Shown one piece after another: positions 1-64,000 of a DNA stretch of 64,000 nucleotides. The stretch's first letter is position 1, and every line of letters starts with the position of its first letter. The stretch spans positions 47,423-111,422 of the forward strand of contig VMFU01000002.1 of the NCBI GenBank assembly GCA_007376205.1, written 5' to 3'. The stretch comes from Candidatus Peregrinibacteria bacterium Gr01-1014_25. GTDB lineage: Bacteria > Patescibacteriota > Gracilibacteria > Peribacterales > Peribacteraceae. Made by a program: the position numbers and the translations under genes. The notes below the pieces were generated by a model. The model was not told where the DNA came from. It was given only the letters and a program-made list of their open reading frames with translations, and did not search any database.

Positions 1-139
1 CATACTGACGCAGAATCTGGGCGTTCTGAACGGCACGCCGCATCTTCGAAGCGGCAACGAGCTCCATCGCCTTCGTCACCTGGCGCGTCGATTTGATCGC
101 CTTCATCTTGCGCCGGAGATCGCGGAGACTGCGGGCCAT
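1..139 (-). CDS. atpG: ATP synthase gamma subunit, N-terminal part (truncated by window edge)
   Basis: Reverse complement from ATG at 139 reads [41 protein letters not shown], typical gamma N-terminus; follows atpA. Confidence 0.93.
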
Positions 140-184
140 GTATGGAGGGAGAACGCTTCGGAAGCTGCAGAGGCTTCAAAAAAG

Positions 185-1731
<1,547 letters not shown>

Positions 1732-1735
<4 letters not shown>

Positions 1736-2106
1736 ACGTGCAGGGGTGAGGGATGAGAACGCAGAGAATCCTCGAGCCGCTCAAGGGCGCCCCGCAGACT
1801 CCAATCAATGCGTTCGTTGCCGAAGACGACGGTGACGCCGCCGAGCATGGCCGGGTCGGCTTCCTGCCGGACGTCGACGGGACGGCCGACCCTCGCCTCG
1901 ACGGCCTGTGCAATGGCGAGCGCGTGCGGTCCGGCATCGCCGGACGGCGTGACGATCGTGAGAACGACGGTATTCGCCTTCTCACGTGCCGCTCGGGAAA
2001 GCAACCCGTCCAGATGGCGCAATTCACGGCCGAGGCCGTGCGCCTCCAGCTGGGCTGCTGCGGCATCGACGGCGGCCCGGGCGATGTCGTCTGCGGTGAT
2101 GCTCAT
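1732..2106 (-). CDS. atpH: F1Fo ATP synthase delta subunit, short form
   Basis: 124 aa between atpF and atpA; C-terminal [29 protein letters not shown] matches delta C-terminal pattern. Confidence 0.8.
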
Positions 2107-2609
2107 CGCAGGAGTGCCGGAAGATCTTTCTCGACGGTCTTCAACATGCGCTGCTGGTCCTGGTCGCTGAATTCACGCTCCAGGAGTTTCTGCGACAACT
2201 TCACAACGAACGCCGCCAGCGAACTCTGGGCCTCGATCAGCATTTTCTTGCGCTCGGCTTCGATCGTCTGCCGCGTCTTCTCCATCAAGTGCCCCGCCTC
2301 ATGCTGGGCCTTCTCAAGGATATCGCGCTTCAGGACTTCGGCCTGCTTTCGCCCCTCCTCGAGGAGTTTCTGCATCTCGACGTCCGCCTTGCGCATCTGG
2401 TCGATTTTGAATTGCTCCAATTCCCGCTTCTGTAGCTCGATGTCTTTGGCATTCTCCATCGACTGCTTGATGGTGTCGCGGCGCTTGTCGACAAGCCGCA
2501 AGATCGGTCGGTACACGAAGTACAGGAGCACCACCATCAGGATCGTGAAGTTCACGATTTGCGCGAGGAGGAGCTGCCAGTTGATGCCCAGAACGGAAAG
2601 AAGTTCCAT
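2103..2609 (-). CDS. atpF: F1Fo ATP synthase subunit b
   Basis: 168 aa, one N-terminal TM then long charged helix; position in operon. Confidence 0.93.
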   Translation of the reverse strand: MELLSVLGINWQLLLAQIVNFTILMVVLLYFVYRPILRLVDKRRDTIKQSMENAKDIELQKRELEQFKIDQMRKADVEMQKLLEEGRKQAEVLKRDILEKAQHEAGHLMEKTRQTIEAERKKMLIEAQSSLAAFVVKLSQKLLEREFSDQDQQRMLKTVEKDLPALLR

Positions 2610-2639
2610 AGGAGCGGATGGAAACGAGCCGAAGTCGCG

Positions 2640-2960
<321 letters not shown>

Positions 2961-3057
2961 TCAAGGGTTATAAGGGGGCAATGCGGATGTCGGATGTCAG
3001 AGGCCGGATGCCGGAAACAGGCTATCTGCCATCTGTTATCCGCCACATCTGTTTCGT

Positions 3058-3831
3058 CTAATGCGCGTGCTCCCCGTGCGGGATCGACGCCATCTGGATG
3101 AAGACGACCGTCAGCATCGCGAAGACGAGCGCCTGAATGAAACCGACGAAGACCTCCAATCCGAAGAACGGAATCGGGATGAGGAACGGCGCCAGCTGCG
3201 AGACGACCATGAGCAGCACCTCACCTGCGAAAATATTGCCGAAGAGACGGAATGCGAAGGAGAGGAGCCGGATGAATTCGCCGATGAATTCGAGGATGCC
3301 CACGAACGTGCCGATGAGGTACGGCGGGTGCCACGGCGCGACCGCATACTTGCGTACGTACGGCAAGATGCCGACGGAAGCGATGCCCACCGCCTGCGTC
3401 ACGATGACGGATACGATGGAGAATGCGAGCGTGACGTTCACATCGGCGTTCATCGAGCGGAAGATCGGCAGTTGCTCCGGATGCCCCTCATGCATGCCCT
3501 CCACCGTGATGCTGCCAACGCCCGGAAGGATGCCCATCCAGTTACTCAAGATAATGAAGAAAAAGAACGTCGCAACGAGCGGGAAGAGCAACCGCGTGCG
3601 CTTGGGATTCTGGATGATCGAATCGAAGAAGTTGTATAACCCCTCCACCACGGTTTCCACGAGCGCCTGTCCGCGGCCCGGGATCAACTTGTACCCGGTC
3701 GACCGCGCGGCGAGCGCGAGAAGGATGAGCACGCCGCAGGCAAGCCACGCCATGATGAGCGTATTGCGGACTTCGAACGACCCGATGTGAAAGATCGTCT
3801 CGGATGCCAGCGGCGGAATGATGAATTCCAT
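3058..3831 (-). CDS. atpB: F1Fo ATP synthase subunit a
   Basis: IGEFIRLLSFAFRLFGNIFAGEVLL motif; likely start MEFIIPPLAS (ORF track extends to 3978). Confidence 0.95.
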   Translation of the reverse strand: MEFIIPPLASETIFHIGSFEVRNTLIMAWLACGVLILLALAARSTGYKLIPGRGQALVETVVEGLYNFFDSIIQNPKRTRLLFPLVATFFFFIILSNWMGILPGVGSITVEGMHEGHPEQLPIFRSMNADVNVTLAFSIVSVIVTQAVGIASVGILPYVRKYAVAPWHPPYLIGTFVGILEFIGEFIRLLSFAFRLFGNIFAGEVLLMVVSQLAPFLIPIPFFGLEVFVGFIQALVFAMLTVVFIQMASIPHGEHAH

Positions 3832-3866
3832 GGGTGGGGAGATGGTAGGCAGGAAGGCTGCGGAGA

Positions 3867-4133
3867 TCAACGGTCGGTGACGCGCATCACTTCGCGCACG
3901 CGTTTCACGATGGTGATGGCGGATATCGTAAACGCCAGGAAGAGGCCGGCCAGTGCTATCCACGGCGATGTCTCCCACTTCTGATCAAGGTATGCGCCGC
4001 CGAATCCGAACACGAATGCGGGAACGGCGATGAGGAACCCCAACTCCCATGCCAGATTCAATGCCATCCACAGGGCTTTCTTCTCATCGGGCTTCATCGG
4101 TGGCGGAACTTGCAGGATGGGCATAAGACTCAT
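3867..4133 (-). CDS. AtpZ/AtpI-like F0F1 ATPase accessory membrane protein
   Basis: 88 aa, two TM, FGGAYLDQKW motif, located between atpC and atpB. Confidence 0.75.
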   Translation of the reverse strand: MSLMPILQVPPPMKPDEKKALWMALNLAWELGFLIAVPAFVFGFGGAYLDQKWETSPWIALAGLFLAFTISAITIVKRVREVMRVTDR

Positions 4134-4561
4134 TCGGAAGTTTGCGGCATGCCGCGATGCGTGCGGTGGCGGCGGATCGTGCGAAGGCGCGCGAGTTCGC
4201 GGTCGAGCATGGCCGTCGCCTCGGCGAAGCCCTCGGCATCGTTGCGCTTCTCGGTCTTGAGCCGCTCGGCATCCTCCATCGCGCGACGGATCGCGTCTTC
4301 CTGCAGTTCATCGGCGCGGTCGGCGCTGTCCGCCAGGATGCTCACGCCCTTGCCATCCACCTCCACGACACCGCGCGACGTGGCGATGAAGTGCGCCTCG
4401 CCGCCCTTGCGCAGCAGAATCGTCCCCGGGACGACGATGCCCACGAGCGGAATGTGATGCGGGAGGACGGTAATCTCCCCGTCGGCCGTGGGGAGCGTGA
4501 CGGAATCCGCCTCTCCTGTATACACGGTGCCTTCGGGGGTGATGATCGAGACGGTGAGCAT
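4130..4561 (-). CDS. atpC: F1Fo ATP synthase epsilon subunit
   Basis: MLTVSIITPEGTVYTGEADSVTLPTADGEITVLPHHIPLV. Confidence 0.95.
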   Translation of the reverse strand: MLTVSIITPEGTVYTGEADSVTLPTADGEITVLPHHIPLVGIVVPGTILLRKGGEAHFIATSRGVVEVDGKGVSILADSADRADELQEDAIRRAMEDAERLKTEKRNDAEGFAEATAMLDRELARLRTIRRHRTHRGMPQTSE

Positions 4562-4579
4562 GGTGAAAAAACCGAAGAA

Positions 4580-6489
<1,910 letters not shown>

Positions 6490-6592
6490 GGATTCCAGTA
6501 TAGCGCAGCACTCCAGAACGCATTTTCCGCCGCAAAACCATTGCCTTCCTTTTTCCATTGAGTAGGATCAATCCATCATTTCCCCACGCGTT

Positions 6593-7147
6593 ATGGCCAA
6601 GAAGAAGACGAAGAAAGCCGCCAAGAAGAAGGCAATGAAGCGCAAGAAGGTCGCCAAGAAAAAGGTCGCGCGCAAACCGAAGAAGGTGATGAAGAAGGCG
6701 AAGAAGGTTATGAAGAAGAAGAAAAAAGCATCGAAGGCGAGAAAGCCGATGAAGAAAGCGGCGAAGGTCGTGAAGGTTGCCCCCAAGAAGCAGGCGCCCG
6801 CAAAGCGCAAAGCCGTCGTGCTGAAGTCGGTGAAGAAGGGCTCTCGCCCGCAGTCGTCCGCAGCCACGTTCACGCGCCTTTTCCAGAACGTCGCGCCCGG
6901 CAAGCCGCTGCCCATCGGCGTCGTCACGCACTACTACGATCGCATCGGGGTCGCCGTGCTGAAGCTGCGCGAACCCTTGAGCAAAGGCGACAAGATCCGC
7001 ATGGAACGGGGCGAGGACGCCTTCACGCAGACCATCGACTCGATGCAGGTGAACCGCATGCCCGTCCACAAGGTTGCCGCGGGCGCTGACGTCGCGATCA
7101 AGGTCGCCAAGCCCGCGCACGAAGGCACGCGACTCTACAGAGCATAA
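6593..7147 (+). CDS. Lys-rich (histone H1-like) N-terminus fused to EF-Tu domain-2-like beta-barrel
   Basis: ~75 aa AKKK/KKAKK tract, then IGVVTHYYDRIGVAVLKLREPLSKGDKIRMERGEDAFTQTIDSMQVNRMPVHKVAAGADVAIKV. Confidence 0.8.
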   Translation: MAKKKTKKAAKKKAMKRKKVAKKKVARKPKKVMKKAKKVMKKKKKASKARKPMKKAAKVVKVAPKKQAPAKRKAVVLKSVKKGSRPQSSAATFTRLFQNVAPGKPLPIGVVTHYYDRIGVAVLKLREPLSKGDKIRMERGEDAFTQTIDSMQVNRMPVHKVAAGADVAIKVAKPAHEGTRLYRA

Positions 7148-7153
7148 AGAAAG

Positions 7154-7181
7154 CGCGGTTGACCCCATGGGGTCAACCGCG
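7154..7181. terminator. 28-nt perfect palindrome between convergent genes (bidirectional terminator candidate)
   Basis: CGCGGTTGACCCCATGGGGTCAACCGCG; no T tract. Confidence 0.55.
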
Positions 7182-7186
7182 TCACG

Positions 7187-7654
7187 TCATTCCTGCGCAT
7201 CGACGACTGCCAGCTGGCAGTCGTAGGCCATGTGTACACGCTCGACGAGCATTCGCGCGAGAGCATTTTCCCATGGTCGCAGTTTTCGGCTTCCACCGGG
7301 GCGGAAGGTGCATGAGCGCACTTGTGCGCCCGTGAAAGTGATCACGATGCCGCCGACTTTACCCGTCGACGTGATGTCCATCGTCCCCGGCTTTTGTCCG
7401 CTGTCGGGGACATACAGGACGGTCATCAGCGTGCTCTGCAGGAATACCGCGGAAGGGCCGCCTGTTTCCTGTGCAAAGCCGCACATCCACACATCGCGGT
7501 CAATTTTCAGCTCCCCTCCCAACAGGAAGGCGTCGAAGGCGTCAGCGAGAGTGATGCGCTGACTCCTCGTCACAAGCACGATTGCAATCGGCAAGATTAC
7601 GAATGCGCCAAGCAACATCAGTACCAGCACGACTCCCCAAACATTGACTTGCAT
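7187..7654 (-). CDS. hypothetical protein with one N-terminal TM
   Basis: MQVNVWGVVLVLMLLGAFVILPIAIVLV then soluble domain; ORF extends to 7732. Confidence 0.6.
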   Translation of the reverse strand: MQVNVWGVVLVLMLLGAFVILPIAIVLVTRSQRITLADAFDAFLLGGELKIDRDVWMCGFAQETGGPSAVFLQSTLMTVLYVPDSGQKPGTMDITSTGKVGGIVITFTGAQVRSCTFRPGGSRKLRPWENALARMLVERVHMAYDCQLAVVDAQE

Positions 7655-7799
7655 GGAAAACTCCTCTGCGAGAAAGGTCAGGTGGTGCAAAGAACGACAA
7701 GATATTGTTGTATATTTTGCCTGTTCGGTCAATTTCTGCCCGACGCGTCGCGCAGTGCCAGGCGCGATGCTGCGGTGTTCGCTAGACTGGCACCCGTGC

Positions 7800-7874
7800 C
7801 CCTGTAGCTCAGCTGGATAGAGCGCCTGGCTTCGGACCAGGAGGTCGTGGGTTCAAATCCTGCCGGGGGCACCA
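7800..7874 (+). tRNA. tRNA-Arg (anticodon TCG), CCA encoded
   Basis: GCCCCTG/CGGGGGC acceptor, CCTGG-CTTCGGA-CCAGG anticodon arm, GGGTTCAAATCC T arm. Confidence 0.97.
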
Positions 7875-7897
7875 CTACTTATTGCAAGAAAGCTGAA

Positions 7898-7952
7898 TTA
7901 GACAATTATAAAAATTTATGCTTTAATATCCACATCGTTGCACGGTGCAACG
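7898..7952 (+). promoter_or_regulatory. Putative promoter plus operator-like palindrome upstream of Nudix gene
   Basis: TTAGAC-N18-TTTAAT followed by CGTTGCACGGTGCAACG (7936-7952). Confidence 0.45.
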
Positions 7953-8020
7953 CTTGTCCTTCACAACACCGGCTTACGTGAACCGGACGAAGGAAAACCG
8001 AATCGTAACGGAGGTGAATC

Positions 8021-8632
8021 ATGCCCACGCGAGGCGTCTTCGCCCTCATCATGAACGGCGAGGCGAAGACGGTATTGATCTCGGAGCGCGCCGACGGCAA
8101 GGGATGGGAATTGCCGGGCGGCGGCGTGAAACCCGGGGAAAACGATCACGACGCACTCAAGCGCGAAGTCCTGGAAGAGATCGGTCTGGAAGTCGATGTG
8201 ATCGAACAGATCGGTCCACCGCATGTCTTCAAGGATGACACAGCGGTGGCATACGCGTGCAAGATCGTCGGCGGTGTGCTCGGGCCGAGCAAGGAAATGG
8301 CCCGCCATGCCTGGTGCACCAAGGACGAAGCCCATGCTGGCAGGGTCAGTGTCGCCGCCGGAGCGGACAAGGGAACTACCTTGGAGATCGTGTTCCTCGG
8401 CCCCAGGGACCGGCTCGGCCGGATGCGGCGGATGCTCTGGGACGGGTTCTCCATTATGGAAGAACCCGTCATCGGCCAACCGGAACTGCCGGAAGAGCTG
8501 CGCCCCGTCGAAGGCGTGTTCGTCACCGATGACAAATGCCATCTTGCCGATGAAAAGTCGGACAAAAGGCTTGTCTGGCCACGCCTGGATCCCTATTCCC
8601 CAACGGGCGTCATGCAACAACCGGCGACGTAA
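8021..8632 (+). CDS. Nudix hydrolase family protein
   Basis: Nudix box GGGVKPGENDHDALKREVLEEIGLEV; SD GGAGG upstream. Confidence 0.9.
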   Translation: MPTRGVFALIMNGEAKTVLISERADGKGWELPGGGVKPGENDHDALKREVLEEIGLEVDVIEQIGPPHVFKDDTAVAYACKIVGGVLGPSKEMARHAWCTKDEAHAGRVSVAAGADKGTTLEIVFLGPRDRLGRMRRMLWDGFSIMEEPVIGQPELPEELRPVEGVFVTDDKCHLADEKSDKRLVWPRLDPYSPTGVMQQPAT

Positions 8633-8655
8633 GTCGCGTGAAGGATGCTCAAGCG

Positions 8656-8685
8656 CCCCGCTGCAGACCGCAGCGGGGTATTTTT
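8656..8685 (+). terminator. Rho-independent terminator
   Basis: CCCCGCTGC-AGACC-GCAGCGGGG-TATTTTT. Confidence 0.9.
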
Positions 8686-8690
8686 GCGTA

Positions 8691-8731
8691 TTGACGCCCT
8701 CGATTTAGCACTCTACAATGACGAGTGCTAA
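8691..8731 (+). promoter_or_regulatory. clpB promoter with perfect CIRCE (HrcA) operator
   Basis: TTGACG (8691-8696)-N17-TACAAT (8714-8719); TTAGCACTC-N9-GAGTGCTAA at 8705-8731. Confidence 0.95.
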
Positions 8732-8735
8732 TGGC

Positions 8736-11336
<2,601 letters not shown>

Positions 11337-11395
11337 CGCCATACGCAAACGCCGCCTTGCGGCGGCGTCCGGCTTTGCGTCAACGGTGACGCTGC

Positions 11396-11473
11396 TTACC
11401 TCTTGCGGCGCTTCTTGCTCGCGCTCGCCTTCTTCACCTTCTTCTTCGCCGTCTTCCGCTTCTTCTTGGGCAT
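11396..11473 (-). CDS. 25-aa Lys/Arg-rich peptide
   Basis: MPKKKRKTAKKKVKKASASKKRRKR; upstream TTCACA-N16-TACAAT on minus strand. Confidence 0.5.
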   Translation of the reverse strand: MPKKKRKTAKKKVKKASASKKRRKR

Positions 11474-11666
11474 GTCAGCGGGGGAAAAAAATAGAAAACG
11501 GATTTCATTGTAAAAAATCTTCGCCGCATGTGAAGCGAATCCTGCTGCGTCAGACGAATGTTATGCTCTCGTACCACGCGACTCTCGCGGAGTTTTTTGC
11601 AAAATGTGTACGTTTAAAACGTAAAAATACAAAAAATGTTTCACGCGCGCTTCAACGGAGCCATCG

Positions 11667-12875
11667 CTACACATCCCTCAACAAATGCCCCATCTTCTCC
11701 TTCTTCACTCGCAGATATTTCTCCTGCTCCGGCGTGCACGGAGCGATTTCGATGGGAACCTGCTCAAGAACTTCCAAGCCATATCCTTCGAGGCCGACGA
11801 TCTTGCGCGGGTTATTGGTGAGGAGCCGGATCTTGCCGATGCCGAGTTCCCGCAGGATTTGCGCGCCGATGCCGTACTCCCGCAGGTCTTCCGGGAAGCC
11901 GAGGCGAGCGTTCGCCTCCACCGTGTCGAGCCCCTCGCGCTGCTGCAGGTCGTACGCGCGCACTTTGTTTGCCAAGCCGATGCCGCGCCCCTCCTGGCGC
12001 ATGTACAGCACGACGCCGCATCCCTCCGCATCGATGCATTGCATCGCCTTCGAGAGTTGCGAGCCACAATCGCAGCGCCGGGATCCGAACACGTCGCCGG
12101 TCAGACACTCCGAATGTACGCGGACAAGCGTTGGATGTAACGGATCGACCGCGCCCCGCACGAGCGCGACGTGCTCGCGGTGGTGGAGCATGTCTTCGAA
12201 GACCGTCATGCGCCAGACGCCGTGCTCGGTCGGCAATTCGCTCTCCGCGACGGCGCGCACGAAAATTTCATGGCGCCGCCGGTACGCGATCAAGTCCGCG
12301 ATGGTGACGACGGGAAGCCGATGCCGCTCGCCGAACGCCAGCAACGCATCGCGGCGCATCATCGTGCCGTCGTCATGCATCAACTCAGCACCGACCGCGC
12401 CGCAGCGAAGACCCGCCAGGCGGCAGAGGTCGACAGCCGCTTCCGTATGCCCCGCGCGGACGAGGACGCCGCCGTCCTTGGCGCGCAGCGGGAAGATATG
12501 GCCGGGCCGGGACAAATCCTGCGGCTTTGCGACGGGATTAATCGCCGCGCGGATCGTATGCACGCGGTCGCGCGCGGACACGCCGGTGTCCACGCCCTCG
12601 GCCGCCTCGATGGACACCGTGAACGGGGTCGATCGCTTGCTCGTGTTGCGCGCCACCATCGGCGGCAGGTCCAATGCATCGGCGATGTCATTGTTCAACG
12701 CCAGGAAAACGATGCCGCTCGTCTGGCGGATGATCGCCGCCATCTGCTCCTCCGTTACGTACTCCGCGGCCACGACGATATCCCCTTCGTTCTCGCGGTC
12801 TTCGTCGTCAACGACGACGATCATGCCGCCGCTGCGCAGGCGTTCAAGCGCTTCGGGAATAGTGGAGAAAGGCAT
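11667..12875 (-). CDS. ribBA: Bifunctional DHBP synthase / GTP cyclohydrolase II
   Basis: [15 protein letters not shown]..., [29 protein letters not shown]. Confidence 0.97.
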
Positions 12876-12936
12876 TGCAGGAAAAGCATACGAGAATATC
12901 CGCGCAAGAGGAACCTCGCTTTTCGCCTTTCTGGCT

Positions 12937-14298
12937 CTACTTCACCCGTATCGTATACGCCTCCTTGCGCCGCTGCCCCTGCTGCAGCGCGGAGAGCGAA
13001 TGCAGGACGCCGATGACGTAGGTGCCCCTCTCGAACATGAACGTCTGATTGCACACCGGCCAGGCAAAGCCAGCGAGCGTCACGTCCTTCAGGGGATAAA
13101 TGGTGCACTGCATCGTGCTGGTCGACGCGGGAGTCAGCACCACCATGGCCTGCGTCTGCCGCGTGAATACGACCGTGAACCAGTCGGCGGAATCGTCCTC
13201 GACCAGGTCGCCGGAGGCATGCTTGCCGAGCTCCAGTGGCCGCGCATCGCCGAAACCGTCGTTCCCGTCGCCACTCCCGAGGACGTCAATCGCCGTCGTG
13301 ATCGAGAACGTATCGCGCGATGACAGCTCCAGCTGATATTTGCCCGCGGACAGAGCCACGCGCATCCAGCACTCCCCTCCGGTCGCGCTGCCGACGTAGT
13401 ACTCGAACGTCAGGCCGTCGTCCTCGATCTTGTAGAGCGTGCAAGAAGGCGCTTTGCCCTCGGTTTTGGCCGATACCCGTATGGTGGCTTTCGATGTGCG
13501 CGAGAACGTATAGACGAAATTGTCGCCGACGCCCGCGCCTTCCGTGCGGCCGGAGAGCGGCAGCGTGATGTCCGCTTTCTGCGTTCGCTGCGCCGTGCGT
13601 GACGTGCTCGTCCGCGATGCGACTGCGGAGGACGGCTGCGTGGAGGACGCGACGCTGCTCGTACTTGCGGAGCGCTCTGACGAGCTCGACGTCGACGGCA
13701 CCGTTGCCGTCATGCCGCGATCAATCATGCCTGCGGCCTCGCCGCGCGCGAGCGGCTGGTGCTGCACGAAGAGCGTCTCGCCTCCCGCAAACGGAAGGAT
13801 GCGCAGTTGCAGAGCGGCGGCGACGAAGGGATGGAACCATGCGCTCGACGGAATGTCGGTGTACGTCAGGACTTCGCCTTGGATGAGCGGCAACCCCAGC
13901 ACCGTGAACGTCATCTTCAGCGCCTCGGCCCGGCTCACCGTCTTGTCGGGGCCGAACGTTCCGTCGGCGTATCCCGAGACGAACTCCCGCGCGATCGCAT
14001 CGCAGACGACATCCGTGAACCACGCGCCCAGCGGCACATCGCCGCGACATTTCGCCGTCGCCGTCGCAGGCGTGAGGCCCGCGGCGCGATAGAGGAGCGT
14101 GAGCATCTGCGCGCGATTCACCGGCGCATACGGCTGGTACGTACCATCGGGATTGCCCTTGATGACGCCCATTCCCGCGAGGCGGTCGATCGATGCCTTA
14201 TACGGGTAATTGGCGGGCACATCGCTGAACGCCGCAAGTGCGGCGGGAGCGACGAGCAGAGATGCCAGCAGGGCAAGAGCGGAGGCAGTGCGACGCAT
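12937..14298 (-). CDS. S-layer homology (SLH) domain secreted protein
   Basis: Signal peptide; [49 protein letters not shown] and further SLH copies. Confidence 0.88.
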
Positions 14299-14351
14299 GA
14301 CGGGGATGGAATGTGCTCCAAGCCTATGTTGAACATTTTTGTTGTTCAAGC

Positions 14352-14831
14352 TCACATCGTCCGGATTCGCTGGAGCTCTTTCAAAGAATGTAGCACTGCA
14401 TACGCCGCCTCCCTACCTTTGCTGCCGGGTCCGACGCTCCGCTCACGGGCCTGGTCGAGGTGGTGGACATGGAGAATTTCAAAGGCGAAGGGCAGCCCGA
14501 AGCGCATCTGCACGTCCATGATGCCCCGCGCGGATTCCGTAGCGAGAAGGTCTGCATGCTTCGTTTCGCCCTGCACGATGATGCCGAAACCGATGAGTGC
14601 GTCGACGGCTTTGGCATCGGCGAGCGCGCGGCCGATGAGAGGAACTTCGAACGACCCCGGCGCGGGATGCAGTGTCACGTTGGCCTCCAAAACGCCCGCT
14701 TCGCGCAATGTCGCTGTCGCGGCATCGACCAGCCCGGCGATCTCCTCCTTATAGTAGGTCGCGTAGACGATGCCGATGCGCCACGCGGGATCGGCGTTGG
14801 GCAGGTCGGTGGATGGCGGCGTCGTGCGCAT
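14352..14831 (-). CDS. ribH: 6,7-dimethyl-8-ribityllumazine synthase
   Basis: PGSFEVPLIGRALA, GFGIIVQGETKHADLLA. Confidence 0.95.
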   Translation of the reverse strand: MRTTPPSTDLPNADPAWRIGIVYATYYKEEIAGLVDAATATLREAGVLEANVTLHPAPGSFEVPLIGRALADAKAVDALIGFGIIVQGETKHADLLATESARGIMDVQMRFGLPFAFEILHVHHLDQARERSVGPGSKGREAAYAVLHSLKELQRIRTM

Positions 14832-14856
14832 GTGGGAAAGCAGTATAGCCGATCAT

Positions 14857-14949
14857 GAAAAGAAGCGGCGCCCAGGGCGAACCCTGGGCGCCTCCGTAGC
14901 ACAGTGCCTCCCCAAGGAGGCTAGGCTCCCGCCCCCGTAAAGGCGGAAG
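14857..14949 (-). promoter_or_regulatory. Structured ribE-ribH intergenic RNA ending in terminator-like hairpin (attenuator candidate)
   Basis: Minus strand: CUUCCGCC/GGCGGGAG hairpin, GCCUCC-UUGG-GGAGGC hairpin, GGCGCCCAGGG-UUCG-CCCUGGGCGCC followed by GCUUCUUUU. Confidence 0.6.
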
Positions 14950-14962
14950 TATTTCCAGTCTA

Positions 14963-15526
14963 TCACCGCCGCGCATACCGCGCCACAATGTCCGTTTCGA
15001 TGTTCACGCGATCTCCTTTTTGCAGGAGGCCAAGGGTCGTCATCGCAAGCGTGTGGGGAATGAGGGCGACGGTGATCGTGCCGTCCTTGACGAATGCGAC
15101 CGTGAGCGAGACGCCGTCGATGGCGATGGAGCCTTTGGGGACGACATGCGTGGCAAGAAAAGCCGGGAGACGGATACCAATGACCGCCGATGCGGCAAGC
15201 AGGCGGCGGGATATCACCGTCCCCACCCCCTCCACGTGCCCCTGCACGATGTGCCCCTCAAACCGGTCGCCGGCCTTGAGGGATCGTTCCAGGTTCACGC
15301 AGTCCCCCTCGCGCAGCGAACCGAGTGTCGTGCGCGCGAGCGTTTCATCGACGACGTCGAAGGACATCGTCGTGTTCTTTTTTTCGACAACACTCAAGCA
15401 GACGCCGGCGACGCTGATGCTCGATCCGATCTTCAGGTCGCGGAACGTCTTCGGCCGCGCGACGGTGAGCCGATGGGGCCGCTTCTCGATGACGGTGCCG
15501 GTTGCTTCGACGATGCCGGTGAACAC
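14963..15526 (-). CDS. ribE: Riboflavin synthase alpha chain
   Basis: (V/M)FTGIVEATGTVIEK..., duplicated lumazine-binding domains; GTG at 15526 gives canonical start, ORF extends to 15586. Confidence 0.93.
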   Translation of the reverse strand: MFTGIVEATGTVIEKRPHRLTVARPKTFRDLKIGSSISVAGVCLSVVEKKNTTMSFDVVDETLARTTLGSLREGDCVNLERSLKAGDRFEGHIVQGHVEGVGTVISRRLLAASAVIGIRLPAFLATHVVPKGSIAIDGVSLTVAFVKDGTITVALIPHTLAMTTLGLLQKGDRVNIETDIVARYARR

Positions 15527-15716
15527 GAAACTATCGTAGGAGACCGAGGAGACCGAGGAAACCGAAGAATCCGGGGAAAATGCCATCCGCGCATTCCTCG
15601 GCTGCTTCCATGCCGAACCCTAGACAAAGCCCTTCCACGGCGCTACGCTGGCGCTTCTACCAGCGCCGCGGTCGGCGCTCTTTCCATAATCCTTGGTTTC
15701 GGTTCCCTTCTCTCTC

Positions 15717-18629
15717 ATGGATGCCATCGTCGTCAAAGGCGCGCGGATGCACAACCTCAAGAACATCGATGTCCGCATCCCCCGCAACAAACTCACGGTC
15801 ATCACCGGCGTGTCCGGATCGGGGAAGTCCACGCTCGCGTTCGACACGATCTTCGCGGAGGGGCAGCGGCGGTACGTGGAGAGCCTCTCGGCGTACGCGC
15901 GGCAGTTCATCGCGCAGATGGAGAAGCCCGACGTCGACTCCATCGACGGCTTGAGTCCCGCGATCAGCATCGACCAGAAGACGGCGCCGCGCAATCCGCG
16001 CTCGACCGTCGGAACAGTGACGGAGATCTACGACTACATGCGCCTGCTATGGGCAAAGATCGGCAAGGTTCACTGCACGGTCTGCGGTCGGCAGCTGCAG
16101 CGGCAATCCGCGACGCAGATCGTGGAGGCCATCGCGCGCATGTCGGAGGGCAAAAAGCTCTTCCTCCTCGCGCCGGTCATTCGCGGCCGCAAGGGCGAGC
16201 ACGTGAAGATCATCGACGCGATCAAGCGCGAGGGATTCGTCCGTATGCGCATCGACGGGCAGGTCGTCACCGTGGACGAGGAAGTCACGCTCGACCCGAA
16301 GAAGGTTCACAGCATCGACATCGTCGTCGATCGTCTCGTCGTCCGCGACCTCGCCGCGAAGGAAGAGGGAGTGAATCCCAACCGCACGCGCCTCGCGGAC
16401 TCGGTGGAACTCGCGCTGAAGAAAGGCGAGGGGCTGCTCGTCGCACTCGACGCCGATAGCAAGGAGGAAACGACGTTCTCGGAGGCGTTCGCCTGTCCGG
16501 ATCATCCCGAGGCGCCCGCGCCCGAACTGGAACCGCGCAGCTTCTCATTCAACTCGCCGCACGGCGCCTGCGCGACGTGCCACGGCATCGGCTCGGTGCT
16601 GCAAGTCGACGTCGGCAGCATCATTCCCAATCCGAGCCTGACGCTCGCCGAAGGCGCCATCCACCCGTGGGCCACCTCCGCCAGCCGTATGAACTTCATG
16701 ATGAACGTGCTGGAGGCGCTGGCGGCGGACGTCGGCTTCAGCATGCACACGCCCTGGACGAAGCTGGATGAGAAGCACCGCGACATCATCCTGAACGGTT
16801 ACGACAACCCGCTCACGGTGCACATGGGCGAGGGGCGATCTGGTAACACGTACCGCACGACCTTCGAGGGCGTCATCGCGAACCTGCAACGCCGACACAG
16901 CGAGACCGAGTCGAGCTACGTGCGCCAGCAGATCGAGGAGTACATGCTGGAACTGCCGTGTGCGGATTGCGGCGGCCGCAGGCTCAAGAAGGAAATCCTG
17001 GGCGTGACCGTGGGGAGCAAGAACATCGTGGAGGTCACGGACTTGAGCGTGGAGGAGGCGGAGGGATTTTTCTCCTCCTTGATTCCCGCAAAGGCAACCG
17101 AGGCAACCAAGGATGGCAAGGCAACCAAGGATGTCTTGCCCGCTCACGAATACGCGATCGTGAAGAAAGTGCTGCAGGAGATCGTTGCGCGACTGACATT
17201 CCTGCGGAATGTGGGCCTCACGTACCTGACGCTCTCCCGCGCCGCGTCGACGCTCTCCGGCGGCGAGGCGCAGCGCATCCGCCTGGCGACGCAGATCGGC
17301 TCGGCGTTGCAGGGCGTGCTCTATGTGCTCGACGAGCCATCGATCGGCTTGCACCAGAAGGACAACAGCCGGCTGATCGAGACCATGATGCGGCTCCGCG
17401 ACCTGGGGAACACGGTGCTGGTCGTCGAGCACGACGAAGAGACGATCCGCGCCGCGGATTACCTGCTCGAGATCGGTCCGGGTGCCGGCAAGTACGGCGG
17501 GCAAGTCATCGCCCAGGGCACGCCCGACGAACTCATCGCCCATCCCACGTCGACGACAGGCAAGTACTTGAGCCGCGACTTGCGCATCGACCCGCCCGCG
17601 CAGCGCCGCCCGACGGGCAAGAACTGGATCGAGATCACCGACGCCTACCATCACAACCTGCGTCATGTCGACGTGCGCCTGCCGCTCAAGACGTTCATTG
17701 GCATTTCCGGCGTATCCGGATCGGGCAAATCCAGCCTCATCCACGGCATCCTGGCTCCCGAGCTGCAGCGCGTCTTGAACAAGGCCCACGCCAAACCGCA
17801 GAACGTGGGGTCGATCAGCGGCCTGCAGCACCTCGACAAAGCCATCGTCATCGACCAGTCCGCCATCGGCCGCACGCCGCGGAGCAATCCCGCCACGTAC
17901 ACGGGCATCTTCACGGACGTGCGCGATCTGTTCGCCGGCCTGCCCGAAGCGAAGACGCGCGGCTACCAGCCCGGACGTTTCAGCTTCAACGTCAAGGGCG
18001 GGCGGTGCGAGGAATGCGAGGGCGACGGGCTCAAGCGGATCGAGATGCACTTCCTTCCGGACGTCTTCGTCACGTGCGAGGTGTGCCACGGCCAGCGCTA
18101 CAACCGCGAGACGCTCGAAGTGACGTACAAAGGGAAGAACATCGCCGAAGTGCTCGACATGACCATCACGGACGCCGCCGCGTTCTTCGGCGCGATCCCC
18201 GTCGTGCAGAAGAAGTTGCAGACGCTGGAGGACGTCGGCCTCGGCTATCTCCATCTGGGCCAGAGCGCGACGACGCTGTCCGGCGGCGAGGCGCAGCGCA
18301 TCAAACTGGCGACCGAACTCCTCAAGCGCGCGACCGGCCAGACGTTCTACATCCTGGACGAACCGACGACGGGCCTGCACTTCGACGATATCCGGCGTCT
18401 GCTTGCCGTCTTGCAGCGCCTCGTCGACAAAGGCAACACCGTCCTCGTCATCGAGCACAACCTCGACGTGCTGAAGTCCGTCGATCACATCGTGGACCTG
18501 GGACCGGACGGCGGCATCGGCGGCGGGTGGATCGTAGCCGAGGGCACGCCCGAGGAGGTCGCGGACGTCGAGAAGAGCTACACCGGACAGTACCTCAAAC
18601 AGATTCTGCATCCTCCGTCGCGCCGGTGA
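15717..18629 (+). CDS. uvrA: Excinuclease ABC subunit A
   Basis: GVSGSGKSTLAFDTIFAEGQRRYVESLSAYARQF, TLSGGEAQRIRLA, zinc finger CxxC motifs. Confidence 0.98.
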   Translation: MDAIVVKGARMHNLKNIDVRIPRNKLTVITGVSGSGKSTLAFDTIFAEGQRRYVESLSAYARQFIAQMEKPDVDSIDGLSPAISIDQKTAPRNPRSTVGTVTEIYDYMRLLWAKIGKVHCTVCGRQLQRQSATQIVEAIARMSEGKKLFLLAPVIRGRKGEHVKIIDAIKREGFVRMRIDGQVVTVDEEVTLDPKKVHSIDIVVDRLVVRDLAAKEEGVNPNRTRLADSVELALKKGEGLLVALDADSKEETTFSEAFACPDHPEAPAPELEPRSFSFNSPHGACATCHGIGSVLQVDVGSIIPNPSLTLAEGAIHPWATSASRMNFMMNVLEALAADVGFSMHTPWTKLDEKHRDIILNGYDNPLTVHMGEGRSGNTYRTTFEGVIANLQRRHSETESSYVRQQIEEYMLELPCADCGGRRLKKEILGVTVGSKNIVEVTDLSVEEAEGFFSSLIPAKATEATKDGKATKDVLPAHEYAIVKKVLQEIVARLTFLRNVGLTYLTLSRAASTLSGGEAQRIRLATQIGSALQGVLYVLDEPSIGLHQKDNSRLIETMMRLRDLGNTVLVVEHDEETIRAADYLLEIGPGAGKYGGQVIAQGTPDELIAHPTSTTGKYLSRDLRIDPPAQRRPTGKNWIEITDAYHHNLRHVDVRLPLKTFIGISGVSGSGKSSLIHGILAPELQRVLNKAHAKPQNVGSISGLQHLDKAIVIDQSAIGRTPRSNPATYTGIFTDVRDLFAGLPEAKTRGYQPGRFSFNVKGGRCEECEGDGLKRIEMHFLPDVFVTCEVCHGQRYNRETLEVTYKGKNIAEVLDMTITDAAAFFGAIPVVQKKLQTLEDVGLGYLHLGQSATTLSGGEAQRIKLATELLKRATGQTFYILDEPTTGLHFDDIRRLLAVLQRLVDKGNTVLVIEHNLDVLKSVDHIVDLGPDGGIGGGWIVAEGTPEEVADVEKSYTGQYLKQILHPPSRR

Positions 18630-18631
18630 CC

Positions 18632-19594
18632 ATGCGCCCCCTGCATCCCAAGCACCTGTGGGACGGCGTCATCGCGGCCAGCCTCGCGCTTTTCGCCATC
18701 GGTGCGGGTTTCGCCGGGGCCGCCGTCACAAACGGCACGGCGTCGACGTGGCAGATCGCGGCGGGAATCGCGTGCATCGCTGCGCTTGCCATCGTGATCT
18801 ACGGCTCATGGATCGAGCCGCGGCGCATCGCCGAGCGCCGCCTCCGCCTCCCCTTCCCCATCCCGGGCTTGCGCATCGCGATCGTCGCGGACATTCACGT
18901 CGGCCACTTCGCCTTCGCACCGTTCGTCGCCCGCCTCGTCGAGCGCATCAACGCGACGAAGCCCGACATCATTCTCCTCCCCGGAGATTTCCTCTCCGAC
19001 AGCGAGACGGACATCGCCGATCTGGAACCCCTGCGGCATCTCTCCGCGCGCCACGGGACATTCGCGGTCATCGGGAACCACGACAGCGGACACTACATCA
19101 ACATCCGCCAGCGGCCCTGGAATGGCGCGGACCGCAGCGCGGAATTGAGCGATTTCCTGGAAAAACGCGCGATCACGGTCCTGCGCAACCGCAGCGTGAC
19201 GATCCATGCCGGCGGTAGGGACATCGTCATCGCCGGCATCGACGATCTGTGGCCGACCGTTCCCGCGGCCGTCCCGCCGTTCCTTGCATCACTCGATCCC
19301 GCGCTGCCTACGATTCTCGTGTCGCACCATCCGGACGCCATCGAGCTCGCCGACGCGCGGCGCGCTCATCTCATCGTCAGCGGACACACGCATGGAGGCC
19401 AGATCCGCCTGCCGATCATCGGTCCGCTCCTGCCCGTGCCGACCGCACTCGGTCGTCGTTTCTCGCGCGGTGTGTTCCGCATCAGCCCCACCTGCACGCT
19501 GTTCATCACCCACGGTGTCGGCGCGACGGAATTGCGCTCGCGCCTGTGCGCGACGCCGGAAGTGGTTGTGATAGAAACGGAGAATGCAGAGTAA
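18632..19594 (+). CDS. Membrane-anchored metallophosphoesterase
   Basis: Two N-terminal TM; IVADIHVGH, LLPGDFLSD, VIGNHDSG, VSHHPD, SGHTHGGQIRLP. Confidence 0.92.
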   Translation: MRPLHPKHLWDGVIAASLALFAIGAGFAGAAVTNGTASTWQIAAGIACIAALAIVIYGSWIEPRRIAERRLRLPFPIPGLRIAIVADIHVGHFAFAPFVARLVERINATKPDIILLPGDFLSDSETDIADLEPLRHLSARHGTFAVIGNHDSGHYINIRQRPWNGADRSAELSDFLEKRAITVLRNRSVTIHAGGRDIVIAGIDDLWPTVPAAVPPFLASLDPALPTILVSHHPDAIELADARRAHLIVSGHTHGGQIRLPIIGPLLPVPTALGRRFSRGVFRISPTCTLFITHGVGATELRSRLCATPEVVVIETENAE

Positions 19595-19611
19595 TTCTTT
19601 CCAATATTCTC

Positions 19612-20103
19612 ATGAGCACCATGCATCGTCACTTCACCGCCACCGCATTCGTGGTCGATGACCGGGGCCGCACGCTGCTCCTGTGGCATAAGCGGTTACA
19701 GCGATGGATGCCGCCCGGCGGACACTGCGATCCTGATGAAACACCGGAGGAGACGGCGCGACGTGAATGCCTGGAGGAGACCGGACTGGATGTCGAGATC
19801 GTCGGCGATGTGCAGGACGATCTCTTCGCCGGAACGCCGGAGGAGGGCCGGATGCTGACGAAACCCATCGCCATGCTCCTCGAGAACATCCCCGAAAGCC
19901 GCGAGCGCAACGAACCCGCGCACCAACACATGGACTTCCTCTTCCGCGCCCGCCCCATTGACAGTCGCCAGCCGCTGACGCTCGCCGAGGACGAGGGCCG
20001 CGAGCTGAAATGGTTCACGCCGGAAGAAATCGCCGCGCTGCCCGAGGATCAGATTTTCGCCAATGTGCGGCGGTATGCCTTGGCGATGTGCGGGAGGCGA
20101 TAA
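19612..20103 (+). CDS. Nudix hydrolase
   Basis: PGGHCDPDETPEETARRECLEETGLDV. Confidence 0.92.
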   Translation: MSTMHRHFTATAFVVDDRGRTLLLWHKRLQRWMPPGGHCDPDETPEETARRECLEETGLDVEIVGDVQDDLFAGTPEEGRMLTKPIAMLLENIPESRERNEPAHQHMDFLFRARPIDSRQPLTLAEDEGRELKWFTPEEIAALPEDQIFANVRRYALAMCGRR

Positions 20104-20179
20104 GCGCAGGCGGCAGCAATATCTCCGCATATCGCCTATCGCTTCCGGCCCTCATCATCCTGTATACTACACTGTCCTT

Positions 20180-22948
20180 ATGACGTGGGCAGCGTTCAGC
20201 CGGCTCCTCTCCGCCTTTCCCGCAAAGGACCGCGAACGCATCCGCAGCGCCTTCGAACTGGCGGAGCAGGCGCACAGGGGGCAGCAGCGCAAGTCCGGCG
20301 AGCCGTACGTCCACCATCCCATCGCCGTGGCGACCATCTTGGTCGGCATGGGCGCCGACACCGACACCATCGTCGCCGCGCTGCTCCATGACACGATCGA
20401 GGACACGCCCGTCACCCTCGAGCAGGTACGGTCACAATTCGGCGACGCGGTGGCACGGCTCGTCGACGGCGTGACGAAACTCTGCCACGAGGATCTGGAA
20501 GGACGCGCGACGCTGGACGAGAAGATCGAAACCCTCCGGAAGATGTTCTCAGCCCTGCAGGACGACGTCCGCATCATGGTGATCAAGCTCGCCGACCGCC
20601 TGCACAACATGCAGACCGCCGAGTTCCTTGCCCCGGAGAAACGCAGAATGCTCGCGGAAGAAACGCGCGAGTCGTACGTGAAGATCGCCGACCGCCTGTG
20701 CATGCAGGATCTGCGCGACGAGCTGGAGGCGCTGTGCCTGGACATCATCGATCCCGAGCTGTTCCGACAGCTCCAGATCGCGCGCGACAGCATCGACGAA
20801 TCGGCCGCCAGCCTCATCGCGATGGTGGATGGCGGGATGGAGAACCATCCGGCGTACGGCGATCTGCTCGAGATTATCCACGAGCCGCGGCCGTGGGAAA
20901 CGCTCGCAAGCCAACTGCAGCGCAGCGGCTACGCCGCGTCGGGCGCGCCGCCCATCGCGCTCGTGTTCGTCTGCCGGGACCGCGACACCTGCTACCGCAT
21001 CATGGGCACGCTGCATGAGCGATGGAAGCGCGAAGTCATGTCCTTCCAGGATTTCATCAACGCGCCGCAGGTCAACGGCTATCGCGGTTTGCATACGACG
21101 ATCATCCTGGGCGACGGCACGCGCGTCCGCTGCAAGATCCGCACGCCCGAGATGCACCTGTACGCGCGCAAGGGGGTGGCGACCCGCTGTTTCGACAGCG
21201 CGGCGAAGAGCATCCTGGATTACCTGTCGTGGGCGGAGCAGATCTCGCCTCTTACGGAGCAGACGCGCGACCGCAGCCAGGAATTCTGGGATAGCTTGCA
21301 GAGCGATATTCTTGGCGAATCCATCGTGGTCCACGGACCCGCGGATCAGGCGGTGTACCTCCCGACCGGCGCGACGGCGCTGGACGGAGCGTTCTACCTC
21401 TTCCGCAGTGAAGCATTGCGCACACGCGCGATATTGGTGAACGGCCAGGAGGTCCCCTTCGCGCAGCCGCTCCACCACGCCGACGCGCTGACCATCACGC
21501 TTGCGCCCGAACCGACCGTCCAGCGCGAGTGGCTGGCGTGGGTGCATACCGGATTCTCGACGGCGCAGATCCGCGCGGCCATCGCCTTGAGCGTGTCGGC
21601 GGACGACAAGCTCCTCCTGGGAAAGACTCTCCTGCAGCGCATATTGAGCGACCGGCGCCGGGGGTTCATCGAGGAATTCGCCGAGAGCAGCATTCGGGAC
21701 AGCCTGCAGCGACTCGGGATGCGGTCGATGGACGACGTGTACGCGGCCATCGCCGACGGACGCCTGGATCCCGCGACGGCGTACGACGCCATGTTCCCGC
21801 CGGCACGGACACGCAACGAAGAAGCGCGCTCACCCTACATCGTGCGATTCTCCTACGACATGAATGACTTGGCGGCACTGACGCGGATCATGGAGGTCTA
21901 CAAGAAGTACTCCTCGCATATCCGCGGTGCCCGCGCCTTGCCCGTCCCTCCGCATAACCCACGCAAATTGAGCATCCGTCTGCGGTACTTTCTCACCGCA
22001 CAGGAGCAACGCTCGCTCCTCACCGATCTGCGCGCGGCGGGGGCGGGGAACGTCGCTGTTGTCGAACGCATCGAACGCCTGTTCCCGCTCCTCTTGACGG
22101 TCATTCTCCTGTGGGCACTGAACCCCGTCGCCGCCAAGTGGCTCATGTTGCACGGCTCGACGCCGCTCTCGCTGCTTACGCTCCGCCTCCTCGTCACGTC
22201 CGTCTTGAGCGCGCTGTTCTTCGGCGTCTGGCGCATCTGGACGCGGTCGACAGTCGGTTCGCTCCGTTCGGCCTACCGCATCGCGCTGCTGCCGGCTCTC
22301 CTCACGTTTGCGCTGGCGACGTTCACCTACCACGCGCTGGAATCGATGGCCCCTTCCGCGCACCTCACCATCCTGCGCTTCAACGTTCTGCTCCTGCCCG
22401 CGCTGGCACTCCTCCTGCGCAAATTCTCCCTGCGCATCGCCCTCGCCAGCATCGTCATTTTCCTCGTGAGCACGGTGTTGCTCATGTGGTCCCCGGGCTA
22501 CGCGCCGTACGTCGGCTTCGGCTTCTCACTCCTTTCCCTGCTCACCTACGTCCTCTACTCGCTCGCCGTCGAGAGCACGCTGCAGAAACACAAGATCGAG
22601 GTGCGTTATCCTCTGCTATTGTTCTACACCGGACTTATCCTGGGGATCATTGGATCGGTTCTGGCGCTGCTGCAGCCGTTCGCGGCGCTGCTGCCGAATT
22701 TCTGGTTGGTGTGCCTGTATGTGGCCGCATGCGTGTTTATCCCGCACACATGCTTCTACGCCCTGCTCAAGCGGCAACCGTTCCGGTACGTCACGGACCT
22801 CTTCCTCCTCGAAATCCCCATCGCGGCCGTGGCGGAGTACGCCTTCCTCGGCCTGCACCTGTCACTGATCAGCTACTTGCTCATCGGCGCCGCTCTGCTT
22901 GGGATCCTGCTATTACGCCTTCGCCACTACAGCCGTCTGGTTATCTAA
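20180..22948 (+). CDS. RelA/SpoT-family protein fused to EamA/DMT-like membrane domain
   Basis: HD: LLHDTIEDT and KLADRLHNMQT; synthetase-like VNGYRGLHTTI; TGS VYLPTGATALDGAFYLF; C-terminal ~290 aa with about 10 hydrophobic helices. Confidence 0.85.
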   Translation: MTWAAFSRLLSAFPAKDRERIRSAFELAEQAHRGQQRKSGEPYVHHPIAVATILVGMGADTDTIVAALLHDTIEDTPVTLEQVRSQFGDAVARLVDGVTKLCHEDLEGRATLDEKIETLRKMFSALQDDVRIMVIKLADRLHNMQTAEFLAPEKRRMLAEETRESYVKIADRLCMQDLRDELEALCLDIIDPELFRQLQIARDSIDESAASLIAMVDGGMENHPAYGDLLEIIHEPRPWETLASQLQRSGYAASGAPPIALVFVCRDRDTCYRIMGTLHERWKREVMSFQDFINAPQVNGYRGLHTTIILGDGTRVRCKIRTPEMHLYARKGVATRCFDSAAKSILDYLSWAEQISPLTEQTRDRSQEFWDSLQSDILGESIVVHGPADQAVYLPTGATALDGAFYLFRSEALRTRAILVNGQEVPFAQPLHHADALTITLAPEPTVQREWLAWVHTGFSTAQIRAAIALSVSADDKLLLGKTLLQRILSDRRRGFIEEFAESSIRDSLQRLGMRSMDDVYAAIADGRLDPATAYDAMFPPARTRNEEARSPYIVRFSYDMNDLAALTRIMEVYKKYSSHIRGARALPVPPHNPRKLSIRLRYFLTAQEQRSLLTDLRAAGAGNVAVVERIERLFPLLLTVILLWALNPVAAKWLMLHGSTPLSLLTLRLLVTSVLSALFFGVWRIWTRSTVGSLRSAYRIALLPALLTFALATFTYHALESMAPSAHLTILRFNVLLLPALALLLRKFSLRIALASIVIFLVSTVLLMWSPGYAPYVGFGFSLLSLLTYVLYSLAVESTLQKHKIEVRYPLLLFYTGLILGIIGSVLALLQPFAALLPNFWLVCLYVAACVFIPHTCFYALLKRQPFRYVTDLFLLEIPIAAVAEYAFLGLHLSLISYLLIGAALLGILLLRLRHYSRLVI

Positions 22949-24151
22949 GGTGCCCCACGCGGCATGGTCGCCACGTGCGATCGCAGCCCGCATGGTCGCC
23001 GTGAATGACACGGCCCGCTCGCGGAGCATTTTCAGGTCCCACCCTTTGGAGAGCAGCAAGCCGTTCTCCTGCTCGAGGATCTCAATATCGTCCTTGAGCA
23101 TCTCGTGATACACGGTCCAGTACATACGGATCTTCGGGTCATCGCACAGGATCGTGTTGTACTGCTGGCGATACCCCATCGGGGCGGACCGGTCGTTGTG
23201 CTGGCGGCTGGGGACGTTGTAAATGTTCAACAGCTGCTGGCCCGGCCGTCCGACGGCGCCGATATTGAAGACCACTTCGCTGCTGCCAAGCCCGTAGGCC
23301 GCGCGGAACAGGATGTCCTTCGCCGCTCCGGCAATGCCCAGTCGCCGCAGGCTCTCGCCTTCCCACGCATCCGGCAGCCGCGTGCCTTGGAGTTCGCCTT
23401 CGTATTCCGCCGTCCGCAGTTCGTTGCGCACGCTGGACCGGCAGAGCACCATGATTTCTCCGATCCTCGGCTTGATGGATTCGTTGATGAAATCCGGAGG
23501 GAACGCGTCGCGCAGGTCATACTGCGGCCAGTCCTTGTGCAGCCCCGTCCTAAGATCGCGCTCCTCGCCGGGTTGCGGCACCGGCGCGGTGAGGGGCGGG
23601 CGGCTCAAGGCGCAAATGGATCCGATGGTAATCACGATGTCCTCGCGCACCTCCAAGCCGATCATGATGATCATGCCCTGCTTGAGGAGCGTGCGTATCT
23701 GTTCCGGAGACAGCCGGCCGGCATGGCCGCCTTCGTTATGGAAGATGGCGATCGCGTCCTCCATCTGCCGATTCAGTCCGTTCGGGAGGCGCTCCGGTCC
23801 ATCTGGCGGCGGCGGGAGACGCGATCCTGCCTGCAGGCGATCGAGCCAATGGACGAACGGATCCTCGACATTGCAGAAACGCCGTACATCCAGCTCGGGG
23901 TCGATGGGGTTGCCGGCCATGTCGCGACCGCCGAGCCGGAAGCGCACGCGGCTGACGAGTTCGCTGTCGATCGGCAATAGGGGCTTGTGCATTTTCCGCG
24001 CGGGGGGGATCGGGGTGCGCAGTCCCCTGCGAAATTCCTCATGCTGACGAAAGAGTCCTGGAGGGATCTCACCCTGTGGCTGCCCTCCCGCTCGCTGGGG
24101 GTCGGGGTCATCACTGCCTTGCCGGATGTCGGTCATCGTCACGCGCCGCAT
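22913..24151 (-). CDS. hypothetical protein
   Basis: 412 aa ORF, coherent composition, no family recognised. Confidence 0.6.
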   Translation of the reverse strand: MRRVTMTDIRQGSDDPDPQRAGGQPQGEIPPGLFRQHEEFRRGLRTPIPPARKMHKPLLPIDSELVSRVRFRLGGRDMAGNPIDPELDVRRFCNVEDPFVHWLDRLQAGSRLPPPPDGPERLPNGLNRQMEDAIAIFHNEGGHAGRLSPEQIRTLLKQGMIIMIGLEVREDIVITIGSICALSRPPLTAPVPQPGEERDLRTGLHKDWPQYDLRDAFPPDFINESIKPRIGEIMVLCRSSVRNELRTAEYEGELQGTRLPDAWEGESLRRLGIAGAAKDILFRAAYGLGSSEVVFNIGAVGRPGQQLLNIYNVPSRQHNDRSAPMGYRQQYNTILCDDPKIRMYWTVYHEMLKDDIEILEQENGLLLSKGWDLKMLRERAVSFTATMRAAIARGDHAAWGTLDNQTAVVAKA

Positions 24152-24219
24152 GCGTTAGCAAAGGGAGGTAAGGGAACAGCAGACATCATTGTTGATTTGG
24201 CCAACAAGTCAAGCTGACC

Positions 24220-24681
24220 CTATGCCGCTGCCTTGTCTGGTGTATACCCCTTCATGCGCAGCTTATCGACGATGGTCTGGAATTCGTCCGTGAGCGAGGA
24301 CAGCGTGTGCTGGACCAACTGCTCCATGTTGGCAAATTTCTGCGCGGCAATGGCATCACCAACGTCATCATCAATATCGCTGATAACGTCGTCGAAGTCC
24401 GTGCAGCCCAGAAGACGGGCAATGGTCAGCATCTGGTTATGCCGGACCGTTGTCAGACTCTTGTATTCCGTCGTCGACGTATCGGGGAGAACTTCGGGCT
24501 GGAGCAATTTCTGATCTTCCAGGTAGAGCGAGAGCACGGTTTCGATCGCCAAGCGGACCATGGCGCGGCGCGCCCTGTGCTCCTTGATAGCTCGGCTCAA
24601 ATCGCCGCTTCCCCCCGCTTCCGGGGAGATGAGAGGCTGGTCGATGCCCACAGGGGGGTTGTCGAGCACGGGCATAGTCAC
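24220..24681 (-). CDS. hypothetical protein
   Basis: 153 aa ORF, acidic helical composition. Confidence 0.55.
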   Translation of the reverse strand: MTMPVLDNPPVGIDQPLISPEAGGSGDLSRAIKEHRARRAMVRLAIETVLSLYLEDQKLLQPEVLPDTSTTEYKSLTTVRHNQMLTIARLLGCTDFDDVISDIDDDVGDAIAAQKFANMEQLVQHTLSSLTDEFQTIVDKLRMKGYTPDKAAA

Positions 24682-24779
24682 AGTAGAGTATGGCAGCGTC
24701 GAAGTGTATGAACTGCCCTGGCAAAGTCAATGCAAAGCACGAGTATTAGCCAAAAACCGATCACTTTTTGTATACACAC

Positions 24780-25934
24780 TCAAATTTTCCACGTTTTGTG
24801 CTTCTCCTCCTCGCCCAAAAACCGCTCGTAGAGCTGGAATGACGGATGCGTATAGCGTTTATCCGTCTTCTCCCTGCTCATCGCGATGAGCTCCTGCAGC
24901 TGCGCGTCGGTCAGAAAATCCTGTTCGACAAAGCGCGAGACGTACCGCGTCACGGCGCCGTCATCCGCCCTGAACCGGTCGATCGGTCCGTAGCGCGCGC
25001 GGCGCATCGTAATGCTGCGGTCCATGCCCATGCCGCGATCGCCGTGCGATGCGTGCCAGTCCTCGGTAAAGAGGAGGCGGAAACCGGCCAGGCGCATCGC
25101 ATGCAGGAAGTACATGCGCGTCTCCCACTGCACCGCCGTGATGTACGGGGAATCGAGCGCGGCGGCGACGCCTCCTTCCGCGTACTCGTTGCCGAGATCC
25201 AGGAACGTCCGATCCGCGTCATTCGTTCGCATACGCCAATCGATGGCCGCTCCCGCCTGGTGACCGGCCAGCCCCGGGGATGGGGCCGTCAGGCTCGATG
25301 TCACGCGCTTCACGTCCTGCCAGGACCACGTGGGAAAGTCGCGGGCGATGCGCAGGGTGCGGCGGATGAACAGCCCCTTCTGCACCTGCCAGGGCCGCCA
25401 GCAATCTTCGACATGCGCGTGCACGCCGATGTCCCCTATCGCCCTGCACACCATCGCGAATTTCTCCGCCACTTCCCTGCGTACCCAGAACACGCGGCGC
25501 CGGCCGGCCCACGAGCCGCACGCGTCGTGGAAATGCCCCACGCTGAATGACGCATCGACTTTCTCACGATCCAGATGGGGGCCGAGCGGCACCATGGGCT
25601 CGTCGCATTCGTCGATCTGAATTTGCCGCAGCCGGTCCTGCTGGGCCGCCGTCTGCATGGCGTAGACCGGGTGCAGCGCTTCGTCGAGCGCGCGTTTCTG
25701 TTGCGCCGACAACGACTCGACGAGGCATCCCTTCGCTGGCAATGGAAGAGGAAGAGCGTCCTGACCCAAGCGGTCGGCTAGGCTGTCAACATTGCGCCGG
25801 ACGCGATCGTAGTGCGGCCGCCCCACGGGCGCGAAGGCAAGGCCGATTGCGCTCTCGATGTCCTTTGGCGCATAGCCGGCAAACCACATAGTGCGTGATT
25901 GTACGTCCACCGGTCGCATGGAGACAACGCCCAT
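24780..25934 (-). CDS. M15-family (VanX/D-Ala-D-Ala dipeptidase-like) peptidase
   Basis: SPGLAGHQAGAAIDW (SxHxxGxAxD-like) and FTEDWHASHGD (ExWH) zinc-peptidase motifs. Confidence 0.65.
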   Translation of the reverse strand: MGVVSMRPVDVQSRTMWFAGYAPKDIESAIGLAFAPVGRPHYDRVRRNVDSLADRLGQDALPLPLPAKGCLVESLSAQQKRALDEALHPVYAMQTAAQQDRLRQIQIDECDEPMVPLGPHLDREKVDASFSVGHFHDACGSWAGRRRVFWVRREVAEKFAMVCRAIGDIGVHAHVEDCWRPWQVQKGLFIRRTLRIARDFPTWSWQDVKRVTSSLTAPSPGLAGHQAGAAIDWRMRTNDADRTFLDLGNEYAEGGVAAALDSPYITAVQWETRMYFLHAMRLAGFRLLFTEDWHASHGDRGMGMDRSITMRRARYGPIDRFRADDGAVTRYVSRFVEQDFLTDAQLQELIAMSREKTDKRYTHPSFQLYERFLGEEEKHKTWKI

Positions 25935-25955
25935 GCGCTGTTACACTCCCCCGGC

Positions 25956-28900
25956 ATGGCGAAGCCCCGTTTCGACCCTGTTGACCCACGGCAATCTTTC
26001 CCCGCCCTCGAGCAGGGCATCCTGCAGTACTGGCGGGAGGAGGACATGTTCCGCCGGTCCATCCACCACCGCGGCGGAGCCGGCGACGACGCGCTCAACA
26101 ATCCGGGCGGGCGCCAAGGCCCCGTGAACACGTTCAGCTTCTACGACGGGCCACCGTTCGCGACGGGCCTGCCTCACTACGGCCACCTCCTTGCGGGCAC
26201 GATCAAGGACGTCATCCCCCGCTACCAGACCATGCGAGGCAACCGCGTGGAGCGGCGCTTCGGTTGGGATTGTCACGGCCTGCCCATCGAGAACCTCGTC
26301 GAGAAGGAACATGATATCGCGAGCAAACGGGAGATCGAAGAAAAGGGCGTCGCGTGGTTCAACGGACTCTGCCGCGGCTCGGTGCAGCGGTACGTGAAAG
26401 AGTGGCGCGCAACGGTGGAGCGGATGGGGCGCTGGGTCGACATGGACTGGGACTACCGGACGATGGACCCCGACTACATGGAGAGCATTTGGTGGGTCTT
26501 CGCCGCGCTGCGCCGCAAAGGCCTCATCGAGGAGGGGTACAAGCCGATGCACGTCTGCCCCCGCTGCGTGACGCCGCTGTCGAACTTCGAGGTGACGCAG
26601 GGATATAAGGAAGTGACGGACATGTCTGTGATTGCAAAATTCGAAATCCGAAATCCGAAAGAATCCCGAATCCCGAATCCCGAAAAGACGTACCTCCTCG
26701 CATGGACGACGACGCCGTGGACGTTGCCGGGAAATCTTTTTTTAGCAGTGAATCCAAAAGTGAAATATGTGAAATTTAAATATCACAATGATTTCTTCAT
26801 TGTCGCGGAATCAATATGGATGGACCGTAAAAATCCCAAAAGCATGCTGCATCCGCTCATGTATGCAGAGATAATCGAGCCAGGCGCTGAAATTCCTGAA
26901 ATGCCGGATGTCGTAGATAAATCTTTTCCGGGCAAAGATCTCGTCGGCAAGAAGTACGAACCGCTGTTTCCCTATTTCGCCGCCGACTACCCCGACGCCT
27001 TCCGCGTTGTCGCCGGCGACTTCGTCACGACGCAGGACGGCACCGGCGTCGTGCACATTGCTCCGGGATTCGGCGAGGACGACTACGGCGTGTGGCAGCG
27101 GGAGGCGGAAAGCGGGAAGCGACCGGCGGGCCGCAGGCAGAAAGCCTCCGCTGTACAACCCGATTCCCGAAGTCCGATTCCCGACTCCCGCATCCCCCTA
27201 CTCCAGCACGTCACGATGGAAGGCCGTTTCGTCGACGCCGTCACGGACTTCGCCGGCATGGAGGTGAAGCCGAAGGACGATCCGTCGAAAACGGACAAGA
27301 AGATCGCAGAACATCTCGAGGAGCGCGGCCTGCTCTTCGCAAAGGCTCCCTATCGCCACACCTACCCCCACTGCTGGCGATGCGACTCGCCGCTGCTCAA
27401 CTACGCGACGAGTTCGTGGTTCGTCGCGGTGGAGAAGATCAAGGAAGACATGCTCGCGGCGAACGCCGAGACGCAGTGGGTTCCCGCGCACATCCGCGAC
27501 GGGCGCTTCGGCAAGTGGCTGGAGAACGCGCGGGACTGGGCAATCTCCCGCAACCGCTACTGGGGCACCCCGCTGCCGCTCTGGCGCTGCGGCGATGCCA
27601 TCGAGGTCGTCGCCGGCCGCGATGAACTCATGGCCAAGTGCCTCATGCGCTTCACGAAACTGACGGCGGTGCGGCACGGCGAGAGCGAGGGGAACGTGAA
27701 GCCCGTCTACCAGGGGATTCCTCCGGGCACGGATCTGACGAAGCGCGGCCGGGAGCAGGCGCAGGCAACGGGCGAGCGGCTCTCGCGGGATCCCCGCCCC
27801 GTCCGGATCGTCTACTGCTCGCCGCTGGCGCGGACGCGGCAGACCGCGCAAGCCATCGCCGACGCGACGGGTGCCGAAGTGATCGTCGACGAGCGCCTGC
27901 GCGAAGTCGGCTTCGGCGAGTACGAAGGCAAGACCGTCGACTTCTCGGACCTGGCCCTCGTTCGCGCCCGCCGTGCGCACAAACTGGAGACCGGCCAGCC
28001 GGAGAGCATCTACCACTTCCCGGGCATGGAAACGTGGGACGACGTGCAGAAGCGTGTCTCCGACTTCCTCCGCGACGTGCTTCCCCGCCACCGCAGCGAA
28101 CATATCGTCGTCGTGACGCACGCCGATCCGCTGCAGAACTTCCGGTGGTTCTTCACCGGCGAGGATCCCTTCAAGTTGAGCCACCAGCCCTACCCTACGT
28201 TCGCCACGCCCTACGCGTTCTTCTACGACCACGCGACGGAGAGCGCTCTCGACCTCCACAAGGAAACGGTCGACGGCATCGCCTGGCAGGGTCCGCCCTC
28301 CCCTTTCTCCGTCACCGCCACCTTTGTCCGGCACGGCGAGACCGATTGGAACAAGACGAAGCGCATCCAGGGAGGCAACGTCGACGAACCCCTGAACGAC
28401 GAGGGGCGCAGACAAATTCGCGCGGCCGCTGACGCTCTCGCAGGTCAGCAGTTCGACGGCATCATCTGTTCGGATTTGCGGCGCGCAAAGGAGTCCGCGG
28501 AGATTCTCTCCCACGCGCTCGGCGTACCGATCGTCGACGCGTGGGCGTCGCTGCGGGAGCGCAACACAGGAACATGGAGCGGGCGCTCGTTCGATGACAT
28601 CATCACGAGTCTTTCCTGGGTCCCCGTGAACGGCAACGTGTCCCTGCATCCTGCCATGCCCCCGGAAGGCGAATCGCTTCATGCCTACCTCACACGCATC
28701 CAAGACGCACTCGATGACTTGCGGGCGCGATACGCGGGGAAGCGCGTGCTCGTCATCTCGCACAGCGGCGTCCTGCAGGCGGCGCGGGCGCTCACCGAGA
28801 ACCTGCCCTTCGCAAAAGCTCCCTACCGCTTCGGCAACGGCGAAGCCCTGACGCTGGAGCTGCACCCGATGATGCGACGGACGCCCGAGGTGCTCGATTG

Positions 28901-30554
28901 CTGGTTCGAGAGCGGGGCGATGCCGTACGCCCAGAGCAACTACCCCTATGCAGTAGACAGCGGGCAGCGGGCAGCGGGCAACGCTGATCGCTCACTCGAC
29001 GCCTTCACATGGGAGGGCGACGTCGAAGCCGAACGCGCCAAGCGCTATCCCCTGCCAAGGGGTTTCCCCGCCGACTTCATCGCGGAGAACCTGGACCAGA
29101 CACGCGGCTGGTTCTACACGCTGATCGTCTTGAGCGCGGCGCTCTTCGGCAAACCCGCCTTCCGCAACTGCATCTGCGGCGGCATCGTGCTGGCCGAGGA
29201 CGGACGCAAGATGAGCAAGCGGCTGAAGAACTACCCCGATCCGAACGAACTCATGGAGAAGCACGGCGCCGACGCGCTGCGCTTCGCTCTCATGTCCTCG
29301 CCCGTGGTGCGGGCGGAAACCCTGCGCTTCAGCGAGCGCGCCGTGGCGGAGGCGATGCAGAACATCCTGCTGCCGCTCTGGAACGCCTACAGCTTCTTCG
29401 TCACGTACGCGAATGAAGCCGGATGGGAACCGCTGCCCTCGCGCTCGCACTCCGCGCACCCGCTCGACCGATACATCCGCAACGAAGTGCAGGATTTGGT
29501 CAACCGCATGACGGAGCAGCTCGACGCCTATGACCTGTCGGCCACCTGCGCGGAGATGCATGACACGATCGACGCCCTGACCAACTGGTACATTCGTCTG
29601 TCGCGGCGCCGGTTCGCGGGCAAGGGAGCGCTCGACGAGCATGCCGACGTCGAGCCGACCGTCGACGACCGCAACGCCGCCCTCGACACGCTCTACGACG
29701 TGCTGCTGACCATGAGCCAGCTGCTTGCGCCGCTCTGCCCCTTCGTGACCGAGAGCATCTACCTGAACCTCGTCGGCGAGGAGCACGGCTCCATCCACCT
29801 CACCGACTGGCCGCAGACGCGCAAACTGGGAAAGGACGAGGCCGCGCTCCTGGAGAAGCACCGCATGCTGCGCCGCGTCGTCTCGCTGGGCCTGGGCCTC
29901 CGCGCCGAGAAGAAGATCAAGCAGCGCCAGCCCCTCGCGCAGGCGACCATCGCGCTCCCGCCCGCCCTCGCCTCCCGCCTCGACCCGACCCCCGCCGACG
30001 TCGACGTTCTCCTGCAAGAACTGAACGTGAAAACCGTCGCGTTCGCCGACGAGCCCGGCAGCCTCGGCGAACAGATCCTCCAGATCAACGCCCGCGCCGT
30101 CGGACCGCGCCTGGGCGGCAAGGTGCAGGACCTGATTGCGGCCGGAAAGCGCGGCGAGTTCAGCGTACAGCCCGACGGATCGTTCCTCGTGTTGGAGGAA
30201 GCGATCGGCGCGGACGAAGCGACGGTGGTGTACCGCGGGCGCGAGGGCGAGGACGTCGCCGCGGCGCATGGCATCGTCGTCAGCCTGGACACCCGCCTCA
30301 CGCCGCAGCTCAAGCGCGAGGGATTGCTCCGCGACCTCATCCGCTCCATCCAGATGCTGCGCAAGGACGCCGGGCTCACCATCGCCGACCGCATCATCCT
30401 GGCCGTGGACGGCATTGAGCTGACGGACGCCGAGCGCAACGTCCTGATCCAGGAAACGCGGTCGACCATCGGAGCTTGCAACGCCTCGGCCCATTCGCTT
30501 GACCTCGACGACCGCGTCATCACCATCCGCTTCTCCCCAATCTCCCGCCCCTAA
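25956..30554 (+). CDS. ileS: Isoleucyl-tRNA synthetase with two inserted histidine-phosphatase domains
   Basis: GLPHYGHLLAGT, WTTTPWTLPGN, RYWGTPLPLW, EVLDCWFESGAMPYAQ, KMSKRLKNYPDP; AVRHGES...VTHAD and FVRHGET...ISHSG inserted. Confidence 0.95.
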   Translation: MAKPRFDPVDPRQSFPALEQGILQYWREEDMFRRSIHHRGGAGDDALNNPGGRQGPVNTFSFYDGPPFATGLPHYGHLLAGTIKDVIPRYQTMRGNRVERRFGWDCHGLPIENLVEKEHDIASKREIEEKGVAWFNGLCRGSVQRYVKEWRATVERMGRWVDMDWDYRTMDPDYMESIWWVFAALRRKGLIEEGYKPMHVCPRCVTPLSNFEVTQGYKEVTDMSVIAKFEIRNPKESRIPNPEKTYLLAWTTTPWTLPGNLFLAVNPKVKYVKFKYHNDFFIVAESIWMDRKNPKSMLHPLMYAEIIEPGAEIPEMPDVVDKSFPGKDLVGKKYEPLFPYFAADYPDAFRVVAGDFVTTQDGTGVVHIAPGFGEDDYGVWQREAESGKRPAGRRQKASAVQPDSRSPIPDSRIPLLQHVTMEGRFVDAVTDFAGMEVKPKDDPSKTDKKIAEHLEERGLLFAKAPYRHTYPHCWRCDSPLLNYATSSWFVAVEKIKEDMLAANAETQWVPAHIRDGRFGKWLENARDWAISRNRYWGTPLPLWRCGDAIEVVAGRDELMAKCLMRFTKLTAVRHGESEGNVKPVYQGIPPGTDLTKRGREQAQATGERLSRDPRPVRIVYCSPLARTRQTAQAIADATGAEVIVDERLREVGFGEYEGKTVDFSDLALVRARRAHKLETGQPESIYHFPGMETWDDVQKRVSDFLRDVLPRHRSEHIVVVTHADPLQNFRWFFTGEDPFKLSHQPYPTFATPYAFFYDHATESALDLHKETVDGIAWQGPPSPFSVTATFVRHGETDWNKTKRIQGGNVDEPLNDEGRRQIRAAADALAGQQFDGIICSDLRRAKESAEILSHALGVPIVDAWASLRERNTGTWSGRSFDDIITSLSWVPVNGNVSLHPAMPPEGESLHAYLTRIQDALDDLRARYAGKRVLVISHSGVLQAARALTENLPFAKAPYRFGNGEALTLELHPMMRRTPEVLDCWFESGAMPYAQSNYPYAVDSGQRAAGNADRSLDAFTWEGDVEAERAKRYPLPRGFPADFIAENLDQTRGWFYTLIVLSAALFGKPAFRNCICGGIVLAEDGRKMSKRLKNYPDPNELMEKHGADALRFALMSSPVVRAETLRFSERAVAEAMQNILLPLWNAYSFFVTYANEAGWEPLPSRSHSAHPLDRYIRNEVQDLVNRMTEQLDAYDLSATCAEMHDTIDALTNWYIRLSRRRFAGKGALDEHADVEPTVDDRNAALDTLYDVLLTMSQLLAPLCPFVTESIYLNLVGEEHGSIHLTDWPQTRKLGKDEAALLEKHRMLRRVVSLGLGLRAEKKIKQRQPLAQATIALPPALASRLDPTPADVDVLLQELNVKTVAFADEPGSLGEQILQINARAVGPRLGGKVQDLIAAGKRGEFSVQPDGSFLVLEEAIGADEATVVYRGREGEDVAAAHGIVVSLDTRLTPQLKREGLLRDLIRSIQMLRKDAGLTIADRIILAVDGIELTDAERNVLIQETRSTIGACNASAHSLDLDDRVITIRFSPISRP

Positions 30555-30585
30555 TCCCTACGTCCGATTCCTGATTCTCCACATA

Positions 30586-30960
30586 ATGTCTCAACCAAAT
30601 CGTCTCCTCCTCCGCTTTGCCCTGACGGTCGCGCTGCTCCTCGCGATGAACCGCTGGATGAGCGAAATGTTCTTCGTCGGCGGAGGGTGGACCGGCGTCG
30701 TCGCGGTCGCTGCGCTGGTCACGTTGCTCAACGTCCTCGTCCGTCCGTTGCTCGACCTGGTCACGCTGCCCTTAAAGCTCCTCACCGGTGGCATCGTCGT
30801 CATGGCCGTGAACCTGGTCATCCTGCTCGCCCTCGAAACCGTCACGCGCCTCTACGACCCCCACATCGCCACGCTCACGCTGGAAGGAGGTCTGCGAGGA
30901 TGGCTTCTGGCTGCGATTGTGCTGGGAACGGCCAACTGGGTGATGAAAGAGACGCTATGA
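30586..30960 (+). CDS. Phage-holin-family-like 4-TM membrane protein
   Basis: [22 protein letters not shown] pattern typical of the YvlD/PF04020 type. Confidence 0.75.
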
Positions 30961-31003
30961 TGGCCGGCCGCAGCCGTGTACGTTCTTCCCGATTTCCATC
31001 CCC

Positions 31004-32416
31004 ATGCGACATTCAACGTCATCATCCGACGGCACAGAGAGGGCTCTTCGGCCGGAATCCCTGGACGCATACTTCCGGGATATCCATACAATCCCCCTGC
31101 TCAAGCGCACGGAGGAACAAGAACGCGCCGCGCGCATCGATGCCCTGCGCGCGTCGTACGTTTCGGCAGTGCTGCGACACAGCATGGTCGATGCCGCGGG
31201 CATCGCCCATGACCTGCAGGATGGGAAACGCATCTTCCAAAGTACCGTCCGGATTGTCCCGTCGCGCAACATCAACCAGGGGTCCATGCCGGATCTGCTC
31301 GCCCTCCATCTGCCCACGATTGACCGCCTCCTTGAAGCGCATGTGTTGGATGCGGCGAACCTCCTCCGGAAGAAACCCGACGCTAGGCGCTCCCTCGATC
31401 CCCTCGACCCACGAGCCGATAAAATCGTGCGGCTTCTGGGAGAGCTCTCCTTCCGCACAAGCATCATCGACACTTTCCGTGATTCGGTGAAGAAGCACGG
31501 TGCGGCATTGACGCAAGACGTCGAGGTGCTGCGGGCCATCGAAAGCAACGGACGCGATCCACAACACATGCGCGACGTGCGCGGCCACATCGCGCAGCGT
31601 ATGGCCTTCACGTTCCTCACGCCCGCGAATGCGGCGGCAACGTCCGATGACTTGGAACAACGGTCAATGGCATTCGCCCGGGAGAAGCAAGAATTTGCGG
31701 CCGCGAACCTGCGATTGGCTGCGGCGCTCGCCAAGAAATACCGCGGGAGGGGCTTGTCGTACGCCGATCTCATACAGGAGGCGAATAGGGGCTTGATGGA
31801 GGCTGTCGAGAAGTTCGATCATCGTCTGGGGTACAAATTCAGCACGTACGCATCGTGGTGGATCCGCCAGTCCCTCCAGCGCGCGCTGATCGTTCACCGC
31901 GAGGTACCGGTGTATCTGCATGAGCAATTTAAGGCATTGCGCAGCACGCGCGAGACATTGCGCGCAGATCTCGCCAGGGAACCCGGCGACGAAGAGTTGT
32001 GCAAAGCTCTAGGCTTGAAGAAGGCTGAATTCCGGTGTCTGCGCCAGGCGGAGCTGTTCACCCTTCGCTTGGAGGATTTCCCTGTCGGCGAGGAAAACGA
32101 GACCTATTTTTCCACTTTCGCCACCGCCACGGAGCCACAGCCGGAAGAGGGCGGCATAGACGCGGAGCGGGTCGCTGCCATTGAGGAAGTATTGGCTTCG
32201 CTTTCTCCACGCGAAGCCGAGGTTCTCCGTGGACGTTTCGGGTTTAAAGACGGCGAAGTGAAATCCCTTAAGAAAATCGGCGGTGAAATCGGACTGACGC
32301 GCGAGCGCGTCCGCCAGATCCAAAATCGAGCCCTGCAAAAGCTCGGCAGTGGCCAGCGCGGCAAGCGGCTTCGCTCGGTATTCACAGGAACGGCGAACGG
32401 GGACGGCGAAATGTAG
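31004..32416 (+). CDS. RNA polymerase sigma-70 family factor (paralogue 1)
   Basis: [42 protein letters not shown]-terminal [17 protein letters not shown]. Confidence 0.95.
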
Positions 32417-32462
32417 ATTCTGAAGCTGTGATACACTGCCAACCGCACTTCCCCCTCCTTCC

Positions 32463-33068
32463 ATGTCCGCCCTTCTCACCTGGTCCCGCAAGGACGCCGC
32501 CGAAGCTCTCGGCACGTTCGTGCTCGCGCTCGCCGTGGCCCTCTCCATCGCCGCGGAGTCGTCGATCACCCCGCTGATCGCGGCGATCACCGTCGGCCTG
32601 TTCGTCTACACCATCGGTCCGATCAGCGGGTGCCACTTGAACCCCGCGGTTACGGTGGGCCTCTTGAGCGTGCGGAAGATCGATCCGCAATCCGCCCTGC
32701 GCTACATCATCGCGCAATGCGCCGGAGCGCTGGTCGCGCTGCTGCTCGTGTGGGCGGCAACGGGTATGCGGCTGGTTACGCCGGCAGATAGCGTCCCCAT
32801 GGTGGGCCTCGCCGAGATGCTCGGGGCGTTCATCTTGGTCTTCGGCATCACGGCTGTCGTGCTGGGCGGCATCCACGCGGCCGCGTCGGGCCTGGTCATC
32901 GGCGGCTCGCTCCTGCTGGGCATTCTACTTGCGGGCCATTGGAGCAACGGCCTTCTCAATCCCTCCGTCGCGCTCGCCGTCGGATCGCTCAATGTGTTCT
33001 ATGTCTTGGGCCCGCTCATCGGCGGCATCCTCGGCGCGCAGTGCGCGGTGTGGCTGCTGAAGAAATAG
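32463..33068 (+). CDS. MIP/aquaporin family channel
   Basis: SGCHLNPAVTVG and GLLNPSVALAVG NPA-type boxes. Confidence 0.88.
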   Translation: MSALLTWSRKDAAEALGTFVLALAVALSIAAESSITPLIAAITVGLFVYTIGPISGCHLNPAVTVGLLSVRKIDPQSALRYIIAQCAGALVALLLVWAATGMRLVTPADSVPMVGLAEMLGAFILVFGITAVVLGGIHAAASGLVIGGSLLLGILLAGHWSNGLLNPSVALAVGSLNVFYVLGPLIGGILGAQCAVWLLKK

Positions 33069-33153
33069 TCCGCAGCCTCACGTTTTTGCCTCCGGGACGT
33101 GGACGAACGTCCACTCGCCTTGCCCACACTCTTGTCCGGCGTAGCATCGCCGC

Positions 33154-33456
33154 ATGACCACGGATGATACGACTCCGGTGACGCGCCGGGATCTGAAAGA
33201 GTTCGGCGATGGGCTGCGTAAGGATTTGCGCAGGGATTTGCGCAGGGATTTGCGGAATGAATTGGGCGCGGAACTGCGCGCGGAAATGCGCAGCATGAAT
33301 GCCGAGAATCTTCAGCAGATGATGGTGCTGTTCGAAGGTCTGCGACATGACGTGTTCGGCGTTGTGCGCGATGCGGTGTCCATATTCCGCGATGGGCACG
33401 GGGATCACGAGCGCCGCATCAGACGTCTGGAGCGACGCCTGAATCTCGCCGCGTAA
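33154..33456 (+). CDS. small coiled-coil protein with DLRR repeat
   Basis: 100 aa; RKDLRRDLRRDLRNEL. Confidence 0.6.
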   Translation: MTTDDTTPVTRRDLKEFGDGLRKDLRRDLRRDLRNELGAELRAEMRSMNAENLQQMMVLFEGLRHDVFGVVRDAVSIFRDGHGDHERRIRRLERRLNLAA

Positions 33457-33457
33457 C

Positions 33458-33955
33458 TCACGCAAACAGCTTCTGGTACTCGCCGTACCCCTCCTTCTCC
33501 AAGTCTTCTTTCGGAATGAACCGGAGTGCGGCGGAGTTCATGCAGTACCGCTTTCCCGTCGGCTGCGGCCCGTCGTCGAACACGTGGCCCAAGTGCGTAT
33601 CGCCGCGCGCGCTGCGGACCTCGACGCGTGATGTGAAGAGGTGCCGATCGGCGCGGGTGAGGACGTTCTCCCGCTCCAGCGGGCAGGTGAAGCTGGGCCA
33701 TCCCGTGCCCGAATCGAACTTATCCCGCGAGCTGAAGAGCGGCTCGCCGGAGACGGCGTCGACGTAAATGCCATCGCGGTGCTCGTCCCAGTAGGCGTTC
33801 TGGAACGGCGCTTCGGTCCCCTCCCGCTGGGTCACGTCGAACTGTTCGGGCGTGAGCATGGCCTTGAGTCTCTCCGGCGGCGGCTTGGCAAACGCCCTCC
33901 ATGCCTTGCCGGAACCCGGTGTTCCCGTGCCGTCGTCGTCTCGTGAAACGGTCAT
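33458..33955 (-). CDS. msrB: peptide-methionine (R)-S-oxide reductase
   Basis: [42 protein letters not shown]. Confidence 0.96.
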
Positions 33956-34051
33956 GCAAAGAAGAGAAGTGTAGCATGCATGACGATCGCGCACACCTTA
34001 CAAAAGACCATCCTCGGTCTCTTCGGCTTCTTCGGTCTCCTCGGTCTCCAA

Positions 34052-34894
34052 TCACAATTCCCCCCACGAACACAGCGTGATCTTCCGCGCCGCGAGTTCC
34101 TTATGCACGGTCGGGTCCAGGAGCATCCGCAATTCTGTCTGCCGTTGAGGGTCAACGTCGTACGTGGTGCCGGCGGTGATGGGACTGCCGGGGTGCACCA
34201 TGAGCTCGGTCGTGCCGTCCGGGAGGCGGGCGAGGATGTGCCGCAGGTTCTTCGCCGAGGCGTTGCCGGCGAGCGTCGATCCGCGGAAGTGGTCCGTGGT
34301 GATGCATCCCTGCCCGATGTACCGCTCGCGCGCGGTGGCCGCGCGCTCATTGAGCGCGGCGACGTGGCGCAGTTGTTGCTCGGCAATCTCGTACCCGAAC
34401 GGCGGCAGGGGCAACTCGCTGGGAATGCGCACGCAGCGGATGCCGTAGCGTTCCATGAGCGGCAGCAGGACATCGGCGACCAGAGGTTCGATGTGGATGT
34501 GGTGATGCCCGTCGACGTGCGTCGGAGCCCCGTAGGCATCAAAGCACCACTCGATCTGTGCACGCACTTCACGCTCGACCGACGTGCGCGGCACGGCGTC
34601 CTGCGCGAGGGCGGCGAGGAGGCGGTCGCGGCCAAGGAAGTCGCCGTTCGTTTCGGTGAGCCCGGGAACATCCGCGGCGGCCGCAAGCGGGCAGCCTTCG
34701 GTGAGGTTGAGGTGCAACCCCGCGGGCAGCTTCTTCTCGCGCGCCCTGCGTGCGGCAGCGTCGCTGTCGGCGCCGTTTGGCAGCAGCGACGCGCTCGTCA
34801 CCACGCCGAACTCCGCGCATTGGAAGATCCCATGCGATCGCTGGGCGTTCACCCCGAGGTCATCGGCGTTGATGATGAGGCGGCGCACGGACAT
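34052..34894 (-). CDS. ChbG/YdjC-type carbohydrate deacetylase
   Basis: IINADDLGVN, AGLHLNLTEG, PTHVDGHHHIH; ORF overextends to 35137 through ssrA. Confidence 0.9.
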   Translation of the reverse strand: MSVRRLIINADDLGVNAQRSHGIFQCAEFGVVTSASLLPNGADSDAAARRAREKKLPAGLHLNLTEGCPLAAAADVPGLTETNGDFLGRDRLLAALAQDAVPRTSVEREVRAQIEWCFDAYGAPTHVDGHHHIHIEPLVADVLLPLMERYGIRCVRIPSELPLPPFGYEIAEQQLRHVAALNERAATARERYIGQGCITTDHFRGSTLAGNASAKNLRHILARLPDGTTELMVHPGSPITAGTTYDVDPQRQTELRMLLDPTVHKELAARKITLCSWGEL

Positions 34895-34983
34895 GGCTGC
34901 AGTGTAGGTAATTCCGGAGGCTTTTTCTTGCCTATCCTCGGTTTCTTTGGTTTCCTTGGTCTCTTCGGTTTCTTTCACACCAT

Positions 34984-35403
34984 GGGGATGACAGGCTTCG
35001 ACGGCGCGGCCAATGATGGTCGCACGTCTCCGTTCGGGATCGCACCGGTTCCCGTTACCCACTGTGCAACCCATAGCTGCCAAATCAGCTAGGAAGCATG
35101 GACTCGTCGCGAGCATCCAGGAACGTCTCGGCCTCACGGTCGGCGTTCCCGCGCTCGTGCCGGTCTTTGCCTAAGTCCGCCCTGTGCGGACGCGTTGCTC
35201 CCGCGATGCTCGCTGACGGGATGCAACGTCACCAGCGAGCTGGGATGACCGTCTGACGCGGCGGTTCTCCGGCATTCTTCGCGTCACCCTCGCTTCCGGT
35301 TCTTGCCTTTTCCAACCCGGGATGCGAGTACCAGAAAAGGCACGACGGTACGGACACGGCCTTCACGCGTCGGACCCGGGTTCAATTCCCGGCATCTCCA
35401 CCA
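34984..35403 (+). ncRNA. ssrA: tmRNA (one-piece)
   Basis: 5' GGGGATG pairs with 3' CATCTCC-A-CCA; GGCTTCGACGG; T arm GGGTTCAATTCCC; ATAGCT-GCC resume context like E. coli ATAGTC-GCA. Confidence 0.92.
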
Positions 35404-35421
35404 TTCGCTCCTTCGTCCTCA

Positions 35422-37608
35422 TTACTCAAAAAACTCTAACATCTGCGTCCCGAGCTTCCGCAGACCATCGGGGATGCTTAAGTGACAACCGTCTTCTTCT
35501 GTATCCGCAGGGGTCATCGGACCGAGGACCGGGCCAGCGAAGACGTCGGCGTGTTCGGAGTCCAGCCTTCCAGCCAATTCCTTGGCCTTCTCGATACCCA
35601 CGGTACCGGTAATCCCGCAGACGCCGGTGGTATAGCCTGGAAGCGGCGATACGTAGACCTTCACGCCGGGTATCCGCTTTCGTATCTCTGCGAGAATCGC
35701 AACGGTATCGTCGTACTTCGTGTCATCTTCTTGCCGTATACACAGTTGCCACCAGACCGCCCGAGTATTCGGATGTTCCTCCAGCAGTTCATCGAAGACA
35801 TCCCAATATTTGTTGCCCCTCTCCGCATCCTGCGCCCAATCCCGGACTGCACCGCCGTCGTAGCGCTTTTCGTACGGCCACATCTTCGTTCCGCCAAGGC
35901 GCTGATATCCCTCCACCGTCTGCCGCGTGTTCGAGCAGCCGATGTATCCGATGGACACCGCGTGATCCTTCATGGTTGCCGCCTTCTGCAGCAATGCCTC
36001 CGCATTCTTGTAGGCGAATTTCTCCTGGACCTTCGGATCGAGACGTCCGATGAATGCCCGCGCGTAGCGCACGAGAAGCCGGCCGATATCCGGGTCGTAG
36101 TTCCAGACGGCATCTCCCCTGTCCGTTCCCCACAGGAAACGATCGGGATGCGCTTCGATGACGGGTTTCCATTTCTTCTCCGCTTTCGCCAGGATGCTCG
36201 CAAAATCCTTCTCGAGCGCCGTGACGAATGCCTCCTTGCTCTTGCCGACGTAGAGCGGGAAGAGGTAGGAGACGAGGATGTCATCGGCCGTGAAATAGAT
36301 GTTCGGGTATTTCTCCATCAGCGCCCCGATATCTCCTTCGATCTCCTCTCCGTGCACGATGAACGTGAGATCCGGCTCGGCGGCGAGTACGCGTTCGAAG
36401 TTTTTTCGATGTCCTTCACCCGGATGAAAGTACACGAGCAGCTTGTTGCGCTTCACGATGGGGTAGATGTCTTCGAAGAGCGCGGCATCCGGCGGAAAAT
36501 CCCCGCGGACACCCTCGATATCGTAGAGCCCGATCTCGCCGTAACCTTCGAAGAGTCCCGGATAGTAGGAGAGCACGTTCTCCACGAAAGGCGCGTCGAG
36601 TGTCGGCACCTCGTCATCCGGCCCCGGCGTCATGAGGAACGGCGTGAAAAACTCCGGATACGCCTGCATGGTGCGCCGCGCGATTTGCACGGCCTGCTTC
36701 GGGATTTCGTCATACACAGGAAAGAAGGCGAAGTTCCTCGTCGTACCCTCCTGTTTGAGCGTACAGGCAATTTTGCTCATGGAGGTATTCTCACCCAGGA
36801 TCGCCATGGGTCCGCCGAAGCGTCCTTCCGGCTCTCGCTCCTCGTCATCCATGGACCCCGGAGAAGAATCGTCGATCGCCGGTACATGGAGGTGCGTGTC
36901 GATCAGCGGACCGGTGTAGTAGCCCTTTGGGAACACAGGAGGCGGAACATCGGGACACGACGCCGGTGTAAGCGCCGCATCAATACGCCTCTCCCATTCC
37001 TTCTGTTCTGCTTGTGATACGTCGAAGTCATCGAGCCCGCGATCACTCGACGTCGTCGTTCCTCCGGCCAACGCATGCAATACTGCCGCCATCTCCCCCC
37101 GGGTGAGCTTCTGACCGGGATCACGGATACTCGGCGGCACGGCATTGCGCGTGCGCAGGGCATCGACGAACGGTTTGTACCAGATCGCGTCGGGCGACGT
37201 CGGCAGATCGAATGCGGCGGCAATGATTTTTGCCGCTTCCGCGAAGAGAACATTGCGATCCGGCTTGAACATGCCGTCCGGATATCCTCCCACGAGACCG
37301 TGGCTCTTCGCCGTGCACACGAAAGGCGCAAACCACTCTTTGTTCACATCGGGAAAACAGTTCGCACCGGCGATGTCATCGGAAGCGGCCGCGATGATGA
37401 TCTTCACGAATTCCGCACGGTTGATAGGAATATCCGGTCTATAGGTTCCGTCGGGATATCCCTGGACGATGCCTTCTTCCTGGACGAAGCGAATCGATTC
37501 TTCGTAGGGATGTCTTCCGGTATCAGAAAATGTCGCCCCTGCATTTTGTGACGCCACGATGCCAATCGTGCCGAGAATCGAAGTGAGAGAGAGAAACACT
37601 CTGCGCAT
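35422..37608 (-). CDS. SLH-domain protein with amidohydrolase (TIM-barrel) domain and extra C-terminal domain
   Basis: Signal peptide; YPDGTYRPDIPINRAEFVKII SLH; PLIDTHLHVP and FLWGTDRGD amidohydrolase motifs; C-terminal ~200 aa module. Confidence 0.85.
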   Translation of the reverse strand: MRRVFLSLTSILGTIGIVASQNAGATFSDTGRHPYEESIRFVQEEGIVQGYPDGTYRPDIPINRAEFVKIIIAAASDDIAGANCFPDVNKEWFAPFVCTAKSHGLVGGYPDGMFKPDRNVLFAEAAKIIAAAFDLPTSPDAIWYKPFVDALRTRNAVPPSIRDPGQKLTRGEMAAVLHALAGGTTTSSDRGLDDFDVSQAEQKEWERRIDAALTPASCPDVPPPVFPKGYYTGPLIDTHLHVPAIDDSSPGSMDDEEREPEGRFGGPMAILGENTSMSKIACTLKQEGTTRNFAFFPVYDEIPKQAVQIARRTMQAYPEFFTPFLMTPGPDDEVPTLDAPFVENVLSYYPGLFEGYGEIGLYDIEGVRGDFPPDAALFEDIYPIVKRNKLLVYFHPGEGHRKNFERVLAAEPDLTFIVHGEEIEGDIGALMEKYPNIYFTADDILVSYLFPLYVGKSKEAFVTALEKDFASILAKAEKKWKPVIEAHPDRFLWGTDRGDAVWNYDPDIGRLLVRYARAFIGRLDPKVQEKFAYKNAEALLQKAATMKDHAVSIGYIGCSNTRQTVEGYQRLGGTKMWPYEKRYDGGAVRDWAQDAERGNKYWDVFDELLEEHPNTRAVWWQLCIRQEDDTKYDDTVAILAEIRKRIPGVKVYVSPLPGYTTGVCGITGTVGIEKAKELAGRLDSEHADVFAGPVLGPMTPADTEEDGCHLSIPDGLRKLGTQMLEFFE

Positions 37609-37773
37609 AGAACGAAGAGTAGCATGAGTTTTGCAAAGCGAGAGCATGCACGTTTCTTGACAAGCATTTGCGCAAGACACTCTGATGCGGTGGGCGGAAT
37701 TCCGTCGGGCGGGGAAGATATAGGAAACACGCATACTCACGATCTCTGTTCGTCGTGACCGTTTTGCGCTAGA

Positions 37774-39315
37774 ATGGTAGGAATGCCTAAACACATCCCC
37801 TCCTACTGCGCTCTTGCCGTCATGCTCATGGCTTTGACGGTCGCGCTGGAACACGCGGGGCGATCCCAGACGGGCTTACCCGATGTGTCACTGCTTGCCC
37901 AAGCAGGCGGGAATCGGGGCGGGGGAACGGGGGGCGGACAGGGCAACCAGGGAGGCGGAACGGGCGGACAGGGCAACCAGGGAGGAGGCACCGGTGGACA
38001 AGGCAATCAGGGAGGAGGCACGGGAGGTGGTCAGGGAAATCAGGGGGGTGGGCAGGGGGGAGGCCAGGGTGGCGGACAAGGCGGGGGCCAGGGTGGTGGG
38101 ACTGGCGGAGGCACTGGCGGAACGGATGGAGGTACGGATACGGGCGGAGGAGGAGGCGGTGGCTCTCCGGGAATTCATGGCCGCGGCCTGCGGCAGCACG
38201 CCGCTGTGCTCGACCAAGTATTCCAACTGCACGGCCTCCATCAGAACGAACTACACTTCTCCTACACCTACGACCATCCCGCCATCCATCCCGCCGCCTT
38301 CGCCTCGCCGCGTGATGCGGTAGAATGGAGTACCAATGCTCACGAAGCCCTCTGCAGCATGTTCCGGTATCTGCAGAATCTGCGCAATCGCACTCCGCGC
38401 ATCGAGAGCGACTACGTCGATTGGGTCACCGATCGAACAGCCCGGGCACTCGGCGAAGACCGCAACGAAGTCCAAGCGGCCTTGCTCGGTTACCCGCACA
38501 ACCACGAGCACACGAGCACCACGCTGCGGGGCATCACCGAGGGCGGCTGCGCGGGCAGCGGCCAGCAATCCGCGCTGAAGACCGAGGGGTTCGCCGAGGA
38601 GCATGGATTGCATGAACATAAAGAACAGCCATTGCGGTTCAGCATCGTCGACTCCTCCACGGGCACGGGTATCGTCTTCCGGATTCTCGACGGCACCGGG
38701 GCGTTCACGCGCTACGGCATCAGCCACGAGAAGGACATGCACCTTCTCGTCGTCCGTGAGGATTTGCGCCACTTCGCGCACATCCACCCGACGCGGGACG
38801 GCGAGGGAACGTGGACGATTCCGTACACCGTGCCCGCGGGCGGAACGTACTGGCTCTACGCAGATTTCGTCGACGAGGAACTGCGCCACTACACGATCCG
38901 GTTCGACCGCACATACGCGGGCGACGCCGGAGACACCGGCTTCATCGTCAACCGGCAGCGGCGCAAGCATGCGGGTCCGTACGTCGTGATGTTCGAGGAA
39001 ACGCCCTACAGCGGCGGCTCGCTCTTCACCTACCACATCCAAAGCCCTCACCATGCGCCCGGCCGCGAGGCCCTGCTCGAACCGTACCTCGGCGCCCACG
39101 GCCACGGCATCCTCGTTTCTCCCAAAGGAGACTTCGTCCACACGCATCCTTCGCCAGCGTCGGATCATCTGACGTTCCACGTCTCGGACCCGGCCGACGA
39201 CATCTACCGCGTCTTCACGCAATTCCAGATTGCCGGCGAGGTGCAGACGGCCATCTTCGACTGGGAACCGCGCCGCCATAGGAAGCCTCTGGACCTGCCA
39301 CAGCACACGCATTGA
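37774..39315 (+). CDS. Secreted Gly-rich-repeat protein with His-rich C-terminal domain
   Basis: N-terminal hydrophobic segment; GGGTGGQGNQ repeats; C-terminal KDMHLLVVREDLRHFAHIHPTRDGEGTW and FVHTHPSP. Confidence 0.8.
   Translation: MVGMPKHIPSYCALAVMLMALTVALEHAGRSQTGLPDVSLLAQAGGNRGGGTGGGQGNQGGGTGGQGNQGGGTGGQGNQGGGTGGGQGNQGGGQGGGQGGGQGGGQGGGTGGGTGGTDGGTDTGGGGGGGSPGIHGRGLRQHAAVLDQVFQLHGLHQNELHFSYTYDHPAIHPAAFASPRDAVEWSTNAHEALCSMFRYLQNLRNRTPRIESDYVDWVTDRTARALGEDRNEVQAALLGYPHNHEHTSTTLRGITEGGCAGSGQQSALKTEGFAEEHGLHEHKEQPLRFSIVDSSTGTGIVFRILDGTGAFTRYGISHEKDMHLLVVREDLRHFAHIHPTRDGEGTWTIPYTVPAGGTYWLYADFVDEELRHYTIRFDRTYAGDAGDTGFIVNRQRRKHAGPYVVMFEETPYSGGSLFTYHIQSPHHAPGREALLEPYLGAHGHGILVSPKGDFVHTHPSPASDHLTFHVSDPADDIYRVFTQFQIAGEVQTAIFDWEPRRHRKPLDLPQHTH
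37912..38165 (+). repeat. Degenerate G-rich tandem repeat encoding GGQGNQGGGTG
   Basis: Repeated ggcggaacgggcggacagggcaaccaggga units. Confidence 0.9.
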
Positions 39316-39389
39316 GAGACTGAAATCGACGTACAACCGGTGAAGTCACACCATTTGACTTTACAAAAAATTAGTGAATTATAGACATC

Positions 39390-39674
39390 ATGTCGCTCGA
39401 CGAACAACGCCTGGAGGCGCTCATGAAGGCCATGCCGAATATGGTTGGCTTCTCCACGTTCGACGGTCCCTACGTGGAAGCGGCGCTTCAGAAATTGCCC
39501 GCGGAGCAGCAGCAGCTGCTCATCGTCCTAATGGATAAGGGCAGCCGCCTCGAAGCGGCAAAGGCGATCGGCGGTGGCGAGGTTGGAAAAGCGGCGGAGG
39601 CGGTCCGGCAAATCACTGCCGCGCTCGCGGCGCTACGGAAGAATTTTGACGATGTGCTGAACGCGCTGCGGTAG
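39390..39674 (+). CDS. small hypothetical protein
   Basis: 94 aa; upstream TTGACT and TATAGA box 4 nt before ATG. Confidence 0.65.
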   Translation: MSLDEQRLEALMKAMPNMVGFSTFDGPYVEAALQKLPAEQQQLLIVLMDKGSRLEAAKAIGGGEVGKAAEAVRQITAALAALRKNFDDVLNALR

Positions 39675-39928
39675 GCGCTTGCATATTCTCCGTGCGTCGG
39701 TATCCTACACGGCAGTGTCTCTCTCGCGCGCCAACTCGGCGGCAACGTTTATCCACTTCACCAAGAAGTGGTATGCGCTTGCATGCCCGGGGAATCGCGC
39801 TGCGTGAGCACTGAACTATCGCACGAGCAGGCCGGTTCCCCACGGAAACGGCTTCTTTGCGTTTGTTCCTTCACAGAATCGGGTTCATTCCTCGGATCAA
39901 CGAGCATCTACCCCCAAAGGAGGACGTC

Positions 39929-40978
39929 ATGCTCAATTCCCTCTCGTTGGCCTCTCTGCAACAGCCTCGTTGGCTTGCGCAGGAGGTCGACCGGCGGCGC
40001 TCGAACAGCGGCCGCATCCGTAAAGCCATCAACGACTTCGCCATACATCACCGCGGGGTCGACGACTTCGCGGGCCGTGCGGATCGCTGGATGCCTTCTG
40101 CAAACGGCGCACTCACGCTCTGCCTCGCACGGCAGATCGCGACAGTCTCTCTGGAACACCTCTGTATGGAACTGCTCGAACGGTGGCTCAAGCCGTCCCT
40201 GCCCGTGAAGGCGCAGATCGTCGAGTTCCGAAACGACTGCTTCGCGAACAATGCGTACAAGCAGAGTCTGACCTCGCTGCCGGTGCTGACCCATCTGCGC
40301 AAGGACAAGGCCAGCTTCCGCTGCGTGAAAGTCGTGCCGAAGGACGAGCGTTCGCGCCTGACCTCCAAGTCGCTTTTGTCGTCGATCAACGCACGGCTCA
40401 CGAAGCAGGAATGGGGCGTCGACTTCCAGGGCGATCTCCCCGGGTTCCATCGCGCGCTTCGGCGCGCGGCGGGACTGCAGAACGGCAGCGACTTCGACAT
40501 CTCGGACTTCTGGTCGTCGTGCGCGCGGGAAGCATCGCGTCCCCCGTCCAGCGTCTTCGTCGACGTTGGGGGGAAGGTGGAGCGGAGGGCGACGGCGCCG
40601 CTCCATGGGAACGGCTACGTGCGTCCCCCGGCGTCGTGGTACTACCTGCTCTACCTATGTCTCTTCGTTACGGGCGACCGCGCCCTGGTCGCGACGACCA
40701 TCGAAGAGGACGATGAATCGATTCGCACGTTGTTCTTGGAGAACATCGCGCTGATCGAGGAAGCGACGGGATTCGCTCCACTCATCGTCTGGCTGCCGCA
40801 CTACTCCCGGCGCCTCAACCGCGTCACGGGCGCGCCGCTCGACTTCACGGAAATCCACCCCGCGGTCTTCCAGACAGGCTGGGACGGACGCGTGACGATG
40901 CCGCGCGACAACGCAACCTGCTACGAAGCGGCGGACCACCTCCTGCACGAGATGGCTCTGCTCCCGATCCCGAGATGA
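39929..40978 (+). CDS. hypothetical protein
   Basis: Strong SD AAAGGAGG before ATG at 39929; 349 aa. Confidence 0.7.
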   Translation: MLNSLSLASLQQPRWLAQEVDRRRSNSGRIRKAINDFAIHHRGVDDFAGRADRWMPSANGALTLCLARQIATVSLEHLCMELLERWLKPSLPVKAQIVEFRNDCFANNAYKQSLTSLPVLTHLRKDKASFRCVKVVPKDERSRLTSKSLLSSINARLTKQEWGVDFQGDLPGFHRALRRAAGLQNGSDFDISDFWSSCAREASRPPSSVFVDVGGKVERRATAPLHGNGYVRPPASWYYLLYLCLFVTGDRALVATTIEEDDESIRTLFLENIALIEEATGFAPLIVWLPHYSRRLNRVTGAPLDFTEIHPAVFQTGWDGRVTMPRDNATCYEAADHLLHEMALLPIPR

Positions 40979-41048
40979 ACCACGTTCGATTCTGGGTCGA
41001 GGGGAGTGTCGGTTTCCCGGCACTCCTCCTCTTTTGTCATCCTACCCC

Positions 41049-41999
41049 ATGTCTATGCCTGCCACCGGCAACATTCTCCGCGATCTCGTCATGCTCGGCG
41101 AGCGCCAGCTCCTGGCCGAAACCAGGGCAACGGATCGCATCTGCGCCTTCCTGAAAGACGCCGGCATTCCCTACGACGTGCAGACGTTCCCGATCCAGAT
41201 TCCGCAGGCGCGATCGGCGGTACTCACGGTCGACGGCGACGCCGTGGACTGCGTGGCGACGTGCTTCACGTCCGGCGTCATCCCCGACAAGGAAACCATC
41301 ATCAGCTCGGCGATGCCGATGGCGGAGAGTCCCGACCTGCCGAACATCAACGTCAATCCCTACTGCCCCGTCATCTCGCGCGCGAACCACTACCGCAAAC
41401 CGGCGGTCGCCGTGTCGCACGCCGTCCTCACACGGGTGCTGGCGGGGAAGACCGTGCGCGGCGAAGTGGCCGTGGAACTCGTGGCCTACGAAGCGCACAA
41501 CATCGTCGTCGGGAACATCGATGCTCCGGCGACGGTCGTCTTCACCCACTACGACAGCATCGGTCCTGGCGCGTTCGACAACGCGAGCGGCACGGCCGCC
41601 GTGCTCGAGGCGCTGGTGCGATCGCCCGCTCTGCGCGAGGACTCCCTCGTCGTCCTCTCCGGCGCGGAGGAGCTCTCGACGGATCTGCCGTATTACTGGG
41701 GCGCCGGTTACCGGCGGTTTCAAGAGCGTCACCCGGACGTGCTCGCCCGCGCGCAGAGCATCGTCGTTGTGGATAGCGTCGGGCGTGGGGCAATCGGCGC
41801 GATCACGGACGCGCGGACGGTCCGGCGGGCGTTCCCTCTCGCCGACATGGAGACGCTGCTGCCGAAGATCCGGCTGATCGCCGGCAGCCTGGAGGGCCTC
41901 ATGCCCGTCTACCACAGCGCGCTGGATACGATGGACGTCATCGATGAAGCATCGATCGCTGCGGCGACGGACCTGCTGCTGCGCAGCTGCGGAAAATAG
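41049..41999 (+). CDS. M28-family zinc peptidase
   Basis: THYDSIGPGAFDNASGTAAVLE, VLSGAEELS, YHSALDTMD. Confidence 0.85.
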   Translation: MSMPATGNILRDLVMLGERQLLAETRATDRICAFLKDAGIPYDVQTFPIQIPQARSAVLTVDGDAVDCVATCFTSGVIPDKETIISSAMPMAESPDLPNINVNPYCPVISRANHYRKPAVAVSHAVLTRVLAGKTVRGEVAVELVAYEAHNIVVGNIDAPATVVFTHYDSIGPGAFDNASGTAAVLEALVRSPALREDSLVVLSGAEELSTDLPYYWGAGYRRFQERHPDVLARAQSIVVVDSVGRGAIGAITDARTVRRAFPLADMETLLPKIRLIAGSLEGLMPVYHSALDTMDVIDEASIAAATDLLLRSCGK

Positions 42000-42027
42000 C
42001 AGGTGCATGGTGAGGTGTGAGACGCTT

Positions 42028-43344
42028 TCACCGCCCGTTCGCAGCGAACGGCGCAAGTTTTTCGCTTCTCCTGGGTTTGCGAAGCTTAACGATCGCCTTC
42101 GCCTCGATCTGACGGACACGCTCGCGAGTGATTTTGAATATGCGCCCGACTTCTTCCAACGTCTTCGGTGCGTCGGGCCCGAGGCCGTATCGCAGAGTAA
42201 CGATCTCGCGCTCGCGGGGGTTCAGCGTTCGCAGAACATCACGAATGGCATCGGCAAGCTCCAGATCCGCGACGGCATCCGGCGGTTCCGCCTCCCTTCC
42301 CTCAAGCAGGTCAGTGAGCATCGCTTCCTGGCCGCGTTCCCCGCGGATCAACATGTCCTGCGGCGTAGCGGAATTCTTCGCCATGCGAATGAAGAAGGCG
42401 GCATCATTGCGAGGCTTCGTCCTTTTCTTGGGCTGCTCGCACGCCGTGCCATTGCCATTCAACCGTGTCTCGATGTCGGCATCGCGCGGAATGTGACCCA
42501 TTGCATGCGTCAATTCCTCCCGCGCTCTTTCCACGATCGCGATTTTCTCCGCCCAATGATCGGGCCGGCCGTCGACCGTGTGCGTGGCGCGCTGGAGGCA
42601 TTGGCGAATCCACCACGTCGCGTAGGTGCCGAACTTCCATCCCAGATCGACGTCGTACTTCTCCACCGCCGTCATGAGACCCGGAATCGCCTCCTGAATG
42701 AGATCGGGAAAATCCAACCCCCTGCCCTTGTACTTCTTCGCGATGTTGATGACTAAGCGAATATTCGCCGCCGCCATTTCCCGGCAGCGGGCGACATAGT
42801 CTTGCCTCTTGGTCTCGGCATCACGCAGCGACTCTTCAGCAGACGTGCCGAGCAGGCGCCGCGCGTTTTGCATATGCAGTGTGTCGATGACCCGCGTGCG
42901 GAAGGAACATTCTCGGAGGAGCGAGACCATCTTCTCCACGCGTTGCTGTGCGTTGAGTACGGCCTCTTTCGCCTTGCCATTGCGCAGAGGATTTTGCTGC
43001 GAGTCGTCCGCCTGATGCTGCGACCAGAGGCGCCGCAGCTCTCGCAAATTCACCGCGAGCCTCTGGACGACCGTATTGGCATCGATATGTTTCGACTGCA
43101 CTTCACGGATCGTGGCATCGACGTTCACGGATTCTGCATGTATCTGCTCCGCGATAGCGATGGCGTCCCCAGGGCACTGCCGGAGCACGGCTTCGTGGTA
43201 CGCGTCGCGAGCGGCATTGATGGCCTCGGCAAGGGCGATCTCCTCCGGGCGCGAAAGCAAAGGCGCTTCGCAGAGGCTTGTCATCATTCCATAATCACCA
43301 TAGTCATCCTTCGCCACCCCGTTGAAGTCCGCTATGTCTGACAT
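42028..43344 (-). CDS. RNA polymerase sigma-70 family factor (paralogue 2)
   Basis: [73 protein letters not shown]. Confidence 0.96.
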   Translation of the reverse strand: MSDIADFNGVAKDDYGDYGMMTSLCEAPLLSRPEEIALAEAINAARDAYHEAVLRQCPGDAIAIAEQIHAESVNVDATIREVQSKHIDANTVVQRLAVNLRELRRLWSQHQADDSQQNPLRNGKAKEAVLNAQQRVEKMVSLLRECSFRTRVIDTLHMQNARRLLGTSAEESLRDAETKRQDYVARCREMAAANIRLVINIAKKYKGRGLDFPDLIQEAIPGLMTAVEKYDVDLGWKFGTYATWWIRQCLQRATHTVDGRPDHWAEKIAIVERAREELTHAMGHIPRDADIETRLNGNGTACEQPKKRTKPRNDAAFFIRMAKNSATPQDMLIRGERGQEAMLTDLLEGREAEPPDAVADLELADAIRDVLRTLNPREREIVTLRYGLGPDAPKTLEEVGRIFKITRERVRQIEAKAIVKLRKPRRSEKLAPFAANGR

Positions 43345-43403
43345 TATGATGCTTCTACCAGAAAAAAATCGAAATGCAAGAGCGGCCCGCGGGCCACATA
43401 CTC

Positions 43404-43440
43404 AAAAAAAGGCGCCGCGCACAGGTCTGCACGCAGCGCC
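43404..43440 (-). terminator. Rho-independent terminator
   Basis: Minus strand GGCGCTGCGTGCA-GACC-TGTGCGCGGCGCC-TTTTTTT (13 bp with G-U pairs). Confidence 0.9.
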
Positions 43441-43453
43441 GCTATCAACGTCC

Positions 43454-44179
43454 CTAGTTACTCTCGCCGGCATCCGCCTGGGCGTCCTCCAGGTCGGCCT
43501 TGAGATCCTCGAGAGAATCCTGCGCCTCTTCCAGATGTTCCTCCATTTCCTCCTGCGCCTCCTGAATCATCTCGATTTCCTCTTCCAGGTCCGTGCGGTT
43601 CTCTTCATCCGTTTCCTTGGCGAGCTTTTCCTGCTTGCGCGTCAACTTCTTCGCCATGCGCTCGGACATGCGCGTGAGTTTCTTGATCATGCGCTCCGTA
43701 TGCTTGATCTGCCTCTTGATCATCTTCACCTGCTGCTCGGCTTGCATCTTCTCCATGCGATTCATCTCTTCCTCGGACGGGCCTTGCATCTGCTGCTGTG
43801 ATCCGCCATTGCCGGACATGCCGCCCATCCATGGCCCCGCGGAAGGCCCACCCCAAGGCATACCCTGGTTCATACCCTGGTTCATACCCTGGTTCATACC
43901 CTGGTTCATTCCCTGATTCATGCCCTGGTTCATGCCCTGGTTCATACCTTGTCCCATGCCCTGGTACATGCCTTGTCCCATGCCGCCGTCCATGCCGGGC
44001 GGAGGAGGCATCATGCCGCCATGCATGCCATCCTGGTACTGTGTCTCCGTGGAACCACCGGTCGACTGGCTCGCATCCTGCGCGACAAGTGAAGCGAGGC
44101 CGGCGGTCGTCACCGTCGAAACGACGCCCGCGATGACGCCGGCGACGAGATACGATCCGAGAGATGTGTGTTTGTTCAT
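43454..44179 (-). CDS. Secreted or membrane-anchored protein with (GMNQ)n repeat and charged coiled coil
   Basis: N-terminal TM; GMNQGMNQGMNQ repeats; EEMNRMEKMQAEQQVKMIKRQIKHTER coiled coil. Confidence 0.8.
   Translation of the reverse strand: MNKHTSLGSYLVAGVIAGVVSTVTTAGLASLVAQDASQSTGGSTETQYQDGMHGGMMPPPPGMDGGMGQGMYQGMGQGMNQGMNQGMNQGMNQGMNQGMNQGMNQGMPWGGPSAGPWMGGMSGNGGSQQQMQGPSEEEMNRMEKMQAEQQVKMIKRQIKHTERMIKKLTRMSERMAKKLTRKQEKLAKETDEENRTDLEEEIEMIQEAQEEMEEHLEEAQDSLEDLKADLEDAQADAGESN
43865..43995 (-). repeat. 12-bp tandem repeat (TGGTTCATACCC on plus strand) encoding MNQG
   Basis: Near-identical dodecamer copies. Confidence 0.93.
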
Positions 44180-44294
44180 ACGAAGTGTGTGTATGGAAGT
44201 ACATAGATATTATACAATATTTCATATATTATACAAATATATCCTTATACGCCATTGCATTGACCAGAATACGCAAAAAGAAGAACATGGCAGC

Positions 44295-44699
44295 ATGTCA
44301 CTTCGCACCGCTTTGCTGCTGTCCAGCACACTCATCATCACGGCCTGTGCCGCCGCCCCAGCAAGGCAGCCGACAGATCATCCCAACATCCGCGTCCATG
44401 CCCCAACGGCAAATGCGCCCGTATCCAGCCCGCTCACGGTCACGGGCGAGGCGCGCGGGACATGGTATTTCGAGGCGAGTTTCCCCGTGAAATTGCTCGA
44501 TGCAGAGGGACAGATCATTGCCTCTGCCCCGGCACAGGCGCAGGGCGAATGGATGACGGAAGAGTTCGTCCCCTTCTCCGCGACGCTCACCTTCGGTGCC
44601 CGCGATCAGGACGCGACGCTCGTCCTGGAGAAGGACAACCCCTCCGGTTTGCCCGAACATGCGGCGCAAGTGACGATCCCCGTGTCTTTGGCGCCCTGA
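44295..44699 (+). CDS. Lipoprotein with Gmad2-like Ig domain
   Basis: Lipobox LIITAC; IRVHAPTANAPVSSPLTVTGEARGTWYFEASFPVKLLDAEG. Confidence 0.8.
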   Translation: MSLRTALLLSSTLIITACAAAPARQPTDHPNIRVHAPTANAPVSSPLTVTGEARGTWYFEASFPVKLLDAEGQIIASAPAQAQGEWMTEEFVPFSATLTFGARDQDATLVLEKDNPSGLPEHAAQVTIPVSLAP

Positions 44700-44707
44700 A
44701 CAAAAAG

Positions 44708-44735
44708 TTGACATACATGAAGTTTTATTTAGAAT
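44708..44735 (+). promoter_or_regulatory. Sigma-70-type promoter of ncRNA
   Basis: TTGACA (44708-44713)-N16-TAGAAT (44730-44735). Confidence 0.75.
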
Positions 44736-44741
44736 GATCGA

Positions 44742-45163
44742 AGTTCTTTGCAGTAGTGATGCCCCCGCAAGGGGGTGCCGCCGGGCCGCGTTCGATAAAA
44801 CGTGGTCCTCTACGCACGGCTGGCCAGCCGACGTAGTGGTCTATCCGCCTATAGAGGAAGCAGTGGAACAAGCCGCTGCTAACCTCCAGCTGAAGGCGGG
44901 GGGCTGACGTGCCGTGCGATTCATCGCAAGGCATATTGGCTCCGGCCCCCATGAGACACGTGGCTATTGCACGTGGAGTCGATCGAGATGGTGTCCACCT
45001 CCTTCTAAGGAGTTCCCAGGACACATCTTGCGATCGCAGTGGGCGTGGTCTAGACCTGCGGTCTTGAGGGTTATCGGGTTGGCCGCCCGGTACCGTACTT
45101 CACTCTGCAAAGACATTCCCTTCCTAGACCCCCCAGAGGCCCAGCTTCTGGGGGGATAATTTT
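44742..45163 (+). ncRNA. Large structured non-coding RNA of unassigned class
   Basis: Long-range closing helix CTTTGCAG-t-AGTGA / TCACT-CTGCAAAG, at least 8 internal hairpins, terminator CCCCCCAGA...TCTGGGGGG-ATAATTTT at 45129-45163; no supported ORF. Confidence 0.78.
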
Positions 45164-45236
45164 AGGTCCTGCTCTAGCAATAGGTTGAAAAACGATACTT
45201 GCTTGCTTTTATAAAAGTTCTATAATCATCTTATAT

Positions 45237-45776
45237 ATGGTCGACGAAGGCACATTCGAAGGCTGCATGTGGGCACGCGACAACCGCAGTAATGCTGCGT
45301 CGAGGCTTGTCTACGCTGACTGGCAGGAAGAGCAGGGTGAAGGCGTAGCCATGCTCCTGCGCGTGGGCACAGCTGTTGTTGAGAGGCTTCTCGCGGAACG
45401 GCCGGGTGACAGCGCTGCAGTCCTGCCCGACCGCGGGCGGCTCTATACCATGCGAGCACACGTCCAAAATGAAGTCTGGTCGCTGGTTGAGCGTGATTTG
45501 AAAGAGCTGCTCACGACAGACGTGCGGTACGGCGATCTTCTCGCACGCTATCGCCGGATCATCAGCGGCATCCTTTATGTTCCTGTTCTCGTACAGAGAT
45601 CCGGCGGTTCTCCGCTCAACGCCCCCCGCCTACGCAAGCGCAGTCGAGGAGGAAAGCGAGCGCGGCAGAACAAGGAACGCTGGCAACGCCATCAAGAGGC
45701 CGTCGCGCGCGAGCAAAAGCTGCGCGAGGCAGTGGAAGAAGATGACGCTCCGTGGCATGCGATGTGGTCAGAATAA
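45237..45776 (+). CDS. hypothetical protein with RLVYADWQEEQGE motif (repeat-companion/TIGR02996-like)
   Basis: ASRLVYADWQEEQGEG; promoter TATAAT at 45221-45226. Confidence 0.6.
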   Translation: MVDEGTFEGCMWARDNRSNAASRLVYADWQEEQGEGVAMLLRVGTAVVERLLAERPGDSAAVLPDRGRLYTMRAHVQNEVWSLVERDLKELLTTDVRYGDLLARYRRIISGILYVPVLVQRSGGSPLNAPRLRKRSRGGKRARQNKERWQRHQEAVAREQKLREAVEEDDAPWHAMWSE

Positions 45777-45903
45777 TACGCTAGCATGCGGCGCAAATCA
45801 TGATTCCCATTACTCTGGCTGCTGAAACCGACGTATAGCTTCGTAGCTATTGACATATGTACAAAAAACACTAAAATAACCAACGAACCTTCCCGCCCCA
45901 TCC

Positions 45904-46308
45904 ATGAACGATACAATCACTCCCACGGAAAATTCTGAACATGAGATTGAGATCCGGCGAAAGACCTTGGTGGCTCTCGCCATCAGTCTTGAGGTAGATG
46001 AAACAATAGCACGGTTGAACGCGGATGGCTTGCTCGCAAATGCAGAGACCCTCGCCCATCTTCCCTATAAAGGGACCGTGAAAGGAGAATTGCCGCCGGA
46101 CGTTCAACAAAAGATTGAAACCATAGGCTCATGGTTCCTGACGGGCGGCAAACAACAGGAGCAACTGAAATTCACTGTCGGCTGCCGCGCACTCGCTCTT
46201 CTCCAAGAACCGCTTGCGAGCGGCCATTTCACAACATTGGAAGCATGGGTGGGACAATGGACATCTGGCACGCGTGACGAGGTGTTCAGCCGATTGATGC
46301 AAAAATGA
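45904..46308 (+). CDS. hypothetical protein
   Basis: 134 aa; promoter TTGACA-N16-TAAAAT upstream. Confidence 0.6.
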   Translation: MNDTITPTENSEHEIEIRRKTLVALAISLEVDETIARLNADGLLANAETLAHLPYKGTVKGELPPDVQQKIETIGSWFLTGGKQQEQLKFTVGCRALALLQEPLASGHFTTLEAWVGQWTSGTRDEVFSRLMQK

Positions 46309-46363
46309 TGATACGGCGGCACGCTGCCAGGAGCCGTCGGAGATGCCTGCGGGGTGGGCTATC

Positions 46364-48280
46364 ATGAGAGGGATGCGCTATCGTCTCCTCGACATCGCCG
46401 TGTGCCTGGGGCTCGTCGCGTTCATCGTGCACATCGCGTGGTTCGCGGTGGGCGACAGCGATTTCTGGTGGCATGTGAAGGCGGGCGAGGTGATGTGGCA
46501 CGCGCGCGATTTGATCCGCATCGACCCCTTCGCTTGGACACGAACCGGGCTGCCGTACGTCGCGACGCATGAGTGGCTCGCACAGATGCTCTTCTGGGCG
46601 ACGTATACGCTCGGCGGACCTTCCGGCATCGTCCTGCTGCGGATCACCGTCTCCCTCGGTATCGCCGCGCTGCTCCTTGGCATCGACTCTAGGCGCCTGT
46701 GGCCCAACGCTCTGCTCGTGGCGGGAGCGTTCGTCGTCATGCGGCAGGGGCTTATCGAACGGCCGCAGCTTTTCAGCAATCTCCTTTTCGCCGCGGTTCT
46801 CGCCATCGTGCTGCGCATCCTCCATCGAAGCGGCGGCGACCGGACGCGACTTTTTTGGCTTCTTCTAGGGCTCCAGGTCCTGTGGGTCAACCTCCACGGC
46901 GGCGCGGCAATCCTCACGCCGCTGCTCCTGGGCTGCGTCCTCGTGCAGGACGGCGTCGACGCATGGAGAGGGACGCGCCCGTGGCGCGATATGAAGACGA
47001 CGGGGTTGTGGTGCGGCGCCTTGGCGCTCGCGCTTTTGCTTTCGCCGAATCACGTGCACACGCTGACGTACGTCTACGCGCTCCTTACCGACCGGACGGC
47101 GGAGTTCATCCAGGAGTGGAGCCCGCATCCCTGGCCGCAGTACCTCTCGCAGCTCGGGCCTCTGTGGATCATCGCCCTCGCGGCGCTCGTTGCGACGCAT
47201 GAGCGCGTGATCGCGCTCGCAGCCATGCTCCTCGGCATCGGCTTGCTCTCGCGCATGGGGGCGAGACACGAAGCTTTGCTGCTGATCACGGCAGTGGGAT
47301 GCACGTTCGCCGCGCTGCGCCACGCGCCGCACTGGCACCGCGCGCTCGGATGGCTGCGGGCACGGCCGCTCTATAGTTGGGGAATCACCGCCGCTGTCGC
47401 CGCGGCCATTGTCGTCATCAATGCGCCGTACCGCGCCTTCTTGCTGCGCGAAAATCTTGCGGGCATGCACGCGTTCGCCCGGCCCCAGACCGCCGTTGAT
47501 GTCATCGAGGCAGAGAACATCACCGGCCGCATCTTCAATACGTACAACGTCGGCGGGTACCTCCTCCTCCGCGATCATCCCGTCTTCGTCGACGGCCGCA
47601 ACGTCGACTACGGCGAACCGTTTCTCAAGCGCACGCTCGAGGCCCGCTACGACGCGGAAGCGTTCCGTTCGCTCGAGCGCGAGTACGGCTTCACGGTTTT
47701 GCTGCTGGAGCTGACCGATGCCATGGTGAAGGAGGGGGAATTCGCGTTCCTGGAGCGCATGCCCGACTGGCGGATGGTCTTCGTCGACGATTGGGCCGCG
47801 GTCTACGTAAAGCAGAAGCCCGAACATGCCAAGGTCATCACGGAGCGGGGGTTCGCCGTGCTCACGCCGCGCCTGCTCCATGGCTTTGCGGCGATTGAAG
47901 AGTTGCCCTCCGCACAACTGCCGGCGCTCGAAGCCGAACTGCGACGCGCCGCCGATGCTGACCCGCGCGGCATCGGCGCACTGCTCACTCTCGGACGGCT
48001 CTTGCGCGGCATGGGGCGACTGGCCGAAACGCACGGAGCCCTAGAGGAAGCCATGAAACGCGCCCCGTATCGCTACGAAGCGTATGCGCTCGCGGCATCC
48101 GTCGCGGCGCTGGAGGAGAACTGGCAGCGCTCGGCCGACCTCTACGAAAAGACACTCGCCCTCACCAGATACCTCCCCGTCTCCCCTCCCGCCCGCCAGC
48201 TCGCCATCGTCTTCGAGCGCGCCGGCCGGTATAGGCTTGCGGAGAAGTACCGGAAGATGGCTCAAGATACAGGCATGTGA
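46364..48280 (+). CDS. Polytopic membrane protein with C-terminal TPR-like region
   Basis: About 10 TM segments, then GALLTLGRLLRGMGRLAETHGALEEAMKRAPYRYEAYALAASVAALEENWQRSADLYEKTL. Confidence 0.75.
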   Translation: MRGMRYRLLDIAVCLGLVAFIVHIAWFAVGDSDFWWHVKAGEVMWHARDLIRIDPFAWTRTGLPYVATHEWLAQMLFWATYTLGGPSGIVLLRITVSLGIAALLLGIDSRRLWPNALLVAGAFVVMRQGLIERPQLFSNLLFAAVLAIVLRILHRSGGDRTRLFWLLLGLQVLWVNLHGGAAILTPLLLGCVLVQDGVDAWRGTRPWRDMKTTGLWCGALALALLLSPNHVHTLTYVYALLTDRTAEFIQEWSPHPWPQYLSQLGPLWIIALAALVATHERVIALAAMLLGIGLLSRMGARHEALLLITAVGCTFAALRHAPHWHRALGWLRARPLYSWGITAAVAAAIVVINAPYRAFLLRENLAGMHAFARPQTAVDVIEAENITGRIFNTYNVGGYLLLRDHPVFVDGRNVDYGEPFLKRTLEARYDAEAFRSLEREYGFTVLLLELTDAMVKEGEFAFLERMPDWRMVFVDDWAAVYVKQKPEHAKVITERGFAVLTPRLLHGFAAIEELPSAQLPALEAELRRAADADPRGIGALLTLGRLLRGMGRLAETHGALEEAMKRAPYRYEAYALAASVAALEENWQRSADLYEKTLALTRYLPVSPPARQLAIVFERAGRYRLAEKYRKMAQDTGM

Positions 48281-48364
48281 ATCCAAGATTTGACAAAAAT
48301 ATTTTACATTATAGTATGTCTATACCCGCTCTCGCGGTGAGAACGGGGTGAATCCTTCACAGCA

Positions 48365-48838
48365 ATGGAGAAAAGCATGCTTCAGCATTTTTTCGGCATG
48401 GGGCCGTTCATGATCCTTGGCATCGGCATTCTCGCTCTTGTGCAATTCACATACGGACGCCTGGATTGGTGGATGCCCTCGATCATCTGGTTCTGCGGAA
48501 TTTGCTTCTCGTACGCATGGCACCGCCGGAACCACTTCGTCCAAAACCGGCGCTTGGTCATTGAGCACAAACCACTTCACGACATGCCAAAGCTGCGAGA
48601 CCATGCAGTAAGCGTCATCTTCTGGATCCTCGGAAGCGTAGTATTTAATCTGCTGCCGGAAGGGTCCCTGCGATTTTGGCATCTCCCCGCTTTTTGGCTT
48701 GGCGAGGAGACGCTCTGTCTCTGCGCCCATGCCTATCGGCATCACCCAGATGTGCTTCTGGCTAGACGATTGGACATCGTATCGCTCCTCCTCTGGCTAT
48801 GCGGAGGTGTTCTGATACTGTGCACAACTCCATTGTGA
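48365..48838 (+). CDS. Membrane protein, hypothetical
   Basis: 157 aa with several TM segments. Confidence 0.6.
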   Translation: MEKSMLQHFFGMGPFMILGIGILALVQFTYGRLDWWMPSIIWFCGICFSYAWHRRNHFVQNRRLVIEHKPLHDMPKLRDHAVSVIFWILGSVVFNLLPEGSLRFWHLPAFWLGEETLCLCAHAYRHHPDVLLARRLDIVSLLLWLCGGVLILCTTPL

Positions 48839-48843
48839 TGAAT

Positions 48844-48870
48844 CCCCCGGCTCTATGCCGGGGGGTTTTC
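48844..48870 (+). terminator. Rho-independent terminator
   Basis: CCCCCGGC-TCTAT-GCCGGGGG-GTTTTC. Confidence 0.88.
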
Positions 48871-48885
48871 TTCATGGTCGAATGC

Positions 48886-50313
48886 TCATACCTGCAGCGT
48901 GAAGGCAACCGTCGTGCCCTTGCCCTCGGTACTCTTGATCCATATCTGTCCCCCCGCGTACTCAACGATGTTCTTCGCAACGAAGAGTCCCAGGCCGTTT
49001 CCCGCGGGCTTGTGTTTCGACGCGTCGGCCCCGCGCGCGAATTTCTCGAAGGCGCGCTGGCGATCCTGCTCGTTCATGCCGTACCCGAAATCTTCCACTT
49101 CGATCTGCACCGCGCCGATGTGGTGCTTCGCGCGGACGACGATGCGCGATTTGGCAGGAGAGTACGTCGATGCGTTGTCGATCAATTCCCGCACGACGCC
49201 GCCGATCAACTTGGGATCGATATGCACGACGATGCCAGCTGGATCGATCTCCAGCGTCAGCATCTGCTCGCGGGCGCGCAGCTCCGGCTCGGTGTCCGCG
49301 ACGGCGCGCATGATCACGTCGCGCAACGTCACGTCCTCCGCGCGGTATTCCACTTCAATGTGCTGGACGCGATTGGCCTCCTGCATGGCCTGGAAAATCT
49401 GCGCCATTCGATGAACGCTGTCAGACATTTCGTTGCAGATGTTCTTGCCGTCGACGACGCAAAGCCCTTCCTTGTCGCGCTCGCGCAGGATCTCCAGCCA
49501 CCATCGCAACCCCGTTAGCGGCGCGCCGATCTGGTGGAGCGCCAGGTCGATCAAACTGTTACGCTCGCGTTCGATCTGACGTCGGAACTCCTCGCGTCGC
49601 TGCCGCATGGAAAGAAGCAGGAACATGCTGACGAACGCGCCAGCGGCAACGACGAGGCCGAGAGAAACGGGTGAGAACACCCTCTGCGCCAGCGCGAGGT
49701 AGGCGTCCGCGGTCATGTCGATGCCGAGCGTGGCGATGACCGCGCCGTCCGCGCCGATCACGGGCGCGTAGCCGGACATCAGCGTGCCCCATTGGTCGGT
49801 TGTGAAGTCTTCGTCGACGGTAGGTTCGCGGAAGGCGGCGCTCTGAAGCGCGGCCACCTCGCTGATGTCGTACGTGTCGCCCGGATAGGATCCTTCCTCA
49901 TCGGGATCGACCACGCCGTTGCCGTTCACGTCCATCTCCTTGGGCGTCGCGAGCGCGTCGGCATCCGCGACGAACTCCAGCGTCAGGGGATCGGTCGTCC
50001 GCCGCAGAATGTAGACGAAGCGAATTGTCGGCACCTGTTCACGGATGGCGCGGAGGCGCGCCACGATGTCGCGGAACAGAGGGCTGTTCATGTCGCGCGG
50101 GCCGCGGATGCGCTCGAGGGGTGCGCCATTGAACTGGAGCGCAGCGACCGCAGCCGTCGTGCGCAGTTGGTCCTTGAGTTGCTCCTCCATGACGCGCTGC
50201 CCATGGACGTGGAACAGCACGCCGAGCCCCGCAATGACGATGAGCACGGCCGCCGCCAGCACGGGCGTGCCGGCAGAGCGCGCAAAACGCCGGAGGGAAC
50301 GCGAAAACAGCAT
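48886..50313 (-). CDS. Membrane sensor histidine kinase
   Basis: Two TM flanking extracytoplasmic domain; LALHQIGAPLTGLRW H-box; ELIDNASTYS, DFGYGM, GNGLGLFVAKNIVEYAGG. Confidence 0.9.
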   Translation of the reverse strand: MLFSRSLRRFARSAGTPVLAAAVLIVIAGLGVLFHVHGQRVMEEQLKDQLRTTAAVAALQFNGAPLERIRGPRDMNSPLFRDIVARLRAIREQVPTIRFVYILRRTTDPLTLEFVADADALATPKEMDVNGNGVVDPDEEGSYPGDTYDISEVAALQSAAFREPTVDEDFTTDQWGTLMSGYAPVIGADGAVIATLGIDMTADAYLALAQRVFSPVSLGLVVAAGAFVSMFLLLSMRQRREEFRRQIERERNSLIDLALHQIGAPLTGLRWWLEILRERDKEGLCVVDGKNICNEMSDSVHRMAQIFQAMQEANRVQHIEVEYRAEDVTLRDVIMRAVADTEPELRAREQMLTLEIDPAGIVVHIDPKLIGGVVRELIDNASTYSPAKSRIVVRAKHHIGAVQIEVEDFGYGMNEQDRQRAFEKFARGADASKHKPAGNGLGLFVAKNIVEYAGGQIWIKSTEGKGTTVAFTLQV

Positions 50314-50362
50314 GGTGTGTATTCCTTAGTATTGTAGCGTTTTTAGGGCCTTTTCGCAACAT

Positions 50363-51109
50363 TTAGCCATTGTTGTCGTCGCTGTTGGCGGCCTTCTGAT
50401 GCTTCCGACGGAGGTCTTCGTCGACTTGCAGAAGATTTGCGTACCACGTACGGAAGAGGTCGATCGGCTGGGCGACATCCGACGGCAGAGGCACTTCGAT
50501 GAACAGCGTGTTGGTTCTCGGACTTTCGGGCTTCATTGGCATATATATCGCGTTGCCCTCCAAGCGCTGGAGATATCCATTGAGACCGAAGAGCCCGCGT
50601 CCGCTATCGCCGGATATGTACTTCTCGTGGTTGGGATTCGGAACGCGTTCCAAGTCGAATCCGGGTCCCTCGTCCGTGGTCAGAAGTGCAAAATGCGGCT
50701 GACCACCTCTGTCCAAAATGCCGAACGTCACGGTGGCGATTTTGGCCACATTCCAGGCGTTCCCGTCGCGCATCGCATTTTGAATCGGCTCGCTCGCGAG
50801 CCATTCCGCCCTGGCGGACGCAAGTGAGGGATACACCTGGAGCAGAGCTTGCGAGACGCGGAATGTCAACACGGTGTGTGCAACCGTCGTTGACCCCAAA
50901 CTCTCGCTCACCATCGCGCCGCGACGGAGCGCTTCTTCGATGGCGGCTCGTATTGCCGCCGTCTGCTGCGCAGTCGCCAGGCAAATGCAGCAACGCTCTT
51001 TTTCTGGATTCTTGCACTCTTCCGCACGGAGATATTCCATCAGCAATTCGGGCGTCGCCGCCACATCGCCGGCACTCGTCGTTTCCGCTGTTTCGTCGCC
51101 ATTGGGCAT
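50363..51109 (-). CDS. GHKL ATPase (RsbW/anti-sigma kinase-like)
   Basis: TTDEGPGFDLERVPNP...GDSGRGLFGLNGYLQRLEG. Confidence 0.6.
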   Translation of the reverse strand: MPNGDETAETTSAGDVAATPELLMEYLRAEECKNPEKERCCICLATAQQTAAIRAAIEEALRRGAMVSESLGSTTVAHTVLTFRVSQALLQVYPSLASARAEWLASEPIQNAMRDGNAWNVAKIATVTFGILDRGGQPHFALLTTDEGPGFDLERVPNPNHEKYISGDSGRGLFGLNGYLQRLEGNAIYMPMKPESPRTNTLFIEVPLPSDVAQPIDLFRTWYANLLQVDEDLRRKHQKAANSDDNNG

Positions 51110-51214
51110 GGGGGGATGCTACTACTTCAACCTATTTGATCAAGTTTTGCAATATAGCGCGGTTCTCGCCATTCTACGGCTCCGCACTCTCCTCTACACT
51201 TTCGACGCTCTCCA

Positions 51215-53146
51215 ATGTCTATGAAGCGCATGTCGACAGACCAGATCCGGCAGGCGTACCTCGACTTCTTCAAGGAGCGGGGGCACGCCGTCATTCCCAG
51301 CGCGAGCTTGCTTCCGGACAACGACCCGACAACGCTCTTCACGGGATCGGGCATGCAACCGATGCTGCCGTACCTGCTGGGTGAAAAACATCCGCTCGGC
51401 AATCGCATAGCGGACAGCCAGAAGAGCTTCCGTTCGGTGGACATCGAGGAAGTCGGTGACAATCGCCACACGACATTCTTCGAAATGCTCGGCAACTGGA
51501 GCTTGGGCGATTACTTCAAGAAAGAACAGATCCCGTGGATGTTCGAATTTTTGACGAAAACCATCGGGTTGGATCCCAAGCGCATCTATGTGACGGTCTT
51601 CCGCGGCAATGACGTCATCCCGCGCGATATGGAGTCCGTCGACGCGTGGAAAACCGTCTCCGCATCGACCGGCATCGATGGAAAAGACGTGGACTTCCCC
51701 GAGAAAAACGGCATGCAGGACGGCAGGATTTTCTACTACGACGAGAAGAAGAACTGGTGGAGCCGCGCAGGGGAGCCGGCGAAGATGCCCGCCGGCGAAC
51801 CCGGCGGACCGGACTCGGAAATGTTCTGGGATTTCGGAGCGGAGCGGAAGCTGCACGAACGTTCCGAGTGGAAAGACCAGCCATGCCACGTGAACTGCGA
51901 CTGCGGCCGATTCCTGGAGATCGGCAACAACGTGTTCATGGAGTACAAGAAGACCGCCAACGGTTTCGAAAAGCTTGCGCAGCAGAACGTCGACTTTGGT
52001 GGCGGACTCGAACGCATCGCCGCGGCGCTCAACGATGATCCGGATGTATTTTTCATCGACGTGTTCACGCCCGTGCGGGAACTCCTCCAGAGCCTCTCGG
52101 GAAAAACGTACGGCTCCGACGAAGAAACGATGCGCGCGTTCCGCGTCATCATGGACCACCTGCGCGCGGCGACGTTCCTCATCGCTGACGGCGCTCCTCC
52201 CAGTAACCGCGATCAGGGATATTTCACGCGCCGGCTCATCCGCAGGGCCGTACGCTTCGCGAATGCCATCGGCATTCCGACGAACTTCACCTCCACGATC
52301 GCCAAGGCGTACATCGCCGAGTACGGAAAGGCGTATCCCGCGCTCGCAAGCCAGGCGGAATCCATCGCCCTCGTCCTGGACCAGGAGGAAGTGCAGTTCC
52401 GCCAGACGCTGCAGAAGGGGGAAAAGGAATTGTCCGATTTTCTCTCGCAGCACGACACCATCGACGGCGGGAAGATCTTCTACTTCTACGAGACGTACGG
52501 CTTTCCGCGCGAGCTCACGGAGGAAATCGTCGCGAGGCAGGGCAAGCACATCATGCACCCCGAACACTTCGAAAAAGCCAAGGCGTCGCATGCCGATCTT
52601 AGCCGCACGGCCGCCGCGGGGAAGTTCGCCGGCGGGCTGGCCGACCACAGCGCGGAGACGACGAAGCTCCATACGGCGACGCACTTGCTGAATGCCGCGC
52701 TCCGCAAAGTCCTGGGCCCGCACGTCCAGCAGAAGGGATCGAATATCACCGCCGAGCGCCTGCGCTTTGACTTCAACCATCCGGAGAAGATGACGGCGGA
52801 GCAGATTGAGGAAGTGGAGCGGCTCGTGAACGAGGCGATCACGGCGGATCTCCCCATCGCCTACCACCTCACGACGGTCGACGGCGCGAAGACGGAGGGC
52901 GCGATCGGCGTGTTCGACGAACGCTACGGCAGCGAGGTGAAGGTGTACGTCGTCGGCGATCCTGCGTCGGGCTCGGGACAGATTTTCAGCAAGGAAATCT
53001 GCGGCGGCCCGCATGTCGCGCGGACGGGAATGCTCGGACGTCTCACGATTCAGAAGGAAGAGAGCTGCGCCGCCGGCGTGCGACGGATCAAGGCCGTCGT
53101 CGAAGACGGACCGGCGGACATCGAAACCGCCGGCGAGAGCGCATAG
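51215..53146 (+). CDS. alaS: Alanyl-tRNA synthetase, lacking C-terminal C-Ala domain
   Basis: IRQAYLDFFKERGHAVIPSASLLP, MQPMLPYLLGEKHP, editing-domain HTATHLLNAALRKVLG and CGGPHV. Confidence 0.94.
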   Translation: MSMKRMSTDQIRQAYLDFFKERGHAVIPSASLLPDNDPTTLFTGSGMQPMLPYLLGEKHPLGNRIADSQKSFRSVDIEEVGDNRHTTFFEMLGNWSLGDYFKKEQIPWMFEFLTKTIGLDPKRIYVTVFRGNDVIPRDMESVDAWKTVSASTGIDGKDVDFPEKNGMQDGRIFYYDEKKNWWSRAGEPAKMPAGEPGGPDSEMFWDFGAERKLHERSEWKDQPCHVNCDCGRFLEIGNNVFMEYKKTANGFEKLAQQNVDFGGGLERIAAALNDDPDVFFIDVFTPVRELLQSLSGKTYGSDEETMRAFRVIMDHLRAATFLIADGAPPSNRDQGYFTRRLIRRAVRFANAIGIPTNFTSTIAKAYIAEYGKAYPALASQAESIALVLDQEEVQFRQTLQKGEKELSDFLSQHDTIDGGKIFYFYETYGFPRELTEEIVARQGKHIMHPEHFEKAKASHADLSRTAAAGKFAGGLADHSAETTKLHTATHLLNAALRKVLGPHVQQKGSNITAERLRFDFNHPEKMTAEQIEEVERLVNEAITADLPIAYHLTTVDGAKTEGAIGVFDERYGSEVKVYVVGDPASGSGQIFSKEICGGPHVARTGMLGRLTIQKEESCAAGVRRIKAVVEDGPADIETAGESA

Positions 53147-53186
53147 CCACTGTCCGCTGTCCGCTCCTCGCGCTACACTCTCCACG

Positions 53187-54350
53187 ATGTTCCGCCTCCG
53201 TTTCTGCCTGCTCGTCCTGCTCCTCGTGCCGCTGACGGCATTGGCCGAGCGCGTCGTGCGGTGGGACTTTCGCAATCCGGCCGACGTCATCCAGTGGAAC
53301 GCGACTGTGACATCCGCTGTGTCGTCGACCGCGGACGGGCTGTTGATCCGTCCGGTCGGGCGTACCGTGACCGTCTTTCACAAGGGCGAGTTTCCGCATC
53401 GCATCGACAGCATGCGCTTCACGATGGCCGCCCCGCGCGGAGCGCAGGGATTGTTCCTCTGGCACATCCCCGGGACGGCGGAGAACGAGGTGATCCAACT
53501 GCCGTTCGTTATCCAGCCGTCCGTGACACCGATGCAGCAAATGCTGCCACTGGAGCAAATCCATAACTGGGACCCGCGGGCCGACGTCATCGGCTTCGCA
53601 TTCGATGCCGGAACGGAGGTGCTGCTCATCGACGTTCAGGGTATGCATTGGTCGTTCGATGAGCGACTCATCGAGGCGTGGAAGAGCTTCTGGACATTCG
53701 ATGTCTTCACCCGCTACAGCGTCAACTTCCTCTGGGGCCCCGTTCTGACATTCACGCCTTCGGCGCGCGCGATGCTCTTCACGCAGCTTCCGCCGTTCGG
53801 CTGGTCCTTCAACCGCGTCCTCCTCCCGTTCCTCGTCGTCATCGTTGCCGCCACGATCGTGTGGGCACGGGTGAGGCGCTCCCCGCGTGAGACCTCGCGA
53901 GCCGCGCTCATCGCCATCGGCTGCATTACGGGTGCATGGCTCCTCTTCGATGTCCGCATGGGGATGGAACTGCTCTCCTACGCCAAGCGCGACTTCACGA
54001 CGTTCGTGATGCGTCCGCTGGGACAGCGCGAGCTGCGGTACATGGAGGATTTCCATGACGTGCTCGACATCAGCGTCACGCTCGTCGACGGCAAGAAACG
54101 CATCGGCTTCGTGAGCGATCCGCGTTACCTGCTCGATTCCGCGGCGGCCTACGCCTTCTACCCCGCGTTGGTGACCAAGACCGACGCCGACCAGTCCGGC
54201 ATCGACACGTGGCTCGTCTACCGCCAGCCGCTCGCGCGCGTGACGCCAAGCGGCCAGCTGATGCTCGATGCACAGCCCCTCTCGCCCGCCGGTGGACGCA
54301 TCACCCAGCATTTCGGCCCCGCTTCATTCCTCTTCACCACCGCGCCGTGA
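53187..54350 (+). CDS. Secreted/membrane protein, hypothetical
   Basis: Signal peptide MFRLRFCLLVLLLVPLTALA and internal TM segments. Confidence 0.7.
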   Translation: MFRLRFCLLVLLLVPLTALAERVVRWDFRNPADVIQWNATVTSAVSSTADGLLIRPVGRTVTVFHKGEFPHRIDSMRFTMAAPRGAQGLFLWHIPGTAENEVIQLPFVIQPSVTPMQQMLPLEQIHNWDPRADVIGFAFDAGTEVLLIDVQGMHWSFDERLIEAWKSFWTFDVFTRYSVNFLWGPVLTFTPSARAMLFTQLPPFGWSFNRVLLPFLVVIVAATIVWARVRRSPRETSRAALIAIGCITGAWLLFDVRMGMELLSYAKRDFTTFVMRPLGQRELRYMEDFHDVLDISVTLVDGKKRIGFVSDPRYLLDSAAAYAFYPALVTKTDADQSGIDTWLVYRQPLARVTPSGQLMLDAQPLSPAGGRITQHFGPASFLFTTAP

Positions 54351-55765
54351 GCATCGTGATCCTCCTCGCCGGCCTTGCCCCCTCCATCGTCGCCGGATGG
54401 CTGCTGCTGCGCGCGATCGAGGGCGGCGCCCCGTCCCTGCTCCGCGTCGAACACTGGGCGATGGCTTCGCTCCTCGGCCCTGCATGCGCGATGCTTCTAG
54501 CCTTCCTCGCAAACGTGACCGTCGGCCTGCCGCTCTCCCGCTTGGGGTTCCTCTCGGTGCACGTCGTCCTGCTGGGCCTCGCGGTTTTCGCATGGAACCT
54601 GCGCTGCCGTTCCTCGGTTTCCTCGGTCTCTTTGGTCTCCTCATCCCCCCCTCCCCGCTGGGTCCGCATCACCCTGTGGATTCTGGCGGGATGGACGACC
54701 GTGAAGATCCTCACACTCGCATCCGCGTTCCTCTTCCTCACGCCGACGTTCCTGGATGACAGCTTGGACAACTGGAACCTGCGCGCGAAGGTGTTCCAGC
54801 ACGAGCAGACGTTCTCCCTCTCGCTGCCCGGCATCGCCATGGAACAGCAGGCGATCGATGTGACGTCGTACCCGCCGATGGTGCCGATGTTGAAAGCGTG
54901 GCTCACGACGCTCGGGGGCGAGTGGAGCGAACCCGTGGCCAACGGCGTGCATCTGCTGTGGCTGCTGACGAGTATCGCGCTGGTGGCCTGTGCGGTGCGC
55001 CGATTCCTCTCCGCGCCCTGGGCATGGCTCGGCGCCTACGTGCTCTGCAGCCTTCCGCTCTTCCTCATCCATGGGGTCAACACCTACGTCGATGCCTTCC
55101 TCGCTGCGCACATCGCCGCCGCCGTGCTGCCCGCGTGGCTCGCCCTGCGCGCTACGGACGATGCGGCACGCGGAAGCCTCCTGCGGATCGCGGCGGTCAT
55201 GACCGCGCTTCTCCCCTTCACGAAGAATGAGGCGAGCGTCCTGTACCTGCCGCTCATCGCCGTCATCCTCATCGCCGAATTGCTCGCGCGCACCGGAGGT
55301 CGCAGAACGGCTAACGCCCTCGCCTGGTACGCGGGCGCCGCGGCAGTCCTCGCGCTCCCGTGGCTCGTGTACAAATGGAGTCATGGTCTGGCATTCGGGA
55401 ACGCCAAGGCGGTCTCGGACGTTGCGCTGGCCTGGCACGAGGGCGTGCTGCAGGCCGTCGTCGTCAACACGTTCTTCGAAGGCAACTGGCTCATCCTGTT
55501 CCCGCTCTTCTTCGTTCTCCTCGCCTGGCGCGCCCGCCATCTCATCCGCTCCCCCGAGCGCTTCCCCATTCTCTTCGTTCTGGCCAGCATGGCCGCACAA
55601 CTGTGCATCTTCCTCTTCACCCCGCTCGCGGCGGAAGCCGTGCGTCAAACGGGGCTGGCCCGCGGGCTCATCCACCTCACCCCCATTATCGTCGTCCTCC
55701 TGCTCCTCTTCATCCACGACACGATCCGGCCGTGGTTGCCGGTGTGGGCGAAGCGCTCCGAATAG
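54347..55765 (+). CDS. Polytopic membrane protein (GT39/GT83-like)
   Basis: GTG start overlapping previous stop; about 11 TM segments; DDSLDNWNLRAKVF acidic loop. Confidence 0.7.
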   Translation: MSIVILLAGLAPSIVAGWLLLRAIEGGAPSLLRVEHWAMASLLGPACAMLLAFLANVTVGLPLSRLGFLSVHVVLLGLAVFAWNLRCRSSVSSVSLVSSSPPPRWVRITLWILAGWTTVKILTLASAFLFLTPTFLDDSLDNWNLRAKVFQHEQTFSLSLPGIAMEQQAIDVTSYPPMVPMLKAWLTTLGGEWSEPVANGVHLLWLLTSIALVACAVRRFLSAPWAWLGAYVLCSLPLFLIHGVNTYVDAFLAAHIAAAVLPAWLALRATDDAARGSLLRIAAVMTALLPFTKNEASVLYLPLIAVILIAELLARTGGRRTANALAWYAGAAAVLALPWLVYKWSHGLAFGNAKAVSDVALAWHEGVLQAVVVNTFFEGNWLILFPLFFVLLAWRARHLIRSPERFPILFVLASMAAQLCIFLFTPLAAEAVRQTGLARGLIHLTPIIVVLLLLFIHDTIRPWLPVWAKRSE

Positions 55766-55908
55766 ATACTCTGCAAAAACACCGAATCCGAAACCCGAAA
55801 AAAAATCCGATGACCAAACTGTGAAACATCCAAACAGTGTTTCGATGATTCGACTTTGTCCGTTTCTTTCGGATTTCGGATTTTGACATTCATCCTTATA
55901 CTTCCCCC

Positions 55909-57168
55909 GTGCCTTCCTACGCCGCCTTCCTCGGTCATCAACCGAGTATCAGTCTCGCTGAAATTCTCGCCGCCATTCCCGGTGCAACCGTGGAGCGGCT
56001 CTACGGCCGCGATGCCGCTGTCTTCTCAAGCACGGTAGCGCTGGAGCCGCAGCAGCTGGCCCGCCTGGGCGGCACCGTCGTTCTGGCGGAGGCGCTCGCG
56101 GACGATGCCGCGCTCGAGGACATTCCGAATCTGCTCGCCAAGGCCGTCGGGGAAACGCGCGGGAAGGTGACGTTCGCGGTCCGGGCGTGCGGAGTGCCGC
56201 CTGTAACGATCCGCACGCTGCTTCGTAAAGGAAAGGATCGCCTTGCATCGGCCGGCAGGCCGTCGCGCTACATTGGCAATGAACATAAGCCCGCGGCGAC
56301 CGCGCTATTGCGGGATACGGGATTGCTCGACGGCAAACACGGAGTGGAGATCGTCCTGCTCGCCGACGATAAAAAACTGTGGGTCGGCAAGACGATCGCC
56401 GCCCAGGATCCCGATGCGTACACGACGCGCGACATGCACAAGCCCGTGCGAGACATGACGACCGGCCTGCTCCCGCCGAAGCTGGCGCAGGTCCTGCTCA
56501 ACTTCGGATTGTGGCTTGCAAGAGATCAAAAAAATGGCTCCGACTCCCGAATCCCGAAGTCCGAATCCCCATTCCCTTCTACCACCGTCTACGATCCGTT
56601 CTGCGGCACCGGGGTCATTCCGATCGAATGCCTGCTGCGTGGGTGGCCCATCCTCGCGTCCGACGCGTCGCTGAAGGCGGTCAACGGCTGCACCAAAAAT
56701 CTGGAGTGGGCGCGCAAGCAGTTCTCCGTGCCGAAGACGCTCGCGAGCGCCGTGTGGAAGCAGGATGCGACGAAGCCGTTTGCCTTCCCGGAGCCCAAGC
56801 GGGGACAAGAGCCACTGAAGCCCGATGTCATCGTCACGGAGACGTCCCTGGGACCCAATTTGAAGATGCGGCCGACCTTGAAGGACGCACAGAAGCTCCT
56901 GCGCGAAAACGAGAAGCTGCAGGAGGCGTTTTTGAAGAATGCCGCGGCCTGCCTGCCCGGCGTGCCCGTCGTCGTCACGTGGCCCGTCTGGTACCTGCGC
57001 TCCGGCCCGCTTTTCCTGGAGCGCGCGTTCGCCGCCGCGAGCGCCGCAGGCTTCCATCCCATCCTGCCACAGGGCGTCACTCCGTCGGCCGTCGGCCGCA
57101 TGTCGCTGCTCTACCGACGTCCGGACCAGTTCGTCGGCCGCGAAATCGTACTGCTCGCTGTTCGCTGA
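55909..57168 (+). CDS. THUMP/Trm11-type RNA methyltransferase
   Basis: VYDPFCGTGVIPIECLLRGWPILASDAS SAM-binding motif; GTG start. Confidence 0.8.
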   Translation: MPSYAAFLGHQPSISLAEILAAIPGATVERLYGRDAAVFSSTVALEPQQLARLGGTVVLAEALADDAALEDIPNLLAKAVGETRGKVTFAVRACGVPPVTIRTLLRKGKDRLASAGRPSRYIGNEHKPAATALLRDTGLLDGKHGVEIVLLADDKKLWVGKTIAAQDPDAYTTRDMHKPVRDMTTGLLPPKLAQVLLNFGLWLARDQKNGSDSRIPKSESPFPSTTVYDPFCGTGVIPIECLLRGWPILASDASLKAVNGCTKNLEWARKQFSVPKTLASAVWKQDATKPFAFPEPKRGQEPLKPDVIVTETSLGPNLKMRPTLKDAQKLLRENEKLQEAFLKNAAACLPGVPVVVTWPVWYLRSGPLFLERAFAAASAAGFHPILPQGVTPSAVGRMSLLYRRPDQFVGREIVLLAVR

Positions 57169-57195
57169 CCGCTGTTCGCTCTACACTGTCCTCCG

Positions 57196-57789
57196 ATGCC
57201 CCGCCGGAAGAGCGCCGCGCGAACGCGTCCGCCAGCACCATCGGCCCTGCGGATCCTCGGCAAGGTCGCTATCGCCGCGTTCGTGCTCTGGCACATCGCC
57301 GCGATCGGCATCTTCTCCGTGCCAGTGGATGACCAAGGCCGTCTGGCCACGGCCGTCCGGACCCACGCAACGCCCTGGGTGTCGCGCTACGTGCTGACGA
57401 CCAGTCAATGGCAGCAGTGGAACCTCTTCTCGCCCGATCCGCTCCGCCGCGTGACGTTCTATCGCATCGAAGCGCAGCGCGACGATGCATGGCACGAACT
57501 GACCACACTCCAGCCGGGAAGCTATCCGCTGTGGCGCCACGCGAACATGTTCAAGTTGCTCATCAACATCATGGAAGGCAACAACCCCGCCCTGACGGAG
57601 CGCTTCCTCTCCCTCCTCTGCAGGGAGCACCTTCTCGTCCAGGGAACGGGCATCCGCGTGCGCTACCTCGTGACGATCATCCCCTGGTCGGCGATGCCGA
57701 TGTCGCCGCGGCAGTGGCACGCTTGGAATCCCACGTTCGAGACGCTCGAAGGACCGCAAATTTCCTGTCCCGACCCCTCCTCGCTATGA
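57196..57789 (+). CDS. Membrane-anchored hypothetical protein paired with HTTM protein
   Basis: N-terminal TM; 4-nt overlap with 57786 gene. Confidence 0.65.
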   Translation: MPRRKSAARTRPPAPSALRILGKVAIAAFVLWHIAAIGIFSVPVDDQGRLATAVRTHATPWVSRYVLTTSQWQQWNLFSPDPLRRVTFYRIEAQRDDAWHELTTLQPGSYPLWRHANMFKLLINIMEGNNPALTERFLSLLCREHLLVQGTGIRVRYLVTIIPWSAMPMSPRQWHAWNPTFETLEGPQISCPDPSSL

Positions 57790-59159
57790 AGCGCCTGCTG
57801 AACGCCGTGCACGGCTTCTTCTTCGCCCACATTCCGTCGACGGGCATCGGCATGATGCGCGCCGCCTGGGGCCTGGTCGCGGGATGCGCGATGCTCGCGC
57901 AGTGGTCGGATGTCGAGCGCTTCTACAGCAACGCGGGATACCTGCCGTCATCGCTGATTCCGATTGTCCTGCGACAATCGGCACGCTTCAGCATCCTTGA
58001 CGGCATCGGCGATCCCGGCGACGTCTTCACGATCTACTGCCTATTCCTCGTCGCCCTGCTGTGCACGGCCATCGGCCTCTTCCCCCGCATCGCGACGACG
58101 GCGAGCGTGCTGCTGCTCTTTTCCTTCCATGAGCGCAACCTCTTCGTCCTGGGTGGCGGCGACACCGTCCTGCGCTTCATCGGCTTCGTGCTCCTGCTGT
58201 CCCCCGACCTCCGCGCCTTCTCCGTCGCCAACGCCTTCGACCGGTGGCGCCGGTGGCGCGCGACGGGGACGGACCTCCCGGAGCGCACGATGCCGATCTG
58301 GCCGTACCGCCTGCTGCTGTGGCAGTTCATCGTGCTCTACGGCACGTCGCTCTGGTTTAAATTGCTCGGCACGATGTGGATCCGCGGCACGGCGGTCGCC
58401 GCAGCCATGCACCATCCATTCTTCAGTCGGTTGCCCAAGGGATTCGTCGATTCGGCTGCGCCGCTCCTCACCGTGGTGGATGTTGCCGTGATGTTCCTGC
58501 ACTTCGGGTGGTTTCTCATGCTGGTTCCGCGCGCACTCACTGATCTCCTCCCAAACCGACTCCCCCGCCTGCCACTCAAGCGCACACTGCTCCTCGGCGG
58601 CCTCCTGTTCCACGGAAGCATCCTCCTGATGATGGACGCCGGAACGTTTTCCTTCGCGCTCTTCGCCGGCTATCTCGGTCTGCTCCTGCGCGAGGACATC
58701 GACGTGATCCGCGCCTTTTGGAACGGTCCCTTCCGCCGCCGCTACGCGCTGAACGCCGGCGGCAAACCCTTGCCCCGCATCGCGGTCCTCTACGACGGCA
58801 CGTGCGGGCTGTGCCGCCGCAGCGTGTTCGTGCTCACGGTGCTCGATTGCTTGCGCCGCATCGCCCCCGTGGATTTCCGCGATGCCGCCGCCCGCAAACG
58901 TATCGCCCCCGACATCACCGAGCGCTCCCTGGACCGCGCGATGCACATCCGCTTCCCCAAGCGCTCGCACGGCAAGGACAAAACCGGGCGAACGCTGCGC
59001 GGCTTCGACGCCTTCCGCGCGCTCGCCTGGCACCTGCCGCCGCTCTGGCCCCTCGCGCCATTCCTCTACCTCCCCGGCGTGCCGCCGGTCGGACGGTGGG
59101 TGTACGCGGGAATCGCGGAGAAGAGAGAAACATGCGATCATGAATCGTGTAGCATCTAG
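57786..59159 (+). CDS. HTTM-domain membrane protein with C-terminal DUF393/DCC thiol-oxidoreductase-like domain
   Basis: GMMRAAWGLVAGCAML..., C-terminal IAVLYDGTCGLCRRSVFVLTVLD. Confidence 0.85.
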   Translation: MKRLLNAVHGFFFAHIPSTGIGMMRAAWGLVAGCAMLAQWSDVERFYSNAGYLPSSLIPIVLRQSARFSILDGIGDPGDVFTIYCLFLVALLCTAIGLFPRIATTASVLLLFSFHERNLFVLGGGDTVLRFIGFVLLLSPDLRAFSVANAFDRWRRWRATGTDLPERTMPIWPYRLLLWQFIVLYGTSLWFKLLGTMWIRGTAVAAAMHHPFFSRLPKGFVDSAAPLLTVVDVAVMFLHFGWFLMLVPRALTDLLPNRLPRLPLKRTLLLGGLLFHGSILLMMDAGTFSFALFAGYLGLLLREDIDVIRAFWNGPFRRRYALNAGGKPLPRIAVLYDGTCGLCRRSVFVLTVLDCLRRIAPVDFRDAAARKRIAPDITERSLDRAMHIRFPKRSHGKDKTGRTLRGFDAFRALAWHLPPLWPLAPFLYLPGVPPVGRWVYAGIAEKRETCDHESCSI

Positions 59160-59222
59160 CAAGAGCGGTGCCTTCCTCTATAATCCGCTCGCTTTCTCAC
59201 ATTCGTACCTTCCTTTCACCGT

Positions 59223-59297
59223 TCCCCGGTAGCTCAATGGCAGAGCAGGGCGCTGTTAACGCCAAGGTTCCTGGTTCGAGTCCAGGCCGGGGAGCCA
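59223..59297 (+). tRNA. tRNA-Asn (anticodon GTT), CCA encoded
   Basis: TCCCCGG/CCGGGGA acceptor, loop CTGTTAA, GGTTCGAGTCC T arm. Confidence 0.96.
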
Positions 59298-59379
59298 TGC
59301 TGTACGACCCCCTCCACGCGAATACAATCGCCGCGTATCCACACGTGAAATCGCCGGCAGGAAGTGCAGCCGGGGACAC

Positions 59380-59721
59380 GTGTTCCGTGGCGAGGAGCCT
59401 TGCCCGCTGTGCTGGCCGGGGTATCGCACGTTTTCGTTCCGTGCAGCGGTATGGTTGTATCCGGGAAAAGAGGCGAATTGGCACTTCGTGACGCTTCCAA
59501 AAAAATTGTCGCAACAAATCCGCGAGCGCTTCGGCAGCATCAAGCGAGGGTGGGGATCACTGCGGGTGACCGCAACCATCGGAGGCACCGCCTGGGAGAC
59601 ATCCGTGTTCCCCGATAAGAAAGCTGGTGCGTACCTGTTGCCCCTCAAGGCAAGCGTGCGGAAGGCCGAAGGAGTCCGAGTGGGAACAGCGATGCGGTTC
59701 ACGATCAGCGTGCAGGACTGA
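59380..59721 (+). CDS. DUF1905-like protein
   Basis: WHFVTLPKKLSQQIRERFGSIKRGWGSLRVTATIGGTAWETSVFPDKKAGAYLLPLKASVRKAEGV. Confidence 0.75.
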   Translation: MFRGEEPCPLCWPGYRTFSFRAAVWLYPGKEANWHFVTLPKKLSQQIRERFGSIKRGWGSLRVTATIGGTAWETSVFPDKKAGAYLLPLKASVRKAEGVRVGTAMRFTISVQD

Positions 59722-59883
59722 TGACATCGCAACACTGCGCGAGGCGTGAAGGGAGGCGACGACCATTCCGATGGGGGGCGAAAGCCACGACCGCGCAATG
59801 TAACAAAACCCTGACACTGGCAATTCTACTTCTAAACAGGCTGTTATACCATCTTTGAAATCTTTGGTTCCTCTCCCTTTTTT

Positions 59884-61920
59884 ATGCATCGTGATAGCTC
59901 GTTTGCGAACCGATGCCTCTCCGTGCGCTGGTGGACCGCCGTGATCACCTGTGCGACGTTTTTCCTGAATGTTCCTGCCGCCTCGGCGGCAAACCGCTTC
60001 TGGGTAGGCGGAACGAGCGACCGATTTGAAAGCACCACCAACTGGGCAGCTGTTCCGCGCGGAGCCGGAGGTCAAACCATTCCCGGAGCCAGCGACGTCG
60101 CGTACTTCACCCATAGCGGCGGCACCATCCGGATCCGCAGCGCCGTCAATCTGACGGGCCTTGTCCTGAAGAACACCTGGACCGGTTCCGTCCTCCAGGG
60201 ATCGGGGACAATATCGATCGGTTCCAGCGGCTTCCTCGTCGGCAGCGGCCGCTTCATCGGCGGCAACGCGCGGATTTCGAACGCGGGCGTCTACAACCAA
60301 ACGGGCGGCATCGTGACCGGCTTGCAGAATACGTTCACGAACTCCGGAAGCTTCACGGTCGCCTCCGTCGGAGGCAAGCGCGCGGGGATCACGCTCACAG
60401 GCACGTTGGTCCTCGATGGCAATGCCGTGCAAACGTACAAAGTCGGCAATGCCTCGTCGCGTGTCGACGCAATCATCAAGAACCTCACGCTCGAGAATTC
60501 CGGCAGTGCCGGCTCCAACCTCATTTACTCTACGGGTTCGGGCATGTCGCTCTCCGGCGCCATCACCGTCACCACCGGCGTCCTGGACCTGACAAAATCG
60601 TCGATCGCGCAGCCTCTCGTCGCCGAGGGTGGCATGGCCATCGCCAGCGCCGCTTTGGCCGGCTTCCAGACGGCGAACAATGCGACACTCTCGGGCAGCT
60701 TGACCATCGGAGCCAGTGCTTCGTGGACCGCGACGGGCGGAACGTTCACCTTCAACGGCGACAATCCGCAGACGCTCACGCTGAACGGGGGCGGCCGCCG
60801 GTTCCAGGCCCTGACGTTCAACAACTCGGGTGCCAGCGGGCAGAAACGCATCTTCATCGCGGGCAACGGCCTGTTCGCTTCGGGCGCCGTCACGATCACC
60901 CGAGGCGACCTCGATCTCATGACGAACTCCCAAGTCCTCGTGACGGACGGCGGACTGACGCTAACAAGCGACGCGAACGCCTCGCTCAAGACGCGGAGCA
61001 ACATGTTCCTCTCCGGAAGCCTGACCATCGGAGCCGATGCCGGTTGGACGGCGACGGGCGGGACGCTCACCTTCAGCGGCGACAACCCCCAGACCGCCAC
61101 GATCAACGGCTCCAACCGTAACGTGTACAACCTCACGATCAACAACACCGGTGCCTCGAACACCACGAATACGGTGACGTTCGCCGGCAGCGCGTTCCGC
61201 GTCCTAGGCGACACGACCGTCACCCTCGGCAGCATGGACTTGCAGACGAACTCAATCGCCCTGGGGATCGCCGGCGGATTGACCGTTGCGGATTCGGCCA
61301 CTGCCCGCTTCCTTTCGAACGCCAACCTCACCATGTCCGGAAGCCTGACGAAGAAGCCAGCCGGAGTTCTCACGCTCTCCAGTGGCACGGTATCCCTCAA
61401 CGGCTCAAGCCAGACTCTCTCGGGCACGATGACGTTGCCCACGCTGTACAAAGTGTCGTCGGACGCGCTGTATTTCTACCCGGGCTACACGTACACGCTC
61501 ACCGGCGACTTCAACATCGGCGGCCTGTCGAGCAGCAGCAAACTGACGGTCAATTCCTCGATCGCCGGCCAGCGGCACAGCTTGGATATCGCAGGTCTCA
61601 AAGCCATTCACTTCATTGCAGTGAAAGACAGCCGGTCGGCGAACGGGTCGATCAAGTGCACGGATTGCACGGACAACGGCAACAACGTGCTGTGGGACTT
61701 CTTCTCGAGCACATCGGGTTCGTCGGGCACGACGAGCGGAAGCGGAGGGGGAGGAGGCGGAGGGGGTGGGCGCGGTTCCAAACATGCCGCAGATGTGTCG
61801 AGTGTGACGTCGAAGAAAGACGAGAAGAAAACCGTGAAGAAAGCGAAGAAAACCGTGAAGAAAGCGAAGAAGGCAGCGAAGAAAGCGGTGAAGAAGACTG
61901 TGAAAAAATCTCGAAAGTAG
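59884..61920 (+). CDS. Secreted repeat protein with Gly linker and Lys-rich C-terminal tail
   Basis: Signal peptide; repeated LSGSLTIGA(S/D)A(S/G)WTATGGT(F/L)TF(N/S)GDNPQT; GGGGGGGGGRGS then KKAKKTVKKAKKAAKKAVKKTVKK. Confidence 0.88.
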   Translation: MHRDSSFANRCLSVRWWTAVITCATFFLNVPAASAANRFWVGGTSDRFESTTNWAAVPRGAGGQTIPGASDVAYFTHSGGTIRIRSAVNLTGLVLKNTWTGSVLQGSGTISIGSSGFLVGSGRFIGGNARISNAGVYNQTGGIVTGLQNTFTNSGSFTVASVGGKRAGITLTGTLVLDGNAVQTYKVGNASSRVDAIIKNLTLENSGSAGSNLIYSTGSGMSLSGAITVTTGVLDLTKSSIAQPLVAEGGMAIASAALAGFQTANNATLSGSLTIGASASWTATGGTFTFNGDNPQTLTLNGGGRRFQALTFNNSGASGQKRIFIAGNGLFASGAVTITRGDLDLMTNSQVLVTDGGLTLTSDANASLKTRSNMFLSGSLTIGADAGWTATGGTLTFSGDNPQTATINGSNRNVYNLTINNTGASNTTNTVTFAGSAFRVLGDTTVTLGSMDLQTNSIALGIAGGLTVADSATARFLSNANLTMSGSLTKKPAGVLTLSSGTVSLNGSSQTLSGTMTLPTLYKVSSDALYFYPGYTYTLTGDFNIGGLSSSSKLTVNSSIAGQRHSLDIAGLKAIHFIAVKDSRSANGSIKCTDCTDNGNNVLWDFFSSTSGSSGTTSGSGGGGGGGGGRGSKHAADVSSVTSKKDEKKTVKKAKKTVKKAKKAAKKAVKKTVKKSRK

Positions 61921-61937
61921 CAGTCTCGCTTTCCCCT

Positions 61938-61970
61938 GCCCCGCATCCAGTAATTTGCGGGGCGGTTTTC
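61938..61970 (+). terminator. Rho-independent terminator
   Basis: CCCCGCA...TGCGGGG-CGGTTTTC. Confidence 0.8.
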
Positions 61971-62061
61971 GTGTCTCCCCCTTCCCTCCGCTGAGAATGT
62001 GTGCCAGAATAACACTCGCAGACCGGGCTGCCTCGGCTCGGCCACTCTTTTTCCGCGAATC

Positions 62062-63855
62062 ATGAGCATCAGAAATATCGCCATTATCGCCCACGTGGAT
62101 CATGGCAAAACGACGCTCGTCGACGCCCTCCTCAAACAGGGCGGGGCGTTCGCTGCGCACGAAGAGGTCGGCGAACTGGTGATGGACAGCAACGCGCAGG
62201 AACGGGAGCGCGGCATCACGATCTACGCCAAAAACGCGTCGATTCGCTACAGGGACTGCACGATCAACATCGTCGACACGCCCGGACATGCGGACTTCGG
62301 CAGCGAGGTCGAGCGCGTCCTGCGGACGGTCGATTCGGTGCTCCTGCTCGTCGACGCGCAGGAAGGTCCGATGCCGCAAACAAAGTTCGTGCTGAAGAAA
62401 TCGCTGGAATTGGGGCTCAAGCCCATCGTCATCATCAACAAGATCGACAAGCCCGCGGCACGGCCCATGGCGGTGGTCGACGAAGTGTTCGACCTGTTCG
62501 TGCAGCTGGGTGCCAGCAACGAGCAGCTCGACTTTCCGCACCTGTTCGCCATCGCCCGCGAAGGCAAGGCGCAGCGCACGCTTGAGGAATCCTCGTCCGA
62601 CCTGACGCCGCTCTTCGACACGATCATGGAACGCGTGCCTGCCGCCGCCCAGAACACCGCCGCGCCGTTCCGCATGCAGCCGAGCAACCTGGCGTACGAC
62701 AACTACGTCGGCCGGCTCGCCGTGGGGCGCGTGCACGAGGGCGTGGTCCGCGTCGGCGACAACGTGACGGTGAAATCGCCCGACGGCAAAGCTCGTGGCG
62801 GCCGCATCACGAAGATCTTCCACATGCAAGGCATCCGGAAAATGGAAGTGCAGGAGGCGAGCGCCGGAGACATCGTCACGATCGCCGGCATCCCGGACAT
62901 CACCGTCGGCGAGACGATCACGACCGACCCCGCCGCGGAGCCGCTCCCCGCCCTGACCATCGATCCGCCGACCGTGTCGATGCTGTTCATGGTCAATAAC
63001 TCCCCCTTCGCCGGACGCGAGGGCACGCTCGTGACCACGCGCCATATCCGCGAGCGGCTGCTGAAGGAGTGCGAGACGAACGTCGGTCTGCACGTCGCCG
63101 AGATCGCGAACAGCGACAGCTACAACGTCTCGGGGCGCGGCGAGCTGCACCTGTCCGTGCTGATCGAACAGATGCGCCGCGAGGGCTTTGAGCTGCAGGT
63201 GTCGCGCCCGGAGGTCATCATGCGGGAGACCGGCGGCAAGCGCGAGGAGCCCGTTGAACAGGCGATCATCGACGTCCCCGAGGAATTCCAGGGCGTGATC
63301 ATCGACATGCTCGCGCGCCGCAAGGGTGAAATGGTGGACATGCGCGTCCGCGACGGACACACGCGGATGGAGTTCCGCGTCCCCACACGCGGCTTGCTCG
63401 GCTTCCGCGGCGATTTCATCATCGAAACACGCGGCGAGGGCATCCTCACGCACGCGTTCATCGCCTACGAAACGCACAAGGGAGACATCGCCCGCCGCAC
63501 CCGCGGCTCGATCATCTCCGTGGTGAACGGCGAGGCGACGGCCTACGACTTGTGGAACATCCAGGAACGCGGCCGCCTCTTCATCTCGCCGGCAACATCA
63601 CTCTACGAAGGGATGATCATCGGCGAGAGCGCCAAGGATCAGGACATCGGCGTGAACGTCACCAAGGGCAAGAAGCTGACGAACACGCGCGCATCGGGGA
63701 GCGACGAGGCGATCCAACTGACGCCGGTGACACCCATGACGTTGGAGCAGGCGCTGGAGTACATCGAGGACGACGAACTCGTCGAGGTGACCCCCGCGAA
63801 CATTCGCCTGCGCAAGAAGTTTTTGAAAGAACACGAGAGGAAGAGGGCAAAGTAG
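62062..63855 (+). CDS. typA: Ribosome-associated GTPase TypA/BipA
   Basis: [46 protein letters not shown]. Confidence 0.98.
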
Positions 63856-63916
63856 AGGCTGTATACTCATCAAGGCAGCCTTGCCGTTTTCCTTTACGAC
63901 GCTTTCAACATCTTCC

Positions 63917-63953
63917 CGTCCTTTCTTTGTCTCCCCGCAACAAAGAAAGGACG
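63917..63953. repeat. Perfect 14-bp inverted repeat, 9-nt loop
   Basis: CGTCCTTTCTTTGT-CTCCCCGCA-ACAAAGAAAGGACG. Confidence 0.9.
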
Positions 63954-63962
63954 ACAAAGAAA

Positions 63963-64000
63963 GTGCACCGCCGCCAATTCCTCCTCCATACCGCGCCGTG
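63963..64000 (+). CDS. Start of a protein with Tat-like leader (truncated by window edge)
   Basis: GTG start reading MHRRQFLLHTAP... Confidence 0.35.
   Translation, partial: MHRRQFLLHTAP

Follow-up and report, generated by a model that had tools for sequence, protein, structure and literature searches.

How SpoT-type hydrolases read nutrient signals beyond stalled ribosomes is a long-standing question, and it is raised in a concrete form by a gene of Candidatus Peregrinibacteria bacterium Gr01-1014_25 that appears to join such an enzyme to a transporter-like membrane domain in a single chain. The gene lies in the 64,000-nt stretch of DNA analysed here (the window), and an earlier note had read it as a Rel/SpoT-family enzyme with HD, synthetase-like, TGS and possibly ACT segments that continues from about position 22080 into approximately 290 residues resembling a ten-helix EamA transporter. 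The open reading frame runs from an ATG to a stop codon without internal stops, and both Pfam searches and an AlphaFold2 model bore out the proposed architecture (Table 1). The HD_4 domain was matched with 144 bits (E 3.9e-42) and the RelA_SpoT domain, which is catalytically dead by its residues, with 50.4 bits against a cut-off of 27, the latter match covering only model positions 30–104 and missing the start of the model. RelA_AH_RIS was also matched, and TGS scored 16.9 bits, below its cut-off of 22.2, in a region that is spanned by the Foldseek match to the SpoT fold. EamA was recognized at residues 794–912 in the full chain and reached 31.6 bits (cut-off 28.2) when the C-terminal 288 residues were searched alone. 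The NCBIfam model for long Rel/SpoT proteins, TIGR00691, gave 360.7 bits, under its curated cut-off of 499.2; the protein is an RSH hydrolase that is missing parts of the long-Rel definition and probably works like SpoT.

Table 1. Features of the fused hydrolase gene and its surroundings (window positions; the last row gives loci of relatives)
Feature	Position	Strand	Remark
uvrA, one conserved flank	15693..18629	+	
NUDIX hydrolase ORF, domain about 19627-20046	19249..20103	+	conserved tight neighbour upstream
Whole gene, putative membrane-fused (p)ppGpp hydrolase	20180..22948	+	922 aa
HD_4 hydrolase domain, aa 24-173	20249..20698	+	all eight catalytic residues kept
Degenerate synthetase (RelA_SpoT) remnant, aa 262-335	20963..21184	+	D264, R295, E324 equivalents lost
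TGS domain, aa 387-439	21338..21496	+	weak Pfam score
Helical AH/RIS region, aa 455-548	21542..21823	+	no zinc-finger cysteines after it
ACT-like domain, aa 551-629	21830..22066	+	no D-x-P-G ligand turn
Predicted ten-TM DMT/EamA-fold domain, aa 634-920	22079..22939	+	TM type 1
ileS, conserved other flank	25899..30554	+	two inserted histidine-phosphatase domains
4-TM Rel proteins of sister families	L227-L237, L242-L261		

The AlphaFold2 model, built on a 30-sequence alignment (mean pLDDT 84.8), placed an ACT-like beta-alpha-beta-beta-alpha-beta fold directly after the helical region, and neither model nor sequence showed a zinc finger between the two; residues 380–633 contain no cysteine, so the ribosome-binding zinc-finger domain (ZFD/CC) is missing. 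Ten transmembrane (TM) helices follow, the first starting at base 22079, only approximately four residues after the last ACT strand. In Foldseek comparisons the top whole-chain match was full-length SpoT (7qpr), then Rel (6yxa), and the C-terminal part of the model resembled DMT transporters with TM-scores of up to 0.71, including the CMP-sialic acid transporter, SLC35B1, YddG (5i20), the triose-phosphate translocator and LicB. With both ends assumed to be cytoplasmic, basic residues are distributed 13.0 inside to 1.5 outside per protein, and on sequence and model together the fused hydrolase is almost certainly embedded in the membrane. Few TM residues are conserved (W645, P649, R669, Y717, R809 and P855), some of them general features of the EamA family, and no ligand-binding residues were identifiable in the membrane domain.

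A profile search of the draft genomes compared here showed that 40 of the 74 host-family genomes have the C-terminal domain, always inside a hydrolase reading frame of 917–1014 residues, a few contig-edge fragments excepted. The family contributed 36 further complete one-frame fusions from independent assemblies, with the start codon aligned in nearly all relatives, and six genomes outside the family but within the class also carry full-length fusions: G060 and G081 (f5), G070 (f15), G686 (f6), G613 (f173) and G641 (f22). Among 384 genomes sampled evenly across the phylum, fusions were confined to the host family and one class relative, and the sample also yielded one ordinary EamA protein (294-aa frame); the 80 matches listed from a wider contig scan were ordinary Rel proteins, none of which covered the TM part. 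The earlier note had named a frameshift or missed stop near 22080, or separate genes in relatives, as grounds for giving up the fusion. The single-frame homologues rule out the former, and no close relative carries the 10-TM domain as a gene of its own; among distant relatives in the class, 4 of the 30 examined have separate adjacent genes, a 4-TM Rel followed by an EamA gene.

When catalytic residues were scored with B. subtilis Rel as the aligned reference, a clear pattern emerged. All 43 fused proteins carry the HD residues R44, H53, H77, D78, E81, D82, D144 and N148, and all 43 are missing the synthetase residues D264, R295 and E324, a loss that rules out a bifunctional Rel as the identity of the protein. 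A second, soluble Rel was present in 73 of the 74 family genomes, and the 41 examined have the reverse pattern: the tested synthetase residues are present in all of them (R295 in 39), and a complete HD site in none. Just two HD_4 proteins were found in the host genome, the fused hydrolase and its synthetase partner on contig C9. This reversal of residues indicates that synthesis and hydrolysis are split between two proteins, with the hydrolysis half in the membrane. The soluble synthetase keeps the zinc-finger cysteines and has no ACT domain, and the fused hydrolase keeps ACT and has no zinc finger; with domain functions assigned from established Rel/SpoT knowledge, ribosome sensing would thus go with synthesis, and ACT and membrane with hydrolysis. 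Judged by its residues, the fused protein is very probably a hydrolase only, and it is likely to be the main alarmone hydrolase of the cell. The suggestion that the fusion tethers alarmone turnover to the membrane consequently stands for hydrolysis and falls for synthesis, since the synthetase half of the fused protein is dead and the second protein is soluble. Most of the 4-TM relatives described below retain synthetase residues, and the comparison suggests that the synthetase may have been lost here separately from its loss in proteobacterial SpoT, although the trees left out both proteobacterial SpoT and the 4-TM Rel proteins.

The fused form is not universal in the family: in 23 genomes it is replaced by a soluble hydrolase of approximately 650–750 residues without TM segments. 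No genome carries the soluble and 10-TM forms together, against about 12 expected from 40 and 23 carriers (Fisher p 3.5e-11, uncorrected for relatedness), and the family switches between them inside at least five genera (g14, g24, g28, g32 and g38). Both forms occupy one locus, with the order uvrA, phosphoesterase, NUDIX, hydrolase, ileS; at loci with visible flanks the fused form points the same way as the NUDIX gene and ileS, and most soluble forms are oriented against ileS. No separate EamA or other polytopic gene was found next to the soluble hydrolases in the flanks examined. Because soluble hydrolases suffice in these 23 sister genomes, membrane sensing is not indispensable, which counts against the reading preferred below. 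None of the long hydrolases was found in four family genomes; in these the HD_4 search gave short frames of 205 residues in G004 (C4:171650-172066) and 167 residues in G055 (C42:3283-3645), a 511-residue frame in G003, and in G101, which is 81% complete, the synthetase only. The short frames of G004 and G055 may be small alarmone hydrolases standing in for the long one.

The NUDIX frame ends 77 bases upstream of the fused hydrolase gene, and many relatives keep the two genes equally close. Since ppGpp is degraded by some NUDIX enzymes, a role common to the NUDIX enzyme and the fused hydrolase is possible. On the other side, ileS encodes a product of 1551 residues, with a start further in likely, in which two tandem histidine-phosphatase (phosphoglycerate-mutase-like) domains interrupt the IleRS catalytic core; the arrangement recurs at L047:349-4749 (−), and its presence in G013 indicates that the inserts are conserved. 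A literature search on IleRS with phosphatase inserts returned nothing relevant. Between the hydrolase gene and ileS the window holds two reading frames on the minus strand: a convergent one at 22913–24151 (412 residues, no Pfam match) that overlaps the final 36 bases of the hydrolase gene, and one at 24780–25934 (384 residues) with a sub-threshold match to VanY, a D-Ala-D-Ala carboxypeptidase.

The membrane domains of the 37 full-length 10-TM fusions fall into six types, one of them a singleton, with mean identities of 36–61% within types and 22% between them. In the TM tree the types cluster, several on long and well-supported stems; type 6 is weakly supported, and type 3 is nested in the type 2 clade. 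Type 5 and a distant homologue (L032) gave no EamA match in Pfam. When placed on the tree of the catalytic half, the types require 16 changes where 5 would be the minimum, and the strongly supported branches alone require at least four changes each for types 1 and 6. Three pairs, each within one genus, illustrate the mismatch: G050 and G025 share 89% identity in HD and 21% in the TM domain, G041 and G107 share 84% and 22%, and G108 and G109 share 85% and 30%. Plain divergence is unlikely to produce such differences, so the differences are most naturally read as the result of recombination or cassette replacement, by which the TM domain would have been swapped repeatedly and in one piece between catalytic halves that resemble each other. 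The domain is under purifying selection and not decaying (dN/dS 0.11), a test based on the only pair that was informative across all domains.

These observations bear on a first alternative, that the ten helices merely keep the enzyme membrane-bound, perhaps close to a site of host contact or nutrient uptake, and take no part in sensing or transport. The existence of 4-TM versions, which implies that membrane anchoring is itself old in the class, and the faster divergence of TM sequences compared with the catalytic half would fit such an anchor; but ten helices in a complete DMT fold are more than an anchor requires, and anchoring alone calls neither for purifying selection (in the one pair) nor for the repeated substitution of other whole DMT types, and we regard this explanation as unlikely.

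Many other families of the class encode Rel proteins of approximately 770–870 residues that end in an ACT domain and four TM helices. All 30 examined have a full HD site, 21 retain D264 and 25 retain E324; with HD complete and the synthetase residues mostly kept, they look like membrane-bound bifunctional Rel proteins. A separate EamA gene stands directly behind the 4-TM Rel gene in G669 and G671 (f21) and in G659 and G664 (f177), the two genes either overlapping or lying a few bases apart. A form of 1100 residues, found in the host family and in f6, combines four TM helices and ten EamA helices in one chain, and hhalign shows homology between its first part and the 4-TM proteins (E 1e-14); in G021 a 14-TM end is attached to the usual catalytic half. 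Rel and EamA parts are thus found side by side in some genomes and fused in others, a pattern that usually signals a functional link, and we infer an evolutionary series from 4-TM Rel plus EamA to the fusion, including the order of events. Several further arrangements were observed. The G040 locus carries a 14-TM hydrolase (L040:1689-4964) and a 10-TM hydrolase (L040:8806-10785) on opposite strands, both between NUDIX and ileS, and about ten genomes have the 14-TM form together with a 10-TM or soluble form. In G662 (contig C124; L225:1294-4614) a Rel of 1107 residues continues after four TM helices into approximately 330 residues without EamA, a further C-terminal fusion that by eye appears methyltransferase-like (GCGPEPG motif). 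Rel genes of sister families contain in-frame TGA codons, a hint that the class is Gracilibacteria; the host family may be Peribacteria-like.

A second alternative is that a working transporter and a hydrolase were fused only for co-expression or stoichiometry and act independently, without allosteric coupling; the EamA genes directly behind 4-TM Rel in four sister genomes suggest that joint expression may be selected. The very short linker between ACT and TM1 in the model argues against this, as does the ACT ligand turn (D-x-P-G), which is kept by most main-clade soluble relatives and lost in 36 of 37 fused proteins, suggesting that the role of ACT changed with the fusion; we consider independent activities quite improbable. 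A third explanation is that the HD site acts on another substrate, for instance (p)ppApp, NADPH or some other nucleotide, and lies outside the usual alarmone control. Activity on other nucleotides is known from small RSH hydrolases, MESH1 among them (PMC9765508), and a Mesh1–NADPH complex (PDB 5vxa) was among the structures in the fold comparison. Three points make this explanation very improbable: the HD motif is complete, as in long Rel enzymes; no further intact HD_4 protein was found in the host genome to go with its intact synthetase; and the fused protein and soluble SpoT-like hydrolases exclude each other. An artificial fusion through a frameshift, an assembly join or a missed stop, for which we found no supporting point, is practically excluded by the 36 additional family homologues and the six fusions in other families.

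We prefer a reading in which a receptor or transceptor module in the membrane controls a dedicated, SpoT-like (p)ppGpp hydrolase with a dead synthetase half, anchored in the cytoplasmic membrane through its ten-helix DMT/EamA-fold domain. Alarmone would be made by the separate soluble, RelA-like and hydrolase-dead protein with its ribosome-sensing zinc finger. On binding or transporting a small solute, the membrane domain would change its conformation, and this change could be relayed through the ACT, helical and TGS region to turn the HD site on or off, a route suggested by the close spacing of ACT and TM1. A plentiful solute would presumably favour hydrolysis and growth, and a scarce one would leave the synthetase unopposed; ACT may have become a mechanical adaptor as sensing shifted to the membrane domain, and swapping that domain would place one and the same output under the control of other solutes. 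We lean towards control by a membrane receptor or transceptor, with its ligand and direction inferred, and to a similar degree towards ligand gating of the HD site by the TM domain, as suggested by the short stretch between ACT and TM1 and by the swapping of membrane domains. That these proteins constitute a family of alarmone-degrading transceptors, in which one hydrolase chassis carries exchangeable transporter-fold receptors and the solute is chosen per lineage, is a more tentative proposal.

Literature searches, incomplete in coverage, found no account of an RSH enzyme that carries a transporter fold or of such a domain being exchanged, and returned nothing relevant on the stringent response in Patescibacteria/CPR or on RSH proteins with TM domains; the word 'transmembrane' is absent from the 2011 RSH survey. 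The fused, swappable membrane part suggests that a membrane sensor may feed directly into growth control. If this is true, bacteria with small genomes could tie the supply of scavenged metabolites straight to growth control, and (p)ppGpp decay would be set by direct membrane sensing and not by the ribosome alone. A hydrolase that is joined to a transporter-fold domain, in versions that differ by lineage, makes the question of how nutrient signals are read testable with chimeras and ligand screens.

Hydrolase-only SpoT proteins are already known (PMC9974481), and that of A. baumannii (7qpr), the top fold match, resembles the fused hydrolase in its active HD domain and inactive synthetase (both judged by residues in the fused protein), its TGS/helical/ACT order (TGS only weakly matched here) and its separate synthetase partner; unlike the fused hydrolase, it is soluble and has no DMT domain, whereas the fused protein is missing the zinc-finger domain and has ten TM helices right after ACT. 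Bifunctional Rel proteins (B. subtilis 6yxa, T. thermophilus 6s2t) share HD, synthetase, probable TGS and helical parts of common ancestry, from which the fused hydrolase differs by the loss of synthetase residues, the absence of the ribosome-binding zinc finger and the added membrane domain. With EamA/DMT transporters (YddG 5i20, SLC35A1 6oh3, SLC35B1 9i20 and LicB 7b0k) it has the ten-helix DMT fold and, as predicted, the N-in/C-in topology in common, but here the membrane domain is joined to an enzyme and identity is only 12–19%. By analogy, the closest known logic is that of CbrA of Pseudomonas, an SLC5–STAC–histidine kinase protein termed a transceptor (PMC7096432, PMC13022988), which likewise combines a transporter-fold domain and a signalling enzyme in one chain; CbrA uses another transporter fold and a phosphorelay output, whereas the output of the fused protein would be second-messenger hydrolysis, controlled by a membrane part that is C-terminal and exchangeable.

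Follow-up and report, generated by a model that had tools for sequence, protein, structure and literature searches.

Eukaryote-like, type 2 isoleucyl-tRNA synthetases (IleRS; TIGR00392; PDB 7d5c, 8wnd, 8c8u, 1ile) are the closest described relatives of the protein considered here, which shares with them the synthetase body, the signature motifs, the CP1 editing domain, the anticodon domain and the DUF5915 C-terminus. In yeast IleRS the linker ARDWNVSRNRYWG (453-465) connects CP2 to CP3, which spans positions 459-526 (PMC7955072). Synthetases enlarged by additional domains are also on record. NCBI names a family of IleRS with an N-acetyltransferase domain (NF040702), and the MetRS of Mycoplasma penetrans, an organism with a reduced genome, is reported to have tandem N-terminal ancillary domains (PMC13215547).

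The IleRS gene analysed here belongs to a small uncultured bacterium of the candidate class Peribacteria. It lies in the window, i.e., the whole 64,000-nt stretch of DNA under analysis, and all coordinates below are positions within it. Histidine phosphatase domains are abbreviated HP.

25956..30551, + strand: ileS, encoding an isoleucyl-tRNA synthetase of 1532 aa (TIGR00392), with no second IleRS gene in the genome
26172..26189, + strand: HIGH-type signature PHYGHL, near-invariant in alignment A2
26619..27365, + strand: CP1 editing domain, residues about 222-470 (the model has a Foldseek match to 1wk8/1ue0, an IleRS editing domain)
26703-26735, + strand: WTTTPWTLPGN within the CP1 editing domain
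27528..27566, + strand: CP2-CP3 linker ARDWAISRNRYWG, landmark 5' of the insertions, the same linker as yeast IleRS 453-465 (PMC7955072)
27645..28232, + strand: HP-A, the first histidine phosphatase domain, inserted at CP3 site A (Pfam, residue census, AlphaFold)
27666, 27816, 27897 and 28110, + strand: HP-A motifs AVRHGES, CSPLARTRQ, LREVGFG and VVTHAD, respectively
27672, 27675, 27831, 27903 and 28119, + strand: codons of the putative HP-A catalytic residues R573, H574, R626, E650 and H722
28248..28286, + strand: IleRS CP3 strand LDLHKETVDGIAW, separating HP-A from HP-B (aligned to DLHKPYIDEI/DLHRPYIDE of insert-free IleRS)
28305..28862, + strand: HP-B, the second histidine phosphatase domain, inserted at CP3 site B (Pfam, residue census, AlphaFold)
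28323, 28467, 28551 and 28752, + strand: HP-B motifs FVRHGETDWN, CSDLRRAKESAE, LRERNTGTW and VISHSG, respectively
28329, 28332, 28482, 28557 and 28761, + strand: codons of the putative HP-B catalytic residues R792, H793, R843, E868 and H936
28887..28916, + strand: EVLDCWFESG, where the C-terminal Rossmann half begins after CP3 (DCWFESG is invariant in alignment A2)
29208..29222, + strand: KMSKR signature, located in the sequence

A preliminary description of this DNA had put the frame at about 1530 aa from MAKPRF and its synthetase signatures as intact, and both points hold. The frame runs from MAKPRF at 25956 to 30551 with no internal stop, and PHYGHL, KMSKR, WTTTPWTLPGN and the CP1 cysteine pairs CPRC and CWRC are all present. 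The product scores 759.5 bits against TIGR00392 (cut-off 621.4), and Pfam finds PF00133 (tRNA-synt_1) split by two PF00300 domains and followed by the anticodon domain (PF08264) and DUF5915. It does not meet the models of the mupirocin-resistant IleRS MupA and MupB (609.0 and 585.6 bits, cut-off 1900) or the IleRS-with-GNAT model NF040702 (229.5, cut-off 1999), and Pfam shows no GNAT domain in it. No second IleRS is present in the genome, which is 99.93% complete and whose remaining synthetase matches are weaker paralogues of other specificity. Since ileS is the sole IleRS gene of such a genome, its product is inferred to be the enzyme that serves the cell as IleRS and charges tRNA-Ile with isoleucine. 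It is a normal, essential IleRS with eukaryote-like, type-2 relatives. Short repeats of the type CCCGAATCCCGA were seen in the CP1 part of ileS (26665-26683 and 27159-27187, translated EIRNPKESRIPNPE and PDSRSPIPDSRIP); the window has 6 matches to this type where 0.8 would be expected.

The two inserted domains match PF00300 with 279.9 bits taken together and with 137.0 and 151.5 bits separately, above the cut-off. As they are framed by the CP2-CP3 linker at 27528-27566 and by EVLDCWFESG from 28887, both insertions lie within CP3, site A being 5' and site B 3' of the strand LDLHKETVDGIAW. Positions 481-518 of the cytoplasmic IleRS 9w01_B (about 37 residues) correspond to about 410 residues of the window protein. 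Across IleRS, the landmarks are separated by 60-106 residues without an insert, 239-288 with one HP, 443-473 with two and 639 with three. Where the HPs sit, the window protein lacks most of the cysteine pairs that related IleRS have in CP3. AlphaFold models CP3 with both inserts as confident HP folds protruding from the CP3 strands (pLDDT 88.2, pTM 0.84), and the best PDB matches that Foldseek returns for them are HP enzymes, among them the phosphoserine phosphatase PspA. A longer model, covering residues 1-1195, likewise gives the HPs with confidence, but large parts of its Rossmann core fall below 50 pLDDT, so we make no claim on the position or distance of the HPs relative to the IleRS active site.

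These results agree with the preliminary description, which had read two phosphoglycerate-mutase-like domains within the synthetase as separate insertions, not one block, with their catalytic residues kept. PF00133 is indeed interrupted by two PF00300 domains, every motif quoted for them was located, and HP-A and HP-B each retain the full set of five catalytic residues. The alignment with related IleRS that it had proposed maps the insertions to two CP3 sites flanking LDLHKETVDGIAW, which vary independently and hold different HP lineages, and the structural model it had also proposed gives two confident HP folds. The distribution over the family, the counterparts in ValRS and the distinct origins of the two domains go beyond that description. 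Misassembly, a frameshift or chance are excluded by the open frame and by the recurrence of the same arrangement in many independent Peribacteria-type MAGs. A 28-nt stretch of the IleRS core (27329-27356) is 89% identical to one in HP-B (28802-28829), both being translated FAKAPYR; as this peptide is absent from HP-B of the relatives, the shared stretch reflects either chance or local copying.

The five residues of the HP catalytic centre (R-H-R-E-H) are intact in 28/28 Peribacteria HP-A domains (mean pairwise identity 0.63), in 26/26 site-B domains (0.40) and in 33/35 other site-A domains of the candidate phyla radiation (CPR; 0.32), as well as in three of three site-C and six of eight ValRS HP domains. 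Within Peribacteria IleRS, mean identity is higher for HP-A (0.63) than for the CP1 editing domain (0.47) and HP-B (0.41), the Rossmann halves reaching 0.75-0.79. From this conservation, and with no measured activity, HP-A and HP-B are inferred to be working phosphatases that would act via phosphohistidine. None of the curated HP subfamily models reached its cut-off with either domain, so a substrate cannot be assigned.

Phyla outside Patescibacteria were covered only by a peptide-seeded scan of 84,980 species genomes. It found the same protein in 27 further contigs of Peribacteria/Peregrinibacteria type (L005-L031). All 27 have HP-A and 22 also have HP-B; L025-L029 have HP-A only, and L009 has three HPs, the extra copy being at site B. 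A site-B HP stands alone in L034 (Gracilibacteria) and L066. With the window protein, HP-A is found in all 28 Peribacteria IleRS; HP-B was lost at several dispersed points of this clade (L025, L026/L027, L028). Contig L025 is labelled Kiritimatiellales, its IleRS groups inside Peribacteria, and it is probably misbinned.

Among 380 Patescibacteria genomes scanned, the IleRS model and model A1 (the site-A insert plus flanks, built from some of the same 380 genomes) together found an HP in the IleRS of at least 59, from 31 families and mostly at site A. This is a lower bound; 57 of the 59 were found by the site-A model, and the other two, G046 and G234, have their listed matches at site C. An HP-IleRS is present in each of the 16 genomes sampled from the family to which the window belongs, and most Patescibacteria IleRS have no HP. 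Site C (model position about 683, 5' of the anticodon domain) is occupied in G046, G234 and G361, with three HPs in G234. The IleRS with a site-C domain were seen at L185:638-4903 (- strand; GNAT and HP), L186:1176-5882 (three HPs) and L187:1397-5728. Full-text literature searches, outside of which most subscription papers remained, returned no account of HP, phosphoglycerate mutase or Nudix domains or insertions in IleRS or other synthetases of CPR/Patescibacteria. IleRS and HP are each already known families; their combination, its two independent sites and its wide spread appear to be undescribed.

In a quick HP tree with many weak forks, the site-A domains of Peribacteria are united in one clade (SH-aLRT 97), nearly all site-B domains form a separate group, and the ValRS HPs are scattered over several places. 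By this tree, HP-A and HP-B are different HP lineages which were acquired separately, and the possibility that HP-B is a copy of HP-A is rejected. Insertion of a single tandem block is rejected as well, as sites A and B each occur without the other. The third HP of L009 is not a fresh duplicate: its nearest relative is the site-B domain of L007 and not its own neighbour. On the IleRS-core tree (FastTree, insert left out), the presence or absence of an HP requires 11 changes, at least six of them forced by well supported branches, which means that HPs were repeatedly gained and/or lost at one place. HP-B has been lost several times.

HPs are not confined to IleRS. At least 13 ValRS of the 380 genomes have one, 11 at a CP3-like place and two downstream of WFSSG (G365, G322), and L052, from outside this sample, adds a further HP-ValRS. 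HP-ValRS are commoner in genomes with an HP-IleRS (5/13 vs 54/367, Fisher p 0.036, uncorrected for kinship). The HP of the L178, L179, L180, L181 and L052 ValRS occupies the CP3-like place, with SRQIWWG on one side and DTFDTWFSSG on the other, and that of L176 and L177 sits farther along, after WFSSG; the HP of L180 seems to lack the second catalytic His.

A separate HP gene is found beside argS and ileS in three fusion-free genomes (G274, G349, G332). It is immediately upstream of a class Ia synthetase gene in G274 and G349 (the one in G349 was called IleRS by eye, from its N-terminal sequence), and an HD-domain gene stands between it and ileS in G332. The HPs of G274 and G349 nest among the IleRS site-A domains in the quick HP tree. 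The gene orders recorded were argS-HP-ileS (L192:90-5320), argS-HP-HD domain-ileS (L193:80-6067) and argS-HP-truncated class Ia synthetase, IleRS-like by eye (L191:11-3501). The idea that an HP gene adjoins every insert-free ileS is rejected: among 60 HP-free IleRS loci, an HP gene no more than 4 kb away was seen at a single one, which had been picked in advance.

Among the inserted domains seen in CPR IleRS and ValRS, HPs are by far the commonest type, and these synthetases also carry NUDIX (L138, L189), serine hydrolase (L175, L189), HAD (L175), GNAT (L185) and Y1 transposase (L190) domains. Among the individual cases, the ValRS frame of L175 (333-4157, 1275 aa) contains a HAD hydrolase, a serine hydrolase and an HP as three additional domains, and the 1544-aa IleRS of L189 has a serine hydrolase, NUDIX and HP together. 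NUDIX lies in the CP1 region of IleRS in L138:358-3774 and L189:1141-5772, and an IS200/Y1 transposase-like domain occupies residues about 390-469, also in the CP1 region, in L190:1323-5255. In L182, L183 and L184 a VTT (DedA-type membrane) domain is fused to an HP domain.

Our preferred reading, for which we would put the probability at roughly 0.45, is that both HPs are working phosphatases which act on a small soluble compound and are coupled to isoleucine and valine charging, most likely as a clean-up activity. This is inferred, and no activity, substrate or coupling has been shown. By the usual HP route, phosphate would be transferred from the compound to His574 of HP-A or His793 of HP-B with both Arg, the Glu and the second His assisting, and water would then release it; the compound may be a by-product, a look-alike or an inhibitor that carries phosphate and arises close to the synthetase. 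This reading is favoured by the strict catalytic conservation, by HP-A being conserved above the CP1 editing domain, by the recurrent placement in IleRS, by the ValRS HPs and by the HP genes beside argS/ileS. Against it stand the repeated loss of HP-B and the failure of either HP to reach a subfamily cut-off. The HP activity must also be dispensable, since most Patescibacteria IleRS are HP-free and only 1/60 such loci has an HP gene nearby.

The main argument against a specific coupling is that the unrelated NUDIX, GNAT, HAD, serine hydrolase and transposase inserts point to general insertion tolerance. It leaves room for a less likely explanation which still deserves attention, namely that active housekeeping HPs are tethered in an insertion-tolerant CP3 loop, where the fusion keeps their dosage and, the genome being small, saves a gene, without any link to charging. 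Frequent HP gain and loss, with most IleRS having neither an HP nor an HP neighbour, would be expected in this case. However, mere tolerance does not readily account for HPs far outnumbering the other insert types and reappearing at one place in IleRS and also in ValRS, for the HP genes beside argS/ileS in fusion-free genomes, or for HP-A being better conserved than the editing domain. That the inserts are pseudo-enzymes whose folds merely replace or brace the CP3 zinc ribbon is very improbable: the cysteine pairs of the window CP3 are mostly gone where the HPs sit, but the catalytic residues are invariant at 32-63% overall identity, and several CPR IleRS keep the CP3 cysteines alongside an HP.

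The remaining explanations give the HPs other tasks. They could protect the synthetase by inactivating a phosphorylated or nucleotide-type inhibitor or by undoing inhibitory phosphorylation by a toxin-type kinase, which we consider quite unlikely. HPs are monoester phosphatases, not phosphoramidases, and we know of no phosphorylated IleRS inhibitor or IleRS kinase for these organisms; retention of HP-A throughout the Peribacteria clade suggests constant use. In favour, the patchy gain and loss of HPs fits a conditional benefit, and some of the other inserts (GNAT, hydrolases) resemble the enzymes that neutralise microcin C-type synthetase inhibitors, i.e., the GNAT domain of MccE, the MccF peptidase and HIT hydrolases (PMC7157772). 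Hydrolysis in cis of the pyrophosphate formed in aminoacylation, pulling the reaction, finds some room in the absence of a soluble family I pyrophosphatase from the window genome, but this genome has a membrane H+-pyrophosphatase, and family I enzymes are not linked to the fusion (20/59 genomes with an HP-IleRS vs 117/321 without, Fisher p 0.77); such a role is not supported and has very little chance of being correct. Least credible is a moonlighting glycolytic phosphoglycerate mutase. The window genome has enolase but no cofactor-independent mutase (PF01676), and the top NCBIfam match of HP-A is the archaeal-type dPGM model; yet HP-A scores only 100.4 bits there (cut-off 225) and 35.9 bits against TIGR01258 (cut-off 81.7), genomes outside the Peribacteria family show no association between HP and a missing PF01676 (p 0.49), and the genome's stand-alone dPGM, which has the usual motifs, reaches 214 bits against TIGR01258, so that this role is not supported either. 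Two frames of about 1050 aa, G186:C22:8790-11870 and G374:C3:2937-6047, were seen to contain two PF01676 (phosphoglycerate mutase type) domains each.

An essential synthetase that harbours two full enzymes, whose catalytic centres are conserved in different lineages, suggests a chemical activity tied to isoleucine and valine charging which is undescribed in the literature searched. As the fusion recurs in at least 59/380 genomes, natural pairs with and without it, together with the ValRS parallel and the trans (operon) version, allow this question to be tested. The fusion is of further interest for how functions are packed into essential genes in very small genomes. In a wider and rather speculative sense, the editing-type class Ia synthetases (IleRS and ValRS) of CPR may be platforms for embedded phosphohydrolases acting on compounds that synthetases make or are poisoned by, an extra quality-control or immunity activity beside CP1 editing that is regained at the same places; we regard this as possible but doubtful. 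Elsewhere in the window, a tmRNA gene at 34984-35403 has a predicted tag which is unusually long (31 residues).

Compared with known systems, the window protein differs from the cytoplasmic IleRS 9w01_B in that its CP3 stretch of about 410 residues, not about 37, accommodates two HP enzymes. HP-A is similar in fold and catalytic residues to PspA (4ij5/4ij6; branch 1 of the HP superfamily), its nearest PDB entry by sequence (E 2.6e-19; TM 0.77 on target), and differs from it in being inserted in a synthetase; as it scores 94.6 bits against the curated PspA model, whose cut-off is 350, the PspA substrate cannot be transferred to it. HP-B resembles PhoE/YhfR (1h2e/1ebb) and CobC-type phosphatases in fold and catalytic residues (TM 0.78-0.80 on target) but, unlike them, is embedded in IleRS. 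It does not meet the CobC (alpha-ribazole phosphatase) model TIGR03162 (115.2 bits, cut-off 162.9), and the whole-protein CobC score of 190.1 bits is a sum over both HP domains. The NF040702 proteins likewise combine IleRS with an added enzyme domain; the window protein has no GNAT, and L185 has both GNAT and HP. The M. penetrans MetRS (PMC13215547) is another synthetase that has grown by additional domains in an organism with a reduced genome, but there the addition is terminal and made to another synthetase, whereas in the window IleRS phosphatases are inserted internally and recurrently.
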